In this document: piece after piece, positions 1-64,000 of the stretch
How the letters are laid out: each line of letters starts with the position of its first letter
How positions within the stretch are numbered: position 1 is the first letter of the stretch
Origin: Kitasatospora fiedleri
GTDB taxonomy: Bacteria > Actinomycetota > Actinomycetes > Streptomycetales > Streptomycetaceae
Direction of reading: 5' to 3'
Length of the DNA stretch: 64,000 nt
Assembly (NCBI RefSeq): GCF_948472415.1
Contig: NZ_OX419519.1
Coordinates: 3,844,001-3,908,000 of the forward strand
Program-made: the position numbers and the translations under genes
The notes under the pieces: generated by a model
Database searches by the model: none
What the model saw: the letters and a program-made list of their open reading frames with translations, nothing else
What the model was told of the DNA's origin: nothing

Positions 1-177
1 GCGGCCCTTGTCGGGGATCTCGTTGGGCAGCACCCAGTCGTACGCGGAGGTCCGGTCGCTGGCCACCATCACCAGGTTGCCGCTGCCGTCCCGGTACAGG
101 TCGCGCACCTTGCCGGTGTGCAGGTGGACCAGGCCGGGCACCTGGACCGGCTCGGGCTTGGTGACGAATCCGCTCAC
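1..177 (-). CDS. purC: SAICAR synthase PurC, N-terminal part (runs off the left edge)
   Basis: Phosphoribosylaminoimidazole-succinocarboxamide synthase joins aspartate to CAIR with ATP in purine biosynthesis. Only the first 59 codons are in the window. Translation from a GTG at 177 gives a typical PurC start: an N-terminal stretch with [16 protein letters not shown], then the conserved [22 protein letters not shown] region that forms the nucleotide site. The start was placed at the GTG giving [10 protein letters not shown], which matches where the family usually begins. purD lies on the same strand 3.7 kb away. That spacing, with two unrelated genes between, resembles the purD-purC neighbourhood of Streptomyces. 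The catalytic C-terminal part cannot be judged. Confidence 0.93.
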
Positions 178-235
178 GCTCAGTCAGTCCTCACAGCTGG
201 GGGGCTCTGCGGGCGAGTCTTTCACGCCGGTGCGG

Positions 236-1777
236 TCAGGAGTCGGTTCGCCCCTCCTTGCAGAGGTGGTCCAGCAGGTTGGCGGTGGCCCGCTGGATCC
301 GCTCGTCGGTGTGGCCGGGCCGGTCCAGCGCGGGCGACCAGGCGAACGTCCCGGCGGCGAACACGTAGGCGCCGCTGGGCGCCCGGTAGAGCGAGGTCTC
401 CTGGTGGGTGGCCCGCCCGGCGGCGTCCCGGTACGGGGAGTGGGCGAGCAGGACGCGTTCGGTGTGGGCGGGCAGCGGGACCTTCGGGTAGTAGCGGTCA
501 GCCTCCCCGGCGACCAGGTCGGGCAGTTCGTCGCCGTCCGCCAGCCCGGTGCCCTGCCACAGCCAGTGACCGGTGTTGCGGGCCACCAGCGGCACCGGCG
601 CGGGCACGCTGCCCGCGTACTGGATGCCCAGCAGGTGCTGCTCGGGCTCCCCGGCGTCCCGCCACAGCGCGGACGCCGCGCCCGGCACCCCGGCGGCGGG
701 GTGGTCGGCGGCGACCCGCTGGCGCTTGCGGCAGTTCAGCAGCCGGGACGGTTCGCCGTTCGGCCCGGCCGACAGCTCGACCCGCCAGTACACGGCGTTC
801 GCGGACAGGAAGACCAGCGAGGTGCCGCCGTCCCGGGCCCGCTCGGCGGCCCGCCGCATCGGCTCCGACCAGTACTCGTCGTGCCCGGGGAAGACCAGCG
901 CCTTGTAGCGGGAGGCGTCCACCAGCCCGGCGTGCAGGTCGGTGGCGGTGGCGTAGCCCAGGTCGTAGCCGTAGCGCTCGGCCCAGCGGATGAAGTCGTA
1001 GGCGTGCCCGACGTGCAGCGGCAGCCCGGCCCCGGCGTGCGGCCGGTCGAAGGAGACCGTGACGGCCGCCTCGGCCTCCCCCACCAGGTGCCCGGCGCCG
1101 TCCCAGGCGTGGTAGAGGCTGGCCCCCAGGTGCCCGTCCTCGGGGAACAGGTTGTACGCCTGCCAGGTCACGTCGGGCAGCACCAGCAGCAGGTCGGCCG
1201 GGGCGAAGTCCCGTACGGTGAACGGGATGTGGCTGCGGTGGCCGCCGTCGGCGGTGGTCAGCACGGCGACGTACGCGCCGGAGCGCCAGTCGGCCGGGAC
1301 CTGCAGCCGCCAGGACTGCCACCAGTGGTGGCAGGAGACGGTGCGGTCGGCGACCATCGGCGCGGGCTGGGCCAGGCCGGAGATCAGCGGGCTGGAGTAC
1401 ACCTGGCGGGCGCCGTCCCCGGCGTCGTGGCCGATCCGGTAGACGTCGACCTGGAACTCCTGCGGCGGGTTGACCGTCACCCGGAAGTCCACCGCGCCGC
1501 CGGGGCGCGCGGTGCCCGCCGAGGCGAAGCCCTTGATCTGCCGGCGCACGTCGTCCGCGTTGCGCGGGCCGCTGACCGCCGGGCGGGGCCGGGCCGGGCC
1601 GTCCACCGGCCGCTGCCCGGGGGCGTCCACGCTCACGTACCAGGGGACCACGCCCTCGCCGTCGGCCAGGTAGTGGTCGGGGCTGCGCAGCCAGGGCAGC
1701 GGGCCCTGCCCGAACGGGTCGGACACCCCGTGCGCCAGCGTGCCGGACTCCCACCGGCGGTTGGATTCCGTCCCCAC
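236..1777 (-). CDS. N,N-dimethylformamidase beta-subunit-like domain protein
   Basis: This 513-residue protein resembles the large-subunit C-terminal domain of N,N-dimethylformamidase, a family widespread in actinobacteria and mostly uncharacterised. Visible landmarks are an Ig-like N-terminal half with VNPPQEFQVDVYRIG, a WQAYN motif with YHAWDG, the segment FPGHDEYWS, and a later FLSANAVYWRVE block, all typical of that domain. There is no obvious signal peptide or membrane segment, so it is probably cytoplasmic. The substrate is unknown and amidase activity on dimethylformamide should not be assumed. Its ATG is 58 bases beyond a perfect 12-bp palindrome at 1815-1826 that could be an operator. 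It is transcribed in the same direction as purC and could be read through from the gene upstream. Confidence 0.8.
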   Translation of the reverse strand: MGTESNRRWESGTLAHGVSDPFGQGPLPWLRSPDHYLADGEGVVPWYVSVDAPGQRPVDGPARPRPAVSGPRNADDVRRQIKGFASAGTARPGGAVDFRVTVNPPQEFQVDVYRIGHDAGDGARQVYSSPLISGLAQPAPMVADRTVSCHHWWQSWRLQVPADWRSGAYVAVLTTADGGHRSHIPFTVRDFAPADLLLVLPDVTWQAYNLFPEDGHLGASLYHAWDGAGHLVGEAEAAVTVSFDRPHAGAGLPLHVGHAYDFIRWAERYGYDLGYATATDLHAGLVDASRYKALVFPGHDEYWSEPMRRAAERARDGGTSLVFLSANAVYWRVELSAGPNGEPSRLLNCRKRQRVAADHPAAGVPGAASALWRDAGEPEQHLLGIQYAGSVPAPVPLVARNTGHWLWQGTGLADGDELPDLVAGEADRYYPKVPLPAHTERVLLAHSPYRDAAGRATHQETSLYRAPSGAYVFAAGTFAWSPALDRPGHTDERIQRATANLLDHLCKEGRTDS

Positions 1778-1814
1778 ACGCCCTCCCCACCCCTTCGCCC
1801 ATCCACCGAGGGTT

Positions 1815-1826
1815 TGGCAATTGCCA
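1815..1826. promoter_or_regulatory. 12-bp palindrome TGGCAATTGCCA, candidate operator
   Basis: Perfect palindrome in the AT-richest part of the 163-base gap upstream of the dimethylformamidase-like gene, 38-49 bases before its start codon. The core CAATTG recurs near 1889. No regulator is assigned; the operator role is inference from symmetry and position. Confidence 0.35.
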
Positions 1827-1940
1827 TGCGGATGTGCGTGCGGACCAGCACACCACAGTTGGACGGCGAAGCGTCACCCCACCGTAGCAATTGGTACGGA
1901 TGAAACCCGGTTTCCCGGGACACTCCCGAACCGTCCCGGT

Positions 1941-3440
1941 TCAGCCCGAAAGTCGGACCGGTCGTTCCAGTCGGACCCCGGCCCGCTCCAGCCAGGCGCG
2001 CAGCGGACCGTCCTGCCCGTCCTCGACCGCGCGGGCCACCGCGGGGGCCAGCTCCGCCCGGGGCGCGGCCGGGCAGACCAGGACCGGCCCGTCCAGCCAG
2101 TCCAGGCCGGGGGTGGCGGTGCCCGCGTCCACCGCGGCGCAGCAGACGGTGGCGGTCAGGTGCTCGACCAGCAGGTCCCGGCCGCTGCGCACGGGGGGCA
2201 GCGGGGGCGCGACCCGGGCGGCGCGCGCCACCTGGCCGGCCAGCGCGGCGGCCAGTTCCTCGGCCTCGCCGGCGGCCAGCCGGGCCAGCAGCTTGTCCAG
2301 CGCCGGGCCGGTCTGCGGGCGGTCCTCGCCGAGCGCGGCCTGGAGCGCGGCGGCCTGGGCGCGCCAGCCCCGGTCGACGACCTGCCGCGGGTAGTCCTCC
2401 CAGTCGAGCGGCTGCCAGCCGTCGGCCGGCTCCTCGTGCAGCAGTTCGGCGGCCAGCCGGGAGACCCGGGTGTCGACCAGGCCGGGCTCCTCCAGCAGGT
2501 CGCAGGCGGGGCGGTCGCCGAGCCGGTTGCCGTAGTCGTCGGCCAGCCGGTCGCGGCGGGAGAGCTCGGTGAGCGCGGAGACCACGCCGGCGTTCAGGTG
2601 CGCGGGGTGCAGGCCGAGCCGCCAGGCGGGCAGCGCGACCCGGGTGAGCAGCCGGTCCCAGCCCGCGTAGGCCAGGCCGACCTGGGCCTGGGCGGCGATC
2701 CGCGGCCCGTAGTCGACGGCCCGGGCCTGCTCGGAGGCCCAGGCGGCCGCGGCGTGCTCCAGTTCGGCGGAGTGCTCGCGGCAGGCGCCGAGCAGTCGGC
2801 GGTCGACCGGGCCGGTCAGTGCGGCGGGGCCGCGGCGGCGCTCGCCCAGTGCGGCGTCCAGGGTGCGCAGCCAGCGGCGGGCGGCGGCGATGTCGGGGTC
2901 GGCGGCCGCGGCGGTGCCGGCCACCACGGGGGCCAGCAGGGCGCGCAGTTCGGCGGCCCGCATCCACCACAGGAAGGGGGAGCCGATCACCAGCACCGGT
3001 GCGGCGGGGCCGGTGCCGCGGCCGGGCCGGCCGGCCGGGTGCGGCTCCTCCAGCCAGCTGTCGCAGTCGGGGGTGAGCGCGATCGCGGCGGGCGCCGGGA
3101 CGTCCAGCCGCTCGGCGAGCTCCTCGATCAGCCGGTACAGCTCGGGGGCGTCCGCCCGGGCCAGCGGCACCGCGGGGGTGACCGGTGGGACGGCCCGGCG
3201 GTGCGCCGCGGCGACCAGCGCGGCCAGTGCCAGGGTCAGCGCGGCGACCGCGCAGACCGCCCAGCGGATGCCGTCCCAGAGCGGGGCGTCCGGCGACCCG
3301 GGGGCGCCTATCCGTCCGGTGAACCGCCCGGCCAACAGCACCACCGCGCAGGCGGCGGGCAGCGCGGCGGCGGCCACGGCCCGTCCGCGCAGACGCAGGA
3401 CGGCCTGGGCTCGTGCGCGTGCGGTGTCCACTGCAGCCAT
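1941..3440 (-). CDS. Membrane protein resembling M48 peptidases but lacking the HExxH site
   Basis: This 499-residue protein has two hydrophobic segments near the N terminus (about residues 24-42 and 60-80), then a soluble domain. The arrangement recalls M48 (HtpX/Ste24-like) proteins. A stretch LVIGSPFLWWMRAAELRALL corresponds to the strand and helix that precede the zinc-binding HELGH in true peptidases. Here the following residues are APVVAGTAA, with no HExxH, so protease activity is not expected. The rest is Ala/Leu/Arg-rich and helical. It lies between purC and purD on the same strand, a position held by a conserved membrane protein in Streptomyces. The M48 relationship is my inference from pattern, not a search result; otherwise it should be called a conserved membrane protein. 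Confidence 0.65.
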   Translation of the reverse strand: MAAVDTARARAQAVLRLRGRAVAAAALPAACAVVLLAGRFTGRIGAPGSPDAPLWDGIRWAVCAVAALTLALAALVAAAHRRAVPPVTPAVPLARADAPELYRLIEELAERLDVPAPAAIALTPDCDSWLEEPHPAGRPGRGTGPAAPVLVIGSPFLWWMRAAELRALLAPVVAGTAAAADPDIAAARRWLRTLDAALGERRRGPAALTGPVDRRLLGACREHSAELEHAAAAWASEQARAVDYGPRIAAQAQVGLAYAGWDRLLTRVALPAWRLGLHPAHLNAGVVSALTELSRRDRLADDYGNRLGDRPACDLLEEPGLVDTRVSRLAAELLHEEPADGWQPLDWEDYPRQVVDRGWRAQAAALQAALGEDRPQTGPALDKLLARLAAGEAEELAAALAGQVARAARVAPPLPPVRSGRDLLVEHLTATVCCAAVDAGTATPGLDWLDGPVLVCPAAPRAELAPAVARAVEDGQDGPLRAWLERAGVRLERPVRLSG

Positions 3441-3925
3441 CGCCGCGGCACCCCCTTCGCAGCCGACTCGACTCGATCAATTCCGGTACGGGAAGCGGCG
3501 GATGCCGAACCCGGTGGTGCGACTCGCGTGGCGCTCTCCTGCCAGTCTCGACGCCCCGGTGCGGGCGGGTGTTCCGGAAGTCCGGCGATTCCACCCGTCC
3601 TGGTGACACCGTGTCGGGGCGCGCCACCGCTCCCAGCATCCCCCCGGCGCGTCGGCGCGACGAGCCGCGTCCGCGCCGGTGCCCCCGCCCCGGCGCGATG
3701 CAGCGCACCCTAAGGCCCGCGCTCGCGCCCCGTCAGCAGGATGCCCGCGCCATCACCCGAAGGGCTGGTTTTCCGGTCGCGGCGCTGACCGCGACGACCT
3801 CGGGAAACGCCGCGGGGCGCTGCGTCCGGACGGGTCGGTCCGGGCGCAGCGCCCCGCGGGCGGGTCCGGCCGCCGAGCGGCTGCCGGGACGGCTGCCGGG
3901 CGGCAACCGAACGGGTACCGGGCCG
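3441..3925. other. 485-base gap without a convincing gene
   Basis: GC-rich spacer between the ends of two minus-strand genes. It holds the purD terminator hairpin (3810-3859) and, at its left end, the promoter and leader of the M48-like gene. Reading frames here have poor codon bias and no recognisable motif. Confidence 0.6.
3810..3859 (-). terminator. Long hairpin downstream of purD
   Basis: Arms 3810-3824 and 3845-3859 are perfect 15-base complements, and a further CCGGAC/GTCCGG pairing lies inside. It begins 67 bases past the purD stop. There is no T-run, as is usual in Streptomyces. Confidence 0.6.
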
Positions 3926-5170
3926 CTACCGGGCGGCCTCGGCGGCGATGTCGGTGCGGTGCTGGGCGCCCTTGAAGGAGATCTCGGCGACGCCCGCGTA
4001 CGCCTTGGCCCGGGCCTCGGCGAGGTCCGCGCCGACGGCGGTCACCGACAGCACCCGGCCGCCCGCGGTCAGCACCTCGCCGGCCGGGCCGGACCTGGTG
4101 CCGGCGTGCAGCACGAACGCGTCGCCGCCGGCCTCCGCCGCGGCCAGGCCCTCGATCGCGTCGCCGGTGCGCGGGCTCGCCGGGTAGCCCTCGGAGGCCA
4201 TCACCACGGTGACCGCGGCCTCCTCGGACCAGCGCAGCGGCTCCAGCTCGCCGAGCGTGCCGTTGGCGGCGGCGAGCAGCACGCCGGCCAGCGGGGTGCG
4301 CAGCCGGGCCAGCACGACCTGGGTCTCCGGGTCGCCGAAGCGGGCGTTGAACTCGATCACCCGGGTGCCGCGCGAGGTCAGCGCCAGGCCCGCGTACAGC
4401 AGGCCGGAGAACGGGGTGCCGCGGTGGCGCAGCGCGTCCACGGTGGGCTGCAGGACGGTGTCCAGCACCTCCTGGACCAGGCCCTCGGGGGCCCACGGCA
4501 GCGGCGAGTAGGCGCCCATGCCGCCGGTGTTGGGGCCCCGGTCGCCGTCCAGCGCGCGCTTGAAGTCCTGCGCGGGGACCAGCGGGAGCACCGTGGTGCC
4601 GTCGGTGATCGCGAACAGCGACACCTCGGGGCCGTCCAGGTACTCCTCGATGACGACCCGGTCGCAGGCCGCGGCGTGCTCCAGCGCGGCGGCGCGGTCC
4701 TCGGTGACCACGACGCCCTTGCCGGCCGCCAGGCCGTCGTCCTTCACCACGTACGGGGCGCCGAAGGCGTCGAGCGCCGCGGCGGCCTCCTCCGGGGTGG
4801 TGCAGACGTAGGAGCGCGCGGTGGGGACGCCGGCCGCGGCCATCACGTCCTTGGCGAACGCCTTGGAGCCCTCCAGCTGGGCGGCCTCCTTGCCGGGGCC
4901 GAACACCGGGATGCCGGCCGCCCGCAGCGGCTCGGCGACGCCGGCCACCAGCGGGGCCTCCGGGCCGACGACCACCAGGTCGGCGCCCAGCTCCCGGGCG
5001 AGCGCGGTGACCGCGGCGCCGTCCAGCTGGTCGACCGGGTGCACCGCGGCGACCCGCGCGATCCCGGCGTTGCCCGGGGCGCAGTGCAGCTCGGAGACAG
5101 CCGGGTCTTGGGACAGTGAGCGGCACAGGGCGTGTTCGCGGGCGCCGGTTCCGATGACGAGGACCTTCAC
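3926..5170 (-). CDS. purD: Phosphoribosylamine-glycine ligase PurD (GAR synthetase)
   Basis: An ATP-grasp enzyme that joins glycine to phosphoribosylamine in the second step of purine synthesis. The N terminus [19 protein letters not shown] is the family signature. It is followed by GPEAPLVAG, the SKAFAKDVM helix, the ATP-grasp lysine region [14 protein letters not shown], and near the C terminus the [11 protein letters not shown] metal-binding motif. The length of about 414 residues is normal. I place the start at GTG 5170, which reads MKVLVIG as in homologues; a TTG three codons upstream (5179) is possible. The purC start is 3.7 kb downstream on the same strand. A strong hairpin follows the gene. 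Confidence 0.97.
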
Positions 5171-5662
5171 GCCTGCCAAGCCTAGTCGGTGGCCGGTTCC
5201 GTCCCGTCGGCGGCACCGGCGGAAGCTCCAGGTGCCGGGCCGGTCGACGCCCGGTGACGCGCGGGAAGCACGAGAGCCGCTCCGGGCAGGCAGTCCGTCA
5301 CACCGGCGACCCCGGCCCGCCTCGCTCGGACGGGTGAAATCCGGCCGCCCGCCGCAACCCTCCCACCTCGCCTTCCGGAGGTGAAATCACATAACGATCA
5401 CTGCGGAAGCGCCCCCACGGTAAGCCATTTGGCGGTAAGAAGTGCTGTTGGACCAGGACCCGGCCGCACCGCCGGGCACGGCACCATGGGCGGTTCCCAG
5501 ACCCGCGCGCGGCGCCACGGGTCCGCACCGCCACGCAACGAACCGCCGGTTCCGCGCGCCGACGGCCCGACCTCCGGGCCGCTCGGGTCCCGTCCCGTCA
5601 GTCCCGCCAGTCCCGGTGCCCGCCGGGCCTCCGCAGTCACCCCGCCACAGGGAGCGCCACAG
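5171..5662. other. 492-base divergent intergenic region, purD / SLATT gene
   Basis: Holds the promoters of two divergent genes. The only AT-rich patch is about 5385-5440 and includes CACATAACGATCA, a plausible promoter or operator zone for the plus-strand gene. An in-frame extension of the SLATT frame back to 5381 exists, but its GTG directly abuts GGAGG and the extension is Pro/Arg/Ala-rich and uninformative, so it was left out. Confidence 0.45.
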
Positions 5663-6448
5663 GTGAGCCAGCCGGAAATGCAGCCCGAGGAGAGCCCCTG
5701 GGGCAAAGAGGTCGCCGACGACGACCAGTCCGTCCCGGGCTCCGGCGGACGGACCCCCACCCGCCGCCGGGCCGACCTGAGCGCGCGCCAGTTCCCGCTC
5801 GGCGACTGGGGCGAGCCCGCCGAGCGCCTGGAGGAGCTCTACCGCTGGTCGGAGGAGCGCGCCGTCGAGGCCATCGACTGGTACCGCCGGGACCGGGTCT
5901 GGAAGCGCCGCTGGGCCCGCCTGCTGCGCTTCTCCGCCACGGTGTTCGCGGTCGGCGGCGTCACCGCCCCGCTGGTCTCGCTGACCGGCGAGCTCCCGCA
6001 CGCCGTGGAGTGGGGCTACACCGGCCTCGCCCTGGCCGCCGCCGCGCTGCTGGCCGACCGCGCCTTCGGCCTCACCTCCGGCTGGATGCGCGACGTCTCC
6101 ACCTCGCAGGCCCTGCAGCGCCGTCTGGAGGCCTTCCAGTTCGACTGGGCCTCCGAGTGCGTCCGGGAGGTCCTGGGCCCCACCGAGGGCACCGCGGGCG
6201 AGGCCGCCGAGCGCTGCCTGGGCGTGCTGCGCCGCTTCTGCGAGGACGTCTCCGACATGGTCCGCAGCGAGACCTCCGAGTGGATGCTGGAGTTCCGGGC
6301 CGGCATGAGCCGGCTCCCCACCCAGGCCCCCGGCGCCTGGGGCGGCCGCAGCGAGGGCGGCTCCAACGCCCAGGTCCGCGTCCTGCCGCCGCCGGGCACC
6401 CGGCCCACCATGCCGCGCCAGCGTCCCCCGGAGGGCCCCCTGCGGTGA
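5663..6448 (+). CDS. SLATT-domain two-helix membrane protein
   Basis: A 261-residue protein with a polar N terminus, then WYRRDRVWKRRWARLLRF followed by two hydrophobic helices (about residues 95-115 and 122-142), then a long helical tail. This is the architecture of the SLATT (SMODS and SLOG-associating two-TM effector) superfamily. In some bacteria these domains are pore-like effectors of nucleotide-signalling defence systems. Here no nucleotide cyclase or sensor gene is adjacent, and the stand-alone form is common in Streptomyces, so a defence role is not supported. The start is the GTG at 5663, with AGGGAG at 5649-5654 eight bases upstream; the in-frame ATG five codons on is less well placed. 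The tail is Pro/Arg-rich and likely disordered. Confidence 0.75.
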   Translation: MSQPEMQPEESPWGKEVADDDQSVPGSGGRTPTRRRADLSARQFPLGDWGEPAERLEELYRWSEERAVEAIDWYRRDRVWKRRWARLLRFSATVFAVGGVTAPLVSLTGELPHAVEWGYTGLALAAAALLADRAFGLTSGWMRDVSTSQALQRRLEAFQFDWASECVREVLGPTEGTAGEAAERCLGVLRRFCEDVSDMVRSETSEWMLEFRAGMSRLPTQAPGAWGGRSEGGSNAQVRVLPPPGTRPTMPRQRPPEGPLR

Positions 6449-6486
6449 GCCGGGCCGGGGCCCGGGCCCGGGCGCAGGCCCAAACG

Positions 6487-6516
6487 CACGCTCGGGCTCG
6501 GGCTCGGGCTCAGGCG
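6487..6516. repeat. Short tandem GGGCTC repeat
   Basis: About four copies of a 6-base GGGCTC/GGCTCG unit lie between two convergent genes. The last copy overlaps the stop region of the minus-strand gene ending at 6510. Probably slippage-generated simple sequence. Confidence 0.5.
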
Positions 6517-7157
6517 AAGACGATCATCGAGCCCTGGGTGACGCTGCGGGTGGCCGCCGCGTAGAGGCCGGACCAGGCGTGCCGTTCGCGCGCGTAGGGG
6601 TGGAAGTCGTCGATCGGCGGCCCGAAGGGCTGCTCCAGCTGGGTGGGGCCGAGCGGGCGGGTGGGCACCGGGGGTTCGAGCGGGTCGATCCCCAACAGCG
6701 GTGCGACCGCCTGGAGTTCGCTCAGCAGCCCGTAGGAGGAGCCCAACGGCCCGCCCGCGGCGAGGAGTTCGTCGGCGACCAGCGGGGTCTGGAACTCCAT
6801 CGGCAGGTAGGCGCCCGCGTGGTCGAAGTGCCAGACCAGGTGCGACTGTTCGGCGGTGGCCTCGAACATCTCCAGCAGCTGCTCGTAGTCGCTGCCGAGC
6901 GCGTCCACCGGGGTCACCTCGAACCCGGTGAGCCCCAGCAGGTAGGCGCGGCGCAGGAAGTGGAGCGAGTCGTAGTCGAACGCGGCTATCGCCTCGACGT
7001 CCCCGGAGAAGCCCGGGACGTACGGGTGCACCGGGACCGGCGGCAGGCCGTGCTGGGCGAGCACGGCGTCGTAGCGGTCGAGGTCCTCGCGGAACGGGTT
7101 CTCGGGGCTGTGGGAGAGCACGTCCACGAGCGGGACGAGCCAGAGGTCGCAGGCCAT
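6510..7157 (-). CDS. Conserved actinobacterial protein of unknown function
   Basis: A 215-residue protein beginning MACDLWLVPLVDVL. I do not recognise an enzymatic motif. The composition is acidic and the middle carries FDYDSLHFLRRAYLLGLTGFEV and SHLVWHFDHAGAYLP, which look like a compact, conserved soluble fold; it ends RSVTQGSMIVFA. The start at 7157 is preferred because AGAGGATGAG lies upstream at sensible spacing, while the other in-frame ATG at 7169 directly abuts the AGAGG. No signal peptide or membrane helix is visible. The GntR gene is upstream on the same strand with a 44-base gap, so the two may be co-transcribed. Confidence 0.7.
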   Translation of the reverse strand: MACDLWLVPLVDVLSHSPENPFREDLDRYDAVLAQHGLPPVPVHPYVPGFSGDVEAIAAFDYDSLHFLRRAYLLGLTGFEVTPVDALGSDYEQLLEMFEATAEQSHLVWHFDHAGAYLPMEFQTPLVADELLAAGGPLGSSYGLLSELQAVAPLLGIDPLEPPVPTRPLGPTQLEQPFGPPIDDFHPYARERHAWSGLYAAATRSVTQGSMIVFA

Positions 7158-7201
7158 GGGCCGGCTCATCCTCTCGGGTGGCGGGGCAACGGGCCCCAAC
7201 C

Positions 7202-8098
7202 CTACCGGCCCGGGGCGGGCTCCCCGCTGCCCGGGCGGAACGGCCGGGCGAACCGGCCGGGCGGCACGAAGCGGGGCATCGGCACCCGGCCCAACCCGAC
7301 GGCGGCGGAGGCCGGTTGGGGGGCGGCGCCGGGCGGCCGCTCGACCGTCGCGGCGGGGGCCGGGACCACCGGTTCGCGCAGCAGCCGGAGCACCGCGACG
7401 CCGTCGAGCGGCTGGCCGAGCCGCCGGGCCAGCAGTTCGACGGTGAACAGGTTGTAGTCGTTGACGATCCGGTGCGCCCCCTGCCGGTCCCGGGACTCGA
7501 TCCGGTCGACGAGTTCGCCGTGCCGGTCCCAGCAGACGCCGGCCAGCTCGCCGCCGGCCCGCAGGTGCGGGGCGGCGAACATCCAGGACTGGATTCGCAG
7601 CCAGCCCAGGTAGTCGGCGATCCGGTCGTTGCACAGCACCCCGGCGGCCTCCTGCCAGAACCGCAGGTCGCAGCCGACCAGGACGTCGAGCTGTCCGGCC
7701 CGGGCGGCCCGGGCGGCGGCGTCGGCCCGGCGGCGCAGCGAGGCCAGCCGGGACCAGTCGTAGCCGTGCGGCCGGCCGGACAGGTGGCGCAGCGCGTTGT
7801 CGGTGAGCAGGGTGCGGGCCTCGAATATCTCCAGGAAGTCGTGCCAGGTGAACTCGGGGACGGTGAAGCCGCGGTGCGGTTCGCTGACCAGCAGGCCCTG
7901 GGCGGCGAGGTCGACCAGGGCCTCCCGGGCGGGGGTGGCCGAGACGCCGTAGAGCTCGGCGATCTCCTTGACGGTGAAGTTCCGCCCGGCCGGGAGCCGG
8001 CCGGCCATCATCTCGTCGCGCAGGGCGTCGGCGATCTGCTCGCGGAGGCTGTTGCGCCGGATCAGGGCGCGCCCGCGCCCGGCTTCCGCAGCGGTCAT
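7202..8098 (-). CDS. GntR-family (FadR-like) transcriptional regulator
   Basis: An N-terminal winged helix-turn-helix at residues 15-80 contains LREQIADALRDEMMAG and YGVSATPAREALVDLAAQGLL, the GntR signature. It is followed by an all-helical FCD-type ligand-binding domain (about 90-230) with FEARTLLTDNALRHL and later CWDRHGELVDRIESRD. The last 65 residues are Pro/Ala/Arg-rich and probably disordered. The start at ATG 8098 has GGAGAGGGG six bases upstream. Ligand and targets are unknown. Adjacent genes encode a nitrilase-family hydrolase (same strand, upstream) and an uncharacterised protein (downstream), which are candidate targets together with its own promoter. Confidence 0.88.
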   Translation of the reverse strand: MTAAEAGRGRALIRRNSLREQIADALRDEMMAGRLPAGRNFTVKEIAELYGVSATPAREALVDLAAQGLLVSEPHRGFTVPEFTWHDFLEIFEARTLLTDNALRHLSGRPHGYDWSRLASLRRRADAAARAARAGQLDVLVGCDLRFWQEAAGVLCNDRIADYLGWLRIQSWMFAAPHLRAGGELAGVCWDRHGELVDRIESRDRQGAHRIVNDYNLFTVELLARRLGQPLDGVAVLRLLREPVVPAPAATVERPPGAAPQPASAAVGLGRVPMPRFVPPGRFARPFRPGSGEPAPGR

Positions 8099-8242
8099 GG
8101 CCGACCCCTCTCCGTGCCGCGCGCCCTCATGCGGCCGGAATCCGGCACACAAAACGCGCACAGAGTACCCCGGAATGGTCAATCCGGACCAAGGGCACGG
8201 AGAAATCCGCCCCCTCGGCGGCGGACCGGCGCCGGGGCGGCG

Positions 8243-9040
8243 TCAGCGCTGCACGGGGGCGGGGATGCCGAGCAGCCGGTCCCGGTGGACCGGGAAGTCG
8301 GCGCGGCACTCGGCGACCAGGGCGGGGTCGAAGTCGACGGTGAGCACCTGCTCGTCCGGCCCGGCCTCGGCCAGCACCCGGCCCCAGGGGTCGACCACGA
8401 TGCTGCGGCCGGCCTGCTCGACCCCGCCGTGGGTGCCGGCGGTGTTGCAGGCGAGCACGAAGGACTGCTCCTCGACCGCCCGGGCGCGGGCCAGCAGGGT
8501 CCAGTGCTCGGCCCGCCGGGCCGGCCAGGCGGCGGGGACCACCAGCAGTTCGGCGCCGGCGTCCAGCAGGGCCCGGAACAGCTCGGGGAAGCGCAGGTCG
8601 TAGCAGGTGGCCAGGCCCAGCGCGGCGAAGCCGGTGTCGGCGGTGACGATCTCCTGCCCGGCGCCCATCACGACGGCCTCGCCGCGGTCGAAGCCGAAGC
8701 GGTGGATCTTGCGGTAGGTGCGGGCGAGCTCGCCGTCGGGGGCGAACAGCAGCGAGGTGTTGTAGATCGGGCCGTCCGGGTCCCGTTCGACGATCGATCC
8801 GGCGTGCAGCCAGCAGCCGACGGCCTTCGCGGCGGCGGACATCGCCTCGGCGGTGGGCCCGTCCAGCGGTTCGGCGCCCGTCGGCCAGGCGTCGTACGCG
8901 AAGCCGCCGACCGGCCACAGCTCGGGCAGCACCACCAGGTCGGCGCCGTCCTGGGCGCGGACCAGCGCCGCCGCCCTGGCCCGCCGCTCGGCGGCCGGCT
9001 CGGCGTCCGACACGGCGAGTTGGATCAATGAAGCGCGCAC
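8243..9040 (-). CDS. Carbon-nitrogen hydrolase (nitrilase superfamily, amidase-like)
   Basis: A 265-residue cytoplasmic amidase of the nitrilase fold. The Glu-Lys-Cys triad is visible: E in VVLPELWPVG, K in YRKIHRFGFDRGE, and C in LGLATCYDLRFPELFR. Length and the FPELFR and EQSFVLACN blocks place it near the omega-amidase/Nit1-Nit2 branch, which hydrolyses small omega-amides or deaminated glutathione; the true substrate cannot be read from sequence. The start is GTG 9040 (MRASLIQLAV), with a modest GGTGG upstream. The same frame stays open far upstream, but codon bias collapses there and that region is the opposite strand of the next gene. It is divergent from the isomerase-like gene at 9200. 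Confidence 0.9.
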   Translation of the reverse strand: MRASLIQLAVSDAEPAAERRARAAALVRAQDGADLVVLPELWPVGGFAYDAWPTGAEPLDGPTAEAMSAAAKAVGCWLHAGSIVERDPDGPIYNTSLLFAPDGELARTYRKIHRFGFDRGEAVVMGAGQEIVTADTGFAALGLATCYDLRFPELFRALLDAGAELLVVPAAWPARRAEHWTLLARARAVEEQSFVLACNTAGTHGGVEQAGRSIVVDPWGRVLAEAGPDEQVLTVDFDPALVAECRADFPVHRDRLLGIPAPVQR

Positions 9041-9199
9041 AGTACCACCGTCCACGACAAGAGTCCTACGATCGTCACCCGAAAGCGCTGCCCTGCTCTC
9101 ACCCGGCAGCGTAACGTGCCGTATGCGCGTCCGTGCGGAGGTCTCGGCAGCCCGGACGACGTGGGACGACGCAAGCCGACGGAGGGGCCGGAGATACCC

Positions 9200-10027
9200 G
9201 TGACGGACAAGCAGGCCGTGCAGGCGTACACCGACGCGTGGACGCAGTCGATCGAGTCCATATCGGAGCTGCTCGCCCCGTTGCCGACCAACGCCTGGAA
9301 CCGGGCCACCGAGTGCCCCGGCTGGTCGGTGCGGGACGTCGTCTCGCACGTCATCGGCATCGAGTCCGAGCTGCTCGGCGACCCGCGCCCGATCCACGCG
9401 CTGCCGCGCGACCTGCGGCACGTCACCGACGAGTTCACCCGGTACATGGAGCTGCCGGTCGACAAGCGCCGCTGCTGGACGCCGGTGGAGATCACCAGCG
9501 AGCTGGAGTACACGGTGATCCGCCGCTCCCGGGCGCTGCGCAACGCCCGCCACGAGCCGAACGACCCGGTGCGCTGGCCGGCCGGCCCGCTGGCCCGGGA
9601 CGTCCCGTACGCGACGCTGCTGCGGATGCGGGCCTTCGACGTGTGGGTGCACGAGCAGGACCTGCGCCGTGCGCTGCAGACCCCGGGCAACCTGGACTCC
9701 CCGGCCGCGGTGGTCACCAGGGACTGGCTGATCGAGTCGCTGCCCAAGCAGGTCGCCAAGGAGGCGGGCGCCCCGATCGGCACCACGGTGGCCTTCGACG
9801 TGGCGGGCGCGCTGCCCTTCCACCGCACCGTGCGGGTCGGCCCGGACGGCCGGGGCACCGTGGACGACTCGGTGGTGCTGGCCCCCGAGGTGCGGCTGTC
9901 GATGGACTGGCAGACCTTCGTCCGGCTGTGCTGCGGCCGGGTCCGCCCGGAGACCGCGATCGTGAACGTGATCGGCGACCGGGAGCTGGGCGACCGGGTG
10001 CTCGCCCACCTGGCGAGCACCCCCTGA
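9200..10027 (+). CDS. Mycothiol-dependent maleylpyruvate isomerase-like (DinB-fold) protein
   Basis: A 275-residue protein with the four-helix MDMPI N-terminal domain: WNRATECPGWSVRDVVSHVIGIESEL contains the conserved tryptophan and the first metal-ligand His. Further on, RMRAFDVWVHEQDLRRAL supplies the second His. A C-terminal SCP2-like beta domain follows (about 185-275). Known members use mycothiol and a divalent metal for isomerisation or conjugation, but most actinobacterial paralogues have no known substrate. The GTG start at 9200 follows GGAG by seven bases. The stop is 10 bases from the convergent MFS gene. Divergent transcription from the nitrilase gene suggests a shared control region in 9041-9199. 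Confidence 0.82.
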   Translation: MTDKQAVQAYTDAWTQSIESISELLAPLPTNAWNRATECPGWSVRDVVSHVIGIESELLGDPRPIHALPRDLRHVTDEFTRYMELPVDKRRCWTPVEITSELEYTVIRRSRALRNARHEPNDPVRWPAGPLARDVPYATLLRMRAFDVWVHEQDLRRALQTPGNLDSPAAVVTRDWLIESLPKQVAKEAGAPIGTTVAFDVAGALPFHRTVRVGPDGRGTVDDSVVLAPEVRLSMDWQTFVRLCCGRVRPETAIVNVIGDRELGDRVLAHLASTP

Positions 10028-10037
10028 GCCGGAGCCG

Positions 10038-11423
10038 CTACCGGACCAGCTTGCGGCGCAGCCGCAGGATCATCGCGGTTCCGAGCAGCAGCGGCAGCAG
10101 CTGGAAGCAGAACGCCAACTGGTAGGCGTGCGCGCTGTAGCTGTCGCTGCCCGGGTCGGCGAGCGCGTCCAGCAGGACGCCGATGCCGAGCAGGGTGATC
10201 ATCGAGCCGATGAAGCCGCCCATGTTGGCGATGCCGGAGGCGGTGCCCATCCGCTCGGCGGGGTTGTACGCGCGGGCGTAGTCCAGGCCGATCAGCGAGG
10301 CCGGGCCGTTGCTGCCCATGACCAGCATCAGCACCACCAGCAGCCAGGTCGGCGGGTGCCCGTGCGGCCAGGCCAGGGTGGCGGTCCAGCAGAGCGCGGT
10401 GACGGCGAGCACGGTGAACGCGATCGGCAGCCGGGAGGCGGCGGTGCGGGAGACCAGCCGGCCGAACAGCAGGCCGAACAGCATCCCGCTGAGCACCAGC
10501 AGGCTGAGCATGCCGCCCGCCCCGGCCCGGGACATGCCCTGCCCCTCGACCAGGTAGGGCAGCCCCCACAGCAGGCCGAACGCGGAGGCCGGGAACGCCG
10601 TGGTGAAGTGCACCCACATCCCGAGCCGGGTGCCGGGCTCGGACCAGGCGGCCCGGATCTGCTGCCCGACCGGCAGCCGCAGGCTCTCGTGCCGCACCGG
10701 CGTCGGCGCTCCGGGCGGGGCCTCCTTGAGCAGCACCAGCACGACGGCGAAGACCAGCACGCCAGTCAGCGCGATCGTGCCGAAGGTGGCGCTCCACCCG
10801 GCGGTGTGCAGCGCCTGGGCGAGCACCACGGTAGTGACCAGGTTGCCGCCGGTGCCGATCAGGCCGGTGAGCTGGACGACGAACGGGTTCCGGGCGGCCG
10901 GGAACCAGCGGGCGGCGACCCGCAGCACGCTGATGAAGGTCATCGCGTCGCCGCAGCCGAGCACCGCGCGGGAGGCCAGCGCGGGCGCGAACGCGGTGGA
11001 GAAGGCGAAGGCCAGCTGCCCGGCGCTCATCAGCGCCACGCCCAGCAGCAGCACCCGGCGCGGGCCGATCCGGTCGACCAGCAGGCCGACCGGGACCTGC
11101 ATCCCGGCGTACACCAGGACCTGCAGGATGGAGAAGGTGGACAGGGCGGAGGCGCCGATGCCGAACCGGGCGGAGGCGTCCAGCCCGGCCACCCCGAGGC
11201 TGGTGCGGTGCACCACGGCGAGGACGTAGACGGCGACGCCGAGCGACCAGGCGAACCAGGCGGCGCGTCCGCCCGGCGGGTGGAAGACCTCGTCCGCGGC
11301 GGTCCGGGCGGCGGGAGCGCCGGGGACGGCGGCGGCAGCGGCGGTGTCGGCATCGGCGTCGGCGGGTCGGCGGGGAGCGGGTGCGGACAGGGACGGTGCG
11401 GTGCGGGCGGGGTCCACGCTCAT
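10038..11423 (-). CDS. MFS transporter
   Basis: A 461-residue major facilitator with about 12 hydrophobic helices. After a 50-residue Ala/Pro/Asp-rich cytoplasmic N terminus, the first helix begins WFAWSLGVAVYVLAVVHRTSLG. The loop 2-3 motif GLLVDRIGPRRVLLLG is the MFS signature, and NPAERMGTASGIANMGGF lies in the second half. The family with an R-T-S-L-G first helix is sometimes annotated as a nitrate/oxalate-like or sugar-phosphate-like MFS; I cannot assign a substrate. The start is ATG 11423 (MSVDPARTAP). It ends 10 bases from the convergent isomerase-like gene and follows the M64 protease gene divergently (65 bases between the M64 stop and this start). Confidence 0.87.
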   Translation of the reverse strand: MSVDPARTAPSLSAPAPRRPADADADTAAAAAVPGAPAARTAADEVFHPPGGRAAWFAWSLGVAVYVLAVVHRTSLGVAGLDASARFGIGASALSTFSILQVLVYAGMQVPVGLLVDRIGPRRVLLLGVALMSAGQLAFAFSTAFAPALASRAVLGCGDAMTFISVLRVAARWFPAARNPFVVQLTGLIGTGGNLVTTVVLAQALHTAGWSATFGTIALTGVLVFAVVLVLLKEAPPGAPTPVRHESLRLPVGQQIRAAWSEPGTRLGMWVHFTTAFPASAFGLLWGLPYLVEGQGMSRAGAGGMLSLLVLSGMLFGLLFGRLVSRTAASRLPIAFTVLAVTALCWTATLAWPHGHPPTWLLVVLMLVMGSNGPASLIGLDYARAYNPAERMGTASGIANMGGFIGSMITLLGIGVLLDALADPGSDSYSAHAYQLAFCFQLLPLLLGTAMILRLRRKLVR

Positions 11424-11488
11424 AGTGCTACCAGGCTAGTCATCCCATGACCTGATCTCTGGCCCGGGGTGGTCCGGGACGTCCGGTT

Positions 11489-12709
11489 TCAGCCGGTGAG
11501 CGTCCAGCTCTCGGTCCGGGTCATGTACCGCTCGCGGAAGCCCTCGTCGCGCACCCAGTCGGTGGTGTCCCGCACGGTCGCGGTGACGGTGTGCCGGCCG
11601 CCCGGCTCCAGCGCCAGCTCCCCGGTGTCCAGCCAGGTGCCGTCCGCGGTGCTCGGGTCGACCGGCTTGCCGTCCAGGGTCCAGCTGATCCGCAGCTGCC
11701 GCGGGCCGGTCAGCGCCAGCGGACGCACGTGCAGCTTCGGGCGTCCGGAGACCGGGCCGGAGGCGGGCTCGGGCTCGTCGGCCGGCTTCACCCGGCGGTA
11801 CAGCTGCTCGATGATCGCCTCCCGGGAGGGGAGGTTGTAGGTGCTGCCGAGGGTGCGCATCACCGAGTCGGCGGTCGGTCGGTACAGGCCGTTGGAGCTG
11901 CGGTAGGTGCCGATCACCCCGGCACCGTCCGGCGACTCGGCGCCCAGCCAGTGCCACCACTTGGTCTTCTCCCGGAGCATCTCCTCGGCGTCCACCGTGG
12001 ACAGGTTCGGGTAGTCCGGGTCGTTCGGGGCGGAGTCGTACTCGTCGCCGAGGGTGCCGACGGTGTGGCCGATCTCGTGCTGGATGATCCGCCCGGCGTC
12101 CGGGCTGCCGCCGGACAGCGTGGTCACCCCGGTGCCGCCGGCCCCGCCGTACTCGGTGGAGTTGGCCAGCGCGATCAGGTACTGCGGGCCGCCGCCCTGC
12201 CCGGCCCAGCGGGCGGTGGCGTCCTCGTCCGCGCAGAGCAGGCGGGCGGTGCCCTCGCACCAGAAGTGCATCCCGAGCGGGGTGGCCGGGTCCTTCCCGG
12301 CGCTCTCGGTCTCCGCGATGCCCGCCACCGGGGAGACCACGTCCACCCGCCGTATGTTGAAGAACCCCTGGTAGGTGCGGAACGGCTCGATCTCCAGCAG
12401 CGCCCGCCAGGCCCGGTCCGCCTGCTCGTGGAAGAGCTGCTGCTGGGCGGAGGTGTAGCCGTCGCCGAGCAGCACCAGGGTGATCCGGTTGGCCGCGTCG
12501 CCGGTCAGCCGCAGGTCCACCGAGGGCGCGCCGGGGGCCCGCAGGTCGGGGCGGGCGGGCGGCGCCGGGCGGTCCGGGCCGGGCGGCGGGCCTATCGCGG
12601 TCGAGGGCGCGGGCGAGACCAGCTCCACCGCGGCGGGCAGCACGGCGGCGGCCACCAGCAGCAGGGCGGCGGCGGAACGCATCACGGGGCCGGGAGCACC
12701 AGTCGGCAT
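11489..12709 (-). CDS. Secreted M64-family zinc metallopeptidase
   Basis: A 406-residue exported protein. An N-terminal signal sequence (MRSAAALLLVAAAVLP region, residues 10-26) is followed by a Pro-rich linker. The peptidase domain contains ITLVLLGDGYTSAQQQLFHEQA, the start typical of M64 (IgA-peptidase-like) enzymes. The zinc motif HEIGHTVGTLGDEYDS (about residues 213-228) gives two His, catalytic Glu and the distal DEY. An Ig-like beta domain ends the protein (about 320-406). In Streptomyces these are assumed to degrade extracellular protein; the target is unknown. The ATG at 12709 was kept, although the ATG nine codons in would also leave a complete signal peptide. Confidence 0.9.
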   Translation of the reverse strand: MPTGAPGPVMRSAAALLLVAAAVLPAAVELVSPAPSTAIGPPPGPDRPAPPARPDLRAPGAPSVDLRLTGDAANRITLVLLGDGYTSAQQQLFHEQADRAWRALLEIEPFRTYQGFFNIRRVDVVSPVAGIAETESAGKDPATPLGMHFWCEGTARLLCADEDATARWAGQGGGPQYLIALANSTEYGGAGGTGVTTLSGGSPDAGRIIQHEIGHTVGTLGDEYDSAPNDPDYPNLSTVDAEEMLREKTKWWHWLGAESPDGAGVIGTYRSSNGLYRPTADSVMRTLGSTYNLPSREAIIEQLYRRVKPADEPEPASGPVSGRPKLHVRPLALTGPRQLRISWTLDGKPVDPSTADGTWLDTGELALEPGGRHTVTATVRDTTDWVRDEGFRERYMTRTESWTLTG

Positions 12710-12976
12710 ACGCGGGAGTCCTCGCTGCGACGGTCACCCGGCCTGGCTGCGCGGGTGGTTTGATCGCACACACGTACCCGTCCGGGCCGCGGGCCCGGCC
12801 CGGGCGGCGCGAAACTCCCTCGGGCGGCCCAATGCGCGACCCGCCCGGAGCGGCCCACCGATTCCCCCAAGTACCGACCAGTGTGCCGGAGTTGGGCAAC
12901 CGGCCGGTGGCCCGGCCGACCGGCGGACGGGCGGGATACCCTGCCGAACGGGGGAACGACAAGGGGGAAGCACCGC

Positions 12977-13240
12977 ATGGAGACCCAGCAGCGCACCGAC
13001 CCGCGCGCGGCGTTCGGACGCGCCCTGCGCGGACACCGGCGGGACGCCCGGCTCACCCAGGGCGAACTCTCCGCCAAGGCCGGGCTCGGCGTCCGCACCC
13101 TGTCCGACCTGGAGCGCGGCACGTCCGGCCCGCGCCCCGCCACCGCCGCCCTGCTCTGCGCCGCCCTCGGCCTGAGCCACCCGGACGCCGAGCGCTTCCA
13201 CGCCCTGGCCCGGGCCGGCTGGCGCGCCACCCGGGGCTGA
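12977..13240 (+). CDS. Small XRE-family helix-turn-helix regulator
   Basis: An 87-residue protein that is little more than one XRE/Cro-type DNA-binding domain. FGRALRGHRRDARLTQGELSAKAGLGVRTLSDLERGTSGPRP spans helices 1-4, with TQGELSAKAGLGVRTLSDLE as the HTH. It resembles the N-terminal domain of large actinobacterial regulators that continue into an NB-ARC/AfsR-type ATPase, but this one stops after a fifth helix, so it may be a stand-alone or truncated relative. The start is ATG 12977 with AAGGGGGAAG upstream. A strong bidirectional terminator follows at once. No target is evident. Confidence 0.8.
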   Translation: METQQRTDPRAAFGRALRGHRRDARLTQGELSAKAGLGVRTLSDLERGTSGPRPATAALLCAALGLSHPDAERFHALARAGWRATRG

Positions 13241-13249
13241 CCGGAACGG

Positions 13250-13288
13250 CCGCGGGCCCCGCTCCGGCGTCCGGAACGGGGCCCGCGG
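13250..13288. terminator. Bidirectional terminator hairpin
   Basis: Perfect 12-base arms CCGCGGGCCCCG (13250-13261) and CGGGGCCCGCGG (13277-13288), lying between the convergent XRE gene and the E2 gene. Confidence 0.75.
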
Positions 13289-13301
13289 GGGCGGGGGCGG
13301 C

Positions 13302-14750
13302 TCAGCCCCAGGTGATCAGGCGCTTCGGGTGCTCCAGGACGGCGGCGACGTCCGCCAGCACCCTGGAGCCCAGCTCGCCGTCGACCAGCCGGTGGTCGAA
13401 GGAGAGCGCCAGCGTGGTGACCTGCCGGGGCACCACCTTGCCCTTGTGCACCCAGGGCAGCTCCCGGACCGCGCCGAAGGCCAGGATGGCGGCCTCGCCG
13501 GGGTTGAGGATCGGGGTGCCGGTGTCGACGCCGAACACGCCGACGTTGGTGATGGTGATGGTGCCGCCCGCCATGTCCGCCGGAGAGGTCTTGCCCTGCC
13601 GCGCGGTATCCACCAACTCGCCGAGCGCGACCGCCAGTTGGGAGAGGGTGCGGGAGCCGGCGTCCTTGATGTTCGGGACGATCAGGCCGCGCGGGGTGGC
13701 CGCGGCGATGCCGAGGTTGACCGCGCCCCAGACGACGATCTCCTGGGCCGCCTCGTCCCAGCTGGCGTTGACCTCCGGGTACCGCTTGACGGCGGTCAGC
13801 AGCGCCTTGGCGACCAGCAGCAGCGGGCTGACCCGCACCCCGGCGCCGAGCTCGCCGCTCTCCTTGAGCCGGCGCACCAGCTTCATCGTCCGGGTCACGT
13901 CGACCTGGACGAACTCGGTGACGTGCGGCGCGGTGAACGCGGAGGCGACCATCGCCTGCGCGGTGGCCTTGCGCACGCCCTTGACCGGCACCCGGACGTC
14001 CCCGGACGCGTCCGGCACCGGCCGCACCGGCGCGGCGACGGCCGGCCCGGTCGGCTGGACCGCCGGGGCCGCCTGGACGGGCGGGTCCGCGACCGGCTCG
14101 ACGGCCTTCCCGGCGGCGGTGTCCGCCGCGGCGTGCACGTCCTCGCGGGTGATCACGCCGTTCGGGCCGGTCGGCACCACGGCGCGCAGGTCGATCCCGA
14201 GGTCCTTGGCGAGCTTGCGCACCGGCGGCTTGGCCAGCGGGCGCTCCCCCTCGACGACGGGAGCGGCGGGCGCGACGGACGCGGCGGCCACCGGCTCGGG
14301 AGCCGGGGCGGCGGGCGCGGCCGGCGCGGGCGCGGTCGGCGCGGCCGTGCCGTTGCTGCGGCGGGTCCGGCGCTGCGCCGAGCCGGTGCGCGGCCCGTAG
14401 CCGACCAGCACCTCGCGGCGCTCCGGCTCCGACTCGGCCTCCGCGGCGGTCGCGGGCGCGGGCACCACGGGCGCAGCGGCGGCGGGCGCGGCGCCCGCGA
14501 CCGCCACCGCGATGATCGGGGTGCCGACGTCGACGGTGGCGCCCGCCGGGAAGTGCAGCGCCTCGACCACGCCGGTGAACGGGATCGGCAGTTCGACGGC
14601 GGCCTTGGCGGTCTCCACCTCGCAGACCACCTGCCCGTCGGTGACGGCGTCGCCCGGCTTCACGTACCAGGTGAGGATCTCGGCCTCGGTCAGGCCCTCG
14701 CCCACGTCGGGCATCTTGAACTCGCGGAGCGAGTGAACACCAGTGGTCAT
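13302..14750 (-). CDS. bkdC: Branched-chain 2-oxoacid dehydrogenase E2 (dihydrolipoyl acyltransferase)
   Basis: The acyltransferase core of the branched-chain keto-acid dehydrogenase complex. It makes isobutyryl-, isovaleryl- and 2-methylbutyryl-CoA, the starters for branched fatty acids and many polyketides. Domains in order: one lipoyl domain (residues 10-85) with lipoylated K49 in ETAKAAV; a long Ala/Pro linker; a peripheral-subunit-binding domain (about 170-205, VRKLAKDLGIDLRAVVPTGPNGVITREDV); and the catalytic domain, starting VPVKGVRKATAQAMV and ending with the active-site SFDHRLVDGE. Normal length at 482 residues. ATG 14750 has GGGGAG five bases upstream. It is the last gene of the E1alpha-E1beta-E2 operon, 14 bases after E1beta. 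Confidence 0.93.
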   Translation of the reverse strand: MTTGVHSLREFKMPDVGEGLTEAEILTWYVKPGDAVTDGQVVCEVETAKAAVELPIPFTGVVEALHFPAGATVDVGTPIIAVAVAGAAPAAAAPVVPAPATAAEAESEPERREVLVGYGPRTGSAQRRTRRSNGTAAPTAPAPAAPAAPAPEPVAAASVAPAAPVVEGERPLAKPPVRKLAKDLGIDLRAVVPTGPNGVITREDVHAAADTAAGKAVEPVADPPVQAAPAVQPTGPAVAAPVRPVPDASGDVRVPVKGVRKATAQAMVASAFTAPHVTEFVQVDVTRTMKLVRRLKESGELGAGVRVSPLLLVAKALLTAVKRYPEVNASWDEAAQEIVVWGAVNLGIAAATPRGLIVPNIKDAGSRTLSQLAVALGELVDTARQGKTSPADMAGGTITITNVGVFGVDTGTPILNPGEAAILAFGAVRELPWVHKGKVVPRQVTTLALSFDHRLVDGELGSRVLADVAAVLEHPKRLITWG

Positions 14751-14764
14751 CTTCGCTCCCCGGC

Positions 14765-15739
14765 TCAGAAGGCGAACGTGCGGTCGACGGCGTCGAGCAC
14801 GCGGTCCAGGTCGGGGAGGTAGGTCTCCTCGACGCGCGACGGCGGGTACGGGGCGTGGTAGCCGCCGACCCGCAGGATGGGTGCCTCCAGGTGGTAGAAG
14901 CAGCGCTCGGTGAGCCGGGCGGCGAGCTCCGCGCCCAGGCCGAGGAAGACCGGGGCCTCGTGCACGACGATGCCGCGGCCGGTGCGCTTGACCGACTCCT
15001 CCAGGGTGGCGAAGTCGATCGGCGACAGCGAGCGCAGGTCGACCACCTCCAGCCGGCGGCCGTCCTCCTCGGCGGCCTTCGCGGCCTCCAGGCAGACCTT
15101 GACCATCGGCCCGTAGGCGATCAGCGTGGCGTCGGTGCCGGGCCGGGCGATCCGGGCCGCGTGCAGCGGCAGCATCGGGTCCTCGCCGACCTCGCCCTTG
15201 TCCCAGTAGCGGCGCTTGGGCTCCAGGAAGACCACCGGGTCGTCCGACTCGATGGCCTGGCGCAGCATCCAGTGCGCGTCGTGCGCGTTGGACGGGCTGA
15301 CCACCCGCAGGCCGGCGGTGTGCGCGAAGTACGCCTCGTGCGACTCGCTGTGGTGCTCGACCGCGCCGATGCCGCCGCCGAACGGGATGCGCACGGTGAC
15401 CGGCATCTTCACGTGGCCGAGCGCCCGGGCGTGCATCTTGGCGAGCTGGGTGACGATCTGGTCGAAGGCCGGGTAGACGAAGCCGTCGAACTGGATCTCG
15501 ACCACCGGGCGGTAGCCGCGCAGCGCGAGGCCGATCGCGGTGCCGACGATGCCGGACTCGGCGAGCGGGGTGTCGATCACCCGGTCCTCGCCGAAGTCCT
15601 TCTGCAGGCCGTCGGTGATCCGGAAGACGCCGCCGAGCTTTCCGATGTCCTCGCCCATCAGGACGGTCTTCGGGTCGCTCTCCAGCGACTTGCGCAGCGC
15701 CTCGTTGAGCGCCTTGGCGATGCTGAGCTGGCCGGCCAT
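14765..15739 (-). CDS. bkdB: Branched-chain 2-oxoacid dehydrogenase E1 beta subunit
   Basis: A 324-residue E1 beta subunit of the transketolase C-terminal family. It pairs with E1 alpha to form the thiamine-diphosphate decarboxylase that feeds acyl groups to E2. Family landmarks: LMGEDIGKLGGVFRITDGL, the DTPLAESGIVGTAIG segment carrying the conserved Glu that activates the cofactor, PVTVRIPFGGGIGAVEHHSES (with the conserved His pair), and VVHEAPVFLGLGAELAAR in the C-terminal domain. Start and stop codons overlap with E1 alpha (ATGA), indicating translational coupling. In S. coelicolor there are two such operons; which orthologue this is cannot be settled from the sequence alone. Confidence 0.93.
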   Translation of the reverse strand: MAGQLSIAKALNEALRKSLESDPKTVLMGEDIGKLGGVFRITDGLQKDFGEDRVIDTPLAESGIVGTAIGLALRGYRPVVEIQFDGFVYPAFDQIVTQLAKMHARALGHVKMPVTVRIPFGGGIGAVEHHSESHEAYFAHTAGLRVVSPSNAHDAHWMLRQAIESDDPVVFLEPKRRYWDKGEVGEDPMLPLHAARIARPGTDATLIAYGPMVKVCLEAAKAAEEDGRRLEVVDLRSLSPIDFATLEESVKRTGRGIVVHEAPVFLGLGAELAARLTERCFYHLEAPILRVGGYHAPYPPSRVEETYLPDLDRVLDAVDRTFAF

Positions 15740-16890
15740 CAGTGGTGCTCCCCACCCTCGAAGGAGGCGGCGTACGCCTCGTACTCGGCGCGTTCCTCGT
15801 CCACCAGGGCGTGCGGCTCGCTGTAGACGTGGTCGAAGATCAGGGTCGGGTCGGGGTCGGGCATCGAGCGGACGCCCTCCCGCACGCGCAGGCCCAGCTG
15901 CTCGCTCTCGGCCTCGACCCCGGCGAAGAACGCCTCGTCGGCGAGGCCCTGCTTCTCCAGGTGGGCCCGCAGCCGCAGGATCGGGTCCTTGGCCTTCCAG
16001 GACTCGGTCTCCTCGGACTGCCGGTAGCGGGTCGGGTCGTCGGAGGTGGTGTGCGCGCCCATCCGGTAGGTGAACGCCTCGACCAGGACCGGGCCCTGGC
16101 CGGTGCGGGCGCGGTCCAGCGCCCAGCGGGTGACCGCGAGGACGGCCAGCACGTCGTTGCCGTCGACCCGGACGCCGGGGAAGCCGAAGCCGGCGGCGCG
16201 GCGGTAGAGCGGGATGCGGGTCTGCACGGCGGTGGGCTCGGAGATCGCCCACTGGTTGTTCTGGCAGAAGAACACCACCGGCGCGTTGTAGACCGAGGCG
16301 AAGGTGAAGGCCTCGTTGACGTCGCCCTGGCTGGAGGCGCCGTCGCCGAAGTAGGCGATCACCGCGTCGTCCGCGCCGTCCTTGGCGATGCCCATCGCGT
16401 AGCCGGTGGCGTGCAGGGTCTGCGAGCCGATCACGATGGTGTAGAGGTGGAAGTTCTTCTCGTTCGGGTCCCAGCCGCCGTGGTTCACGCCGCGGAACAT
16501 GCCGAGCAGGTTCAGCGGGTCGACGTCGCGGCACCAGGCCACGCCGTGCTCGCGGTAGGTGGGGAAGGCGTAGTCGCCGGTGCGCATCGCGCGGCCGGAG
16601 CCGACCTGGGCCGCCTCCTGCCCCAACAGCGAGGCCCACAGGCCCAGTTCGCCCTGGCGCTGGAGCGAGGTGGCCTCCGCGTCGAAGCGCCGGACCAGGA
16701 CCAGGTCCCGGTAGAGCGCGCGCAGCTCCTCGGGCGTCACGGTGAGCGGGAACTCCGGGTCGTCGACCCGGTCGCCCTCCGGGGTGAGCAGCTGGACGAG
16801 CTCGGGTTCGGCGGTGGCGCCGGCCCGGGCGGGGTCAGGGACGCCGGGGGCGGCCTTCTTGCGCGCCCTCGACGTGCTTTTGACGGTCAC
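15739..16890 (-). CDS. bkdA: Branched-chain 2-oxoacid dehydrogenase E1 alpha subunit
   Basis: A 383-residue E1 alpha subunit. The thiamine-diphosphate motif GDGASSQGDVNEAFTFAS, ending near QNNQWAIS, is intact. The loop YRMGAHTTSDDPTRYR carries the conserved His and the Ser/Thr residues found in the regulated loop of mitochondrial E1. The first 40 residues are basic and Pro/Ala-rich. I prefer the GTG at 16890 because AGGAG stands about six bases upstream; a GTG two codons earlier abuts it. It is the first gene of the operon. The promoter must lie in the 312-base gap shared with the response regulator, where a 14-bp palindrome (17057-17070) is a candidate operator. Confidence 0.92.
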   Translation of the reverse strand: MTVKSTSRARKKAAPGVPDPARAGATAEPELVQLLTPEGDRVDDPEFPLTVTPEELRALYRDLVLVRRFDAEATSLQRQGELGLWASLLGQEAAQVGSGRAMRTGDYAFPTYREHGVAWCRDVDPLNLLGMFRGVNHGGWDPNEKNFHLYTIVIGSQTLHATGYAMGIAKDGADDAVIAYFGDGASSQGDVNEAFTFASVYNAPVVFFCQNNQWAISEPTAVQTRIPLYRRAAGFGFPGVRVDGNDVLAVLAVTRWALDRARTGQGPVLVEAFTYRMGAHTTSDDPTRYRQSEETESWKAKDPILRLRAHLEKQGLADEAFFAGVEAESEQLGLRVREGVRSMPDPDPTLIFDHVYSEPHALVDEERAEYEAYAASFEGGEHH

Positions 16891-17202
16891 GTTCACTCCT
16901 CGGTCTGTCCGGCCACCCGGGGTCGCCGGCGGCCGGTCCGGTCGCCTCCCCGGCTCGCGCGCGTGGGTGTGCGCACCAGTGCGGGCAGGCGGTGTTCCCT
17001 TTCCGACGGCGTCCTCACGAGAACGTTACCCAGCGGCGCCCTTTGGCGCGCTTGCGCTAGGACGTCCTAGTTGTTCCCCGGCGGGGGTGACCGCAGGTGT
17101 GGCGCGGTCCGCCCGTTCCGGTCAGGACACCAGCGCACGGTATCCGGGCACGGGCCGCTGCGAAAGGGGGTAACCGGCATCGATTTGTGCGACGCTTTGC
17201 AA
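16891..17202. other. 312-base divergent control region, bkd operon / response regulator
   Basis: Contains the 14-bp palindrome at 17057-17070 and presumably both promoters. AAAGGGGG at 17164-17171 looks like a ribosome binding site but lies more than 30 bases from the ATG used for the response regulator. No other gene-like signal. Confidence 0.5.
17057..17070. promoter_or_regulatory. 14-bp perfect palindrome CTAGGACGTCCTAG
   Basis: Fully symmetric 14-mer, about 170 bases before the E1 alpha start and 133 before the response-regulator ATG. It is AT-richer at the ends than its surroundings. Likely a dimeric regulator site; the NarL-type regulator next door is the first candidate, which is inference. 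Confidence 0.5.
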
Positions 17203-17862
17203 ATGACTGATAACGGACATATCAGGGTTTTTCTCCTCGATGATCACGAAGTGGTCCGGCGCGGCGTGCACGACCTGCTCTCGATGGAGGGCGACATCGA
17301 GGTGGTCGGCGAGGCGGGGACGGCGGCCGAGGCGCTCAACCGCATTCCGGCGGTCCGTCCGGACGTGGCGGTGCTCGACGTCCGGCTCCCCGACGGCAAC
17401 GGGGTCGAGGTGTGCCGGGAGATCCGCTCCCAGGACCCTTCGGTGAAGTGCCTGATGCTCACCTCCTTCTCCGACGACGAGGCGCTGTTCGACTCGATCA
17501 TGGCGGGGGCCTCCGGATACGTCCTGAAAGCGATCCGCGGCACCGACCTGCTCTCCGCGGTGCGCGACGTCGCGGCCGGCAAGTCCCTGCTCGACCCGGT
17601 GGCCACCAGCCGGGTGCTGGCCCGGCTGCGGGACGGCGGCGAGAAGGAGGACGAGCGGACCGCCCAGTTGACGAAACAGGAGCGCCGCATCCTCGACCTG
17701 ATCGGCGAGGGGATGACCAACCGGCAGATCGGCAACGAGCTGCACCTGGCCGAGAAGACGGTGAAGAACTACGTCAGCAGCCTGCTGGCCAAGATGGGCA
17801 TGGAGCGCCGCACCCAGGCCGCCGCCTACGTCGCCCGCCGGCAGGCCGACCAGCAGCACTGA
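17203..17862 (+). CDS. NarL/DevR-type response regulator, no adjacent kinase
   Basis: A 219-residue two-component response regulator. The receiver domain (residues 7-122) has acidic pocket DD at 13-14, phospho-acceptor D59 in [12 protein letters not shown] in LMLTSF and K in YVLKAI. The LuxR-type helix-turn-helix (about 150-210) reads [43 protein letters not shown]. It is closest in pattern to DevR/DosR-like regulators. No histidine kinase is adjacent, so it is an orphan. The ATG at 17203 has no ribosome binding site. Either the message is leaderless or translation begins at an in-frame TTG (17185) nearer to AAAGGGGG. It is divergent from the bkd operon. Confidence 0.88.
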
Positions 17863-17905
17863 GAGCAGATTCGCACACGCTGTGTCAAGCACCCATCACG
17901 CCGAG

Positions 17906-17911
17906 TAATAG
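17906..17911 (+). promoter_or_regulatory. -10 box TAATAG, probably giving a leaderless mRNA
   Basis: TAATAG ends six bases before the GTG at 17917, the distance expected between a -10 element and a transcription start. The -35 region (around 17882-17888, GTGTCAA) is weak. No ribosome binding site precedes the gene. Confidence 0.5.
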
Positions 17912-17916
17912 GCTCT

Positions 17917-19005
17917 GTGCGTGACGGACGGTCAGACCATCTCCCTCGCGCCGGCCCGCCCGGACGCCACCGCTCCCCCGTCGGAACCCTCAGCCCCCCG
18001 GTCGCGCACGCCGCCGTGGCCGGAGTCCTGCGCGCCTACCGCATCCCGCCGCCGCTCGCGGTGGAACCGGTCGCGGAGGGCCTGCTCAACCGGGGCTACC
18101 GGATCACCACCGCGGAGGGCGGCTACTTCCTCAAGTGCTACGTCGACCGGGCCACCGCCAACCGGTCCGCGATCACCGCCCAGCACCGCGCCACCACCGC
18201 GCTGGCCGCCCGCGGCCTGCCGGTGCCGGCCCCGCTCGCCGACACCGGCGGCCGCACCGTCACCGCGCGCGGCGGACGGCTGTTCGCGCTCTACCCGTGG
18301 GTGGCCGGGCACCACCGGCACGGCACCGGCCTCGACCCGGCCCGGTGCGGCGAACTCGGCACCCTGCTGGGGGTGTTGCACGGCACGCTGGCCGAGGTGT
18401 GCGCCCCGCTGCGGCAGCCCGCCGGGGTGCTCAGCGCCGAGGTCGAGGAGACCGAGCGGATCGTCGCCGAACTCCGCGCGCTGGCCCGCGCCCACCGCCC
18501 CTACGACGCCTTCGACCGGCAGGCCGAACAGCACCTGGCCCAGCGCCTGGACCTGCTCGCCGCCCACCGCCACCGCCGCCCCGGCCCGGCCGACGCCCCG
18601 CCCACCGGCTGGACCCACGGCGACTTCCACGGCCTGAACGTGCTCTACCGCGGCGACACCGTCAGCGCCGTCCTGGACTGGGACAAGCTCGCCCCGCACC
18701 CGGTCGCCGAGGAGGCCGTCCGGGCCGCCACCCTGCTGTTCAACGACCGCGCCACCGGCGTCCTCGACCTGCCCCGGGTCCGCCACTGGGCCCGCGCCTA
18801 CCGGGCCACCGGCGCCGCGGACGCCGAACAGGTCGCCCGCGCCGTCCACCGGGTCTGGTGGGAGCGGCTGAACGACCTGTGGATGCTGCAGTGGCACTAC
18901 CAGCGCCGCGACCACCGCGCCGACCCGCTGTTCCCGGCGGCGGCCGGGCAGCTGGCCTGGTGGTGCGAGGAGTACGAGCAGGTCATCGACGCGTTCGCCA
19001 ACTGA
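17917..19005 (+). CDS. APH-type aminoglycoside/choline phosphotransferase family protein
   Basis: A 362-residue kinase-like fold protein. The N lobe contains LNRGYRITTAEGGYFLKCYVD with the ATP-binding Lys. The Brenner-type catalytic motif is GWTHGDFHGLNVLY, followed by the metal-binding VSAVLDWDKLAPHPVAEE. The family includes antibiotic kinases, homoserine kinase-like and choline kinase-like enzymes; the substrate here is unknown. The GTG at 17917 is preferred because it coincides with the predicted transcription start. The first 30 codons are also open in another frame from GTG 17921, and the family fold only begins near residue 30, so the exact start is uncertain. It ends 14 bases from the convergent kinase gene. 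Confidence 0.8.
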   Translation: MRDGRSDHLPRAGPPGRHRSPVGTLSPPVAHAAVAGVLRAYRIPPPLAVEPVAEGLLNRGYRITTAEGGYFLKCYVDRATANRSAITAQHRATTALAARGLPVPAPLADTGGRTVTARGGRLFALYPWVAGHHRHGTGLDPARCGELGTLLGVLHGTLAEVCAPLRQPAGVLSAEVEETERIVAELRALARAHRPYDAFDRQAEQHLAQRLDLLAAHRHRRPGPADAPPTGWTHGDFHGLNVLYRGDTVSAVLDWDKLAPHPVAEEAVRAATLLFNDRATGVLDLPRVRHWARAYRATGAADAEQVARAVHRVWWERLNDLWMLQWHYQRRDHRADPLFPAAAGQLAWWCEEYEQVIDAFAN

Positions 19006-19019
19006 CCTGCCCGCAGCAC

Positions 19020-20720
19020 CTACTGGACGGGTGGCAGCCCTCCGACGGCCACTCCGGTGCTGGACGGGTTCGCGCTGGGCGAGTTGGAGGCGGGGGTGCT
19101 GGCCGACTCGCTGGGCTTGGTCCCGGTCGCGCTGGCCGAGGGCGACGCCGACGACGAGCGCGACGGGCTGGCCGAGGGCGACGCCGACGGGCTGGTCGAG
19201 GGCGAGGCGGACGGCGAGTACGAGGGGGTCGTGCTCTCCGACCGGCTGCTGCTGCTCGGGGTGCGGCTGGGCGCCTGGGTGGTGGGCTGCTCGCTCGGCT
19301 GGTCGGTGGCGTGGGTGCTGGCGCTCTGCACCGGCGCCGTCGGCCGCTGGTCCTGCGGGCCCTGCGGGTGGTCGTCGTTGGCGGTCAGCGCCAGCGCGAC
19401 CCCGATGGTGGCGGCGAGCACCAGCGCGACCGCGCCCAGCACCCAGCCCCACGGGTTGCGCCGCCGCCCCGGTTCCTCGTCGTCCTCCCGGCTGCTGCCG
19501 CCGCCCCCGCCGGCCCCGACCGCCGCCGGGTAGGGCGACGCGGGCGTCCGGTAGGCCGAGGTGACCTGGTAGGGCAGCGCCTCGGTGGCGGCCGTCCCGG
19601 CGACCGGGTTCATCGGCTCGGTGAGCGAGGCGGAGCCGGTCGGCGGGGTGGCGTCCCAGGCTCCGGCCCCGGCGGCGGCCGGCCCCGCCGCGGCGGCCGG
19701 GTGGCCCGCGCCGGACGCGCCGTGCATCTGCCGCAGCGCGTGCTGCAGGTGGGCGCGGAACTCGTCGGCGCTCTGGAACCGGTCGTCCGGGTTCTTCTCC
19801 AGCGCCCGCAGCACCAGCCCGTCCAGCTGCGGCGGCACCCGGTCGTTGGCCCGGGACGGCGGCACCGGCGCGTCCTGGACGTGCTGGTAGACCACCGACA
19901 GCGGGGTCTCGCCGACGAACGGCGGCCGCAGGGTGAGCAGTTCGTACAGCATGCAGCCGGCCGCGTACAGGTCGGAGCGGTGGTCGACGGACTTGCCGAG
20001 GGCCTGCTCGGGCGAGAGGTACTGCGGGGTGCCCATCACCATGCCGGTCTGCGTCATGGTGGTGGCGCCGCCGGCCAGCGCCCGGGCGATGCCGAAGTCC
20101 ATCACCTTGACCGCGCCGGTGGTGGTGATGATGACGTTGGCCGGCTTGATGTCCCGGTGCACGATGCCGTGCCGGTGGCTGTAGGCCAGCGCCTCCAGCA
20201 CCCCGGCGGTGATGATCAGCGCCTGGTCGACCGGCGGCGCCTCCTCGTCCACCAGCAGCTCGCGCACGGTGCGGCCCTCGACCAGCTCCATCACGATGTA
20301 CGGGGTGGACTCCCCGCCGTGCTGCTCCTCGCCGGTGTCGTAGACCGCGACGATCGAGTGGTGGTTGAGCGCCGCGACGGCGTGCGCCTCGCGGGTGAAG
20401 CGCAGCCGGGCGGTGTCGTCCTCGGCGAGCTCCGAGCGCAGCAGCTTGACGGCGACGGTGCGGCCCAGCCGGATGTCCTGGGCGGCGAACACCTCGGCCA
20501 TCCCGCCGCGGCCCAGCCGCCGGGTCAGCCGGTAGCGGCCCTCGCCGACGGTGGGGAACGGAACGGCGCTGCCGCGTGCGGGAGTTCGGGGGCCGGTCGG
20601 GAACACCTCGGTGGGTCCGGTGGCCTCGTCCGGGCGGCCCGCGTCCCCGTCCCGGGCGTCCGCCCCGGGCACCTCCGGCCGCTGGTCCCCGTCGTCGTCC
20701 GGTCGTTCGCTCTGACCCAT
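19020..20720 (-). CDS. Membrane-anchored Ser/Thr protein kinase (PknB-like, no PASTA domains)
   Basis: A 566-residue kinase. Residues 62-330 form the catalytic domain: Gly loop GRGGMAEVF, K92 in VAVKLL, HRD at 188-190 (VHRDIKPANV), DFG at 208-210, and activation loop TMTQTGMVMGTPQYLSPEQA, whose Thr residues are typical autophosphorylation sites. A Pro/Ala/Gly linker leads to one membrane helix (about 425-446). The external tail of about 120 residues is almost pure Ser/Pro/Thr/Ala. It lacks PASTA repeats and so is unlikely to sense muropeptides the way PknB does. The start at ATG 20720 has AGGAG close upstream. It is tandem with a second kinase 180 bases away on the same strand. Confidence 0.92.
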   Translation of the reverse strand: MGQSERPDDDGDQRPEVPGADARDGDAGRPDEATGPTEVFPTGPRTPARGSAVPFPTVGEGRYRLTRRLGRGGMAEVFAAQDIRLGRTVAVKLLRSELAEDDTARLRFTREAHAVAALNHHSIVAVYDTGEEQHGGESTPYIVMELVEGRTVRELLVDEEAPPVDQALIITAGVLEALAYSHRHGIVHRDIKPANVIITTTGAVKVMDFGIARALAGGATTMTQTGMVMGTPQYLSPEQALGKSVDHRSDLYAAGCMLYELLTLRPPFVGETPLSVVYQHVQDAPVPPSRANDRVPPQLDGLVLRALEKNPDDRFQSADEFRAHLQHALRQMHGASGAGHPAAAAGPAAAGAGAWDATPPTGSASLTEPMNPVAGTAATEALPYQVTSAYRTPASPYPAAVGAGGGGGSSREDDEEPGRRRNPWGWVLGAVALVLAATIGVALALTANDDHPQGPQDQRPTAPVQSASTHATDQPSEQPTTQAPSRTPSSSSRSESTTPSYSPSASPSTSPSASPSASPSRSSSASPSASATGTKPSESASTPASNSPSANPSSTGVAVGGLPPVQ

Positions 20721-20900
20721 CGCTCCTCGCCCCGGGCACCCGCTCGGCGCGCGCTCGCCCTGTCGGTTCTTCTTCAGCACGCTACCGTCTCGCGCCCTTC
20801 GGCGTGGAACGGGACGGCGCACGCGGGGGTGGCTTCGGGTGGCGCGAGCCCGTCAGCACCCCGGTTCGAGTACCGTGTCGGTCGACTGCGCCCGACGCCG

Positions 20901-22223
<1,323 letters not shown>

Positions 22224-22278
22224 GGTCCCAGCTCCCCCTCGGCGCGCGGTACTTCCGGACACCGGTCAGGGTAGCGGT

Positions 22279-22306
22279 TCGGGGCCGCGCCGAAGCGCGG
22301 CCCCGA
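22279..22306 (-). terminator. Hairpin downstream of bpa
   Basis: Perfect 12-base arms TCGGGGCCGCGC and GCGCGGCCCCGA with a 4-base CGAA loop, 21 bases past the bpa stop. Confidence 0.7.
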
Positions 22307-22326
22307 CAAGGCCACCGTGGGTAGGG

Positions 22327-22947
22327 CTACAGGTACGGACCGGAGCGAATCCCGCGGCCCGGGCCGCCCTCCTCCGGGTCGCCCTCCGCGCCCTGCAGGC
22401 CCGGGGGCAGCGCCCGCCGCATCTGCTCCAACTGCGCCCGCGCGGCCATCTGCTGGGCGAACAGCGCGGTCTGGATGCCGTGGAACAGGCCCTCCAGCCA
22501 GCCCACCAACTGCGCCTGGGCGATCCGCAGTTCGGCCTCGGTCGGGATCGTGTCGTCGGCGAACGGCAGCGACAGCCGCTCCAACTCCTCGACCAGCTCC
22601 GGGGCCAGGCCCAGCTCCAGCTCCTTGATCGAGCTGGCGTGGATGTCCTTCAGCCGCGCCCGGCTCGCCTCGTCGAGGGGCGCCGCCCGCACCTCCTCCA
22701 GCAGCTGCTTGATCATGCTGCCGATCCGCATCACCTTCGCCGGCTGCTCGACCATCTCGGTCACCGGCAGCTCGCGCGGCTCGTCGTCCCCGTCGCCCCG
22801 TCCGAGCCCGCCGGCCGGCGCGGTGCCCACCGCCATCCCGTCCGGCCCGACGATCAGCACCTTCGGACTGTCCTCCGGCCTCCCGTTCGCCGCCTGTGCC
22901 GCCAGGAAGGGCTCCTGCTGAGACCGCTCGTTCATCGGGTTGGTCAT
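22327..22947 (-). CDS. bpa: Bacterial proteasome activator Bpa
   Basis: A 206-residue, ATP-independent activator of the 20S proteasome in actinobacteria, known in Mycobacterium as Bpa/PafE. It forms a dodecameric ring and opens the gate with a C-terminal HbYX-like motif. Here the C terminus is GPYL, keeping the penultimate Tyr; mycobacterial Bpa ends GQYL. Other landmarks are KVLIVGPDGMAVG near the N terminus, then helices with MRIGSMIKQLLEEVRAAPLDEASRARL and RIAQAQLVGWLEGLFHGIQTAL. The proteasome genes themselves are not in the window. The start is ATG 22947 (AAGGAG unusually close), or ATG 22935 (MNERSQQEP), which is better spaced for the family. Followed by a strong terminator. Confidence 0.9.
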   Translation of the reverse strand: MTNPMNERSQQEPFLAAQAANGRPEDSPKVLIVGPDGMAVGTAPAGGLGRGDGDDEPRELPVTEMVEQPAKVMRIGSMIKQLLEEVRAAPLDEASRARLKDIHASSIKELELGLAPELVEELERLSLPFADDTIPTEAELRIAQAQLVGWLEGLFHGIQTALFAQQMAARAQLEQMRRALPPGLQGAEGDPEEGGPGRGIRSGPYL

Positions 22948-23038
22948 AGCTCCTTCATATGCTTCGTCCGCTACGGAGGTCAACGAAGCCGGACCGCCGA
23001 TCGTCCCGCCCCGTCCGCTCCGTCTCACCGCTGTCGGC

Positions 23039-24094
23039 CTAGCGCCTACGCAGCCTCAGCCCGATCAAACCCAGACCCAGGCCGATCATTCCCAGCCCGG
23101 CGCCCAGCGGGAGCAGCCGCAGGGACGGGTCGTCCCAGTGCAGCGGCGGCACGGCCGGCACCACCGGCCCGGCGGCCAGCGCCCCGCCCGCGGCCTCCGA
23201 GGGCGTCCCCGGGTCGGCCGTTCCCGCCTCGTCCGGCAGCGCCTCGTCCTCCGCCGGGTCCGCGGCCGGGCCGCTCCGGCCGGGCGGTGCCGCCTCCGGC
23301 GCGGGCGCCGCCTGCCGTCCGGCGCCGCTCCCGCCCGGCCGGGTCGGCGGCGCCGGCCGGACCGGGGAGGCCGCCACGGTCGCCGTCCCGCTCGCCTCCG
23401 CCGTCCCGCCGTCCGAGGGCTCCGGCGACGGCGGGAGCGGCGGCACCACCGCCTGCTGGTGCCGCCCGTACCCGGGCACGGGCGGGGAGGAAGGGGAGGG
23501 AGCGGCGGGCTCGGGCTGCTCCGCGGGGCCGGGGGACGCCGTGGGCGAGGGCGTGGGCACGGCGGACGGTGCGGTGGACGGCGCGGCGGACGAGGGGGCC
23601 GGGGCGGCCGGGGCGGCCGGGGCAGCTAGGGACGGCTCCGCCGACTCGACCGGCGCGGCGGGCGCGGCCGGTCCGGCCGGTTCCACCGGGACGGCCGGAG
23701 CCGCGGGGACGCCCGGCGCGGCCGGAACGGTGGCGGTGGCGGTGCGGGTGGAGGCGGCGGTCGGGGCGGCCGTCCCGGGGACGGGGGCCGGTGCGGGCGG
23801 CCCGGATATCGCGCCGCCCGGCGCCGGGCTCACCGGTAGCGCCGCGGCCCCGGCCGCGAGCCCGGCCACCTGCTCGCGCACCGCGTCCAGCTGCGCCCGG
23901 GCCTGTTCCCGGGCCGCGTCCAGCTGGGCCTGCGCCTGCTGCCGCGGCCCGGCCGCCGGGTCGGCGGCCAGGGCCGGGGCGGCCAGCAGCAGCGGGAGCG
24001 CCACCCCGGTCAGCGTCGCCCAGCGGCGCAGCGCGGGCGGGCAGGCGGTGGCACGGGCCGGAACGGCGGAGGCGGGGCGGTGGCGAGCGAGCAT
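23039..24094 (-). CDS. Exported low-complexity protein with C-terminal membrane anchor
   Basis: A 351-residue protein. A basic N region and hydrophobic core (about residues 24-43, ending LAAPALA) form a signal peptide. Next is a short heptad-like coiled coil, QAQLDAAREQARAQLDAVRE. About 200 residues of Ala/Pro/Ser-rich sequence follow, which would span the cell wall. A final hydrophobic segment (about 326-347) and an RLRRR tail anchor it. There is no LPxTG-type sorting motif, so it is not a clear sortase substrate despite the similar layout. Function unknown. The low-complexity body makes homology calls unreliable. ATG 24094 follows GGGAGGA by about ten bases. Confidence 0.7.
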   Translation of the reverse strand: MLARHRPASAVPARATACPPALRRWATLTGVALPLLLAAPALAADPAAGPRQQAQAQLDAAREQARAQLDAVREQVAGLAAGAAALPVSPAPGGAISGPPAPAPVPGTAAPTAASTRTATATVPAAPGVPAAPAVPVEPAGPAAPAAPVESAEPSLAAPAAPAAPAPSSAAPSTAPSAVPTPSPTASPGPAEQPEPAAPSPSSPPVPGYGRHQQAVVPPLPPSPEPSDGGTAEASGTATVAASPVRPAPPTRPGGSGAGRQAAPAPEAAPPGRSGPAADPAEDEALPDEAGTADPGTPSEAAGGALAAGPVVPAVPPLHWDDPSLRLLPLGAGLGMIGLGLGLIGLRLRRR

Positions 24095-24197
24095 GGAAAG
24101 CAGGTCCTCCCGACGGCCGCCCGCAGCGGGGTGCGGGCGGAGGCGGAACAGCTTGTGACCAGACTCACATACTCGGACAATCCGGGCATGTCGACCG

Positions 24198-25181
24198 TCA
24201 GTCGGTGGCCTCCGGCACCTCCAGGACCACCTTGCCGACCTGGGCGCCGGACTCGACCACCCGGTGGGCCTCGGCGGCCTCGGTGATCGGCAGGACCCGG
24301 TCGACCACCGGGCGGACCGCGCCCGCCTCGACCAGCGGCCAGACGTGCTCGCGGACGGCGGCGACGATGGCGGCCTTCTCGCCGAGCGGGCGGCCGCGCA
24401 GGTTGGTGGCGACCAGGGCGGCCCGCTTGGCCAGCAGGGTGGAGAGGTTGACCTCGGCCTTGGCGCCGCCCTGCAGCCCGATCACCACCAGGCGGCCGTT
24501 GACCGCCAGGGCGTCGATGTTCCGCTCCAGGTACTTGGCGCCGATGATGTCGAGGATCACGTCGGCCCCGCCGAGCGCGGTCAGCTCCGCGGTGAAGTCC
24601 TGCCGGTGGTAGTCGATCAGCAGGTCCGCGCCGAGCTCGGCGCAGCGGGCCAGCTTCTCGGGGCTGCCCGCGGTGACCGCGACCCGGGCGCCGACCGCCT
24701 TGGCCAGCTGGATCGCCATGGTGCCGATGCCGCTGGCGCCGCCGTGCAGCAGGACGGTCTCGCCGGGGCGCAGGTGGGCGACCTGGAACACGTTGGACCA
24801 CACCGTGCAGGCCACCTCGGGCAGCGCCGCCGCCTGCTGCGGCGTCAATCCCTTCGGCACGGGCAGCAGTTGGCCCGAGGGGACGGCCACCCGCTGGGCG
24901 TAGCCGCCGCCCGCGAGCAGGGCGCACACCTCGTCGCCGACCGCCCAGCCGGCCACCCCGGGGCCGACCTCGACGATCCGGCCCGCGCACTCCAGGCCGG
25001 GGTAGGGGGAACTGCCGGGCGGCGGATCGTAGAAGCCCTGGCGCTGTAGCAGGTCGGCCCGGTTGACCGCGGTGGCGGCGACCTCGACCAGCACTTCGCC
25101 GGCCGCCGGGACGGGATCGGGTACCTCGGCCCAGACCAGCCGCTCGGGGCCGCCGGGCTCGGGAATCGTGATGGCTCGCAT
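24198..25181 (-). CDS. NAD(P)H:quinone oxidoreductase, zeta-crystallin type
   Basis: A 327-residue zinc-independent medium-chain reductase of the quinone oxidoreductase (QOR/PIG3) branch. The GroES-like N-terminal domain includes VNRADLLQRQGFYDPPPG and YPGLECAGRI. The Rossmann domain has the nucleotide motif VLLHGGASGIGTMAIQLAKAVGARV, and the family's DVILDIIGAKYLERN and VIGLQGG blocks follow. Structural and catalytic zinc cysteines of alcohol dehydrogenases are absent, as expected. It probably reduces quinones or enones with NADPH. The start is ATG 25181, the family N terminus MRAITIPEPGGPE, with only a weak ribosome binding site. It is divergent from the potassium channel gene. Confidence 0.9.
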   Translation of the reverse strand: MRAITIPEPGGPERLVWAEVPDPVPAAGEVLVEVAATAVNRADLLQRQGFYDPPPGSSPYPGLECAGRIVEVGPGVAGWAVGDEVCALLAGGGYAQRVAVPSGQLLPVPKGLTPQQAAALPEVACTVWSNVFQVAHLRPGETVLLHGGASGIGTMAIQLAKAVGARVAVTAGSPEKLARCAELGADLLIDYHRQDFTAELTALGGADVILDIIGAKYLERNIDALAVNGRLVVIGLQGGAKAEVNLSTLLAKRAALVATNLRGRPLGEKAAIVAAVREHVWPLVEAGAVRPVVDRVLPITEAAEAHRVVESGAQVGKVVLEVPEATD

Positions 25182-25333
25182 GGCCGCCACGCTACGCCTC
25201 CCGCTCCCGCGCACCCCGCCCCCCTCGCCGTCAACGGACAGCCCGTCAGGGCCCCGGGGGCGGACCGGACAGGGTGGCGACACTCCGGCCCCGCCGTCAC
25301 CCCGGGACGGCCCGACCCCCCATCCTTGTCCCT

Positions 25334-26440
25334 GTGCCGAAAACCACCCCGCCCCAGGACCCGGGTGCCCGACCGTCCTTCCTGACGCGCAGTCTCTTCC
25401 GGGACGCGGGCACCGACGCCACCGACCCCACCCGACGGATCGCCCTCCCGTCCCGGCCCGGCCGGCCGCCGACGCTCCAGGTCGCCCGCCGGCTGCTGCT
25501 GGCGCTGGGCGTGCTGGTGGCCACCACGCTGATCGTGTACGCGGACCACGCGGGCTACAACGACAACGCGGACACCTCGGTCAGCCTGCTCGACTCGGCG
25601 TACTACGCCACCGTCACCCTCTCCACCACCGGGTACGGCGACATCACCCCGGTGAGCGACGGCGCGCGGCTGGTGAACATCCTCGTGATCACGCCGCTGC
25701 GCGTGGTCTTCCTGATCATCCTGGTCGGCACGACTCTCGAAGTGCTCACCGAACGCACCCGCCTGCAGTGGCGGATCGAACGCTGGAGGCACACCGTGCG
25801 GGACCACACCGTCGTCATCGGCTACGGCACCAAGGGCCGCAGCGCCGTGGACACCCTGCTGGGGCAGGGCGTCCCGAAGGAGTCCATCGTGGTGGTCGAC
25901 CCGCAGCTCAAGGCCGTCGAGCAGGCCACCCACGACGGGCTGGTCGGCGTGCTCGGCGACGCCACCCGGGCCGCCACCCTGATCCGGGCCGAACTGCCGC
26001 GCGCCGCCCAGGTGGTGGTCGCCCCCGAGCGCGACGACACCGCCGCCCTGGTCACCCTGACCGCCCGCCAGCTGAACAAGGGCGCCACCGTGGTCGCCGC
26101 CGTCCGCGAGGACGAGAACGCCCCGCTGCTGCGGCAGAGCGGCGCGGACGTGGTGGTCACCTCCTCCAGCTCGGCGGGCCGGCTGCTGGGCATGTCGATG
26201 CTCAGCCCCAACGCGGGCGCGGTGATGGAGGACCTGCTGACCTACGGCAACGGCCTGGACGTCACCGAGCGCCCGGTCACCAAGGCCGAGGCCGGACGCA
26301 GCCCGCGCGAGCTGGACGACCTGGTGGTGGCGGTGGTCCGTGGCCGCCGGGTGCTCAACTACACCGAGCCGGAGGCCGCGGTGCTCCAGCTCACCGACCG
26401 CCTGATCGTCATCAAGCAGGGCACCCCGGTCACCCACTGA
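25334..26440 (+). CDS. Two-TM potassium channel with RCK/TrkA-N domain
   Basis: A 368-residue channel subunit. The pore module has a first helix (about residues 52-70), a pore loop with the selectivity filter TTGYGD at 98-103, and a second helix (about 116-133). The cytoplasmic RCK domain starts near 157 with HTVVIGYGTKGRS (Rossmann GxGxxG), an acidic residue after the second strand (VVVDPQ), and TrkA-C-like sequence to the end. The layout matches MthK/GsuK-like ligand-gated channels that tetramerise. I chose GTG 25334, since upstream codons look non-coding; no ribosome binding site is visible, so the start is tentative. A parS-centred palindrome follows the stop. Confidence 0.87.
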   Translation: MPKTTPPQDPGARPSFLTRSLFRDAGTDATDPTRRIALPSRPGRPPTLQVARRLLLALGVLVATTLIVYADHAGYNDNADTSVSLLDSAYYATVTLSTTGYGDITPVSDGARLVNILVITPLRVVFLIILVGTTLEVLTERTRLQWRIERWRHTVRDHTVVIGYGTKGRSAVDTLLGQGVPKESIVVVDPQLKAVEQATHDGLVGVLGDATRAATLIRAELPRAAQVVVAPERDDTAALVTLTARQLNKGATVVAAVREDENAPLLRQSGADVVVTSSSSAGRLLGMSMLSPNAGAVMEDLLTYGNGLDVTERPVTKAEAGRSPRELDDLVVAVVRGRRVLNYTEPEAAVLQLTDRLIVIKQGTPVTH

Positions 26441-26453
26441 CCCGGGGCGTGCG

Positions 26454-26491
26454 GGAGGGGGCGGTGTTCCACGTGGAACACCGCCCCCTCC
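26454..26491. terminator. Perfect 38-bp palindrome with a parS-like core
   Basis: Between the stops of the channel gene and moeA (convergent). Every base of 26454-26472 pairs with 26473-26491, which would give a bidirectional terminator hairpin. The central 16 bases (26465-26480) are TGTTCCACGTGGAACA, the ParB-site palindrome with one substitution per arm. Confidence 0.7.
26465..26480. promoter_or_regulatory. parS-like ParB-binding site 1
   Basis: TGTTCCACGTGGAACA, differing from the canonical TGTTTCACGTGAAACA by one symmetric change in each arm. Repeated elsewhere in the window (40209, 63703) in identical form. Confidence 0.65.
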
Positions 26492-26522
26492 TCGCGTCCG
26501 CCCGCCCGCCGGATTCCGGGGC

Positions 26523-27767
26523 TCAGGCCGCGGGCAGCGCCAGCACCTCCGCGTACTCCCCCGCCGCCAGGCCGCCGGGCGGGACGACCGCCAGCGCCTC
26601 GGCCCGGGCCAGACCGCGCAGCATCGCCGGGCCGTCGTGCGGCAGCGGGGCCAGCCCGGCGGCGGTCCGGCGCACCGGGTGCAGCCGGGTGTCGACGGGA
26701 TGGCCGGGCAGCGCGGCGGCCAGCGGCTCGACCGGACCGGCGACCGGCGCGGTCCGGCCGGACAGCGCGTGCAGCAGCGGCAGGGCCAGCGTGACGGTGC
26801 CCGCCACCGCGGCCAGCGGGTTGCCGGGCAGCCCCACCAGGTGACGGCCGCCGGGCAGCGCCGCCAGCAGCATCGGGTGCCCGGGCCGCACCGCCACCCC
26901 GTCCACCAGCGGGTGCCCGCCGGTGGCCTCCAGCGCGGCGTGCAGGAAGTCCACCGGCCCGGCGGCGGTGCCGCCGGTGGTGAGCACCAGGTCCGCGGGC
27001 GAGTGCCGGATCGCGTCCCGCAGCAGCCCGAAGTCGTCCCGGACGTGGCGGCTGCCGAGCAGTTCGGCCCCCGCCCCGGCCAGCCAGGGCGGCAGCAGCG
27101 GACCGAGCGCGTCCCGCACCCGGCCCGGGCCGGGCAGCCCCGCCACCAGCAACTCGTCGCCCAGCACCAGCAGTTCGACGGTCGGACGGCGGTGCACGGC
27201 CAGCCGGTCGTGCCCGGCCGCCGCGGCCAGCCCGAGCACCGCCGGGGTCACCGGCAGCCCCGCGGGCAGCAGCTCCTCGCCCCGGCCGCACTCCTGCCCG
27301 CGCGGCCGGACGTCCTGCCCGGGCACCACCTCGCCACGCAACTGGGCGGTGCCGTCCGGACGTTCGGTGAGCACGCCGTGCTCGCGCCGGAGCACCCCGG
27401 TGGCGCCCGGCGGCACCTGGGCACCGGTGGCGATCTCCACCGCCGCGCCGTCCGCCAGCGGCGCGCACGGCTGCCCCGCCAGCACCCGGCCGGACAGCCG
27501 CCACGGCCCCGGACCGGCCACCGCCCAGCCGTCCATCGCCGAGGTGTCGAAGGCCGGCAGGTCGGTGAGCGCCGCCAGCGGCTCGGCCAGCGTCCGCCCC
27601 GCCGCCGCGGCCAGCTCCACCCGCTCCACCGGCAGCGGCCGGGCCACCGCCGCCCGCGCCGCGTCCCGGGCCGCCCGCCACGGACACCCGCGCAGGGTGG
27701 CCGCCACCGAGGTCAACCGGACGTCACCGGCCGGGTCCACCGTCCCCATCCCCGCCGGCCCGCTCAT
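26523..27767 (-). CDS. moeA: Molybdopterin molybdenumtransferase MoeA
   Basis: MoeA inserts molybdate into adenylylated molybdopterin. This 414-residue protein has the domain order N-terminal/beta, MoCF-like and C-terminal. The diagnostic LPAFDTSAMDGWAV motif is present, with IATGAQVPPGATGVLRREH following. The MoCF domain carries ELLVLGDELL and DLVLTTGGTAAGPVDFL, where the usual TGGxSxGxxD is changed to TGGTAAGPVD; the acidic residue is kept. GLPGNPLAAVAG matches the family. The start codon overlaps the DUF6457 stop (ATGA), so the two are translationally coupled, and mobA is upstream on the same strand. That grouping supports a molybdenum-cofactor role. Confidence 0.9.
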   Translation of the reverse strand: MSGPAGMGTVDPAGDVRLTSVAATLRGCPWRAARDAARAAVARPLPVERVELAAAAGRTLAEPLAALTDLPAFDTSAMDGWAVAGPGPWRLSGRVLAGQPCAPLADGAAVEIATGAQVPPGATGVLRREHGVLTERPDGTAQLRGEVVPGQDVRPRGQECGRGEELLPAGLPVTPAVLGLAAAAGHDRLAVHRRPTVELLVLGDELLVAGLPGPGRVRDALGPLLPPWLAGAGAELLGSRHVRDDFGLLRDAIRHSPADLVLTTGGTAAGPVDFLHAALEATGGHPLVDGVAVRPGHPMLLAALPGGRHLVGLPGNPLAAVAGTVTLALPLLHALSGRTAPVAGPVEPLAAALPGHPVDTRLHPVRRTAAGLAPLPHDGPAMLRGLARAEALAVVPPGGLAAGEYAEVLALPAA

Positions 27768-28090
27768 CGCCCGTCCGCGCCGTCGGCCGCCGGGGTCGCC
27801 GGGGCAGCCGGGGTCGCCGGGGTCGCCGGGGCGTCGGCGTCGTCAGCGGCAGCCGCCCAGCGCTCGGCCAGCGCCACCGCCTTCGCGTTCGCCTCGGCCA
27901 CCGCCGCCGCGCCGCCACCGGCCTCGGCCGCCGCGTAGCCGACCAGGAACGCGGTGAGCGGCGCCGCCGGCCGCTCGACCCCGTGCGCGACCACCCGGGT
28001 CATGTCCAACAGCCCGCGCACGTCCACCGCCAGGTCCACGCCCAGCTCGGCAGCGGCCGCGGCCATCCACTCGTCCAATGTGCGCTCCAT
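27764..28090 (-). CDS. Small DUF6457-like protein in the molybdenum-cofactor cluster
   Basis: A 108-residue helical protein starting MERTLDEWMAAAAAELGVDL. The conserved core (about residues 1-80) includes LLDMTRVVAHGVERPAAPLTAFLVGYAA. The last 30 residues are an Ala/Thr/Pro/Asp tail. The core matches the actinobacterial DUF6457 pattern, which often lies beside moeA and is sometimes fused to MobA-type proteins. It may help cofactor guanylylation or delivery, but that is inference from context only. Start is ATG 28090; ATG 28099 is equally possible, since neither has a strong ribosome binding site. The stop overlaps the moeA start. Confidence 0.7.
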   Translation of the reverse strand: MERTLDEWMAAAAAELGVDLAVDVRGLLDMTRVVAHGVERPAAPLTAFLVGYAAAEAGGGAAAVAEANAKAVALAERWAAAADDADAPATPATPAAPATPAADGADGR

Positions 28091-28446
28091 GACGCCCATG
28101 CTGCCCGATCCGGGCACTCGCCGACCGCTTCCCCGGTGAGCGCCGCACGTCGTTTCGCTCACCCCCCGCCCCCACCCGCCGTGAGCACTCCGCCGGAGCC
28201 GGCCCCGCACCCCGTACGGTCACAGCCCGCAGGCGGCTCCGGCCGACCACCCTTCCCGCACCCGCCACCGGACCCGAACCCGAACCCGCCGAAGCCCGCC
28301 GGCGGACCCGGCTCCGCGCTTCTCCCGCCGCCCGACCCCGCATCCCGGACGGCCCCGGGCCGCAGGCGGCTCCGGCCGGGTGCCGCAGGGTCGAGGAGGC
28401 CGCCGCCGGTCCCGCCCGTCGTGCGCGGGCCCCGTCCCCCGCCTTC
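28091..28446. other. Gap with a 19-bp direct repeat, no gene seen
   Basis: About 350 very GC-rich, C-skewed bases between mobA and the DUF6457 gene, all on the minus-strand cluster. No frame shows good codon bias. It contains the 19-bp direct repeat described separately. Confidence 0.5.
28227..28388. repeat. Two 19-bp direct repeats 143 bases apart
   Basis: CCGCAGGCGGCTCCGGCCG occurs identically at 28227-28245 and 28370-28388, inside the non-coding gap. No surrounding gene or insertion structure explains it. Confidence 0.6.
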
Positions 28447-29046
28447 TCAGGACTCCCCGGTCTCCCGCCCCGCCCGGTCGCGGGCCGCGGCCAGCTCCGG
28501 CCAGGTGTCGCAGTCGAAGGAGGCGTGCGCCGGGTCGGGCAGGCGGGTCAGGCGGAGCGGGGCGAGCAGGTGGCGGAGCGGGCGGCCGGACGGGTCGCCG
28601 AGGGCGGTGAGCGCCGCGCTCAGGGCGCTGGTGCGGTAGGCGGCGGCCAGCGGCTGGTCGCGGCCGTCGGCGTCGACCAGCAGGGCGCCGTCCGGGCCGC
28701 CGTCCCCGTCGAGCGCGGCCAGCAGCCGCCCCACCGTCGGCCGGTCCAGGAACGGCAGGTCGGCGGCGAGCAGCAGGACCCGGGGCGCGGTCACCGCGGG
28801 CAGCGCGGCGGCCACCGCCGCCAGCGGGCCGCCGCCCGGCGGGTCCTCGCGCAGCCAGCGCACCCCGGCCCGCTCGGTGGGCCGCTCGGGGCCGACCACC
28901 AGGACCCCGCGGGCGTCCGCGCAGGCCGCCAGCACCCGGTCCAGCAGCGGGCGCCCGCCGACCGTCAGGGCGGGTTTGTCGATCCCGCCGAGCCGTCGCC
29001 CCGCCCCGCCGGCCGCCACCACCGCGTCGTACCCGTTCCGCGTCAC
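28447..29046 (-). CDS. mobA: MobA-like molybdenum cofactor guanylyltransferase
   Basis: A 199-residue nucleotidyltransferase that adds GMP to molybdopterin. The N terminus YDAVVAAGGAGRRLGGIDKPAL is the MobA GTP-binding loop (consensus LAGGxxxRMGxxK), and LLLAADLPFLDRP holds the metal-binding Asp. REDPPGGGPLAAVAAAL matches the family's substrate loop. It is probably the first gene of a minus-strand run mobA, DUF6457, moeA, although a 350-base gap separates it from the second gene. The start is GTG 29046. The C-terminal residues after 185 are variable. The related MobA/IspD-type transferases (for example CofC-like) are a less likely alternative given the moeA neighbour. Confidence 0.85.
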   Translation of the reverse strand: MTRNGYDAVVAAGGAGRRLGGIDKPALTVGGRPLLDRVLAACADARGVLVVGPERPTERAGVRWLREDPPGGGPLAAVAAALPAVTAPRVLLLAADLPFLDRPTVGRLLAALDGDGGPDGALLVDADGRDQPLAAAYRTSALSAALTALGDPSGRPLRHLLAPLRLTRLPDPAHASFDCDTWPELAAARDRAGRETGES

Positions 29047-29112
29047 CCCCGCAGTATCACTCCCCGGCCGCCGCTCCCCCGGGGCCGCTCCCCCGGCGCC
29101 GCCCCCGCGGGA

Positions 29113-30036
29113 TCACTGGTCGTCGCCGTCGACGATCTCCGCGTCCACGATCCCGTTGTCCTCGTGCGGGACCTCCCGCCGCGCGACGTTCGCGGCCGCG
29201 CCGTGCTCCAGGATGGCCGGCAGGGTCAGGCCGCCGTAGCGCTCGTTCACCGCGGCGGCCAGCGCCTCCGCGTCCTCGGGGTGGTCGTGCAGCGCCTCGT
29301 CGAAGTCGCGCAGGTAGCCGGCGGTGAAGGCGAGCACCCGGTGCGCGGCGTCGTCCATGCCGGGGGCGCGGTGCCCGGCGATCACCCGGTCCACGCCGAG
29401 GTCGGCGATCCGGACCAGGTTCTGCGACCACTGGTCGCGGGCGTCCGGGTCGGTGTCGGCCGTCCAGACGTGGGTGCCGTTGTAGACGAAGTCGCCCGCG
29501 ACCACGGTGCGGATGCTCGGCAGGTGGGTGATGGTGGAGCCCGCGCTGTCGCCCTGGCCCAGCTGCAGGACCCGGATCAGCTGGCCGTCGATCATCAGCG
29601 GGCGCGGCAGCAGCGGCGCGGGCAGCAGCGGCTGGTCCGGGACGTCGTCGCCGTACACCGGCTTCCACTGCGCGACCTTCGCCGCCGCGGTCCGCCCGAT
29701 GCCCTCCACCACCGAGGGCGCGGCCAGCAGCTGCGCGGCCGGGAACAGCCGCAGCACCTCCTCCGCGCCGAAGTAGTGGTCGGGGTGCTGGTGGCTGACC
29801 ACGATCGCCAGCAGCTCGCGCCCCTTGCCGGCGATCCACTCGGCCAGCTCGCGCCCGGCGCTGCGGGTCAGCTGGGCGTCGACCAGGATCGCCGTGCGCT
29901 CGCCCATGATCAGGCTGGAGGTGGCGAAGAACGCGCTCTCCGGGCCGGTGAAGACCTCGACCTCCAACGGGCGGACGGCCGGTGCGGCGTCCATCCGGTG
30001 GCCGGGGGCGCTCTCGTCGGACGGTGACGCGGTCAC
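29113..30036 (-). CDS. Metallo-beta-lactamase-fold hydrolase
   Basis: A 307-residue MBL-fold protein. The zinc motif is VVSHQHPDHYFGAEEVL (HxHxDH), with later ligands near DSAGSTITHLPS, VVAGDFVYNG and GHRAPG. The arrangement matches the group of small-molecule hydrolases (SoxH/quinoprotein-relay-like) rather than RNase or lactamase. The end is acidic (GIVDAEIVDGDDQ). The substrate is unknown. GTG 30036 is a strong choice, with AGGGGAG about five bases upstream. It is divergent from manA across a 197-base region. Any link to the molybdenum genes downstream on the same strand (66-base gap) is speculative. Confidence 0.87.
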   Translation of the reverse strand: MTASPSDESAPGHRMDAAPAVRPLEVEVFTGPESAFFATSSLIMGERTAILVDAQLTRSAGRELAEWIAGKGRELLAIVVSHQHPDHYFGAEEVLRLFPAAQLLAAPSVVEGIGRTAAAKVAQWKPVYGDDVPDQPLLPAPLLPRPLMIDGQLIRVLQLGQGDSAGSTITHLPSIRTVVAGDFVYNGTHVWTADTDPDARDQWSQNLVRIADLGVDRVIAGHRAPGMDDAAHRVLAFTAGYLRDFDEALHDHPEDAEALAAAVNERYGGLTLPAILEHGAAANVARREVPHEDNGIVDAEIVDGDDQ

Positions 30037-30233
30037 GGCTGCTCCCCTGGTCGGTGCGGCGGCGGGCGCGGGCCGGCCCGTCCCGTCCAGCCTGGCCGGA
30101 AGGCCCCCGCGCCGCCGGGTGGGCGCGCCCAGGAGGGTGATCACCGCAACCCCCGGCCCGCCGCGGGCGTCGACTATTGTCGTTGGTCCCCGGCCACCGG
30201 GCACCTCGCGCACACACCATTCCGGGAGCACTG

Positions 30234-31427
30234 ATGGACCGGCTCGACAACACCGTCCGCGACTACGCCTGGGGTTCGACCACCGCCGTCCCCGAGCTGC
30301 TCGGACGGCCCGCCACCGGTGCGCCCCAGGCCGAGCTGTGGATGGGCGCCCACCCCGGCGCGCCGTCCCTGGTCGACCGCGGCGACGGCCCCGTCCCGCT
30401 GGACCGGCTGATCGCCGCCGACCCGGTCGGCGAACTGGGCGCCGCCTCCGTCGAGCGGTTCGGGCCGACGCTGCCGTTCCTGTTCAAGGTGCTCGCCGCC
30501 GCCCTGCCGCTCTCCATCCAGGCCCACCCGACCAGGGCGCAGGCCCGGGCCGGGTACGCCGAGGAGGAGGCCCGCGGCATCCCGCTGGACGCCCCGGAGC
30601 GGAACTACAAGGACGACAACCACAAGCCCGAACTGATCTGCGCGCTCGACGAGTTCGAGGGCCTGTGCGGCTTCCGCACCCCCGCCGACGCAGCCGCCCT
30701 GATGGCCTCGCTCGACGTCCCCGGGCTGGCCCCGCTGATCGACCTGCTGCGCACCGAGCCCGAACCGGAGGCGCTCGCCGGGGCACTCGCCGGGGCGCTC
30801 GGCCTGACCGGCGCCGCGGGCCGGGAGACCGTGGCCGCCGTCGCCCGCGCGGTCACCGCCGCCGCCCCCGCCGACCCGACCGGCGAGCTGGCCGGGTACG
30901 CCTTCGCCGCCGCCGAGCACCCCGGCGACCCCGGGCTGGTCGCCGCCCTGCTGCTCAACCACGTCCGGCTCCAGCCCGGCGAGGCGCTCTACCTCGGTGC
31001 CGGGCTGCCGCACGCCTACCTGCGCGGCACCGGCGTCGAGATCATGGCCAATTCCGACAACGTGCTGCGCTGCGGCTTCACCCCCAAGCACGTGGACGTC
31101 CCCGAACTGCTCAGGGTGGTCGACTTCCGCGGCGGCCGCCCGGAGATCCTGCGCCCCGCGCCCGGCCCGGACGGCGAACGGCACTACCCGGTGCCGATCG
31201 ACGAGTTCCGGCTCTCCCGCTACGAACTCACCGACCGCCCCGCCACCCTGCCCGGCGACGCCCCGCAGATCCTGCTCTGCACCGCAGGAACAGCCGAACT
31301 TGCCTCGGGCGGACGGACGTTGACGCTCCACCGGGGCGAGTCCGCGTTCCTGCCGGCCGACGGCGCCGCGACGCTGCTCACCGGCCCCGGCGCGACCGTC
31401 TTCCGCAGCACCGTCACGCTCGACTAG
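30234..31427 (+). CDS. manA: Mannose-6-phosphate isomerase, class I
   Basis: A zinc-dependent aldose-ketose isomerase linking fructose-6-phosphate to mannose-6-phosphate, and so to GDP-mannose for glycans and mannosyl lipids. Of 397 residues, the type I features are MDRLDNTVRDYAWGS at the start, AELWMGAHPGAPS, and LFKVLAAALPLSIQAHPT with zinc ligands Gln and His. NYKDDNHKPELICAL adds the Glu ligand, and YLGAGLPHAYLRGTGVEIMANSDNVLR carries the last His and the catalytic Arg. The C-terminal cupin-like part ends at 31427. ATG 30234 is preceded by GGGAG at correct spacing. Confidence 0.95.
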   Translation: MDRLDNTVRDYAWGSTTAVPELLGRPATGAPQAELWMGAHPGAPSLVDRGDGPVPLDRLIAADPVGELGAASVERFGPTLPFLFKVLAAALPLSIQAHPTRAQARAGYAEEEARGIPLDAPERNYKDDNHKPELICALDEFEGLCGFRTPADAAALMASLDVPGLAPLIDLLRTEPEPEALAGALAGALGLTGAAGRETVAAVARAVTAAAPADPTGELAGYAFAAAEHPGDPGLVAALLLNHVRLQPGEALYLGAGLPHAYLRGTGVEIMANSDNVLRCGFTPKHVDVPELLRVVDFRGGRPEILRPAPGPDGERHYPVPIDEFRLSRYELTDRPATLPGDAPQILLCTAGTAELASGGRTLTLHRGESAFLPADGAATLLTGPGATVFRSTVTLD

Positions 31428-31500
31428 CGCGGCCCGGGCCGGGATCGGGCCCGGGACCGGCCCAGCCCCGGACCGGAACCGGACCGGGAGCAGCACCGGC

Positions 31501-32052
31501 TCAGACCGGGAAACGCCCCTGGTACGCCAGCCGCGCCCCGGCGTCCGCGCCGATCGCGGTGAGCAGCTCGTCCAGGGCCAGGAACCACGTCCAGCGCTCC
31601 CCGCCGCCCGCCCGCGCCAGGGCGTCGACCAGCAGGTCCTCCAGCTCCGGGACCCGCTTGTCCTTCCACACCTTGTCGGCCACGCAGACCAGCAGGTCCT
31701 CGGCCGTGGAGGACGGGCCCCAGTCGGCGTGCCCGGCCGCGAACCGGGCCAGCTCCGGGGCCACCCCCGCCGCCAGCAGCAGCTCCCGCCCGGCCGGCTC
31801 GTGCGCCGAACCCGGGCCGGACAGCTCCGAGCGGTGCACCGCCTTCCCGATGTCGTGGGTGGCCGCCCCGAACAGCACCGCCTCCCGGTCCACCGCCAGC
31901 TCCGGGCAGCGCTCCGCCGCCCAGTCCGCCAGCCGCGCCGCCACGTCGTGCACCAGCCGCAGGTGCGCCACCAGCCGCGGCGGCGCCCCCGCCCCGGCCA
32001 GCAGCTCGGCCGCCCGGTCCGGCAGCGGCAGCAGTTCCAGGTCATCGTCCAT
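31501..32052 (-). CDS. HD-domain phosphohydrolase-like protein
   Basis: A 183-residue, all-helical HD-superfamily protein. The first His is in LRLVHDVAARL, the HD pair in VLFGAATHDIGKAVH, a third His in FAAGHADWG, and the last Asp in LLVCVADKVWKDKR. These are the metal ligands of HD phosphohydrolases, so it probably cleaves a phosphate ester or nucleotide. It lacks a partner synthetase domain, so it is not a RelA/SpoT enzyme. The start is ATG 32052, with only a weak AGGG upstream. It is convergent with manA and divergent from the acetyltransferase gene at 32155, with about 100 bases between. Confidence 0.82.
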   Translation of the reverse strand: MDDDLELLPLPDRAAELLAGAGAPPRLVAHLRLVHDVAARLADWAAERCPELAVDREAVLFGAATHDIGKAVHRSELSGPGSAHEPAGRELLLAAGVAPELARFAAGHADWGPSSTAEDLLVCVADKVWKDKRVPELEDLLVDALARAGGGERWTWFLALDELLTAIGADAGARLAYQGRFPV

Positions 32053-32154
32053 GGCGGGCGACCCTACCCGACCCCGTTTAATCCCTTGACCGTGGACGGG
32101 CGAGCGGGCTGCACTGGCCCGGACAGGCGACGGCGACCGCGGAAGGCGGCGGCA

Positions 32155-33369
32155 TTGATCGACATCCGGCCCACCACCGAGCAGGACCTCGATCTCTTCG
32201 TCGAGACCATGCACGCCGCGTTCGGGATGTTCGTCGACCCGCCCGACGGGGACGGCGGCGGCGTCTGGTGGTCGGCGTTCGAACCGGAGCGCGGCCTGCT
32301 CGCCCACGACGCGGACGGCCGGCCGATCGGCACCGCCGGGGCGTACACCTTCGAACTCACCCTCCCCGGCGGGCGGATCGTCCCGATCTCCGGGGTGACG
32401 GCCGTCGGCGTGCTGCCCTCGCACCGGCGGCGGGGCGTGCTCACCGCGATGATGCGCCGCCAACTCGCCGAACTGCGCGGACGCGGCGAGGTGCTGGCCG
32501 TGCTGCTCGCCTCCGAGTCGCTGATCTACCGCCGCTTCGGCTACGGGCCCGCCACCTACACCCAGCGCTACACCGTCCCCCGGCAGCGCGCCGCACTCGC
32601 CCCCGCCCGGGCCGGGGCCGCCGGGGCCGGGGCGGTCGAACTGCTGCACCGCGACAGGGCGGTGCCGCTGCTGGAGCAGGTCTACGACGACTACCGGCGG
32701 CTGCGCCCCGGCTCGGTCTCCCGCCCGCACCGCTGGTGGGAGCGCGGCGCGGGCCAGCCCCCGGTCGCCCGCAAGCCCCGCTACGTCGCCCTGCACCGGG
32801 ACGCCGCCGGCCGGCCCGACGGGTACGCCAGCTACCGCGTCGAGGAGGGCCGCTCCCTGGTGGCCGACGAGACCGTCGCCGCCACCGACGCCGCGTACGC
32901 CGCGCTGGCCCGCTACCTGCTCGGCCACGACCTGGTCGAGCAGGTGGTGTTCCAGCACGTCCCGCCCGACCACCCGCTGCCCTGGCTGCTCGCCGACTAC
33001 GGCGCCGGCCAGCCCGGCAAGCACACCGACTGGCTCTGGGCCCGGGTGCTGGACGTGCCAGGCGCGCTCACCGCCCGCGGCTGGAGCACCGACGGCACGC
33101 TCGTCCTCGACGTCGACGACCCGTTCCTCGGCGAGCACCACCGCCACCTGCTGACCGTCCGCGACGGCGAGGCCACCTGCGTCCCCACCGACCGCGCCCC
33201 CGACCTCTCGCTCGACATCAGCGACCTCGGCTCGATCCTGCTCGGCGGCACCGCCCCCAGCACCCTCGCCCGGGCCGGCCACCTCCGCCCCCACCACCCC
33301 GAAGCCGCCGCCCGCGCCGACGCCCTGTTCCGCGCCGACCGCGCACCGCACTGCCTGCACTGGTTCTGA
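32155..33369 (+). CDS. Eis-like GNAT N-acetyltransferase
   Basis: A 404-residue protein of the Eis family: two fused GNAT domains plus a C-terminal SCP2-like domain. The acetyl-CoA site is VTAVGVLPSHRRRGVLTAMM, with the conserved Tyr in ESLIYRRFGYGPATY. The chain ends HCLHWF; in mycobacterial Eis the C-terminal Phe carboxylate acts as the base, and this terminus fits that. Eis enzymes acetylate amines, including aminoglycosides, at several positions; the natural substrate here is unknown. The start is TTG 32155 (MIDIRPTTEQDLD), with GGAAGG eight bases upstream. A strong terminator follows. Confidence 0.88.
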   Translation: MIDIRPTTEQDLDLFVETMHAAFGMFVDPPDGDGGGVWWSAFEPERGLLAHDADGRPIGTAGAYTFELTLPGGRIVPISGVTAVGVLPSHRRRGVLTAMMRRQLAELRGRGEVLAVLLASESLIYRRFGYGPATYTQRYTVPRQRAALAPARAGAAGAGAVELLHRDRAVPLLEQVYDDYRRLRPGSVSRPHRWWERGAGQPPVARKPRYVALHRDAAGRPDGYASYRVEEGRSLVADETVAATDAAYAALARYLLGHDLVEQVVFQHVPPDHPLPWLLADYGAGQPGKHTDWLWARVLDVPGALTARGWSTDGTLVLDVDDPFLGEHHRHLLTVRDGEATCVPTDRAPDLSLDISDLGSILLGGTAPSTLARAGHLRPHHPEAAARADALFRADRAPHCLHWF

Positions 33370-33377
33370 GACGCGGC

Positions 33378-33410
33378 GGAGCCCCCGCGGACGAGGTCCG
33401 CGGGGGCTCC
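33378..33410. terminator. Bidirectional terminator
   Basis: Perfect 15-base arms (33378-33392 and 33396-33410) with a 3-base GAG spacer, between the convergent acetyltransferase and secreted-repeat genes. Confidence 0.75.
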
Positions 33411-33424
33411 TGGCCGATCGGGGA

Positions 33425-35080
33425 TCAGTTCTTGCTGTAGAAGCCGAACATGTCGACGATCAGGTCGGTCTGCGAGTAGGCGACGTTCCAGAAGTCGACC
33501 AGCCCGGTGCTGCCGACGCTCGCCTGCACCAGGTTCGGGACGGTCTGCCCGGCCTTCCAGTTCAGGGACGAGGAGTTCGGCACCGACGGCCAGTTGAAGT
33601 AGCCGCCCTCGTAGGCCGCGATGGTGTTCGGGTCCTGCGCGACCGACAGGTGGCCGTCGCCGTGGGTGTTGGTGACGGTCGCGTTCAGCGCCCAGCCGGT
33701 GATGTTCGGGTCCCAGGAGCCGAGGTCGAGCAGCGCGTAGTCGTAGCCGTAGCTCGCGTTGTACGGGTAGAGCGGAGTCGACTGACGGGTGTCCAGCAGG
33801 CGGTCGGGGTCCACCGGGACGTACGCGCTCTGGCTGTTCGCCGTGTAGTAGCCGACCACGTCCACGATCACGTCCGACGCCTTCCAGGCACCGTTCTGGA
33901 CCTGGATCCTGCCGTCCGGGCCGACCGGCACGATCACCGAGTTGGCCACGGTCTGGCCGGCGGTGAAGTTGACGTTCGAGGCGGTGGGGAGGGACTGCCC
34001 GCTCGGGTACACCGTCAGGTGGCCGTCGCTGCCCGGGTTGGTGACGGTGACGTTCAGCGCCACGGCGGTGAACTTGTTGTCCGGCACCTGCGCGTTGGTC
34101 GGGATGGTCACCGGCACGGTGCCGTACGCGGCCACCTTGCCGCTGTTGCGGGTGTCCAGCAGGCGCTTCGGGTCGACCGGGGTGTAGCCGGAGGCCTGGC
34201 TCTGGGTGAAGTACCCGGTCACGTCGGCGATCAGGTCGACGCTGCCCCAGCCGCCGTTGTACAGGTCGACGTAGCCGTTGGCCCCGACCGGCGCGATCAC
34301 CAGGTTCGGAACGGTCTGGCCCGGCAGGTAGTTGAGGTTCGACGTGGTCGGCCGGGCGTCGCCGTCCCCGTAGACCGTGACGTGGCCCTCGGTCCCGGGG
34401 TTGGTGACGGTGACGTTCAGCACCACCGCGGTGACCCCGGCCGGGATGGAGCCGTTGCCCGCGATCTTGATCTTCGCGGTGCCGTACGCCGGGACCTTGG
34501 CGCGCGGAGCGCCGGTGCCGTCCCGGGTGTCCAGCAGACGCGTCGGGCCGTACGCGGTGTACGAGTTGCCCGCGGTCGCGAGGCTGAGGTTGCCGCTGGC
34601 GGTGTTGCCGGAGCCGTCGGTCAGCGTGACGCTGATGGCGTAGGCGCCCAGCTTGTCGTAGACGTGCGTCTGGGTGACCGTGGTGGCCGAGTAGACCGCC
34701 ACCGAGCTGCTCTTGCCGTCGCCCCAGTTGATGGTGGCGGTGAGCGGCCAGCTGTCGCTGGTGGCGGAGATGTCCAGGTCGATGCCGTGGGCGGACGACT
34801 GCACGGCGTGCAGCGCGGCGCCCAGCGAGTTGTTCGCGGCGGTCAGCGGACCGGCCTGCGACTGCGCGCCACGCGCCTGCGGCGCGGCGGACTTGCTGCC
34901 CGAGACCGACCCGTCGAAGGTCTGGAAGTCGGGCTTGGGCGCCTGAGGCGCGGCGTGCACGCCGGCGGCCTTGGCGGAACGAGCGGGAGAGTCCGAGTCG
35001 GCAGCAACGGCCTGGCCCGGAACGAACGCGAGACCGGCGGCAACAGCAGCGGCACCCGCGAGAAAACGGCGATAAGACAC
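33425..35080 (-). CDS. Secreted protein with PKD-like domain and three LLDTR repeats
   Basis: A 551-residue exported protein. The signal peptide is residues 1-27 (VSYRRFLAGAAAVAAGLAF, cleavage near AVAA). A PKD/Ig-like domain (about 110-180) includes INWGDGKSSSVAVYSA and THVYDKLGAYAISVTLTD. Then come three tandem repeats of about 110 residues. Each begins with RLLDTR, contains ALNVTVTN (or VLNVTVTN) and VTVYGDGD/LTVYPSGQ-like strands and a GQTVPNLV or GQTVANSV strand, and ends DVTGYFT, DVVGYYT or DMFGFYS. The repeats are beta-rich and look like a surface or carbohydrate-binding scaffold; no catalytic motif is seen. GTG 35080 has GGGG five bases upstream. A palindrome TGTTCGAACA lies at 35148-35157 in its leader. 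Confidence 0.78.
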   Translation of the reverse strand: MSYRRFLAGAAAVAAGLAFVPGQAVAADSDSPARSAKAAGVHAAPQAPKPDFQTFDGSVSGSKSAAPQARGAQSQAGPLTAANNSLGAALHAVQSSAHGIDLDISATSDSWPLTATINWGDGKSSSVAVYSATTVTQTHVYDKLGAYAISVTLTDGSGNTASGNLSLATAGNSYTAYGPTRLLDTRDGTGAPRAKVPAYGTAKIKIAGNGSIPAGVTAVVLNVTVTNPGTEGHVTVYGDGDARPTTSNLNYLPGQTVPNLVIAPVGANGYVDLYNGGWGSVDLIADVTGYFTQSQASGYTPVDPKRLLDTRNSGKVAAYGTVPVTIPTNAQVPDNKFTAVALNVTVTNPGSDGHLTVYPSGQSLPTASNVNFTAGQTVANSVIVPVGPDGRIQVQNGAWKASDVIVDVVGYYTANSQSAYVPVDPDRLLDTRQSTPLYPYNASYGYDYALLDLGSWDPNITGWALNATVTNTHGDGHLSVAQDPNTIAAYEGGYFNWPSVPNSSSLNWKAGQTVPNLVQASVGSTGLVDFWNVAYSQTDLIVDMFGFYSKN

Positions 35081-35220
35081 CGACACCCCGAAGAAGAAGA
35101 AAAGTGAAGATCCGATGAGAGGCTCGCTCAGCGTACAGATCCCACCCTGTTCGAACAATCTCCTTTTTCCCGTTCCCGCACGGGCTTTGGCGGTATGCGG
35201 ACAAAAAATTCGACGGCCTG

Positions 35221-36846
35221 TCAGGTCACATCGCGAGTCATGTCGACAAAGCGGGAATAGTGCCCCTGGAAAGCGACGGTAATGGTCGCAGTTGGGCCGT
35301 TTCGGTGCTTTGCCACGATCAGGTCGGCTTCACCGGCCCGCGGCGACTCCTTCTCGTACGCGTCCTCGCGGTGCAGCAGGATCACCATGTCGGCGTCCTG
35401 CTCGATCGAGCCGGACTCGCGCAGGTCGGAGACCATCGGCTTCTTGTCGGTGCGCTGCTCGGGGCCGCGGTTCAGCTGGGAGAGCGCGATCACCGGAAGC
35501 TCCAGCTCCTTCGCCAGCAGCTTCAGGTTCCGGGACATGTCCGAGACCTCCTGCTGCCGGCTCTCCGCCCGTCGCGACCCGCCGGACTGCATCAGCTGCA
35601 GGTAGTCGATCACCACCAGCCGCAGGTCGTTGCGCTGCTTGAGCCGCCGGCACTTGGCCCGGATCTCCATCATCGACAGGTTCGGCGAGTCGTCGATGTA
35701 CAGCGGCGCCGCACTCACCTCGGGCATCCGCCGGGCCACCCGCGTCCAGTCGTCGTCCGTCATGTTCCCCGACCGCATGTGGTGCAGCGCCACCCGTGCC
35801 TCCGCCGACAGCAGGCGCATGGCGATCTCGTTGCGGCCCATTTCGAGCGAGAAGATCACGCTCGGCAGGTTGTTGTGGATCGAACAGGCCCGCGCGAAGT
35901 CCAGCGCGAGCGTGGACTTGCCCATGGCCGGGCGGGCCGCGATGACGATCATCTGGCCGGGGTGGAGGCCGTTGGTGAGCTGGTCGAAGTCGGCGAAGCC
36001 GGTGGGGACGCCGGACATCTGGCCGGAGCGGGAGCCGATGGCCTCGATCTCGTCGAGGGCGCCTTCCATGATGTCGGCGAGGGGGGCGTAGTCCTCGTTG
36101 GTGCGCTGTTCGGTGACGGCGTAGATCTCGGCCTGGGCGGCGTTGACGATGTCGTCGACGTCGCCCTCGGCGGCGTAGCCCATGCCGGCGATGCGGGTGC
36201 CGGCCTCGACCAGGCGGCGCAGGACGGCGCGTTCGTGGACGATCTCGGCGTAGTACTCGGCGTTGGCCGCGGTGGGGACGGAGTTGACCAGGGTGTGCAG
36301 GTAGGAGGGGCCGCCGACGCGGGTGAGCTCGCCGCGCTTGGTGAGTTCGCCGGCCACGGTGATCGGGTCGGCGGGCTCGCCGCGGGCGTAGAGGTCGAGG
36401 ATCGCGCCGTGGATGAGTTCGTGGGCGGGGCGGTAGTAGTCGGCGGGCTTGAGCACCTCGACGACGTCCGCGATGGCGTCCTTGGAGAGGAGCATGCCGC
36501 CGAGCACGGACTGTTCGGCCGCCAGGTCCTGCGGGGGGACGCGTTCGAAGCCCTCGCCGCCGAAGCCGCCCTCGCGGTCGCCGTCCCGGTCGCGGCGCTC
36601 GCCCTTGGCCGGGAAGCGGTCGCCGCCCTTGCCGCCGTCCCGCCGCTGGGACCCTCCGCCGGAGCCCCCGGAGCCGCCCGAGCCGCCGGAGCCCTCGCGG
36701 CCGGCCGGGGCGCCGGAGCGGCGGGAGACCGGGAGGCGGTCGCCCGGGACGTCGGGGAAGGCGTCCAGCGGGAAGGCGTCGTCGGACGGCTGCCAGTCGT
36801 CCTCCGGCGGCGGGGCGTCGTGGTCTTCGTACTGGGGGCCGGTCAC
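35221..36846 (-). CDS. dnaB: Replicative DNA helicase DnaB
   Basis: The hexameric helicase that unwinds DNA at the replication fork. This 541-residue form has an actinobacterial N-terminal extension of about 100 residues, Gly/Ser/Arg-rich and probably disordered. The DnaB N domain follows (PPQDLAAEQSVLGGMLLSKDAI, about 104-210), then the RecA-like motor with Walker A ARPAMGKSTLALDFA, Walker B RLVVIDYLQLM, and LSQLNRGPEQRTDKKPMVSDLRESGSIEQDADMV (sensor/arginine-finger region). No intein is present, although DnaB is a frequent intein host. GTG 36846 has GGGGAA upstream. DnaA-box-like 9-mers lie 170-450 bases upstream. Confidence 0.97.
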   Translation of the reverse strand: MTGPQYEDHDAPPPEDDWQPSDDAFPLDAFPDVPGDRLPVSRRSGAPAGREGSGGSGGSGGSGGGSQRRDGGKGGDRFPAKGERRDRDGDREGGFGGEGFERVPPQDLAAEQSVLGGMLLSKDAIADVVEVLKPADYYRPAHELIHGAILDLYARGEPADPITVAGELTKRGELTRVGGPSYLHTLVNSVPTAANAEYYAEIVHERAVLRRLVEAGTRIAGMGYAAEGDVDDIVNAAQAEIYAVTEQRTNEDYAPLADIMEGALDEIEAIGSRSGQMSGVPTGFADFDQLTNGLHPGQMIVIAARPAMGKSTLALDFARACSIHNNLPSVIFSLEMGRNEIAMRLLSAEARVALHHMRSGNMTDDDWTRVARRMPEVSAAPLYIDDSPNLSMMEIRAKCRRLKQRNDLRLVVIDYLQLMQSGGSRRAESRQQEVSDMSRNLKLLAKELELPVIALSQLNRGPEQRTDKKPMVSDLRESGSIEQDADMVILLHREDAYEKESPRAGEADLIVAKHRNGPTATITVAFQGHYSRFVDMTRDVT

Positions 36847-37305
36847 GCGTGTTCCCCGATCAGCGAGCGGTGCGAGTTGGTGCGGGCCTGTCCGGTGGGG
36901 CGCGTTCCTTCCTACGCCACCGAGCCGACAGTTCCGGCCGTGTGCGGGCGGTGTCGCGCGGCCACCGGGGTCTGGTCCGGAGCCACGGTACGGGGGGTCG
37001 GGCGGTTGTTCAAAGGCGGTTATCCACAGGGGGTGTGGATAACTGTCCGCAGGCTGTGGGTAACTCCGCCAAAGCTGTGCACAACCCTGTGGACACCACT
37101 GTGGATAACCACACGATCACCCTGGCGGGACATCGCTGACCTGCGGTGACTCTCCGCACAGCCTGTGCATGAGAAATTCTTCACACAGCCGGGGTCCGAG
37201 CCGGGGGCCTGTTCGAGAGACCGTTCGAGCCGGGGTCCGTCCACAGGGAAAGTAAGTGTCACAGGACACCTACAACCATTACCTGTGGATGAGTAGGCTG
37301 AGCCC
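36847..37305. other. 459-base divergent region upstream of dnaB and the MATE gene
   Basis: Non-coding. The dnaB-proximal 170 bases hold its promoter and leader. The rest is an AT-richer stretch dense in DnaA-box-like 9-mers (37020-37292), which also serves as the MATE promoter region. Confidence 0.7.
37020..37292. promoter_or_regulatory. Cluster of DnaA-box-like 9-mers
   Basis: TTATCCACA occurs at 37020-37028 (+), 37034-37042 (-) and 37100-37108 (-). One-mismatch relatives of TTATCCACA or TTGTCCACA are at 37055-37063 (TTACCCACA, -), 37088-37096 (GTGTCCACA, -) and 37284-37292 (TCATCCACA, -). TTGTGCACA is at 37076-37084 (-), and a weaker CCGTCCACA at 37237-37245 (+). The first six good boxes fall within 89 bases. 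The density and mixed orientation indicate a DnaA-binding locus that could control dnaB or titrate DnaA. Confidence 0.8.
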
Positions 37306-38655
37306 ATGCCCGTCCGACCGCCCACCGCCCGTCCACCCGCCGCCGACCGTCGCCGCCACGACCGGGAGATCCTCGCCCTGGCCGTCCCGGCCTTCGGCGC
37401 CCTGGTCGCCGAACCGCTGTTCCTGATGGCCGACTCGGCGATCGTCGGCCACCTCGGCACCGCCCAGCTGGCCGGCCTGGGCGTCGCCTCGGCCGCGCTC
37501 ACCACCGTCGTCGGCGTGTTCGCCTTCCTCGCGTACGCCACCACCGCCGCGGTGGCCCGCCGGATCGGGGCGGGCGACCGGCGGGCCGCCGTCCAGCAGG
37601 GCATCGACGGGATCTGGCTGGCGCTGGTCCTCTCGGCCGGCCTGGTGGTGCTCATCCTGCTGCTCGCCCCGCAGGCCGCCCGGCTGCTCGGCGCCTCCGC
37701 CACCGCCGGACCGCACGCCGTCACCTACCTGCGGATCAGCGCGCTCGGGGTGCCCGCGATGCTGCTGGTGCTGGCCGCCACCGGCGTGCTGCGCGGCTTC
37801 CAGGACACCCGCACCCCGCTGCTGGTGGCGATCGGCGGGTTCACCGCCAACCTGCTGCTCAACCTGGGCCTGGTGTACGGCGCCGGCCTCGGGGTGGCCG
37901 GCTCCGCCTGGGGCACCGTGATCGCGCAGAACGCGATGGCCGCGGTGTACGTGGCGGTGGTGGTCCGCGGCGCCCGCCGGGAGGGCGCGGCGCTGCGGCC
38001 GGACGCCGCCGGCATCCGCGCCTCGGCCCGGGCGGGCGGCCCGCTGCTGGTGCGCACCCTGAGCCTGCGCGCGGTGCTGGTGCTGGCCACCGCGGTGGCC
38101 GCGCACCTGGGCGACGCCGAGGTGGCCGCCCACCAGATCACCATGACCGTCTGGTCCTTCGTGGCCTTCGCCCTGGACGCGGTGGCGATCGCCGGGCAGG
38201 CGATCATCGGCCGCTACCTGGGCGCCGGCGACCTGCCGGGCACCCGGGCCGCCACCCGGCGGATGGTCGAGTGGGGCCTCGGCGCGGGCGTGCTGTTCGG
38301 GCTGCTGATGGTGCTGGGCCGCCCGCTGTACGTCCCGCTGTTCAGCTCCGACCCGGCCGTGCGGGGGCAGCTGTCCACCGCGCTGCTGCTGGCCGCGCTG
38401 ACCCAGCCGGTGGGCGGGCTGGTGTTCGTCCTGGACGGGGTGCTGATGGGCGCGGGCGACGGCCGCTACCTGGCGTGGGCGATGCTGGCCACCCTGCTGC
38501 TGTTCGTCCCGGCGGCGCTGGCCGTCCCGGCGCTGGGCCTGGGGCTGGCCGGGCTGTGGTGGGCGATGAACCTGTTCATGCTGAGCCGGGCCGCGTTCCT
38601 GGCCGGCCGGGTGCGCACCGGCCGCTGGATGGTCACCGGCGCGGTCCGGGCCTGA
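37306..38655 (+). CDS. MATE-family efflux transporter (DinF branch)
   Basis: A 449-residue integral membrane protein with about 12 hydrophobic helices. The MATE features LAVPAFGALVAEPLFLMADSAIVGHLGTAQLAGLG (helix 1-2) and LVVGSxxx-like VNPA-equivalent segments are recognisable, as is the symmetrical second half with VAAHQITMTVWSFVAFALDAVAIAGQAIIGRYLGAG. It is closest to DinF-type Na+ or H+/drug antiporters. The substrate is unknown. In Streptomyces a DinF-like gene sits between dnaB and rplI, as here. The start is ATG 37306, 14 bases after the last DnaA-like box, so DnaA binding could also affect this gene. A very strong terminator follows. Confidence 0.9.
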   Translation: MPVRPPTARPPAADRRRHDREILALAVPAFGALVAEPLFLMADSAIVGHLGTAQLAGLGVASAALTTVVGVFAFLAYATTAAVARRIGAGDRRAAVQQGIDGIWLALVLSAGLVVLILLLAPQAARLLGASATAGPHAVTYLRISALGVPAMLLVLAATGVLRGFQDTRTPLLVAIGGFTANLLLNLGLVYGAGLGVAGSAWGTVIAQNAMAAVYVAVVVRGARREGAALRPDAAGIRASARAGGPLLVRTLSLRAVLVLATAVAAHLGDAEVAAHQITMTVWSFVAFALDAVAIAGQAIIGRYLGAGDLPGTRAATRRMVEWGLGAGVLFGLLMVLGRPLYVPLFSSDPAVRGQLSTALLLAALTQPVGGLVFVLDGVLMGAGDGRYLAWAMLATLLLFVPAALAVPALGLGLAGLWWAMNLFMLSRAAFLAGRVRTGRWMVTGAVRA

Positions 38656-38697
38656 GGACGGCGCCGGGAACCTGGCCCGGCAACGGCCCCGGAACGG

Positions 38698-38738
38698 CCG
38701 GAGGGCCGGACCCCGTGGAACGGGGTCCGGCCCTCCGG
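38698..38738. terminator. Strong bidirectional terminator
   Basis: A stem of 18 base pairs (arms 38698-38715 and 38721-38738) with a 5-base TGGAA loop, between the convergent MATE and rplI genes. Confidence 0.85.
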
Positions 38739-38792
38739 GTGCCTCGCGGCGTGCCCTGCGGCACGGGCGCTACGGCACCGCTACGACTGCGT

Positions 38793-39239
38793 TCAGGCGG
38801 CGACGACGTTGACGTCGAGGTTGGCCTGGACGTCACCGTGCAGCTTGACCGAGACCTTGTGGGTGCCCACGGTCTTGATCGGCGAGGCGATCGCGACGGC
38901 GCGCTTGTCCACGGCCGGGCCGCTGGCGGCCTTGATGGCCTCCACGACGTCGGCCTGGGTCACGGAGCCGAACAGGCGGCCGGCCTCGCCGGAGCGAACG
39001 GCCAGCTTGACCTGCAGGCCCTCGAGCTTGGCCTTGACCTCGTTGGCGGCCTCGAGGGTCTGGATGGCGTGGATCTTCCGGGCGCGACGGATGGCGTCGA
39101 CGTCCTTCTGACCGCCCTTGGTCCAGCGGATGGCGAAGCCGCGCGGGACCAGGAAGTTACGGGCGTAGCCGTCCTTGACCTCGACGATCTCGCCGGCGCT
39201 GCCGAGGCCGGGGACCTCGTGAGTGAGGATGATCTTCAT
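38793..39239 (-). CDS. rplI: 50S ribosomal protein L9
   Basis: A 148-residue L9, the two-domain protein that binds 23S rRNA near L1. The N-terminal domain [30 protein letters not shown] contains the family signature, followed by the long connecting helix ([22 protein letters not shown]) and the C-terminal domain with [15 protein letters not shown]. It is the last gene of the rpsF-ssb-rpsR-rplI operon, 17 bases after rpsR, with a strong terminator downstream. Confidence 0.98.
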
Positions 39240-39256
39240 TCTTCGGTCACCCTCTC

Positions 39257-39493
39257 TTAGCGCGCGGTGGAGGTGTAGGGCAGCAGGGCCATCTCACGGC
39301 TGTTCTTCACGGCCGTGGCGACGTCACGCTGGTGCTGGGTGCAGTTGCCGGTGACCCGGCGGGCACGGATCTTGCCGCGGTCGGAAATGAACTTCCGCAG
39401 CAGGTTCGTGTCCTTGTAGTCCACGTACGTGGCCTTGTCCTTGCAGAAGACGCAAACCTTCTTCTTCGGCTTGCGAGCAGGCGGCTTCGCCAT
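39257..39493 (-). CDS. rpsR: 30S ribosomal protein S18
   Basis: A 78-residue S18 with a basic N terminus followed by CVFCKDK and [33 protein letters not shown]. The cysteines C14, C17 and C51 suggest the zinc-containing (C+) form; many actinobacteria also carry a cysteine-free paralogue induced by zinc starvation, which is not in this window. It pairs with S6 in the small subunit, and the two genes share this operon. A 66-base gap separates it from ssb. Confidence 0.98.
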
Positions 39494-39559
39494 TGTGTGC
39501 TCCGTTAAGTACGAGATCTGTCAGCGTTGGCGGACCCGCGGGGGCCCGCCAAGCACCGC

Positions 39560-40162
39560 TTAGAACGGGGGTTCTTCCGAGTAGCCGCCGCCGGAGTTTC
39601 CACCCCAGCCGCCGCCGCCCTGGTTGGACGCGGGGGCGCTGGACGCCCACGGGTCGTCGGACGGGCCGCCCTGGCTGCCGCCGCCGGGGTTTCCGCCCCA
39701 GCTGCCGCCGCCCTGGTTGCCGCCGCCGAAGCCGCCGCCACCCTGCTGGCCGCCGCCGCCGAAGCCGCCGCCACCACCGCCGCCCGGACCGCCGGTCCGG
39801 TTGGCGCGGGTGACCTTGGCGGTCGCCGAGCGCAGGCTCGGGCCGACCTCATCGACCTCGACCTCGAAGACCGTCCGCTTCTCGCCTTCCTTGGTCTCGT
39901 AAGACCGCTGGCGCAGTCGGCCCTGCACGATCACGCGCATGCCGCGCTGCAGCGACTCGGCCACGTTCTCCGCCGGCTGACGCCAGACGTTGCACGTGAG
40001 GAAGAGGCTCTCGCCGTCCTTCCACTCGTTGGTCTGGCGGTCGAAGGTGCGCGGGGTGGACGCGATGCGGAACTTGGCCACCGCGGCACCCGACGGGGTG
40101 AAGCGCAGCTCGGGGTCGTCGACGAGGTTGCCGACGAGGGTGATGACGGTCTCGCCTGCCAT
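39560..40162 (-). CDS. ssb: Single-stranded DNA-binding protein
   Basis: A 200-residue SSB. The OB-fold covers residues 1-115 ([35 protein letters not shown] ... [24 protein letters not shown]). A Gly/Gln/Asn-rich flexible linker of about 65 residues follows, with repeated GGGxGGG units. It ends in the acidic tip YSEEPPF, the docking peptide for repair and replication partners. Located between rpsF and rpsR as in most bacteria. A parS-like site and a hairpin lie in the 101-base gap upstream, so expression may be partly uncoupled from rpsF. Confidence 0.98.
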
Positions 40163-40208
40163 GTGGTGATGACCTCTCGGAAAGGAGTTCTGCGGTGCTC
40201 GTCAGCGG

Positions 40209-40224
40209 TGTTCCACGTGGAACA
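40209..40224. promoter_or_regulatory. parS-like ParB-binding site 2
   Basis: TGTTCCACGTGGAACA in the rpsF-ssb spacer, identical to the copy at 26465. The symmetry extends to 22 bp (40206-40227). Confidence 0.65.
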
Positions 40225-40231
40225 CCGGACG

Positions 40232-40266
40232 TGAGCCCTCCGGCGCGGACGCCGGAAGTGGGCTCA
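40232..40266 (-). terminator. Hairpin at the rpsF stop, possible attenuator
   Basis: Outer arms TGAGCC/GGCTCA and inner arms TCCGGCG/CGCCGGA form an interrupted stem that includes the rpsF stop codon. It could reduce read-through into ssb. Confidence 0.5.
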
Positions 40267-40554
40267 GTGGGTGTCCGGGCGCAGGACCTTGGTCCGCAGA
40301 ACCGACTCGCTCAGGCTGAACTGGCGGTCGAGCTCCTTGACGACCTCGGGCGTGGCCTTGAGGTCGATGACCGAGTAGATGCCCTCGGACTGCTTGTTGA
40401 TCTCGTACGCCAGGCGACGCCGGCCCCAGGTGTCGACCTTCTCCACCTTGCCGCCGCTGGTGCGGACGACGTTGAGGAAGCTCTCGATCAGGGGGGAGAC
40501 AGCGCGTTCCTCGACCGAGGGGTCGAGGATGACCATCACCTCGTAGTGACGCAT
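40264..40554 (-). CDS. rpsF: 30S ribosomal protein S6
   Basis: A 96-residue S6, first gene of the rpsF-ssb-rpsR-rplI operon. [16 protein letters not shown] is the normal start, followed by [31 protein letters not shown] and a C-terminal [12 protein letters not shown]. The ribosome binding site is very strong (AAAGGAGGTGG about eight bases before ATG 40554), in line with high expression. A plausible vegetative promoter lies about 120 bases upstream (40674-40703). Confidence 0.98.
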
Positions 40555-40673
40555 GTGTAACCCACCTCCTTTGGACTCAACGGCCACGGCATTTCCGTGG
40601 CAGGAGGGTTGTGCGCGTCGGCACCGGTGGGTCCGGGCATGCGAACACGCCCCTACACCAGTGCAGAGGGGCC

Positions 40674-40703
40674 AGCCTACCGGGTCAGCCGACCGGCGGA
40701 CAA
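40674..40703 (-). promoter_or_regulatory. Predicted vegetative promoter of the rpsF operon
   Basis: On the minus strand, TTGTCC (40698-40703) and TAGGCT (40674-40679) are separated by 18 bases and fit the Streptomyces housekeeping consensus TTGAC-TAGRRT. Confidence 0.55.
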
Positions 40704-40789
40704 AACAGTTGGCCGCAGCGGTTGTCACTTCGGTCACATCGGCCGCAATCTGGACAGAACGAACGTTCCTCTCCCGGGAGGTGGGTCCC

Positions 40790-41107
40790 ATGGCACAGGC
40801 CGTCCCCAGGCCGCAGCACCGGTCGCAGTTCACCCTCAACACCGACGGACACCCGCACCCGCGGGAGAACGCCCTGGTCGGTGTGACCGTCCTGCTCGGG
40901 GTGATCGCCTTCGTCACCTCGTTCTTCCACCACCTGCACCTCCTGACCTCGTGGACCGGCCTGTTCGGGGTGCTCACCGGACTGGCCGGGCTGTTCCTCT
41001 CGGTGACCACCGCCGAGCGCTTCGCGGTCGTCATCGGCACCGGCGCGGCGGCGTTCGGCCTCTTCCTCGGCGTGGCGCACGGCGGCCTGTTCGGGGGCGT
41101 GTGGTGA
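40790..41107 (+). CDS. Small conserved membrane protein
   Basis: A 105-residue protein. A hydrophilic, His/Pro-rich N terminus ([26 protein letters not shown]) precedes two or three hydrophobic segments (about residues 28-45, 52-70, 78-100). No known domain is recognised. The start is ATG 40790, with GGGAGG eight bases upstream. It is divergent from the rpsF operon and is followed, after a large-loop hairpin, by femX. Position and size resemble a conserved small membrane protein near rpsF in Streptomyces. Function unknown. Confidence 0.72.
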
Positions 41108-41158
41108 CCTCCCCCCGGCGCGGGGCGGGCTGAGTCCGCCTCCCCCCACTGGGCCTCC

Positions 41159-41210
41159 GATGCCCTCCCGGCGTAGTACCTGTATCAGCGGGTGCCGCCG
41201 GGAGGGCATC
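41159..41210 (+). terminator. Hairpin with a 24-base loop ahead of femX
   Basis: Perfect 14-base arms GATGCCCTCCCGGC (41159-41172) and GCCGGGAGGGCATC (41197-41210). The second arm ends 85 bases before the femX ATG, so this may be the terminator of the small membrane gene or a leader attenuator of femX. Confidence 0.5.
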
Positions 41211-41295
41211 ATCATGTCGGGTCGGTTCCCGGTCGAATCGGACCATTCGGACGATAGGGTCACCATGGGGGGATCCACGAGGAGGAGCACGGAGC

Positions 41296-42414
41296 ATGAG
41301 CCTGCGGCTGCGGACGATCACACGCGAGGAACACCTGGCCTTCGTGCAGAGCCGGCCCTCGGCCAGCCACATGCAGGTGCCCTCCTGGGCGGACGTGAAG
41401 GCGGAGTGGCGCGCGGAGAGCCTGGGCTGGTTCGACGCCTCCGGCGAGCTGGTCGGCGCCGGGCTGGTCCTCTACCGCCAGCTGCCCAAGGTGAAGCGGT
41501 ACCTGGCCTACCTGCCGGAGGGGCCGGTGATCGACTGGTTCGACCAGGACCTCGACCGCTGGCTCAAGCCGATGCTGGCGCACCTGAAGTCGCAGGGCGC
41601 CTTCTCGGTGAAGATGGGCCCGCCGGTGGTGGTGCGCCGCTGGGAGGCGCCCACCATCAAGGAGGCGATCGCCGGCGACCGGGCCAAGCGGCTGCGCGAC
41701 GTCGAGCCGGACTTCACCGAGTCCCGCGCCCTGGAGACCGCCGAACGGCTGCGCCGCTCCGGCTGGCTGCAGGGCGAGGACGGCGGCGCCGGCTTCGGCG
41801 ACGTCCAGCCCCGGTACGTCTTCCAGGTGCCGCTGGGCGGCCGCTCGCTGGACGACGTCCAGCGCGGCTTCAACCAGCTGTGGCGGCGCAACATCAAGAA
41901 GGCCGAGAAGAGCGGCGTCGAGGTGGTCCAGGGCGGCTACGAGGACCTCGCGGTCTTCCACAAGCTGTACGTGGTCACCGCCGAGCGGGACCACTTCACG
42001 CCCCGGCCGCTCTCCTACTTCCAGCGGATGTGGCAGTCCCTCACCGCCGAGGACCCGAACCGGATGCGGCTCTACCTCGCCTACCACGAGGGCGAGCCGC
42101 TGGCCGCCACCACGATGCTGGTGGTCGGCGAGCACGTCTGGTACTCCTACGGCGCCTCGGCCGACCACAAGCGCGAGGTCAAGCCGTCCAACGCGATCCA
42201 GTGGCGGATGATCCGGGACTCCTACGCGCTCGGCGCGAGCGTCTACGACCTGCGCGGGATCAGCGACACCCTGGACGAGGACGACCCGCTGTTCGGGCTG
42301 ATCCAGTTCAAGGTCGGCACCGGCGGCCAGGCCGCGGAGTACCTCGGCGAGTGGGACTTCCCGCTCAACAAGCTCCTGCACAAGGCGCTCGACCTCTACA
42401 TGTCGCGCCGCTGA
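41296..42414 (+). CDS. femX: FemX-type peptidoglycan branch aminoacyltransferase
   Basis: A 372-residue FemABX-family enzyme that adds an amino acid from aminoacyl-tRNA to the lysine or LL-diaminopimelate side chain of lipid II. In Streptomyces the branch residue is Gly. Two GNAT-like domains are visible: LVLYRQLPKVKRYLAYLPEGPVIDW in the first, and FNQLWRRNIKKAEKSGVEVV in the second, followed by HVWYSYGASADHKREVKPSNAIQWRMI and YDLRGISDTLDEDDPLFGLIQFK. These are core FemABX blocks. ATG 41296 is preceded by GGAG at close range. An alanine-racemase-like gene follows, supporting a cell-wall role. Confidence 0.92.
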   Translation: MSLRLRTITREEHLAFVQSRPSASHMQVPSWADVKAEWRAESLGWFDASGELVGAGLVLYRQLPKVKRYLAYLPEGPVIDWFDQDLDRWLKPMLAHLKSQGAFSVKMGPPVVVRRWEAPTIKEAIAGDRAKRLRDVEPDFTESRALETAERLRRSGWLQGEDGGAGFGDVQPRYVFQVPLGGRSLDDVQRGFNQLWRRNIKKAEKSGVEVVQGGYEDLAVFHKLYVVTAERDHFTPRPLSYFQRMWQSLTAEDPNRMRLYLAYHEGEPLAATTMLVVGEHVWYSYGASADHKREVKPSNAIQWRMIRDSYALGASVYDLRGISDTLDEDDPLFGLIQFKVGTGGQAAEYLGEWDFPLNKLLHKALDLYMSRR

Positions 42415-42532
42415 GCCGAACGGCCGGGTCGGCGGGCCGCCGCCCGCCGACCCGCCGCCGACCGGTCGCCCGACGGCCGGTCGCCGGTCGCCCGCCGGCG
42501 CGCCACCCGAAGAACACCACGGAGAGAACGCG

Positions 42533-43564
42533 ATGACCCTGACGATGTACGTGGACACCGGCCGCTGGCGGGCGCACCAGCGCGGCCTGCTGGCCGAGTT
42601 CGACGGGCTCGTCCCGGTCGCCAAGGGCAACGGCTACGGCTTCGGCAACACCCGGCTGGCCGCCGAGGCCGCCCGGCTGGGCGTGCCGACGCTGGCGGTG
42701 GGCACCACGGACGAGGCGGCGGCGGTGGCCGGCGACTTCCCCGGCGACCTGCTGGTGCTCACCCCCTACCGGGCGGGCGAGCCCGAGGTCGAGCTGCCCG
42801 CCGGGCGGGTGGTGCGCACCGTCGCGCACGCCGAGGCGCTGGCCGCGCTGCCCGGGGGGACCAGGGTGGTGATCGAGTGCATGACCTCGATGCGGCGGCA
42901 CGGTGTCGCGGCCGGTGAGCTGACCCGGCTGCCGGTGGGGCACCTGGCGGTGGAGGGTTTCGCGCTGCACCTGCCGCTGGACCGGCCGGACGGCAGCGAC
43001 CCGGTGGACGAGGTGTCCGGCCTGGTCCGGGCGATCGGTGAGGCCGGGCTGCCCACCGGCACCGTCTACCTCAGCCACCTGTCCGCCGCGGACGGGCCGC
43101 GGCTGGCCGAGCGGCACCCCGGCACCGCCTTCCGCTCCCGGATCGGCACCCGGCTCTGGCTCGGCGAGGTGGAGGCGCTCTCCTCCCGGGCCACCGTCCT
43201 GGACGTCACCCCGGTCTCCCGCGGCGAGCGCTACGGCTACCGGCAGCACAAGGCCCCCTCCGACGGCCACCTGCTGGTCGCCACCGGCGGCACCGCGCAC
43301 GGCGTCGGCCTGGAGGCCCCCAAGTACGTGCACGGGGTGCTGTCCCGGGCCAAGGGGCTGGCCCGGGCCGGCCTGGCCACCGTCAACCGGACGCTGTCGC
43401 CGTACTCCTGGCAGGGCAAGCAGCTGTGGTTCGCCGAGCCGCCGCACATGCAGGTGTCGATCCTCTTCCTGCCCGGCGAGCTCAAGCCGCCCGCGATCGG
43501 CGACGAGCTGTCCCTGACCGTCCGGCACACCACCACCCACTTCGACCGGGTGGTCGAGCGCTGA
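42533..43564 (+). CDS. Alanine racemase-like PLP enzyme (fold type III)
   Basis: A 343-residue protein. The PLP-binding Lys is in LVPVAKGNGYGFG, followed by barrel motifs LAVGTTDEAAAV, VVIECMTSMRRHGV, EGFALHLPLDRP and GTVYLSHLSAADGPRLAERHPGTAFRSRIGTRLWLG. A C-terminal beta domain includes RGERYGYRQ, where a conserved Tyr matches the second catalytic residue of alanine racemases. It is shorter and more divergent than biosynthetic Alr, so it may act on another amino acid or be a second racemase. It lies 118 bases downstream of femX, in the same direction, and a role in side-chain or stem-peptide supply is likely but unproved. ATG 42533 follows GGAGAG. Confidence 0.82.
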   Translation: MTLTMYVDTGRWRAHQRGLLAEFDGLVPVAKGNGYGFGNTRLAAEAARLGVPTLAVGTTDEAAAVAGDFPGDLLVLTPYRAGEPEVELPAGRVVRTVAHAEALAALPGGTRVVIECMTSMRRHGVAAGELTRLPVGHLAVEGFALHLPLDRPDGSDPVDEVSGLVRAIGEAGLPTGTVYLSHLSAADGPRLAERHPGTAFRSRIGTRLWLGEVEALSSRATVLDVTPVSRGERYGYRQHKAPSDGHLLVATGGTAHGVGLEAPKYVHGVLSRAKGLARAGLATVNRTLSPYSWQGKQLWFAEPPHMQVSILFLPGELKPPAIGDELSLTVRHTTTHFDRVVER

Positions 43565-43594
43565 GCCCGCCCCCGGGGCCCGGCCGAACGCCGG

Positions 43595-43625
43595 AGCCCC
43601 GCCCGCCGTGACGGCGGGCGGGGCT
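43595..43625. terminator. Bidirectional terminator
   Basis: 15-base arms AGCCCCGCCCGCCGT (43595-43609) and its complement (43611-43625), between the convergent racemase-like and GT87 genes. Outer CCGG(A) and TTCGG bases extend it imperfectly. Confidence 0.65.
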
Positions 43626-43698
43626 TCGGCAGCTCCGGGGCTTCGGCGGCTCCGGGGCCGGGCGGCCGCCCGGAGGACTCACCGGGCCGCCTCCCGGG

Positions 43699-45270
43699 TC
43701 ACTTCTCGGGCCGGGGCTCCGCGCCGAGCTCGACGACCGGCTCCGGGTCCTTGCTCAGCCAGTCCGAGCGCGGCGCGTACGCGGCGTAGGTCTCCTCCTC
43801 GCGCAGGCCGCGGGCGGTGCCGAGCACGAACCGGTCCGGGGCGCCGTCCAGCACGCCGCCCGACGGGTCGTCGCTGCCGTCCCAGCGGACCGGGTCGTGC
43901 TCCGGGTGGAGGATGTCGCGGACCACCAGGTAGCAGAGGTACAGGGTCCCGACCAGGTGCAGGGCGATGGCGAAGTGGTACCACTCCTGGTCGATGCCGT
44001 GGTGCTTGCCGTCGCCGTTGTAGGCCAGGAACGACCAGACGCCGAGGAAGTACAGCACCTCGCAGGCCTGCCAGAGCAGGAAGTCGCGCCAGCGCGGCCG
44101 GGCCAGCACGGCCAGCGGGATCAGCCAGAGCACGTACTGCGGCGAGTACACCTTGTTGGTCAGCACGAAGGCCGCCACCACCAGGAAGGCCAGCTGGGCG
44201 AAGCGCGGGCGGCGCGGGGCGCTGATCGCCAGCCAGCCGACCGCCAGGCAGCTGAGCACCAGCAGGACGGCGATCCAGGTGTTCAGGGTCTCCAGGTTCC
44301 GGCCCTTGCGGATGCCCTGCATCAGGATCAGCCAGAACGAGCCGTAGTCCTCCCGGCGGGTCTGGCTGAAGCTGTAGAAGGTCAGCCAGCCCTTCCAGTT
44401 GGCCAGCATGATCGGCAGGTTGACCACCAGCCAGGCCCCGGCCGCGCCGCCGAACGCCTGGCCGAACTCCTTCCACCGGCCGGCCCGCAGGCAGAGCACC
44501 AGCAGCGGGCCGAGCAGCAGCACCGGGTAGAGCTTGGCGGCGGTCGCCAGGCCGATGAAGACGCCCGCCCAGACCGGCCGGGAGCCCGACCAGTAGGCCA
44601 TCGCCACCGCGGCCAGGGCCACCGCCAGCAGGTCCCAGTTGATGGTGGCGTTCAGCGCCAGGGCCGGGGCCAGGGCGAACAGCAGCGCGTCCCACGGGCG
44701 GCGGCGCTGGGTGCGCGAGGTGGCGACCACCGCGACCACCGCGCAGATCATCAGCATCCCGGCGTTGACCATCCAGAACCACTGCTCACGGCTCATCAGG
44801 TCGCCGCTGTGGGTGGTCAGCCAGGCCGCGACCTGCATGAACAGGCCGGTCAGCACCGGGTACTCCAGGTACTGCATGTCCGGCGAGCCCTGCGGGATCG
44901 GGTCCAGGTACGGGTGCAGCCCGTCGGCGAAGCCGCGGCCGGAGAACAGGTGCGGGATGTCGCTGTAACAGGCCTTCGTGTACTGGGTGGTGGCGCCGTG
45001 GAACCAGCCGTCGTTGTAGCACGGGGCCTTCTGGAACAGGCCCAGCACGTAGACCGCGATCACCGCCAGCGCGAGGAACTTGGCCGGCGTCCACCAGGAC
45101 ACCCCCAGCAGCGCCCGCCGCCCGGGCGGGCCGCCGAACAGCTCGCTGCCGGCCTCCGCGACCGGGTCCTCGTCCGCGGGCACCACCACGGTGTTGGGCA
45201 GCGGACCGTCGGCCTGCGCGGGGCCGGGCGGCGAGGTCTCGTCACGAAGGCTGGAGGTCATGGCCGACAT
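43699..45270 (-). CDS. Polytopic GT87-like (DUF2029) glycosyltransferase
   Basis: A 523-residue membrane protein with about 10-12 hydrophobic helices. A hydrophilic N terminus of about 50 residues is followed by a first helix, then an external loop CYNDGWFHGATTQYTKACYSDIPHLFSGRGF. This includes the acidic residues expected for a GT-C catalytic site (YLEYPVLTG), and GLATAAKLYPVLLLGPLL is a common GT87 block. Known GT87 members use polyprenyl-phosphate mannose or arabinose donors in actinobacterial lipoglycans. The C-terminal 60 residues are cytoplasmic and acidic. The start at ATG 45270 (MSAMTSSLRDE) is tentative; ATG 45261 is equally plausible. Confidence 0.82.
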   Translation of the reverse strand: MSAMTSSLRDETSPPGPAQADGPLPNTVVVPADEDPVAEAGSELFGGPPGRRALLGVSWWTPAKFLALAVIAVYVLGLFQKAPCYNDGWFHGATTQYTKACYSDIPHLFSGRGFADGLHPYLDPIPQGSPDMQYLEYPVLTGLFMQVAAWLTTHSGDLMSREQWFWMVNAGMLMICAVVAVVATSRTQRRRPWDALLFALAPALALNATINWDLLAVALAAVAMAYWSGSRPVWAGVFIGLATAAKLYPVLLLGPLLVLCLRAGRWKEFGQAFGGAAGAWLVVNLPIMLANWKGWLTFYSFSQTRREDYGSFWLILMQGIRKGRNLETLNTWIAVLLVLSCLAVGWLAISAPRRPRFAQLAFLVVAAFVLTNKVYSPQYVLWLIPLAVLARPRWRDFLLWQACEVLYFLGVWSFLAYNGDGKHHGIDQEWYHFAIALHLVGTLYLCYLVVRDILHPEHDPVRWDGSDDPSGGVLDGAPDRFVLGTARGLREEETYAAYAPRSDWLSKDPEPVVELGAEPRPEK

Positions 45271-45296
45271 ACTGCCGCACCGTTCCGCGCAATCGA

Positions 45297-45335
45297 AGAG
45301 GGGCACGGGATCGCCCTCGCGATCCGTGCCCCTCT
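45297..45335 (-). terminator. Terminator of the class A PBP gene
   Basis: Arms of about 17 bases with one bulge (45297-45313 and about 45320-45335) form a long GC stem 33 bases past the PBP stop, upstream of the GT87 gene on the same strand. Confidence 0.7.
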
Positions 45336-45367
45336 GCGGTGTTTGTGCCGGGGTTCCGGCGGGCGGC

Positions 45368-48115
45368 TCAGCCGGTGCCGGTGCCCGGGCCGCCGTTGCG
45401 GCCGCTGGTGGTGCCGGTGGTGGTGCCGGTCCCGCCCGCTCCGTTGCCCCCGTTGCCCCCGTTGCCGCCGGTGCCGGTGCCGCCGGCCGCCCCGGAGCTC
45501 GGGGAGGAGCTGGGGCAGAAGCCGAGCAGGCAGTCCGGGCTGGAACTCGCGCTGGAGCTGGGCTTGCCGGACGGACGGCCGGTCGGGCGCTGGCTCTCGG
45601 TCGGCGACGGGTCGGCGGTCTCGGTGGGCACCTCGGCGGTGGGGCTGGTCTCGGTCGACGGGGAGGTCGAGGGAGAGGCCGAGGCCGAGGCGGTGGCCGG
45701 GGCGCCGGAGGAGTCGACCTCCTGGCCCCAGGGGGCCGGGGCGGTGAAGCTCCGCGGGTTGCCCGGGCCGATGATCTTCATGTAGCGGGTGAAGATCTCG
45801 GTCGGGAAGTCACCACCGTGGATCTCGCTCTTGCCGCCGGTGCCGTCCAGCGACTCCAGGCCGGTCTGCTTGGCCACGTCCTCGCGCCACATGCTGACCG
45901 CGGTGGTCAGGCTCGGGGTGTAGCCGATCCACCAGGCCGACTTGCTCTTGTCGGAGGTGCCGGTCTTGCCGGCCACCGGGAAGCCCAGCTCCGCGGTCTT
46001 GTTGCCGGTGCCGTTCTTCGCCACGTTCTGCAGCACGTCGGTGATGTTGTCGGCGACCGCCGGCTCGATGACCGTCTTCAGCACCGGCTTGTCGAAGTTC
46101 GGCAGGTCCTTGCCGCGGAACTGCACGCCGGTCACCGAGTACGGGTCGGCCTGCTGGCCGTGCGCCGGGAACACCGAGTAGGCCGCGGCCATCCGGATCG
46201 CGCTCGGCGTCGAGGTGCCCAGCGGGAGGGTCAGCGTGTTGGCCGGCGACAGGGTCTTGTCGTCGTGCAGGCCGAACTTGATCGCCATCGCCCGGACCTT
46301 GTCGCCGCCGACGTCCTGGCCGAGCTGGACGAACGGCACGTTGTACGACCACTGCATGGCCGTCCGCAGCGTCACGTAGCCCTTCTTGCCCGGGTCGCTG
46401 TTGCGCTGGTGGTAGGGCTGGCCGTCGTCGCCGATCGCCTTGCTGCCGTCGGCGCGGTAGATCTGCGCCATGTCGTCGGCCAGGTAGCGGGAGTCCGGGT
46501 TGATCTTGGCAGGCTTGCCGTCCGGGCCGTTCTTGGTGAGGACGCCCTCCTGCATCGCGGTGGCCAGCACGATCGGCTTGAAGGTCGAGCCGACCGGGAC
46601 GCCGGCCGCGTCGGCGTTGTTGGTGAAGTGGCCGTTCTCGATGCCCGGGCCGCCGTAGATGGCCACGATCGCGCCGTCACCGGGCACCACCGAGGCCGCG
46701 CCGATCTGGACGTTGCGGTCCAGCTCCTTGTTGGCCGGGTCCAGCCGGGCCGCCTCGAAGTCGTCCACGGCCTTCTTCAGGGCGTCGACCTTGTCCTTCT
46801 GGAAGGTGGTGTGGATCTGGTAGCCGCCGCGGTCCAGGGCCGGCGTGGTGATGTCCGGGTCCTTGTTGGTGACGTACTGCTTGGCGGTCTCGACCAGGTA
46901 GGAGACCTCGCCGGTGGTCTTGGTGGCGGTCTTCACGTCGATCGGCTCGGGGAAGTCCTTGCACTTGGCCCGGTCGTCCGCGGACAGCGCCTTGGTGGTC
47001 ACCATCCGGTCCAGGATCCAGTTCCAGCGCCCCACCATGCGCTCGTGGTTGGCCGCGCTCAGGCTCGGGTCGTACAGGCCCGCGCCCTTCAGCAGGCCCG
47101 CCAGCATGGCGCCCTGGCAGACGTCGATCTTGCTGGCGTCCACGCCGTAGTACGCCTGCGCGGCCGCCTGGATGCCGGTCGCGCCGCGGCCGAACCAGCT
47201 GGTGTTCAGGTAGCCGGTGAGGATCTGGTCCTTGGTCTTCTCGCCGTTGACCTTCAGGGTGATGAAGAATTCCTTGGCCTTGCGGGAGAGCGTCTGGTCC
47301 TGCGACAGGTAGACGTTCTTCACGTACTGCTGGGTGATGGTCGAACCGCCCTGGGTCTCGCCGCCGGTGGCCATCTTGTAGACGGCGCGGGCGATGCCCT
47401 TCGGGTCGATGCCGGAGTCGGTGCGGAAGGTGTCGTTCTCCGCCGCTATGACCGCGTCCTGGGCCGGGCGGCTGATCTGGGAGAGCTCGACCAGCTGCTG
47501 GTTCTCGTTGCCGGTGCGGGCCATCTCGGTGCCGTCGGCCCAGTAGAAGACGTTGCTCTGGATCTGCAGCGGGGTCTTCTCGTCCGGCACCTGGACCAGC
47601 GCGTACGCGGCGCCGACCGCGGCCACGCCGCCGCCGAAGAAGACCAGGAACAGGGTCAGCACCTGCTTCCAGGACGGCAGCCAGCGCCGCAGGCCCGACT
47701 TGCCGAACCGCGGGTAGTCGATCAGCCGCTTCTTGCCCGGCCGACCGCCCCGACCGGCACCGCGGCCGCCGGGCGGACCGCCCGCGGTGCCGCCACCGCC
47801 GCCGCCCTTGCGGGACTGCTTGCGCATCTCCGCCCGGGTCAACCGGGGCTGCTCCGCGGTCTCCCGCGCGGCGCGCCGACCGCCCTGGCCGGGGACCTGC
47901 CCGGGCCCGGGGCGCCCGGGGGCGCCGGAACGGTTCGGCCCGGCCGCCCGCCCCGGGGCCGCGGCCCGTCCGGGACCGCCCGCGGGGCCGCCCCGCCCGT
48001 ACTCGGGTGCGCCCTCGACCGGGTAGCCGTACGCGTACGGCCGTTCGGAGTCCGACCGCCGCGGCGGCGGTTGCTCGCCCCCGGGGTTGGCCGACCTGCG
48101 CCGGTGTTCGCTCAT
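45368..48115 (-). CDS. Class A penicillin-binding protein (bifunctional transglycosylase/transpeptidase)
   Basis: A 915-residue peptidoglycan polymerase. Residues 1-147 are a disordered Arg/Gly/Pro-rich cytoplasmic region. The membrane helix is about 150-173. In the GT51 domain, catalytic E226 is in AVIAAENDTFRTDSG, with GGSTITQQYVKN at 257-267. The transpeptidase domain carries SxxK at 510-513 (GSTFKP), SYN at 590-592 and KTGT at 717-720. A Ser/Thr/Pro then Gly/Thr/Asn-rich tail of about 140 residues has two cysteines (PDCLLGFCPSS), which could form an external disulfide. ATG 48115 lies about 200 bases from the triple operator that precedes the divergent PadR gene, so PadR may control it. 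Confidence 0.95.
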   Translation of the reverse strand: MSEHRRRSANPGGEQPPPRRSDSERPYAYGYPVEGAPEYGRGGPAGGPGRAAAPGRAAGPNRSGAPGRPGPGQVPGQGGRRAARETAEQPRLTRAEMRKQSRKGGGGGGTAGGPPGGRGAGRGGRPGKKRLIDYPRFGKSGLRRWLPSWKQVLTLFLVFFGGGVAAVGAAYALVQVPDEKTPLQIQSNVFYWADGTEMARTGNENQQLVELSQISRPAQDAVIAAENDTFRTDSGIDPKGIARAVYKMATGGETQGGSTITQQYVKNVYLSQDQTLSRKAKEFFITLKVNGEKTKDQILTGYLNTSWFGRGATGIQAAAQAYYGVDASKIDVCQGAMLAGLLKGAGLYDPSLSAANHERMVGRWNWILDRMVTTKALSADDRAKCKDFPEPIDVKTATKTTGEVSYLVETAKQYVTNKDPDITTPALDRGGYQIHTTFQKDKVDALKKAVDDFEAARLDPANKELDRNVQIGAASVVPGDGAIVAIYGGPGIENGHFTNNADAAGVPVGSTFKPIVLATAMQEGVLTKNGPDGKPAKINPDSRYLADDMAQIYRADGSKAIGDDGQPYHQRNSDPGKKGYVTLRTAMQWSYNVPFVQLGQDVGGDKVRAMAIKFGLHDDKTLSPANTLTLPLGTSTPSAIRMAAAYSVFPAHGQQADPYSVTGVQFRGKDLPNFDKPVLKTVIEPAVADNITDVLQNVAKNGTGNKTAELGFPVAGKTGTSDKSKSAWWIGYTPSLTTAVSMWREDVAKQTGLESLDGTGGKSEIHGGDFPTEIFTRYMKIIGPGNPRSFTAPAPWGQEVDSSGAPATASASASPSTSPSTETSPTAEVPTETADPSPTESQRPTGRPSGKPSSSASSSPDCLLGFCPSSSPSSGAAGGTGTGGNGGNGGNGAGGTGTTTGTTSGRNGGPGTGTG

Positions 48116-48304
48116 CTCTCCGCAGCTCCTCGGTCAGGGTGCACAGGCGAAAGAGTACGGCGCTCCGAAAGCCACCTAATCGGGCATTGGAAGCCAACCC
48201 GGACGAACCGACCGCGATTCATTACACGCCCGTTGCCCAACGGCCTTGTGATCCCAGTTACGCGTGCCCCTCTTGCTCCTTCCGTGACCCAGGGTTACTG
48301 TTGC

Positions 48305-48340
48305 CGATATATCGAGCCGATACATCGGCGCGACACATCG
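48305..48340. promoter_or_regulatory. Triple 13-bp-spaced operator for the PadR regulator
   Basis: CGATATATCG (48305-48314), CGATACATCG (48318-48327) and CGACACATCG (48331-48340) are (near-)palindromic 10-mers repeating every 13 bases, in an AT-richer patch between the divergent PBP and PadR genes. The core with ATATAT/ATACAT resembles PadR operators. Confidence 0.7.
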
Positions 48341-48411
48341 GTTCGGCATACACTGCCGGACCGGGGCCCGCATCCGGCGAGCAGGAACCCTCACGGAAGG
48401 AGGAAGGCGGC

Positions 48412-49073
48412 ATGAGCCGACGCTCCGGCGTCCTCGAATTCGCCGTCCTCGGCCTGCTCCACGACGCGCCCATGCACGGGTACGAGCTGCGCAAGCGGCT
48501 CAACGTCCTGCTGGGCTCGTTCCGGGCCTTCTCGTACGGAACGCTCTACCCCTGCCTGAAGAGCCTGGTCGCCCAGGGCTTCCTGGTGGAGGACAACCCG
48601 GACGTCGAGTACGTCCCGGCCACCGCGCTCAACGGCAAGCGGTCGAAGATCGTCTACCGGCTCTCCCCGAGGGCAAGCAGCGCTTCGAGGAACTGCTCGC
48701 CGACACCGGGCCGGAGGCCTGGGAGGACGAGCACTTCGGTGTCCGGTTCGCGTTCTTCGGCCAGACCGACCGGGCGGTCCGGATGCGCGTGCTGGAAGGC
48801 CGCCGCAGCCGGCTGGAGGAGCGGCTGGAGCGGATGCGCAGCTCCGTCTCCCGCACCCGCGAGCGTTTCGACGACTACACCCTCGAACTCCAGCGCCACG
48901 GCCTGGAGTCCGTGGAACGCGAGGTCCGGTGGCTCAACGAGCTGATCGAGACCGAGCGGGCCACCAGAACCGGACGCGGCACCGCGTCCCCGCACACTTC
49001 GGACGGCCGTGGTCCGGCCGACGGGTCCTCCGACCCGCCCGGGCCACCGTACGACCGCCCGGGGCGCTCCTGA
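48412..49073 (+). pseudogene. PadR-family regulator with a one-base frameshift
   Basis: The N-terminal winged helix (residues 1-85, SGVLEFAVLGLLHDAPMHGYELRKRLNVLLGSFRAFSYGTLYPCLKSL) is a textbook PadR domain, preceded by AAGGAGG at correct spacing before ATG 48412. Reading in that frame turns to nonsense after IVYRL (about 48663). In the +1-compensated frame the sequence continues EGKQRFEELLADTGPEAWEDE and a helical tail with LEGRRSRLEERLERM, ending at 49073. Adding one C to the run CCCC at 48665-48668 restores one 220-residue protein. It is either a true inactivating mutation or a base-call error in a C-run. The divergent PBP gene and its own promoter are likely targets. Confidence 0.85.
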
Positions 49074-49218
49074 CCGGAGCGCTGCACCACCGCGCCGGCC
49101 CCGCCGCCCGCGGCGAGGCGTGGGCGCCCCGTGCGCCCGATCAGACAGTCAGAACAGATGTGGAACGAGGTCGCCGCCACAGCACGGCGGGCCTCATGAG
49201 ATTCAGGGAGCAACCGGA

Positions 49219-50301
49219 ATGGGTTCGGTTCGCGTAGCCATCGTCGGCGTGGGCAACTGCGCCGCCTCGCTGGTGCAGGGTGTCGAGTACTACAAGGACG
49301 CCGACCCGGCCGGTAAGGTCCCCGGCCTGATGCACGTCCAGTTCGGCGACTACCACGTCAAGGACGTCGACTTCGTCGCCGCGTTCGACGTGGACGCCAA
49401 GAAGGTCGGCTTCGACCTGGCCGACGCCATCGGCAACAGCGAGAACAACACCATCAAGATCTGCGACGTGCCGCCGACCGGCGTCACCGTGCAGCGCGGC
49501 CACACCCTCGACGGCCTGGGCAAGTACTACCGCGAGACCATCGAGGAGTCCGATGAGGCTCCGGTCGACGTCGTGCAGATCCTCAAGGACCGCCAGGTCG
49601 ACGTCCTGGTCTGCTACCTGCCGGTCGGCTCCGAGGACGCCGCCAAGTTCTACGCCCAGTGCGCCATCGACGCCAAGGTCGCCTTCGTGAACGCCCTCCC
49701 GGTGTTCATCGCCGGCACCAAGGAGTGGGCCGACAAGTTCACCGAGGCCGGTGTCCCGATCGTCGGCGACGACATCAAGTCGCAGGTCGGCGCCACCATC
49801 ACGCACCGCGTGATGGCGAAGCTCTTCGAGGACCGCGGCGTCGTCCTGGAGCGCACCATGCAGCTGAACGTCGGCGGCAACATGGACTTCAAGAACATGC
49901 TCGAGCGCGAGCGCCTGGAGTCCAAGAAGATCTCCAAGACCCAGGCCGTCACCTCGCAGATCCGCGACCGTGACCTGGGCGCCAAGAACGTCCACATCGG
50001 CCCGTCCGACTACGTCGCGTGGCTCGACGACCGCAAGTGGGCGTACGTCCGCCTCGAGGGCCGCGCGTTCGGCGACGTCCCGCTGAACCTCGAGTACAAG
50101 CTCGAGGTCTGGGACTCCCCGAACTCGGCCGGTGTCATCATCGACGCCGTGCGCGCCGCGAAGATCGCCAAGGACCGCGGCATCGGCGGCCCGATCCTCT
50201 CCGCGTCCTCGTACTTCATGAAGTCCCCGCCGGTGCAGTACTTCGACGACGAGGCCAAGGAGAACGTCGAGAAGTTCATCCGCGGTGAGGTCGAGCGCTG
50301 A
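49219..50301 (+). CDS. ino1: Inositol-3-phosphate synthase
   Basis: Converts glucose-6-phosphate to 1L-myo-inositol-1-phosphate with NAD, the entry to mycothiol and phosphatidylinositol synthesis in actinobacteria. 360 residues. The Rossmann motif [18 protein letters not shown] is at the N terminus; [11 protein letters not shown] and [23 protein letters not shown] follow, and [27 protein letters not shown] is the catalytic block with conserved lysines. It is the short, actinobacterial/archaeal form. Codon use is strikingly biased to GTC, GCC, AAG and GAG, suggesting high expression. ATG 49219 follows CAGGGAG. The mycothiol-dependent-isomerase-like gene at 9200 is consistent with mycothiol use in this organism. 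Confidence 0.95.
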
Positions 50302-50343
50302 GCGCCGAGCGCTGAGCACCGGCTGACGTGACGTCAGGTCCGA

Positions 50344-50382
50344 CCGGAGGGCCGTCCCGCTTCGTGCGGGGCGGCCCTCCGG
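50344..50382. terminator. Bidirectional terminator
   Basis: Arms CCGGAGGGCCG and CGGCCCTCCGG (50344-50354, 50372-50382) with a further CCCGC/GCGGG inner pairing, between ino1 and the convergent CHAP hydrolase gene. Confidence 0.8.
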
Positions 50383-50388
50383 CGTCGG

Positions 50389-52206
50389 TCAGGACCAGGC
50401 CGCGTTCCAGGTGGCCGGGCCGACGACGCCGTCCACGCCGAGCCCGTGGCGCTGCTGGAAGGACCGGCAGACCTGGGCGGAGGCGGGCCCGTACCAGCCG
50501 TCCGCGGTGATCGACCAGCCGCGGTCGGCCAGCCGGCGCTGCCACGTCAGGACGTCGTCCCCGTGCAGCATCGGCGTCTGCACCTTGAGGTACCGGCCGG
50601 GCCAGCGCGGCGGGCCGGACGGCGGGGTGGTGGCCTGCCCCGAGGTGCGGGCCGCCGGGACGCCGCCGAGCGCCGGGTCCGCGGAGACGGTCCCCTCCGG
50701 GAAGGCCGGGACCCCGTAGCCGTACGGCGAGCCGGGGCCGCGGCGCGGGCGGGACTTGAGGTAGACGCCGTCGCCCTCGGTGGAGCCGCTGTCGTTGGTG
50801 TTGTGGGTGGGGATGAAGTCGTCGGTGACGAACAGGCGGGAGGGCGCGGACACCGCGATGCACTGCACCTCTTCGTCGCGCACGTACTCGACGGAGACGA
50901 CCCGGCGGGCCCACGCGGCGTTCCGCGGGACGAAGCGCTCAACCTTGCGGGGCGTCCTGAACGGGTTGAAGTGCGGCATGTCGACGTTCTGCACGCGGTA
51001 CGCGTCTTTGGCAGGGGTGCGGTTCGGCTGCCGGGGCGAGGTGTGGTGCGCGTTGCGCTCGACGTTCACCGCGGCCCGGCCGCCGAGCGAGCGGACGAGT
51101 TCCTGAACGTCCCTGGCCAGGCGCTCGGAGGCCGAGGTGAACTCGATCCGCCCCCGGGCGTCGATCGTCCCGCCGGTGTCCATCAGTCCTTGCAGGAGCG
51201 CCAGCCGGTCCTTGATGCCGGTCCTGCGGTAGCGGGCGGGCAGGAACGCGTGCGGGGCCTCGACGCCCATCAGGCCGAGCGCGCGCAGTTCCTCGATCAG
51301 CTGGTTCCCGCCCCGGCCTCCGGTTCCGATGATCCGCCAGTTCCCTTCCACCGCGCGCTCGTTGGCGATGTGCGGAACCAGCCGGTGACCGTCCGGGAGG
51401 ATCGAGCGCAGTTCGGCGAGGACGTCGGGGTCGGTGTGGGGGAAATGCAGTCCACCGCCGCTGGTGCCGCCGGCCCCGACGAGCAGTCCGAGCAGGTACG
51501 GGTCGATCGGGAGCGGCTCACCGGTCTGCCGGTACTCGACGGGTTCGAGAAGGGGGACGCGCACCCGGGAACCCGGACGGGAGACCAGGGCCGCGAGTTC
51601 CAGGGTCGTGACCACCCTCGGGCGGGCCCGGCCGTCGATCCCGATCTGCCAGAGGTGCTCCTCGCACGCCTCGGCAGCGGACCCGTCCTGGAGGGTGATC
51701 CGGTGCACGGGGCGGATGCCCTTGGGGTGGACGCCGGTGACCCGGGAGGGCCGCCCCTCCGGGTCCACGACGGGGTCTCCGACCCGCAGGTCGCCCATCC
51801 TCCGGTAGCCGGTGGGGGTGAGCACCCCGGCGTGCAGCGGGAGGGCGTTCCCCTCCACGGTCCGGATGGTGTCGGCGTCGTAGGCGACCACGACGCCGGT
51901 GTGGCTGCCGCCGCCGGGGCCGAGGTAGAAGGGGCCGCCGAGGACCGGGTACTCGGACCAGCGGTGGCGGTCGCGCCACCAGGCCACGGCGGTGAGGCAG
52001 GAGGCGGTCATCGGCCAGAGCCCGTCCATGCCGGCCCGGTGGGCGGCCCAGGCCTCGAAGGTGGCGCACCAGGGCTGGCCGTCGGACCACTCCAGGCCGG
52101 GGGTCTCGGTGCTGTAGCGCTGTCGGTTGTTCCAGGTGCCGTCGGGGTCTCGGCCCTCGTGGCGGCCGACCTGGCCGAGCAGAAGGGCGGCGAACTCGTC
52201 ACGCAT
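50389..52206 (-). CDS. CHAP-domain cell-wall hydrolase with C-terminal peptidoglycan-binding domain, split by an intein
   Basis: The 605-residue precursor encodes two proteins. The host part (residues 1-120 plus 470-605) is 256 residues. Its CHAP amidase/endopeptidase domain has C47 (QPWCATFEAW), H102 (GGGSHTGVVV) and the third catalytic site TVEGN at 116-120. After a Gly/Pro linker comes a PG_binding_1 domain (about 540-602, HGDDVLTWQRRL ... GVVGPATWNAAW). The middle 349 residues are an intein (own entry). Splicing would rejoin EGN to TNDSGS and restore the usual CHAP sequence. There is no signal peptide, as in phage endolysins and some Streptomyces phage-derived hydrolases. ATG 52206 follows GGGAGG. 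Confidence 0.88.
   Translation of the reverse strand: MRDEFAALLLGQVGRHEGRDPDGTWNNRQRYSTETPGLEWSDGQPWCATFEAWAAHRAGMDGLWPMTASCLTAVAWWRDRHRWSEYPVLGGPFYLGPGGGSHTGVVVAYDADTIRTVEGNALPLHAGVLTPTGYRRMGDLRVGDPVVDPEGRPSRVTGVHPKGIRPVHRITLQDGSAAEACEEHLWQIGIDGRARPRVVTTLELAALVSRPGSRVRVPLLEPVEYRQTGEPLPIDPYLLGLLVGAGGTSGGGLHFPHTDPDVLAELRSILPDGHRLVPHIANERAVEGNWRIIGTGGRGGNQLIEELRALGLMGVEAPHAFLPARYRRTGIKDRLALLQGLMDTGGTIDARGRIEFTSASERLARDVQELVRSLGGRAAVNVERNAHHTSPRQPNRTPAKDAYRVQNVDMPHFNPFRTPRKVERFVPRNAAWARRVVSVEYVRDEEVQCIAVSAPSRLFVTDDFIPTHNTNDSGSTEGDGVYLKSRPRRGPGSPYGYGVPAFPEGTVSADPALGGVPAARTSGQATTPPSGPPRWPGRYLKVQTPMLHGDDVLTWQRRLADRGWSITADGWYGPASAQVCRSFQQRHGLGVDGVVGPATWNAAWS
50800..51846 (-). mobile_element. Class 3-type intein with degenerate LAGLIDADG endonuclease, inserted in the CHAP gene
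   Basis: Precursor residues 121-469 (349 aa). The N terminus ALPLHAGVLTPTGYRRMGDL is a HINT block A, but starts with Ala rather than Cys/Ser. Block B DGSAAEACEEHLWQIG has H184 and W186. Block F reads EEVQCIAV with C449 where other inteins have Asp. Block G FIPTHN ends T467-H468-N469, followed by extein Thr470. Ala1 plus W, C and T at these points is the class 3 signature. Endonuclease motifs are LLGLLVGAGG (238-247; catalytic Asp replaced by A245) and LLQGLMDTGGT (337-347; catalytic Asp replaced by G345). The endonuclease is probably dead while splicing residues look intact. Base composition is slightly less GC-rich than the exteins. Confidence 0.88.
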
Positions 52207-52328
52207 GGGAGCCTCCCGTTGTTCCGAGGTGGTTCTTCCCTCCCGGGCTGGTCAACGAGCCTGCGACACGCAGGTCATCGGTAGTGCGGAAGCACGCGGG
52301 GGCGTCCGGCCGCCGCACTGCCGACGGA

Positions 52329-52344
52329 TGTTTCACGTGGAACC
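52329..52344. promoter_or_regulatory. parS-like ParB-binding site 3
   Basis: TGTTTCACGTGGAACC between the divergent CHAP and MFS genes. The left arm is exactly canonical; the right has two changes. Confidence 0.65.
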
Positions 52345-52370
52345 GACGGACCTCGTGGCACCCTTGGCGG

Positions 52371-53663
52371 GTGATCACCGAACGGCCCCCGCGGGAGGCC
52401 CCCCTGCTCGGGCTGCTGCGCGGCCGAGGTTTCCGGCAACTGCTGACCGTCCGGCTGCTCTCGCAGCTCTCGGACGGGGCGTTCCAGGCCGCGCTGGCCG
52501 CCTCGGTGGTCTTCTCGCCGGAGAAGCAGTCCTCCCCCGCCGACATCGCCGCGATCGCGGCGGCGACGCTGCTGCCGTTCTCGGTGGTGGGCCCGTTCGC
52601 CGGGGTGCTGCTGGACCGCTGGCGGCGCCGGCAGGTGCTGCTGACGGGCAATCTGATCCGCGCGGTGCTCGGCCTGGCGACGGCGGCCCTGCTGCTGGGC
52701 GAGGCGCCGAAGTGGGCGTTCATCTCGGCGGCGCTGGTGGTGACGGCGATCAACCGGTTCATCCTGGCGGGCCTCTCGGCCTCGCTGCCCCGGGTGGTGG
52801 ACCCCGCACGGCTGGTCACCGCCAACGCGGTGTCGCCGACCCTGGGCGCGGTCGCGGCGGCCACCGGTGCGGGCGCCGGTTTCCTGGTGCACCTGGTGGT
52901 GCCGGCCGGCCCGCGCGCGGACGCCCTGACGGTGACGCTGTCCGGGCTGCTGTACCTGTCCGCCGCCCTGGCCGCGCAGCGCATCCCGGTCGACCGGCTG
53001 GGCCCCGACCAGCTGGACGGACTCCCCCCGCTGCGCGAGACGCTGGCCGCCACCTGGTACGACCTGCTGGCCGGGCTGCGGCACCTGGTGCGGGACTGCC
53101 GTCCGGCGGTGCGCGCGCTGGCCGCGGCGACGCTGACCAAGTTCTGCTTCGGCGTGCTGACCGTCGTGGTGCTGATGCTGTCCCGGTACACCTTCAACAG
53201 CGCCTCGGACGAGACCGGCGGCCTGGCCAGCCTGGGCTGGGCGGTCGCGATGTCGGCGGCGGGCATGTTCCTGGCCGCGGTGGTCAGCCCGTGGTGCACC
53301 CGCAGGCTCGGCCTGAACGGCTGGGTGACGACCTGTCTGGTCGGCTCCGCGGTGCTCGTCCCGGCGCTCGGCCTGCCCTTCCGGGAGGTCCCGGCGATGG
53401 CCGCGGCGCTGCTGCTCGGCCTGACCACCCAGAGCACCAAGATCTGCGCCGACACCCTGGTGCAGGAGTCGGTGGAGGACGAGTACCGCGGCCGGGTGTT
53501 CGCCGTCTACGACGTCCTGGTGAACGTGGCGTTCGTCGCCGCGGCCGCCGTCACCGCCCTGGTCCTGCCGCTGAACGGCCGTTCGGCGACGGTGATGCTG
53601 GGCCTGGCGGCGCTGTACGCGCTCGGCGCGGCGCTGTACTTCCGCTCCTCCCGCCGCCCCTGA
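52371..53663 (+). CDS. MFS transporter
   Basis: A 430-residue major facilitator with about 12 hydrophobic helices. Helix 1 follows LRGRGFRQLLTVRLLSQLSDGAFQAAL, and the loop 2-3 signature is GVLLDRWRRRQVLLTGN. The second half contains WGVAMSAAG-type segments and STKICADTLVQESVEDEYRGRVFAVYDVLVN, a block typical of the EntS/macrolide-efflux-like MFS branch. In Streptomyces an MFS gene occupies this place between ino1 and cca. GTG 52371 (MITERPPREAP) is the chosen start; no clear ribosome binding site precedes it. A parS-like site lies 27 bases upstream, close enough that ParB could affect its transcription. Confidence 0.87.
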   Translation: MITERPPREAPLLGLLRGRGFRQLLTVRLLSQLSDGAFQAALAASVVFSPEKQSSPADIAAIAAATLLPFSVVGPFAGVLLDRWRRRQVLLTGNLIRAVLGLATAALLLGEAPKWAFISAALVVTAINRFILAGLSASLPRVVDPARLVTANAVSPTLGAVAAATGAGAGFLVHLVVPAGPRADALTVTLSGLLYLSAALAAQRIPVDRLGPDQLDGLPPLRETLAATWYDLLAGLRHLVRDCRPAVRALAAATLTKFCFGVLTVVVLMLSRYTFNSASDETGGLASLGWAVAMSAAGMFLAAVVSPWCTRRLGLNGWVTTCLVGSAVLVPALGLPFREVPAMAAALLLGLTTQSTKICADTLVQESVEDEYRGRVFAVYDVLVNVAFVAAAAVTALVLPLNGRSATVMLGLAALYALGAALYFRSSRRP

Positions 53664-53756
53664 CGGGGTACCGGCCGCCGGAGCCGGGAGGATCAGGACG
53701 CCGCGGTCCTCGGTCGGCCAACCGCCCGCCGGGGAGGGGCGATCGACCGACCGGGG

Positions 53757-55250
53757 TCAGTCCTGCGGCTGCTCGGCCCACCAGGCGCGCAGCGCGGCCA
53801 CCGCGTCCTCGTGCGCCATCGGGCCGTGCTCCAGGCGCAGTTCGAGCAGGTGCTTGTAGGCGCGGCCGACCGCCGGGCCGGGGCGCAGGCCGAGCAGTTC
53901 CATGATCTCGTTGCCGTCCAGCGCGGGCCGGATCGAGTCCAGCTCCTCCTGGGCCTGGAGGGCGGCGATCCGCTCCTCCAGCGAGTCGTAGGTGCGGGCC
54001 AGCGCGGCGGCCTTGCGCTTGTTGCGGGTGGTGCAGTCGGAGCGGGTCAGCTTGTGCAGCCGGGACAGCAGCGGGCCGGCGTCGGTGACGTAGCGGCGCA
54101 CCGCGGAGTCGGTCCACTCGCCGCCGCCGTAGCCGTGGAAGCGCAGGTGCAGCTCGACCAGCTTGGCCACCTCGTTGACCAGCTCGTTGGAGTACTTGAG
54201 CTCGCGCATCCGCTTGCGGGTCATCTTGGCGCCGACCACCTCGTGGTGGTGGAAGGAGACCCGGCCGTCGGACTCGAAGCGGCGGGTGCGCGGCTTGCCG
54301 ATGTCGTGCAGCAGCGCGGCCAGCCGGAGCACCAGGTCGGGGCCCTCGGTCTCCAGCGCGATGGCCTGCTCCAGCACGGTCAGCGAGTGTTCGTACACGT
54401 CCTTGTGTCGGTGGTGCTCGTCGCTCTCCAGGCGCAGCGCCGGCAGCTCGGGCAGCACGAAGTCGGCCAGGCCGGTGTCGACCAGCAGGCGCAGGCCCTT
54501 GACCGGGTGCTCGGCGAGCAGCAGCTTGTTCAGCTCGGCCTGGACGCGCTCGGCGGAGACGATGGTGATCCGCTCGGCCATCGCGGTCATCGCGGCGACC
54601 ACCTCGGGCGCCGGGTCGAAGTCCAGCTGGGCGGCGAACCGGGCGGCGCGCATCATCCGCAGCGGGTCGTCGGAGAAGGACTCCTCGGGGGTGGCGGGGG
54701 TGCGCAGCACCCGGGCCTCCAGGTCCTCCAGGCCGCGGTGCGGGTCGACGAACCGCCGGCCGGGCAGGTCGACCGCCATCGCGTTGACGGTGAAGTCGCG
54801 GCGCACCAGGTCCTGCTCGATCGAGTCGCCGTAGCTGACCTCGGGCTTGCGCGAGGTGCGGTCGTACGCCTCGCTGCGGTAGGTGGTGATCTCGATCAGG
54901 AACGAACCCTCCGGGGTGTCCTTGCGGGCGCCGACGGTGCCGAACGCGATGCCCACGTCCCAGACCGCGTCGGCCCAGCCCTTGACCAGCTTGAGGATCT
55001 GCTGCGGGCGGGCGTCGGTGGTGAAGTCGAGGTCGTTGCCGAGCCGGCCGAGCAGGGCGTCCCGGACCGACCCGCCGACCAGCGACAGCCGGTGGCCGGC
55101 GTCCTCGAAGCGGCGGGCGATCTCGTCGGCGACCGGGGAGACCCGCAGCAACTCCTGCAGGCCGAGGGTCTGCGCCTCGGTCAGCCCCGGCAGGGCGACC
55201 CGGTCGGCGGAGCTGGAATGATTGGCGCTGGACGCATTGGCAGTGGACAC
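53757..55250 (-). CDS. cca: CCA tRNA nucleotidyltransferase (with HD domain)
   Basis: Adds or repairs the 3' CCA end of tRNAs; a 497-residue class II enzyme. The head has LVGGSVRDALLGRLGNDLDFTTDARP (metal-binding DxD and the nucleotidyltransferase motif). RRDFTVNAMAVDLPGRRFVDPHRGLEDL and DPLRMMRAARFAAQL are further family blocks. An HD phosphohydrolase-like domain (about 280-400) has HRHKDVYEHSLTVL, LLHDIGKPRTR and HHHEVVGAKM. Poly(A) polymerases share the same fold, so either or both activities are possible in actinobacteria. The start is GTG 55250 (MSTANASSAN). It is divergent from the DUF6049 gene. Confidence 0.94.
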   Translation of the reverse strand: MSTANASSANHSSSADRVALPGLTEAQTLGLQELLRVSPVADEIARRFEDAGHRLSLVGGSVRDALLGRLGNDLDFTTDARPQQILKLVKGWADAVWDVGIAFGTVGARKDTPEGSFLIEITTYRSEAYDRTSRKPEVSYGDSIEQDLVRRDFTVNAMAVDLPGRRFVDPHRGLEDLEARVLRTPATPEESFSDDPLRMMRAARFAAQLDFDPAPEVVAAMTAMAERITIVSAERVQAELNKLLLAEHPVKGLRLLVDTGLADFVLPELPALRLESDEHHRHKDVYEHSLTVLEQAIALETEGPDLVLRLAALLHDIGKPRTRRFESDGRVSFHHHEVVGAKMTRKRMRELKYSNELVNEVAKLVELHLRFHGYGGGEWTDSAVRRYVTDAGPLLSRLHKLTRSDCTTRNKRKAAALARTYDSLEERIAALQAQEELDSIRPALDGNEIMELLGLRPGPAVGRAYKHLLELRLEHGPMAHEDAVAALRAWWAEQPQD

Positions 55251-55455
55251 GGCTCACAAGGGTACGTGCCCGGCCTGCTCCGCCGCCCTCCCGTTTCGCT
55301 CCCCCGGTCCGTCCGGCAGCTCCCGGGCCGCAGCACTGCGGCCCGGACGGCGTCGTTACCATGCCGGTGGACGCTCCCGGTGGGGGACCGCCCGGCCGGG
55401 TCGGCCGCGGCGGCGCGCGGAGTGATCGAGACGATCGGGAACGGCGAGGACGCGC

Positions 55456-57831
55456 GTGGACGAGCGGACCGGGCGGAACGCGGCAGTGGCGGCGCGTCGC
55501 GGACGGTGGACGGGCCGGCTGGCCAGGGGCGCCGCCGCCCTGCTGGCGGGCGGACTGGTCGGAGCGCTCTGCGCCGCCCCGGCGGCGGCGGCCCCCGGCC
55601 TGCTGCCCGCCGCGGCGGCCGAGTACCCGGCGGTGGTGCGGGTCGACGCGCTGTCGAAGCAGGTCGCGTCCGAGAACTCGACCGTGGTCGTCACCGGCAC
55701 GCTCACCAACTCCGGCACGTCGACGTTCAAGGCGCCGACCGTGAAGGTGCGCCAGCCGCAGGCCCGGCCGATGAAGACCCGCAGCGAGATCGCCATGGCG
55801 GCGTCCCGGACCACCCCGAGCACCCTGGACGGCATCTCGCTGGACAGCCCGGCCCAGGGGCTCCAGGACCTGGAGCCCGGGAAGAGCGAGGACTTCTCGC
55901 TGTCGGTGCCGGTCTCCGCGCTGAAGGTCGGGGAGACCGGCACGTACGAGCTGGCGGTGGACGTCTGGGGCAGCACCGGCGACGAGAAGGCCCACCCGCT
56001 GGGCATCGCCCGGACCTTCCTGCCCTACCAGGGCAAGGAGTCCGCCCAGCCCTCGCAGCTGGCCGTGGTCTGGCCGCTCACCCACGCCCCGGTGCTGGCC
56101 GCGCAGACCATGGCGGACGCCGACCAGACGCCGGTGCTGCGCGACGACACCCTGGCCGCCGAGCTGACCGGCGACGGGCGGCTGAACCGGCTGGTCGGCC
56201 TCGGCTCCGAGCTGACCGGGCTGACCTGGGCGATCGACCCGGACCTGCTGGACACCGTGTACGCGATGACCAAGCCGTACCGGGTGCAGAAGCCGGGCAC
56301 CTCCGGCGAGTCCGCGAGCGAGGAGAACACCGTCCCGGGCACCGGCCGGGACGCGGCGGCGGCCTGGCTGGCGAAGCTGCGCACGGTGCTGGCCAAGCCG
56401 AACACCCAGGTGCTGTCGCTGCCGTACGCCGACCCCGACCTGGCCTCGATCGCGCACCACGGCGCGGGGCTGGCCGGGATGGACACCGCGCTGCGCAAGG
56501 CGGTGACGGCCGGTCAGATCACCGCCGAGGCCCGGCTGTCGGTGGACGCCGCCTCCGACGTGGCCTGGCCGTACCAGGGCCTGCTGGACCAGCGCACCGC
56601 GGCGGTGGCCGGGGCGGCGGGCGGCCGGGTCCTGCTGGTGGACGGCAGGTCGCTGCCGGACTCCGACAAGCTGTACTACACCCCGAACGCGGCCCGCTCG
56701 ATCGGCAACGGGCAGACCGCGGTGGTCGGCGACTCCGTGCTGTCCTCGCTCTTCCAGTCCGGCCTGGGCTCGGCCGGCGACCGCGCCTCGGCCGTGCAGC
56801 ACTTCCTCGCCGAGACACTGACCATCGCCCTCCAGGAGCCGGAGCACCCGCGCGGCCTGCTGGTGCTGCCGTCCCGCTCGCTGACCGGCGACGCCGCGCA
56901 GGCCCTGCACGACGCGGTGCTGGGCGCGGTCGGCGGCGGCTGGGTGGCGCCGACGGTCCTCCAGAAGGTCGCCGAGCAGAAGCCCGACCCGGCCGCGAAC
57001 GCGTCCGTCCCGCAGTCGTACCCGGACGAGGCGGCCGGCAGCGAGCTGTCCGCCGACGAGCTGACCGCCACCATGCAGCTCCAGGACGGCGTGGACCAGC
57101 TGATGATGATCCTCACCGAGCCGGAGCGGGTGCGCGGTCCGTTCAGCGCCGCGATGGTGCGCGCGATGTCCACCGAGTGGCGCGAGCAGCCGAAGGCCGG
57201 CACCGAGTTCCGGAACGGGGTCCGCAGCTACCTGGACAACCTCAAGTCCGCGGTCCGGGTCCCGAAGAAGACCGTGGTGACCCTGCCCGGCGACAACGCG
57301 ACGCTGCTGGTCAGCGTGCGCAACGGGCTGACCCAGTCGGTCGGCAACCTGGAGCTGAAGATCACCTCGGCGCAGCCGAACCGCCTGCGGGTCGACTACC
57401 CGATCCAGCCCGTGGTGATGGACGCCGGCACCAGCCGCACCTTCCGCTTCCCGGCCGAGGCGCAGGTCAACGGCCCGGTCCAGGTGACCGCGCAGCTGTG
57501 GACCACCGGCCCGGACGCCCGGCCCTACGGCGAGGCGGTCGAGTTCACCGTCGACGTCACCTCGGTGGCCAGCGGCGTGACGTACGTGATCGCCGGCGGC
57601 ACCGTGCTGATGGTCCTCGCCGGGGTCCGGTTCTACCTCCAGCGCAAGAAGCGCCGGGCGGCCGGCGAGGTCGACGAGGACCCGGACCGTCCGGCCGAGG
57701 GCCCCGCGGACGGCCCCGGCGGCGGCCCCGCGGGCGCGCCGCGGGACGCCGGGCGGCCCTCCGACGCGGACCCCTCGTCCGCCGCCGGTGACACCGATCG
57801 GGTCGCCGGTGATGAGAAGGTGGATCACTAG
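55456..57831 (+). CDS. Large exported DUF6049-family protein, C-terminal membrane anchor
   Basis: A 791-residue secreted protein conserved upstream of murJ in actinobacteria. The signal peptide is residues 1-45 (ARGAAALLAGGLVGALCAAPAAAA). The first third is an Ig-like beta domain (VVVTGTLTNSGTSTFKAPTVKVRQ). The central region has alpha/beta features resembling polysaccharide-deacetylase or glycosidase folds (QLAVVWPLTHAPVLA, LTGLTWAIDPDLLDTVYAM), but I see no convincing catalytic set. A second beta domain (about 610-695) precedes a membrane helix (about 710-728) and an acidic Pro-rich cytoplasmic tail. GTG 55456 follows GAGGA by seven bases. The murJ start is 51 bases downstream, so it is likely co-transcribed and envelope-related. 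Confidence 0.85.
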   Translation: MDERTGRNAAVAARRGRWTGRLARGAAALLAGGLVGALCAAPAAAAPGLLPAAAAEYPAVVRVDALSKQVASENSTVVVTGTLTNSGTSTFKAPTVKVRQPQARPMKTRSEIAMAASRTTPSTLDGISLDSPAQGLQDLEPGKSEDFSLSVPVSALKVGETGTYELAVDVWGSTGDEKAHPLGIARTFLPYQGKESAQPSQLAVVWPLTHAPVLAAQTMADADQTPVLRDDTLAAELTGDGRLNRLVGLGSELTGLTWAIDPDLLDTVYAMTKPYRVQKPGTSGESASEENTVPGTGRDAAAAWLAKLRTVLAKPNTQVLSLPYADPDLASIAHHGAGLAGMDTALRKAVTAGQITAEARLSVDAASDVAWPYQGLLDQRTAAVAGAAGGRVLLVDGRSLPDSDKLYYTPNAARSIGNGQTAVVGDSVLSSLFQSGLGSAGDRASAVQHFLAETLTIALQEPEHPRGLLVLPSRSLTGDAAQALHDAVLGAVGGGWVAPTVLQKVAEQKPDPAANASVPQSYPDEAAGSELSADELTATMQLQDGVDQLMMILTEPERVRGPFSAAMVRAMSTEWREQPKAGTEFRNGVRSYLDNLKSAVRVPKKTVVTLPGDNATLLVSVRNGLTQSVGNLELKITSAQPNRLRVDYPIQPVVMDAGTSRTFRFPAEAQVNGPVQVTAQLWTTGPDARPYGEAVEFTVDVTSVASGVTYVIAGGTVLMVLAGVRFYLQRKKRRAAGEVDEDPDRPAEGPADGPGGGPAGAPRDAGRPSDADPSSAAGDTDRVAGDEKVDH

Positions 57832-57882
57832 GCCGCCCCACCCCCCGGGCGCCGTCCCCCCTCTCTGACGTGGATTGGTGGC

Positions 57883-60369
57883 ATGAACGAGCGGAGCGAG
57901 CGAGCAACCAAGGACCAGGGCGGAGGCCGACCCCAGGACCGGGCGGGCGGCCCCCGCGCCGCCGCCCCCGCGGAGCCGGCCGCCGACTGGTACGTCGCCA
58001 ACACCTACGCCCACGACCCCTACGCGCCCGGGGCCTTCGGGAGCACCGACCCGTACGGCGCGATCGACCTGCCGGGCGCCGGGCCCGACGAGACGGACAC
58101 CCCGGAGGGCTCGGCCGCGGTGCCCGGCCAGGGCGGCGGCGACTCCGAGGCCACCCGGCAGCTGACCGCCCCGGCCCCGCGCTGGGCGTCGATCGCCGCC
58201 GAGCTCGCGGCGGAGGCGGGCCCGGAGGCCCCTGCGGAGGCCCCCGCCGACGACGCTCCGGCCGCACCCGCCGGTGGCGCCCCGGCCGGAGCTCCGGCCG
58301 CGCCCCCGGACGGGGTAGGCGTGGACGGGGCGGGCGTGGACGGGGCGGGCGCGGACGGGAAGCCGTCCGGTGCGCGCTGGCGGATCGAGCCGACCCCCGA
58401 GCCGGTCGGCGAGTACGTCGGGGTGGACTCGCTGCTCTCGAGGACACCCGCCGGCGCCGAACCGCCCGAGGACCCGGACGGTGCCCAGGACGGCGCCCCG
58501 GACGGCAGCACGGAAGACGACGCGGACGACGGCCCGGACGGCGGCGCGGCGGGTCGGCACCCGTACGTGCCGCCGATCGAGTTCGACCCGCCGCTGTCCG
58601 AGGAGGAGGCGGTGATGCAGGCCGACGCGGCCGTGCTGGAGGCGGACGCCGCCGCCGCACCGCCGACCGCCGCCACCACCGCACCCCCGTCCGCGCCCGC
58701 CCCGACCGCGGGCGACGGCGGCGCGGGCCGGGTCTCCGGGCTGCTGAACTCCAGCGCCGTGATGGCGGCCGGCACCCTGGTCTCCCGGGGCACCGGCTTC
58801 CTGCGGACCATGGTGATCGCCGCCGCGATCGGCGTCGCCTCGATGGGCGACTCGTACAACGCCGCGAACACCCTGCCCACCCTGCTGTACATCCTGATCG
58901 GCGGCGGCGCGCTGAACGCGGTGTTCGTGCCGCAGCTGGTGCGCAGCATGAAGAACGACGAGGACGGCGGCACCGCCTACGCCAACCGGCTGCTCACCCT
59001 GGTGGTGACCGGCCTGGCGGGCGTGGTGTTCGTGGCGGTGCTGGCCGCGCCGGTGCTGGTGCAGCTGATCTCGCACGCGCTGATGCGCGACGCGGCGAGC
59101 GCCGACACCACGGTGGCGCTGGCCCGGTACTGCCTGCCGACCATCTTCTTCATGGGCGTGCACGTGGTGATGGGCCAGATCCTCAACGCGCGCGGCCGGT
59201 TCGGCGCGATGATGTGGACGCCGGTGCTGAACAACGTCGTGGTGATCTTCACCTTCGTGATGTACATCGCGGTGTACGGCACCTTCCAGCACACCGAGGT
59301 CACCCCGCGGTCGATCTCCCCCGAGGGCGTCCGGCTGCTCGGCATCGGCACCATGCTGGGCCTGGCGGTGCAGGCGCTGGCGATGATCCCGTACCTGCGG
59401 GCGGCGGGCTTCTCGTTCCGGCCCCGGTTCGACTGGCGCGGCCACGGCCTGGGCAAGGCCGCCCGGCTGGCCAAGTGGACCTTCCTGTTCGTGCTGGCCA
59501 ACCAGGCGGGCTTCCTGGTGGTCACCCAGCTGGCCACCGCCTCGGGCCGGACCGCCGAGGCGGAGGGCCACCTCGGCGTCGGCCTGGCCGCCTACTCCAA
59601 CGCGCTGCTGATCTGGCAGCTGCCGATGGCCGTCATCACCGTCTCGGTGATGAGCGTGGTGCTCCCCCGGCTCTCCCGGGCCGCCGCCGACCAGGACTCC
59701 GGCGCCGTCCGCGACGACCTCTCGTACGGCCTGCGCACCTCGGCGGTGGCGATCGTCCCGGCGGCGTTCCTGTTCCTGTCGCTGGGCCCGGTGATCGGCT
59801 CCTCGATCTACGGCCTGGGCAACGGCGGCGCGGTCGCCCACGGCACCACCGCGGTCGGCTACATGCTCTCCGCGTTCGCCCTCGGCCTGATCCCGTACTC
59901 GGTGCAGTACGTGCTGCTGCGCGGCTTCTACGCGTACGAGGACACCCGGACGCCGTTCTCCAACACCGTCTGGGTGGCGCTCACCCAGGCCGCCACCGCG
60001 GTGCTGTGCTGGCTGGTGCTGCCCGCGCAGTGGGCGGTCACCGGCATGGCGCTGGGCTACGGCCTGGCCTACGCGGTCGGGGTGTTCGTCGCGGTGCCGA
60101 AGCTGAAGGCGAAGGTCGGCGACCTGGACACCGCCCGGATCACCAAGACCTACGTCCGGCTGGCGATCGCCTCGCTGCCCGCCGCCGCCGTCGGCCTGGC
60201 CGTCGAACTGCTCGCCCTGCAGGTGCTGGACGGCTGGATCGGCAACGTGCTGACCCTGCTGGTCGCGGGCGGCGCGCAGCTCGCGGTCTTCCTGGTGCTG
60301 GCCCGGAAGATGCGGGTCGAGGAGCTGAGCGCCCTCACCGGAATGGTCCGCAGGCGGCTCGGCCGCTGA
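57883..60369 (+). CDS. murJ: Lipid II flippase MurJ (MviN)
   Basis: An 828-residue protein that moves lipid II across the membrane for peptidoglycan synthesis. Residues 1-285 form a long disordered acidic/Ala/Pro-rich cytoplasmic extension, an actinobacterial feature. The core (about 286-825) starts SSAVMAAGTLVSRGTGFLRTMVIAAAIG and has about 14 helices. LPTLLYILIGGGALNAVFVPQLVRS and FYAYEDTRTPFSNTVWVALTQ carry conserved basic and acidic residues of the transport cavity. In Mycobacterium the orthologue carries a fused pseudokinase; here the pseudokinase is the next gene. ATG 57883 has only a weak upstream site and may be coupled to the DUF6049 gene. Confidence 0.95.
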   Translation: MNERSERATKDQGGGRPQDRAGGPRAAAPAEPAADWYVANTYAHDPYAPGAFGSTDPYGAIDLPGAGPDETDTPEGSAAVPGQGGGDSEATRQLTAPAPRWASIAAELAAEAGPEAPAEAPADDAPAAPAGGAPAGAPAAPPDGVGVDGAGVDGAGADGKPSGARWRIEPTPEPVGEYVGVDSLLSRTPAGAEPPEDPDGAQDGAPDGSTEDDADDGPDGGAAGRHPYVPPIEFDPPLSEEEAVMQADAAVLEADAAAAPPTAATTAPPSAPAPTAGDGGAGRVSGLLNSSAVMAAGTLVSRGTGFLRTMVIAAAIGVASMGDSYNAANTLPTLLYILIGGGALNAVFVPQLVRSMKNDEDGGTAYANRLLTLVVTGLAGVVFVAVLAAPVLVQLISHALMRDAASADTTVALARYCLPTIFFMGVHVVMGQILNARGRFGAMMWTPVLNNVVVIFTFVMYIAVYGTFQHTEVTPRSISPEGVRLLGIGTMLGLAVQALAMIPYLRAAGFSFRPRFDWRGHGLGKAARLAKWTFLFVLANQAGFLVVTQLATASGRTAEAEGHLGVGLAAYSNALLIWQLPMAVITVSVMSVVLPRLSRAAADQDSGAVRDDLSYGLRTSAVAIVPAAFLFLSLGPVIGSSIYGLGNGGAVAHGTTAVGYMLSAFALGLIPYSVQYVLLRGFYAYEDTRTPFSNTVWVALTQAATAVLCWLVLPAQWAVTGMALGYGLAYAVGVFVAVPKLKAKVGDLDTARITKTYVRLAIASLPAAAVGLAVELLALQVLDGWIGNVLTLLVAGGAQLAVFLVLARKMRVEELSALTGMVRRRLGR

Positions 60370-60656
60370 ACCGCCCGCGCTCCCCCGGTTGACCGGACGT
60401 CAACCCGGACGAGGACGAACCGTCGGAACCTCAGTACGCTTTGCCTGGGCCGGAGTCGGGGCACACCCCCGGTTCCGGCCCATTCGTCTGCTGTTCCGCC
60501 GGAAGTGGGCAATCGGGCAACCTCCCGCCACTCTCAGAGGTCGTACCCGACGTCCGGTAGTGGGCACAATTGACCCTGCACGGCCGACCGCTCCGGTACG
60601 GAGCCATCGACCGTCCTGGGATGGACCGGGGCGACACAAGGGGAGGCAGGACCACG

Positions 60657-62894
60657 GTGGCTGACGGCACCAAGGCGATCGTCGACACGTCCGAGGCGGA
60701 CGGGGCGGCGACCGAGGCCGCACCGGCGGCCGCGGAGCGCGACGCCGGCTCCGAGCGCGGGTCCGAACACGGCTCCGACCACGACTCCGACCACGACTCC
60801 GACCACGACTCCGACCGCGGCCCGGCCGCCAAGGGCCCGGCCGGGAGCACCCCGGTCGGCGCGGTGCGGGCCGCCGCCAACGGCTCCGCGAAGGCCGGGG
60901 CGAAGTCCGGCACCAAGCCGGGCGCGAAGACCGAACCGAAGGGCGGCACCAAGCCGGGCGCGCGGACCGAACCGAAGGACGGCGACCGCGCCAACGGCAA
61001 GAGCACCGCGAAGGCGGACCCGAAGACCACCCCGCTGCGCGCGGCGGCCCCGAAGAGCGCCCCCGCCTCCCCCGGCGTCTCCCCCGCTCCCGACGCCCCG
61101 GCCGCCCCCGGTACCCCTGCCGCCCCCGCCGCCGAGCCGGCACCGGCCCTGCCCGCCGAAGCCACCGCCCCGCTCTCCGCCCAGGAGATCGACGCCGAGC
61201 TGACCGCCCAGGGGGCCCGCCCGGAGCGCCCCTCCCGCACCCGTGGCGTGCGCCGCCCGCTGCCGCCGGTCGAACCGTCCGAGCCCGCCCCGGCCACCAG
61301 CACCGAGACCCTGGACGCCGACACCGCCACCCTGCCCACCGTGCTGCCCGCCCCGCAGCGGCACAGCGGCGACAAGATCGGCGCCCGCTACCGGCTGGAG
61401 GAGTGCATCTCCGAGTCGGAGACCTTCACCAGCTGGCGCGCCGTCGACGAGAAGCTCCGCCGCGCCGTCGGCGTCCACCTGCTCGCGGCCGGCCACCGCC
61501 GCGCCAAGTCGGTGCTCACCGCCGCCCGCAGCGCCGCCCTGCTCGGCGACCCGCGCTTCGTCCAGGTGCTGGACGCGGTGCAGGAGGGCGAGCTGGTCTA
61601 CGTCATCCGCGAGTGGCTGCCCGGCGCCCGGGACCTCGGCGAGCTGCTGGCGGACGGCCCGATGGAGCCGTACGACGCGTACCAGATGGTCCGCCAGGTC
61701 ACCGACGCGATCGCCGCCGCCCACCGGCGCGGCCAGGCGCACCTGCGGCTCACCCCCAAGTGCGTGCTGCGCACCGACGGCGGCCAGTACCGGATCAACG
61801 GCATCGCGGTGGACGCGGCGCTGCGCGGCCTGCCCGCCGAGGACGCCGAACTGACCGACGTCCGGGCGATCGGCGCGCTGCTGTACGCGGCGCTCACCCA
61901 CCGCTGGCCCTACCCGGAGGACCGCTACGACCTCCAGGGGCTGCCCAAGGACCTCGGCTGCGTCCCGCCGGACCAGGTCCGGGCGGGCGTCCACAAGGGC
62001 CTCGCGGAGCTCGCCGCCCGCATCCTGTGCGAGCAGCCCCCGCACCACAAGGAGCCGATCACCACCCCCGCCGAGCTGGCCGCGGCGATCGACCTGATGC
62101 CGAAGATCCGGCAGCCCGAGCAGCCCGTCCCGCCCGTACTGCGCGCCCTGCCCGCCGCCCGGCCGCGCTACGCGAGCAGCGCGCCGACCCAGGCGCTCCC
62201 CCGCACCGAGCCCGCCCCGGCGCCCGGGCCCGTCCCCGCCGCAGCCCCCGCCCCGCGCCGCCGCGGGCTGCGCCGCCTGCTCAAGTGGACCGCCTCGCTG
62301 GTCGCGCTCTCCGCGGTGGCGGTCGGCTCCTGGCAGCTGGCCCAGTACGTCAACCACCAGGACACCGCCACCGGCGGCCGCAGCACCCCCGCGCCCGTCC
62401 CGGCCGGCGTCTCCCCCGCCCCCGCCGGGGAGAAGCTCACCATCTCCGCGCTCGCCCCGTTCAACGCGTTCGGCGACACCAAGGACGAGCACAGCAGCGA
62501 ACTGTCGAACGCCACCGACGGCAACCCGGCCACCGCCTGGACCACCCAGCGCTACAACGACCAGTTCGGCGGTGCCTACCGGCCCGGCACCGGCATCCTG
62601 ATCGACCTCGGCTCGGCCCGCGAGGTCGACTCGGTGGACGTCCAGTTCATCGGCGACACCAAGGCGGAGCTGAAGGCCACGCCGGGCGGCACCAACAGCG
62701 CCCCGAACGCCGACGACGCGGGCTTCCGCAGCTTCGGCGCCTCGATCGCCTCCGGCTCGGGCAGCAAGGTCGCCCTGAAGCCCGCCAAGCCGGTCACCAC
62801 CCGGTACCTGCTGCTCTGGCTGACCAACGTCCCGACCAACGACGACGGTGGCGGCTTCCGCGGGAAGGTGGCCGAAGTCCAGGTCAACGGCTGA
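60657..62894 (+). CDS. Pseudokinase with discoidin-like external domain (murJ partner)
   Basis: A 745-residue protein kinase-like membrane protein. Residues 1-240 are low-complexity: an SDHD repeat and Lys/Gly/Pro-rich units. The kinase fold (about 245-495; IGARYRLEECISESETFTSWRAVDEKLRRAVGVHLL) lacks the ATP-binding Lys, has HLRLTPKCV in place of HRDxxxxN, and no DFG, so it is a pseudokinase. A membrane helix (about 545-563) leads to an external F5/8 type C (discoidin-like) domain with LSNATDGNPATAWTTQRYND. In M. tuberculosis the MurJ homologue has the same pair of domains fused at its C terminus. GTG 60657 follows GGAGG. It probably scaffolds MurJ and is regulated by a Ser/Thr kinase. Confidence 0.87.
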   Translation: MADGTKAIVDTSEADGAATEAAPAAAERDAGSERGSEHGSDHDSDHDSDHDSDRGPAAKGPAGSTPVGAVRAAANGSAKAGAKSGTKPGAKTEPKGGTKPGARTEPKDGDRANGKSTAKADPKTTPLRAAAPKSAPASPGVSPAPDAPAAPGTPAAPAAEPAPALPAEATAPLSAQEIDAELTAQGARPERPSRTRGVRRPLPPVEPSEPAPATSTETLDADTATLPTVLPAPQRHSGDKIGARYRLEECISESETFTSWRAVDEKLRRAVGVHLLAAGHRRAKSVLTAARSAALLGDPRFVQVLDAVQEGELVYVIREWLPGARDLGELLADGPMEPYDAYQMVRQVTDAIAAAHRRGQAHLRLTPKCVLRTDGGQYRINGIAVDAALRGLPAEDAELTDVRAIGALLYAALTHRWPYPEDRYDLQGLPKDLGCVPPDQVRAGVHKGLAELAARILCEQPPHHKEPITTPAELAAAIDLMPKIRQPEQPVPPVLRALPAARPRYASSAPTQALPRTEPAPAPGPVPAAAPAPRRRGLRRLLKWTASLVALSAVAVGSWQLAQYVNHQDTATGGRSTPAPVPAGVSPAPAGEKLTISALAPFNAFGDTKDEHSSELSNATDGNPATAWTTQRYNDQFGGAYRPGTGILIDLGSAREVDSVDVQFIGDTKAELKATPGGTNSAPNADDAGFRSFGASIASGSGSKVALKPAKPVTTRYLLLWLTNVPTNDDGGGFRGKVAEVQVNG
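60777..60815. repeat. 12-bp tandem repeat inside the pseudokinase gene
   Basis: Three copies of GACCACGACTCC encode the repeated Asp-His-Asp-Ser unit near residues 41-53. A slippage-prone low-complexity tract. Confidence 0.6.
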
Positions 62895-63022
62895 CCGCTG
62901 CCCCGGACCGCCGCCCCCGGATGCCGCCGGACACCGCGTACCCCTTGATCCGCTCCGGCGCATCCCCAACGATGTGACCCACGGCCGCCGGAGCGGACGG
63001 CCGAACCGCAAGGAGGGGGCGG

Positions 63023-63844
63023 ATGGCCGAGGAGCCCACCGACGCCGAACTGCTCGCCCGGCACACCGCGGGCGACCCGGACGCCTTCGGGCTGCTGGTG
63101 CACCGCCACCGGGACCGCCTGTGGGCCGTCGCGGTGCGCACCCTCGGCGACCGCGAGGAGGCCGCGGACGCGCTCCAGGACGCCCTGGTCTCCGCGTTCC
63201 GGGCCGCCGCCGGGTTCCAGGGCCGCTCGGCGGTCACCACCTGGCTGCACCGCATCGTGGTCAACGCCTGCCTGGACCGCGCCCGCCGCTGCGCGGTCCG
63301 CCGGGCCGAGTCGCTCGACCAGCGGCCGGACGGCACCGCGGAGCGCGCGCTGGGCGCCGCCGAGGGCGCGGAGAGCCACGCGGTGCGGGCCGAGACCCGC
63401 CGCGAGGTGGCGGACGCGCTGGCCGAACTGCCTGCCGAACAGCGGGCCGCCCTGGTGCTGGTCGACATGCAGGGCTACCCGGTGGCCGAGGCCGCCGAGG
63501 TGCTCGGCGTCCCGGTCGGCACCGTGAAGAGCCGCTGCGCCCGCGGCCGGGCCCGGCTGCTGCCGCTGCTGCGCCACCTCGGTCCGGGCACCGTTCCACG
63601 TGGAACCGAACCGGACGTCCGCCCCGCGGCCGTTCCACGGGGAGCGGCCGCCGCGTCCGCCGGTGTTCCACGTGGAACCGGCCCGGACCGGCGTCCTCCC
63701 GGTGTTCCACGTGGAACACCGGCGGGCCCGGACGGCGGCGGCACCGCCCCGCCCGGCCCCCGCGGCGGGAACCCGAACCCGCCCTCCCCCGTCCCATCCA
63801 CGGATTCCTCGCCCGCGCTGGAAGGAGATGCGACCCCGCGATGA
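63023..63844 (+). CDS. sigM: ECF sigma factor (SigM-like) with long C-terminal tail
   Basis: A 273-residue ECF sigma factor. Region 2 (about 8-80) has the -10-recognition sequence DREEAADALQDALVSAFRAA and the melting segment GFQGRSAVTTWLHRIVVNACLD. Region 4 (about 128-182) has ALAELPAEQRAALVLVDMQGYPVAEAAEVLGVPVGTVKSRCARGRARL. After residue 185 the protein continues about 85 residues as a Pro/Gly/Arg tail that includes four VPRG(T/A) units encoded by parS-like palindromes. The start ATG 63023 follows AAGGAGGGGG. The stop overlaps the anti-sigma start (ATGA). Location after murJ and the pseudokinase, with an anti-sigma gene next, matches sigM-rsmA of Streptomyces; the symbol rests on that. Confidence 0.9.
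   Translation: MAEEPTDAELLARHTAGDPDAFGLLVHRHRDRLWAVAVRTLGDREEAADALQDALVSAFRAAAGFQGRSAVTTWLHRIVVNACLDRARRCAVRRAESLDQRPDGTAERALGAAEGAESHAVRAETRREVADALAELPAEQRAALVLVDMQGYPVAEAAEVLGVPVGTVKSRCARGRARLLPLLRHLGPGTVPRGTEPDVRPAAVPRGAAAASAGVPRGTGPDRRPPGVPRGTPAGPDGGGTAPPGPRGGNPNPPSPVPSTDSSPALEGDATPR
63592..63607. promoter_or_regulatory. parS-like site 4, inside sigM
   Basis: CGTTCCACGTGGAACC within the sigma-factor coding sequence, encoding VPRGT. Confidence 0.6.
63631..63646. promoter_or_regulatory. Degenerate parS-like copy, inside sigM
   Basis: CGTTCCACGGGGAGCG; the left half matches the neighbouring sites, the right half is mutated. Encodes VPRGA. Probably a decayed copy. Confidence 0.4.
63664..63679. 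promoter_or_regulatory. parS-like site 5, inside sigM
   Basis: TGTTCCACGTGGAACC within the sigma-factor coding sequence, encoding VPRGT. Confidence 0.6.
63703..63718. promoter_or_regulatory. parS-like site 6, inside sigM
   Basis: TGTTCCACGTGGAACA, identical to the copies at 26465 and 40209; encodes VPRGT. Confidence 0.65.
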
Positions 63845-64000
63845 CGCCGCACCCGCCTTCCGAGCACCCCGACCCGGACGCCCTCGCCGACCTCGCCGAG
63901 GACCTGCTGCCGCCCGAGCGGGCCGCCGCGCTGCACGCCCACCTGGCCCACTGCCCGTCCTGCGCCGAGGACTTCGCGGCCCTGTGCGGCCTCCCCGCGC
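63841..64000 (+). CDS. Zinc-binding anti-sigma factor, N-terminal part (runs off the right edge)
   Basis: The first 53 codons show MTPHPPSEHPDPDALADLAEDLLPPERAAALHAHLAHCPSCAEDF. The HxxxCxxC motif of zinc anti-sigma (ZAS) domains is present (HLAHCPSC). Its ATG overlaps the sigM stop, so the pair is translationally coupled, the usual arrangement of an ECF sigma factor and its anti-sigma. By analogy it is the RsmA-type partner. The expected membrane segment, or iron-sulfur binding reported for some members, lies outside the window. Confidence 0.85.
   Translation, partial: MTPHPPSEHPDPDALADLAEDLLPPERAAALHAHLAHCPSCAEDFAALCGLPA

Follow-up and report, generated by a model that had tools for sequence, protein, structure and literature searches.

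A predicted class 3 intein in the active-site motif of CHAP-type lysins from Streptomycetaceae and uncultured phages

A lysin gene of Kitasatospora fiedleri carries an insert of 349 codons in the middle of its predicted active-site motif, raising the questions of what this insert is, how it came to lie there, and whether it controls the enzyme that it divides. The gene lies in a stretch of 64,000 nucleotides of contig NZ_OX419519.1 (hereafter the window, meaning the whole stretch analyzed), for which an initial annotation had proposed a class 3 intein at residues 121-469, splitting a CHAP cell-wall hydrolase after E-G-N. These residues correspond exactly to 51846 down to 50800 in a minus-strand frame that is open throughout its 605 codons and gene-like in its third-position GC (0.95), and each residue that had been singled out (A121, W186, C449, T467-H468-N469, and T470) is found in the translation. 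The parts of the precursor and its flanking genes are as follows.

50389..52206, minus strand: whole precursor open reading frame, 605 amino acids (coordinates take in the stop codon)
51847..52206, minus strand: N-extein, residues 1-120, the CHAP-type catalytic part, with C47, H102, E118, and N120 invariant in all 16 aligned lysins; the Pfam CHAP profile passes its cut-off in relatives only
50800..51846, minus strand: predicted class 3 intein, residues 121-469, 349 amino acids, with matches in the PDB and in predicted fold, missing from eight syntenic orthologues
51649..51657, minus strand: block B H184-L185-W186, contributing the predicted active-site His and Trp of class 3, invariant in 17 inteins
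50947..51516, minus strand: LAGLIDADG homing endonuclease domain, approximately residues 231-420 (borders by eye), with A245 and G345 in place of the catalytic acids
50860..50862, minus strand: C449, predicted block F catalytic cysteine, from the alignment of class 3 inteins
50800..50808, minus strand: THN, residues 467-469, the Thr of the WCT triplet, penultimate His, and terminal Asn, from the alignment and the definition in the accessible text of PMC5050341
50797..50799, minus strand: T470, predicted +1 nucleophile of the C-extein
50392..50799, minus strand: C-extein, residues 470-605, the end of the catalytic domain and PG_binding_1 (residues 549-602, Pfam E 2.2e-14)
49009..50301, plus strand: flanking myo-inositol-1-phosphate synthase reading frame, a locus marker (start set mechanically)
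52284..53663, plus strand: flanking MFS transporter reading frame, a locus marker

The host protein belongs to the PHROG 9589 endolysin family, as judged from its uninterrupted orthologue L026 (E 8e-62). CHAP enzymes have a catalytic set of Cys, His, and Glu or Asn. The proposal that the host is a CHAP hydrolase holds in its catalytic residues, fold, and relatives, but not in a direct profile match: when the suggested comparison of the exteins with the CHAP profile was made, the window protein, its N-extein, and L026 had no Pfam CHAP match at E 1. The orthologue L025 scored 22.6 bits, under the cut-off of 26, and scores at or above it were obtained for the relatives L002 (35.9) and L118 (33.7) and for all three lysins tested from viral contigs (P0002, 29.5; L160, 29.2; L154, 26.1). 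The NCBIfam model TIGR02594 matches the window protein below its family cut-off (E 0.00088). The predicted structure of L026 has a mean pLDDT of 62, with ten-residue blocks at 67-92 over residues 1-120 and below 50 after residue 170. No Foldseek match to it had an E value under 0.001 (best 0.024), and its first six rows are CHAP-type endolysins. VIA-align placed it with NlpC/P60 proteins (Z up to 11.9) and the endolysins LysIME-EF1 (11.3) and PlyGRCS (10.4), consistent with a papain-like NlpC/P60-CHAP fold, which by itself cannot tell CHAP from NlpC/P60. We therefore assign the window protein to the CHAP type because its relatives and its fold support this.

Several observations connect this chromosomal gene with phages. 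The same genome encodes a second lysin of the family, without an intein, inside a prophage. Of six neighboring reading frames compared, five belong by their matches to phage connector, tail, or tape-measure families; the other one matches a PHROG of unknown function. Kitasatospora-type lysins filed as viral in IMG/VR (L036-L038) have an empty site reading EGN/SN (the slash marks the insertion point). CHAP lysins of Streptomyces phages fall in the same PHROG 9589 family, with 95 phage records matching L026, and the best 60 of these 95 match in one piece across the junction, that is, without an intein. We infer that the chromosomal lysin gene descends from a phage lysin. Separately, Kitasatospora sp. 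CB01950 carries a chromosomal lysin (L028) and a prophage-type lysin (L032) with very similar N-terminal parts, suggesting exchange. No segment resembling a signal peptide was found at the start of the precursor in 19-residue hydropathy windows (best 0.02 for windows starting from 15 residues before the start codon to 45 after it, and 0.81 for those starting within the first 80 precursor residues); on a host protein of endolysin type, it is thus not obvious that a secreted hydrolase is being switched.

The insert itself has the features of a class 3 intein. Its ends match gp41-1 (6riz, E 2.9e-8) and the mycobacterial DnaB class 3 inteins 6rix, 6bs8, and 6riy (E 1.1e-7 to 3.5e-7) in a phmmer search of the PDB, and residues 335-383 match Pfam LAGLIDADG_3 (E 2e-7), a domain that the initial annotation did not mention. 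AlphaFold predicts a Hint fold for the intein (pLDDT 88.8, pTM 0.89), and the model superposes in VIA-align on the DnaB intein 6bs8 (Z 20.2, rmsd 1.4 Å, 123 residues) and on PI-SceI (Z 27.1, 334 residues). Intein position 1 is Ala121 rather than Cys or Ser, as in class 3, and W186, C449, and T467 align with class 3 inteins as the WCT triplet, which the accessible text of PMC5050341 defines as Trp at B:12, Cys at F:4, and Thr at G:5. In the class 3 DnaB intein treated in the available part of PMC6195587, this threonine is Thr137, adjoining His138 and Asn139. Thr470, previously counted among the class 3 marks, is present, but as the +1 nucleophile; the WCT threonine is T467. In intein numbering, A1, H64, W66, C329, T347, H348, and N349 are kept in all five bacterial CHAP inteins and in all four distinct complete viral ones. 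The mycobacterial DnaB inteins 6bs8, 6rix, and 6riy share the WCT triplet and, within 1.4-1.9 Å, the Hint fold of the window intein, but they are mini-inteins without an endonuclease in a replicative helicase, whereas the window copy has an endonuclease and a lysin as host, and they have Asp at the block B position occupied here by C181. Matches in the PDB, residue set, and predicted fold all agree with the class originally proposed, and in every feature open to computational testing the insert conforms to the known class 3 type.

Comparison with other Kitasatospora genomes bears on the history of the insertion. A query spanning the junction found matches (at E 1e-14) in 20 of 70 genomes of the genus: four match through the junction (the window genome G000, G019, G022, and G137), eight encode a close but uninterrupted orthologue, and eight have only more distant CHAP matches ending at or near the junction, the four of these that were read all being uninterrupted. 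All 12 close orthologues, four occupied and eight empty, sit between inositol-phosphate synthase and MFS genes (the named records L025-L031 duplicate some of these 12 genomes). Because eight genomes have an uninterrupted gene at this very locus, the insert is not a product of chance. The empty orthologues are 256 amino acids long in seven cases, exactly 605 minus 349, and 254 in one. Their junctions, read as DNA in five genomes and as protein in the other three, are EGN/TN in five, EAN/TN in two, and EGN/SN in one.

Occupied and empty alleles occur even within one species. The site is empty in G116, which belongs to the same species as the window strain, with 98-99% extein identity and a difference of 1.7% in N-extein DNA. 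These two alleles differ little to either side of the insertion point, with one stretch about 1.8 kb upstream reaching 11%, so that co-conversion indicates neither donor nor direction. Among the occupied strains, exteins and intein have diverged from the window to similar extents at the DNA level (N-extein 86.1-94.2%, intein 82.0-93.5%, and C-extein 84.4-93.7% identity). Occupied and empty alleles are interleaved in the extein tree, in which six of 12 branch supports are below 80. Such a pattern would be expected if an old intein had been lost repeatedly, and equally if the intein had moved together with its flanks.

The initial annotation had noted no known intein in a peptidoglycan hydrolase, but the window does not stand alone: CHAP proteins of a second genus and of six viral contigs are interrupted by an intein at this site too. 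Among 249 genomes of the family, a fifth occupied bacterial lysin was found in G061, of another genus, the only occupied genome among three of that genus; its lysin is about half identical to that of the window, and its endonuclease region is shortened. Six IMG/VR contigs encode a CHAP lysin with an intein 46-50% identical to that of the window at EGN/TN, one of them cut at the contig end. These share the site and a related intein, but their lysins are divergent from the window's and their GC content is lower (0.42-0.46 in four contig pieces). In seven further viral lysins, which share 87-99% identity with that of L153, no intein is present. Of nine neighboring reading frames compared on the viral contigs, three are tail-fibre-like (in L154 and L156), two match nucleotide-metabolism or phosphoesterase families, and four have no match (in L153 and L160), so L153 and L160 are taken as viral from their classification in IMG/VR. 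A search for the host of the viral contigs gave no DNA match for L160.

In a tree of 49 inteins (all at least 230 amino acids long, and without L158 and L142, which run off the ends of their contigs), all ten complete CHAP inteins group in a single clade (support 100/99), divided into a bacterial half (95/86) and a viral half (100/100), the viral row L155 being identical to L154. The next wider clade (88/88) adds RecG inteins and four viral ATPase-type rows. The tree program warned that the viral CHAP rows have an odd letter composition and that long branches are joined in other parts of the tree. The RecG class 3 inteins of other genomes of the family (L047-L058), presumably Streptomyces, are 38-43% identical to the window intein by blastp and share with it Ala1, HLW, Cys, THN, the +1 Thr, and LAGLIDADG, but they interrupt a P-loop helicase at GSGK/T and stand outside the CHAP clade (100/99). 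Pfam confirmed the host as RecG in L048 and as PhoH in L060; the other members are named from their flanking motif. Judged from these sequences, the CHAP inteins constitute a lysin-specific lineage common to phages and bacteria, for which the simplest reading would be one origin at the CHAP site followed by spread, in either direction.

Wider searches yielded no further members. None of the phage records covers 80% of the query (best 60 of 623 and best 60 of 556), and none of the plasmid matches listed (best 30 of 36 records) is a CHAP intein. Among 391 genomes of the order, 118 of them matching, none but the window has a good match across the junction; G154 matches over residues 3-77 in this search and had no full intein match in the family search. 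No further CHAP intein was found in 396 genomes of the phylum, 17 of them matching, where the 14 loci parsed had PhoH (13) or RecG (one) flanks by eye, a count that omits L177, L184, L169, and L170, the last two being the same places as the RecG-type L047 and L050. Two other viral loci carry class 3 inteins. At the end of contig L142 (2833-3468), an intein 44% identical to that of the window follows GGDN. The interrupted protein resembles the Pfam T4 gp19 tail tube family weakly over its first 56 residues (E 0.0016, below cut-off) and had no PHROG match; it is possibly another non-ATPase host. L126 has two (1052-2089 and 2501-3625) in one SNF2-type helicase frame.

Two further ideas about origin were set aside. 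The dnaB gene of G022 (L120, 6474-9341), about 13.5 kb from its lysin gene, contains a different and distant intein. Descent of the CHAP intein from this neighbor was rejected, as the dnaB intein falls far from the CHAP clade in the tree; the window dnaB (35221-36846) encodes 541 amino acids with both DnaB domains whole and no intein. A likeness between the CHAP site GGCAAC/ACC and the P-loop site GGCAAG/ACC as homing targets was dropped, about half of 24 positions being alike by eye against a single RecG site.

Rates of change suggest how the parts of the element have been maintained. In the six pairs of four alleles, with domain borders set by eye, dN/dS was 0.17-0.31 for the Hint N part, 0.04-0.22 for the Hint C part, 0.33-0.85 for the endonuclease region, 0.14-0.43 for the N-extein, and 0.16-0.35 for the C-extein. 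On two pairs with no shared branch in the intein tree, changes in the Hint region lie far below neutral (p 1.6e-8), and those in the endonuclease are also below neutral overall (p 7e-5). On these pairs, with the same borders by eye, the endonuclease is relaxed relative to Hint (Fisher p 0.032), and no difference from the exteins was seen for the endonuclease (p 0.22) or for Hint (p 0.28). At the two LAGLIDADG catalytic positions, where an active enzyme has acids, the window copy has A245 and G345; the pair is D and D in L006 and L025, D and G in L007, and E and G in L118, and both are acidic in the viral L153, L154, and L157, with Lys at the first in L156. The window endonuclease is thus very probably dead, and since this region is still constrained overall and behaves like the exteins, its decay in the window copy would be recent. 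The splicing parts are under purifying selection, and the picture drawn from these alleles is of a homing cycle in which the endonuclease is dying out and splicing is preserved.

Might the insert have a function other than its own propagation, or no function at all? Any intein in an active site will look like a switch, and here the insertion does split the active-site motif between N120 and T470, so that slow or blocked splicing, for example by oxidation of C449, could hold the lysin inactive until a signal arrives. The available text of PMC6195587 describes a class 3 DnaB intein that is inhibited when its catalytic Cys is oxidized, and a second cysteine, C181, aligns with the Asp of the block B DxxH motif of that intein. 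C181 had been a candidate for a lysin-specific cysteine, being invariant in four aligned CHAP inteins, yet Cys occupies this position in 15 of 17 aligned class 3 inteins, many of them fetched by a pattern containing Cys, and hence it is not lysin-specific. Moreover, empty alleles are the commoner state (eight of 12), so such a switch is dispensable, and we consider it improbable. The bolder version, in which a lysin-specialized intein lineage acts as a timer that keeps the precursor inert in phages and bacterium until splicing, possibly redox-dependent, renders it lytic, seems to us just as doubtful.

The loss of the endonuclease acids, together with one published class 3 intein that is a pseudogene (accessible text of PMC3196547), could instead indicate a decayed, non-splicing intein and a dead lysin gene in the window strain; with all splicing residues kept, the frame open, and dN/dS well below 1 for the Hint region and both exteins across four alleles, we think this very unlikely. 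The least probable reading, to which we give hardly any weight, is a HINT domain that cleaves without splicing, as in bacterial intein-like domains or hedgehog-like modules. These share the fold, and BIL and hedgehog structures do match the intein model at lower Z (15.7-17.9), but the insert has an endonuclease domain, a THN end, and a +1 Thr, and it occupies a conserved enzyme motif at a site that is polymorphic and exactly empty in other alleles, all of which are features of a splicing mobile intein. The intein tree contained inteins only and so has no bearing on this point.

We therefore favor, with high confidence, the explanation that a LAGLIDADG-bearing class 3 intein invaded the E-G-N/T motif of an endolysin-type CHAP hydrolase and spread by homing, and that its endonuclease is very probably dead in the window copy with splicing kept. 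Sequence, predicted fold, the exact empty site, phylogeny, and selection are the basis for this account, from which splicing, past homing, and the cutting of peptidoglycan by the spliced enzyme are inferred. By analogy with established class 3 work, C449 in block F would attack the N120-A121 bond, the N-extein would then pass to T470, and cyclization of N469 would release the 38 kDa intein and restore a hydrolase of 256 residues (about 27.7 kDa). The element would have spread through phages and Streptomycetaceae as a lysin-specific lineage homing into empty alleles, and splicing would be kept in the window copy because a broken lysin is selected against.

In conclusion, it is the kind of host enzyme and the lysin lineage running through phages and bacteria that are new here; the mechanism is already known. 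According to the accessible text of PMC5050341, all mycobacteriophage intein hosts and 84.9% of bacterial ones bind nucleic acids, and the available portion of PMC3314691 reports no intein or intron in 224 mycobacteriophage endolysins. Among titles and abstract openings, a scope outside which most subscription papers fall, none was found to describe an intein within a lysin or other peptidoglycan hydrolase, and the accessible portions of PMC7497331, PMC5526547, PMC10638138, PMC3322345, PMC12403621, PMC6145125, and PMC9957025 contain no lysin intein. The class 3 lineage described here interrupts a peptidoglycan hydrolase in its active-site motif; it occurs in uncultured phages as well as in two bacterial genera, and a single species has both occupied and empty alleles. 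The CHAP inteins thus offer a natural system for studying intein exchange between phages and bacteria, as well as the homing cycle, with endonucleases apparently both live and dead. They also present a zymogen-like lysin whose activation is open to direct testing, and if the timer reading were true, inteins would gain a role in the timing of lysis.
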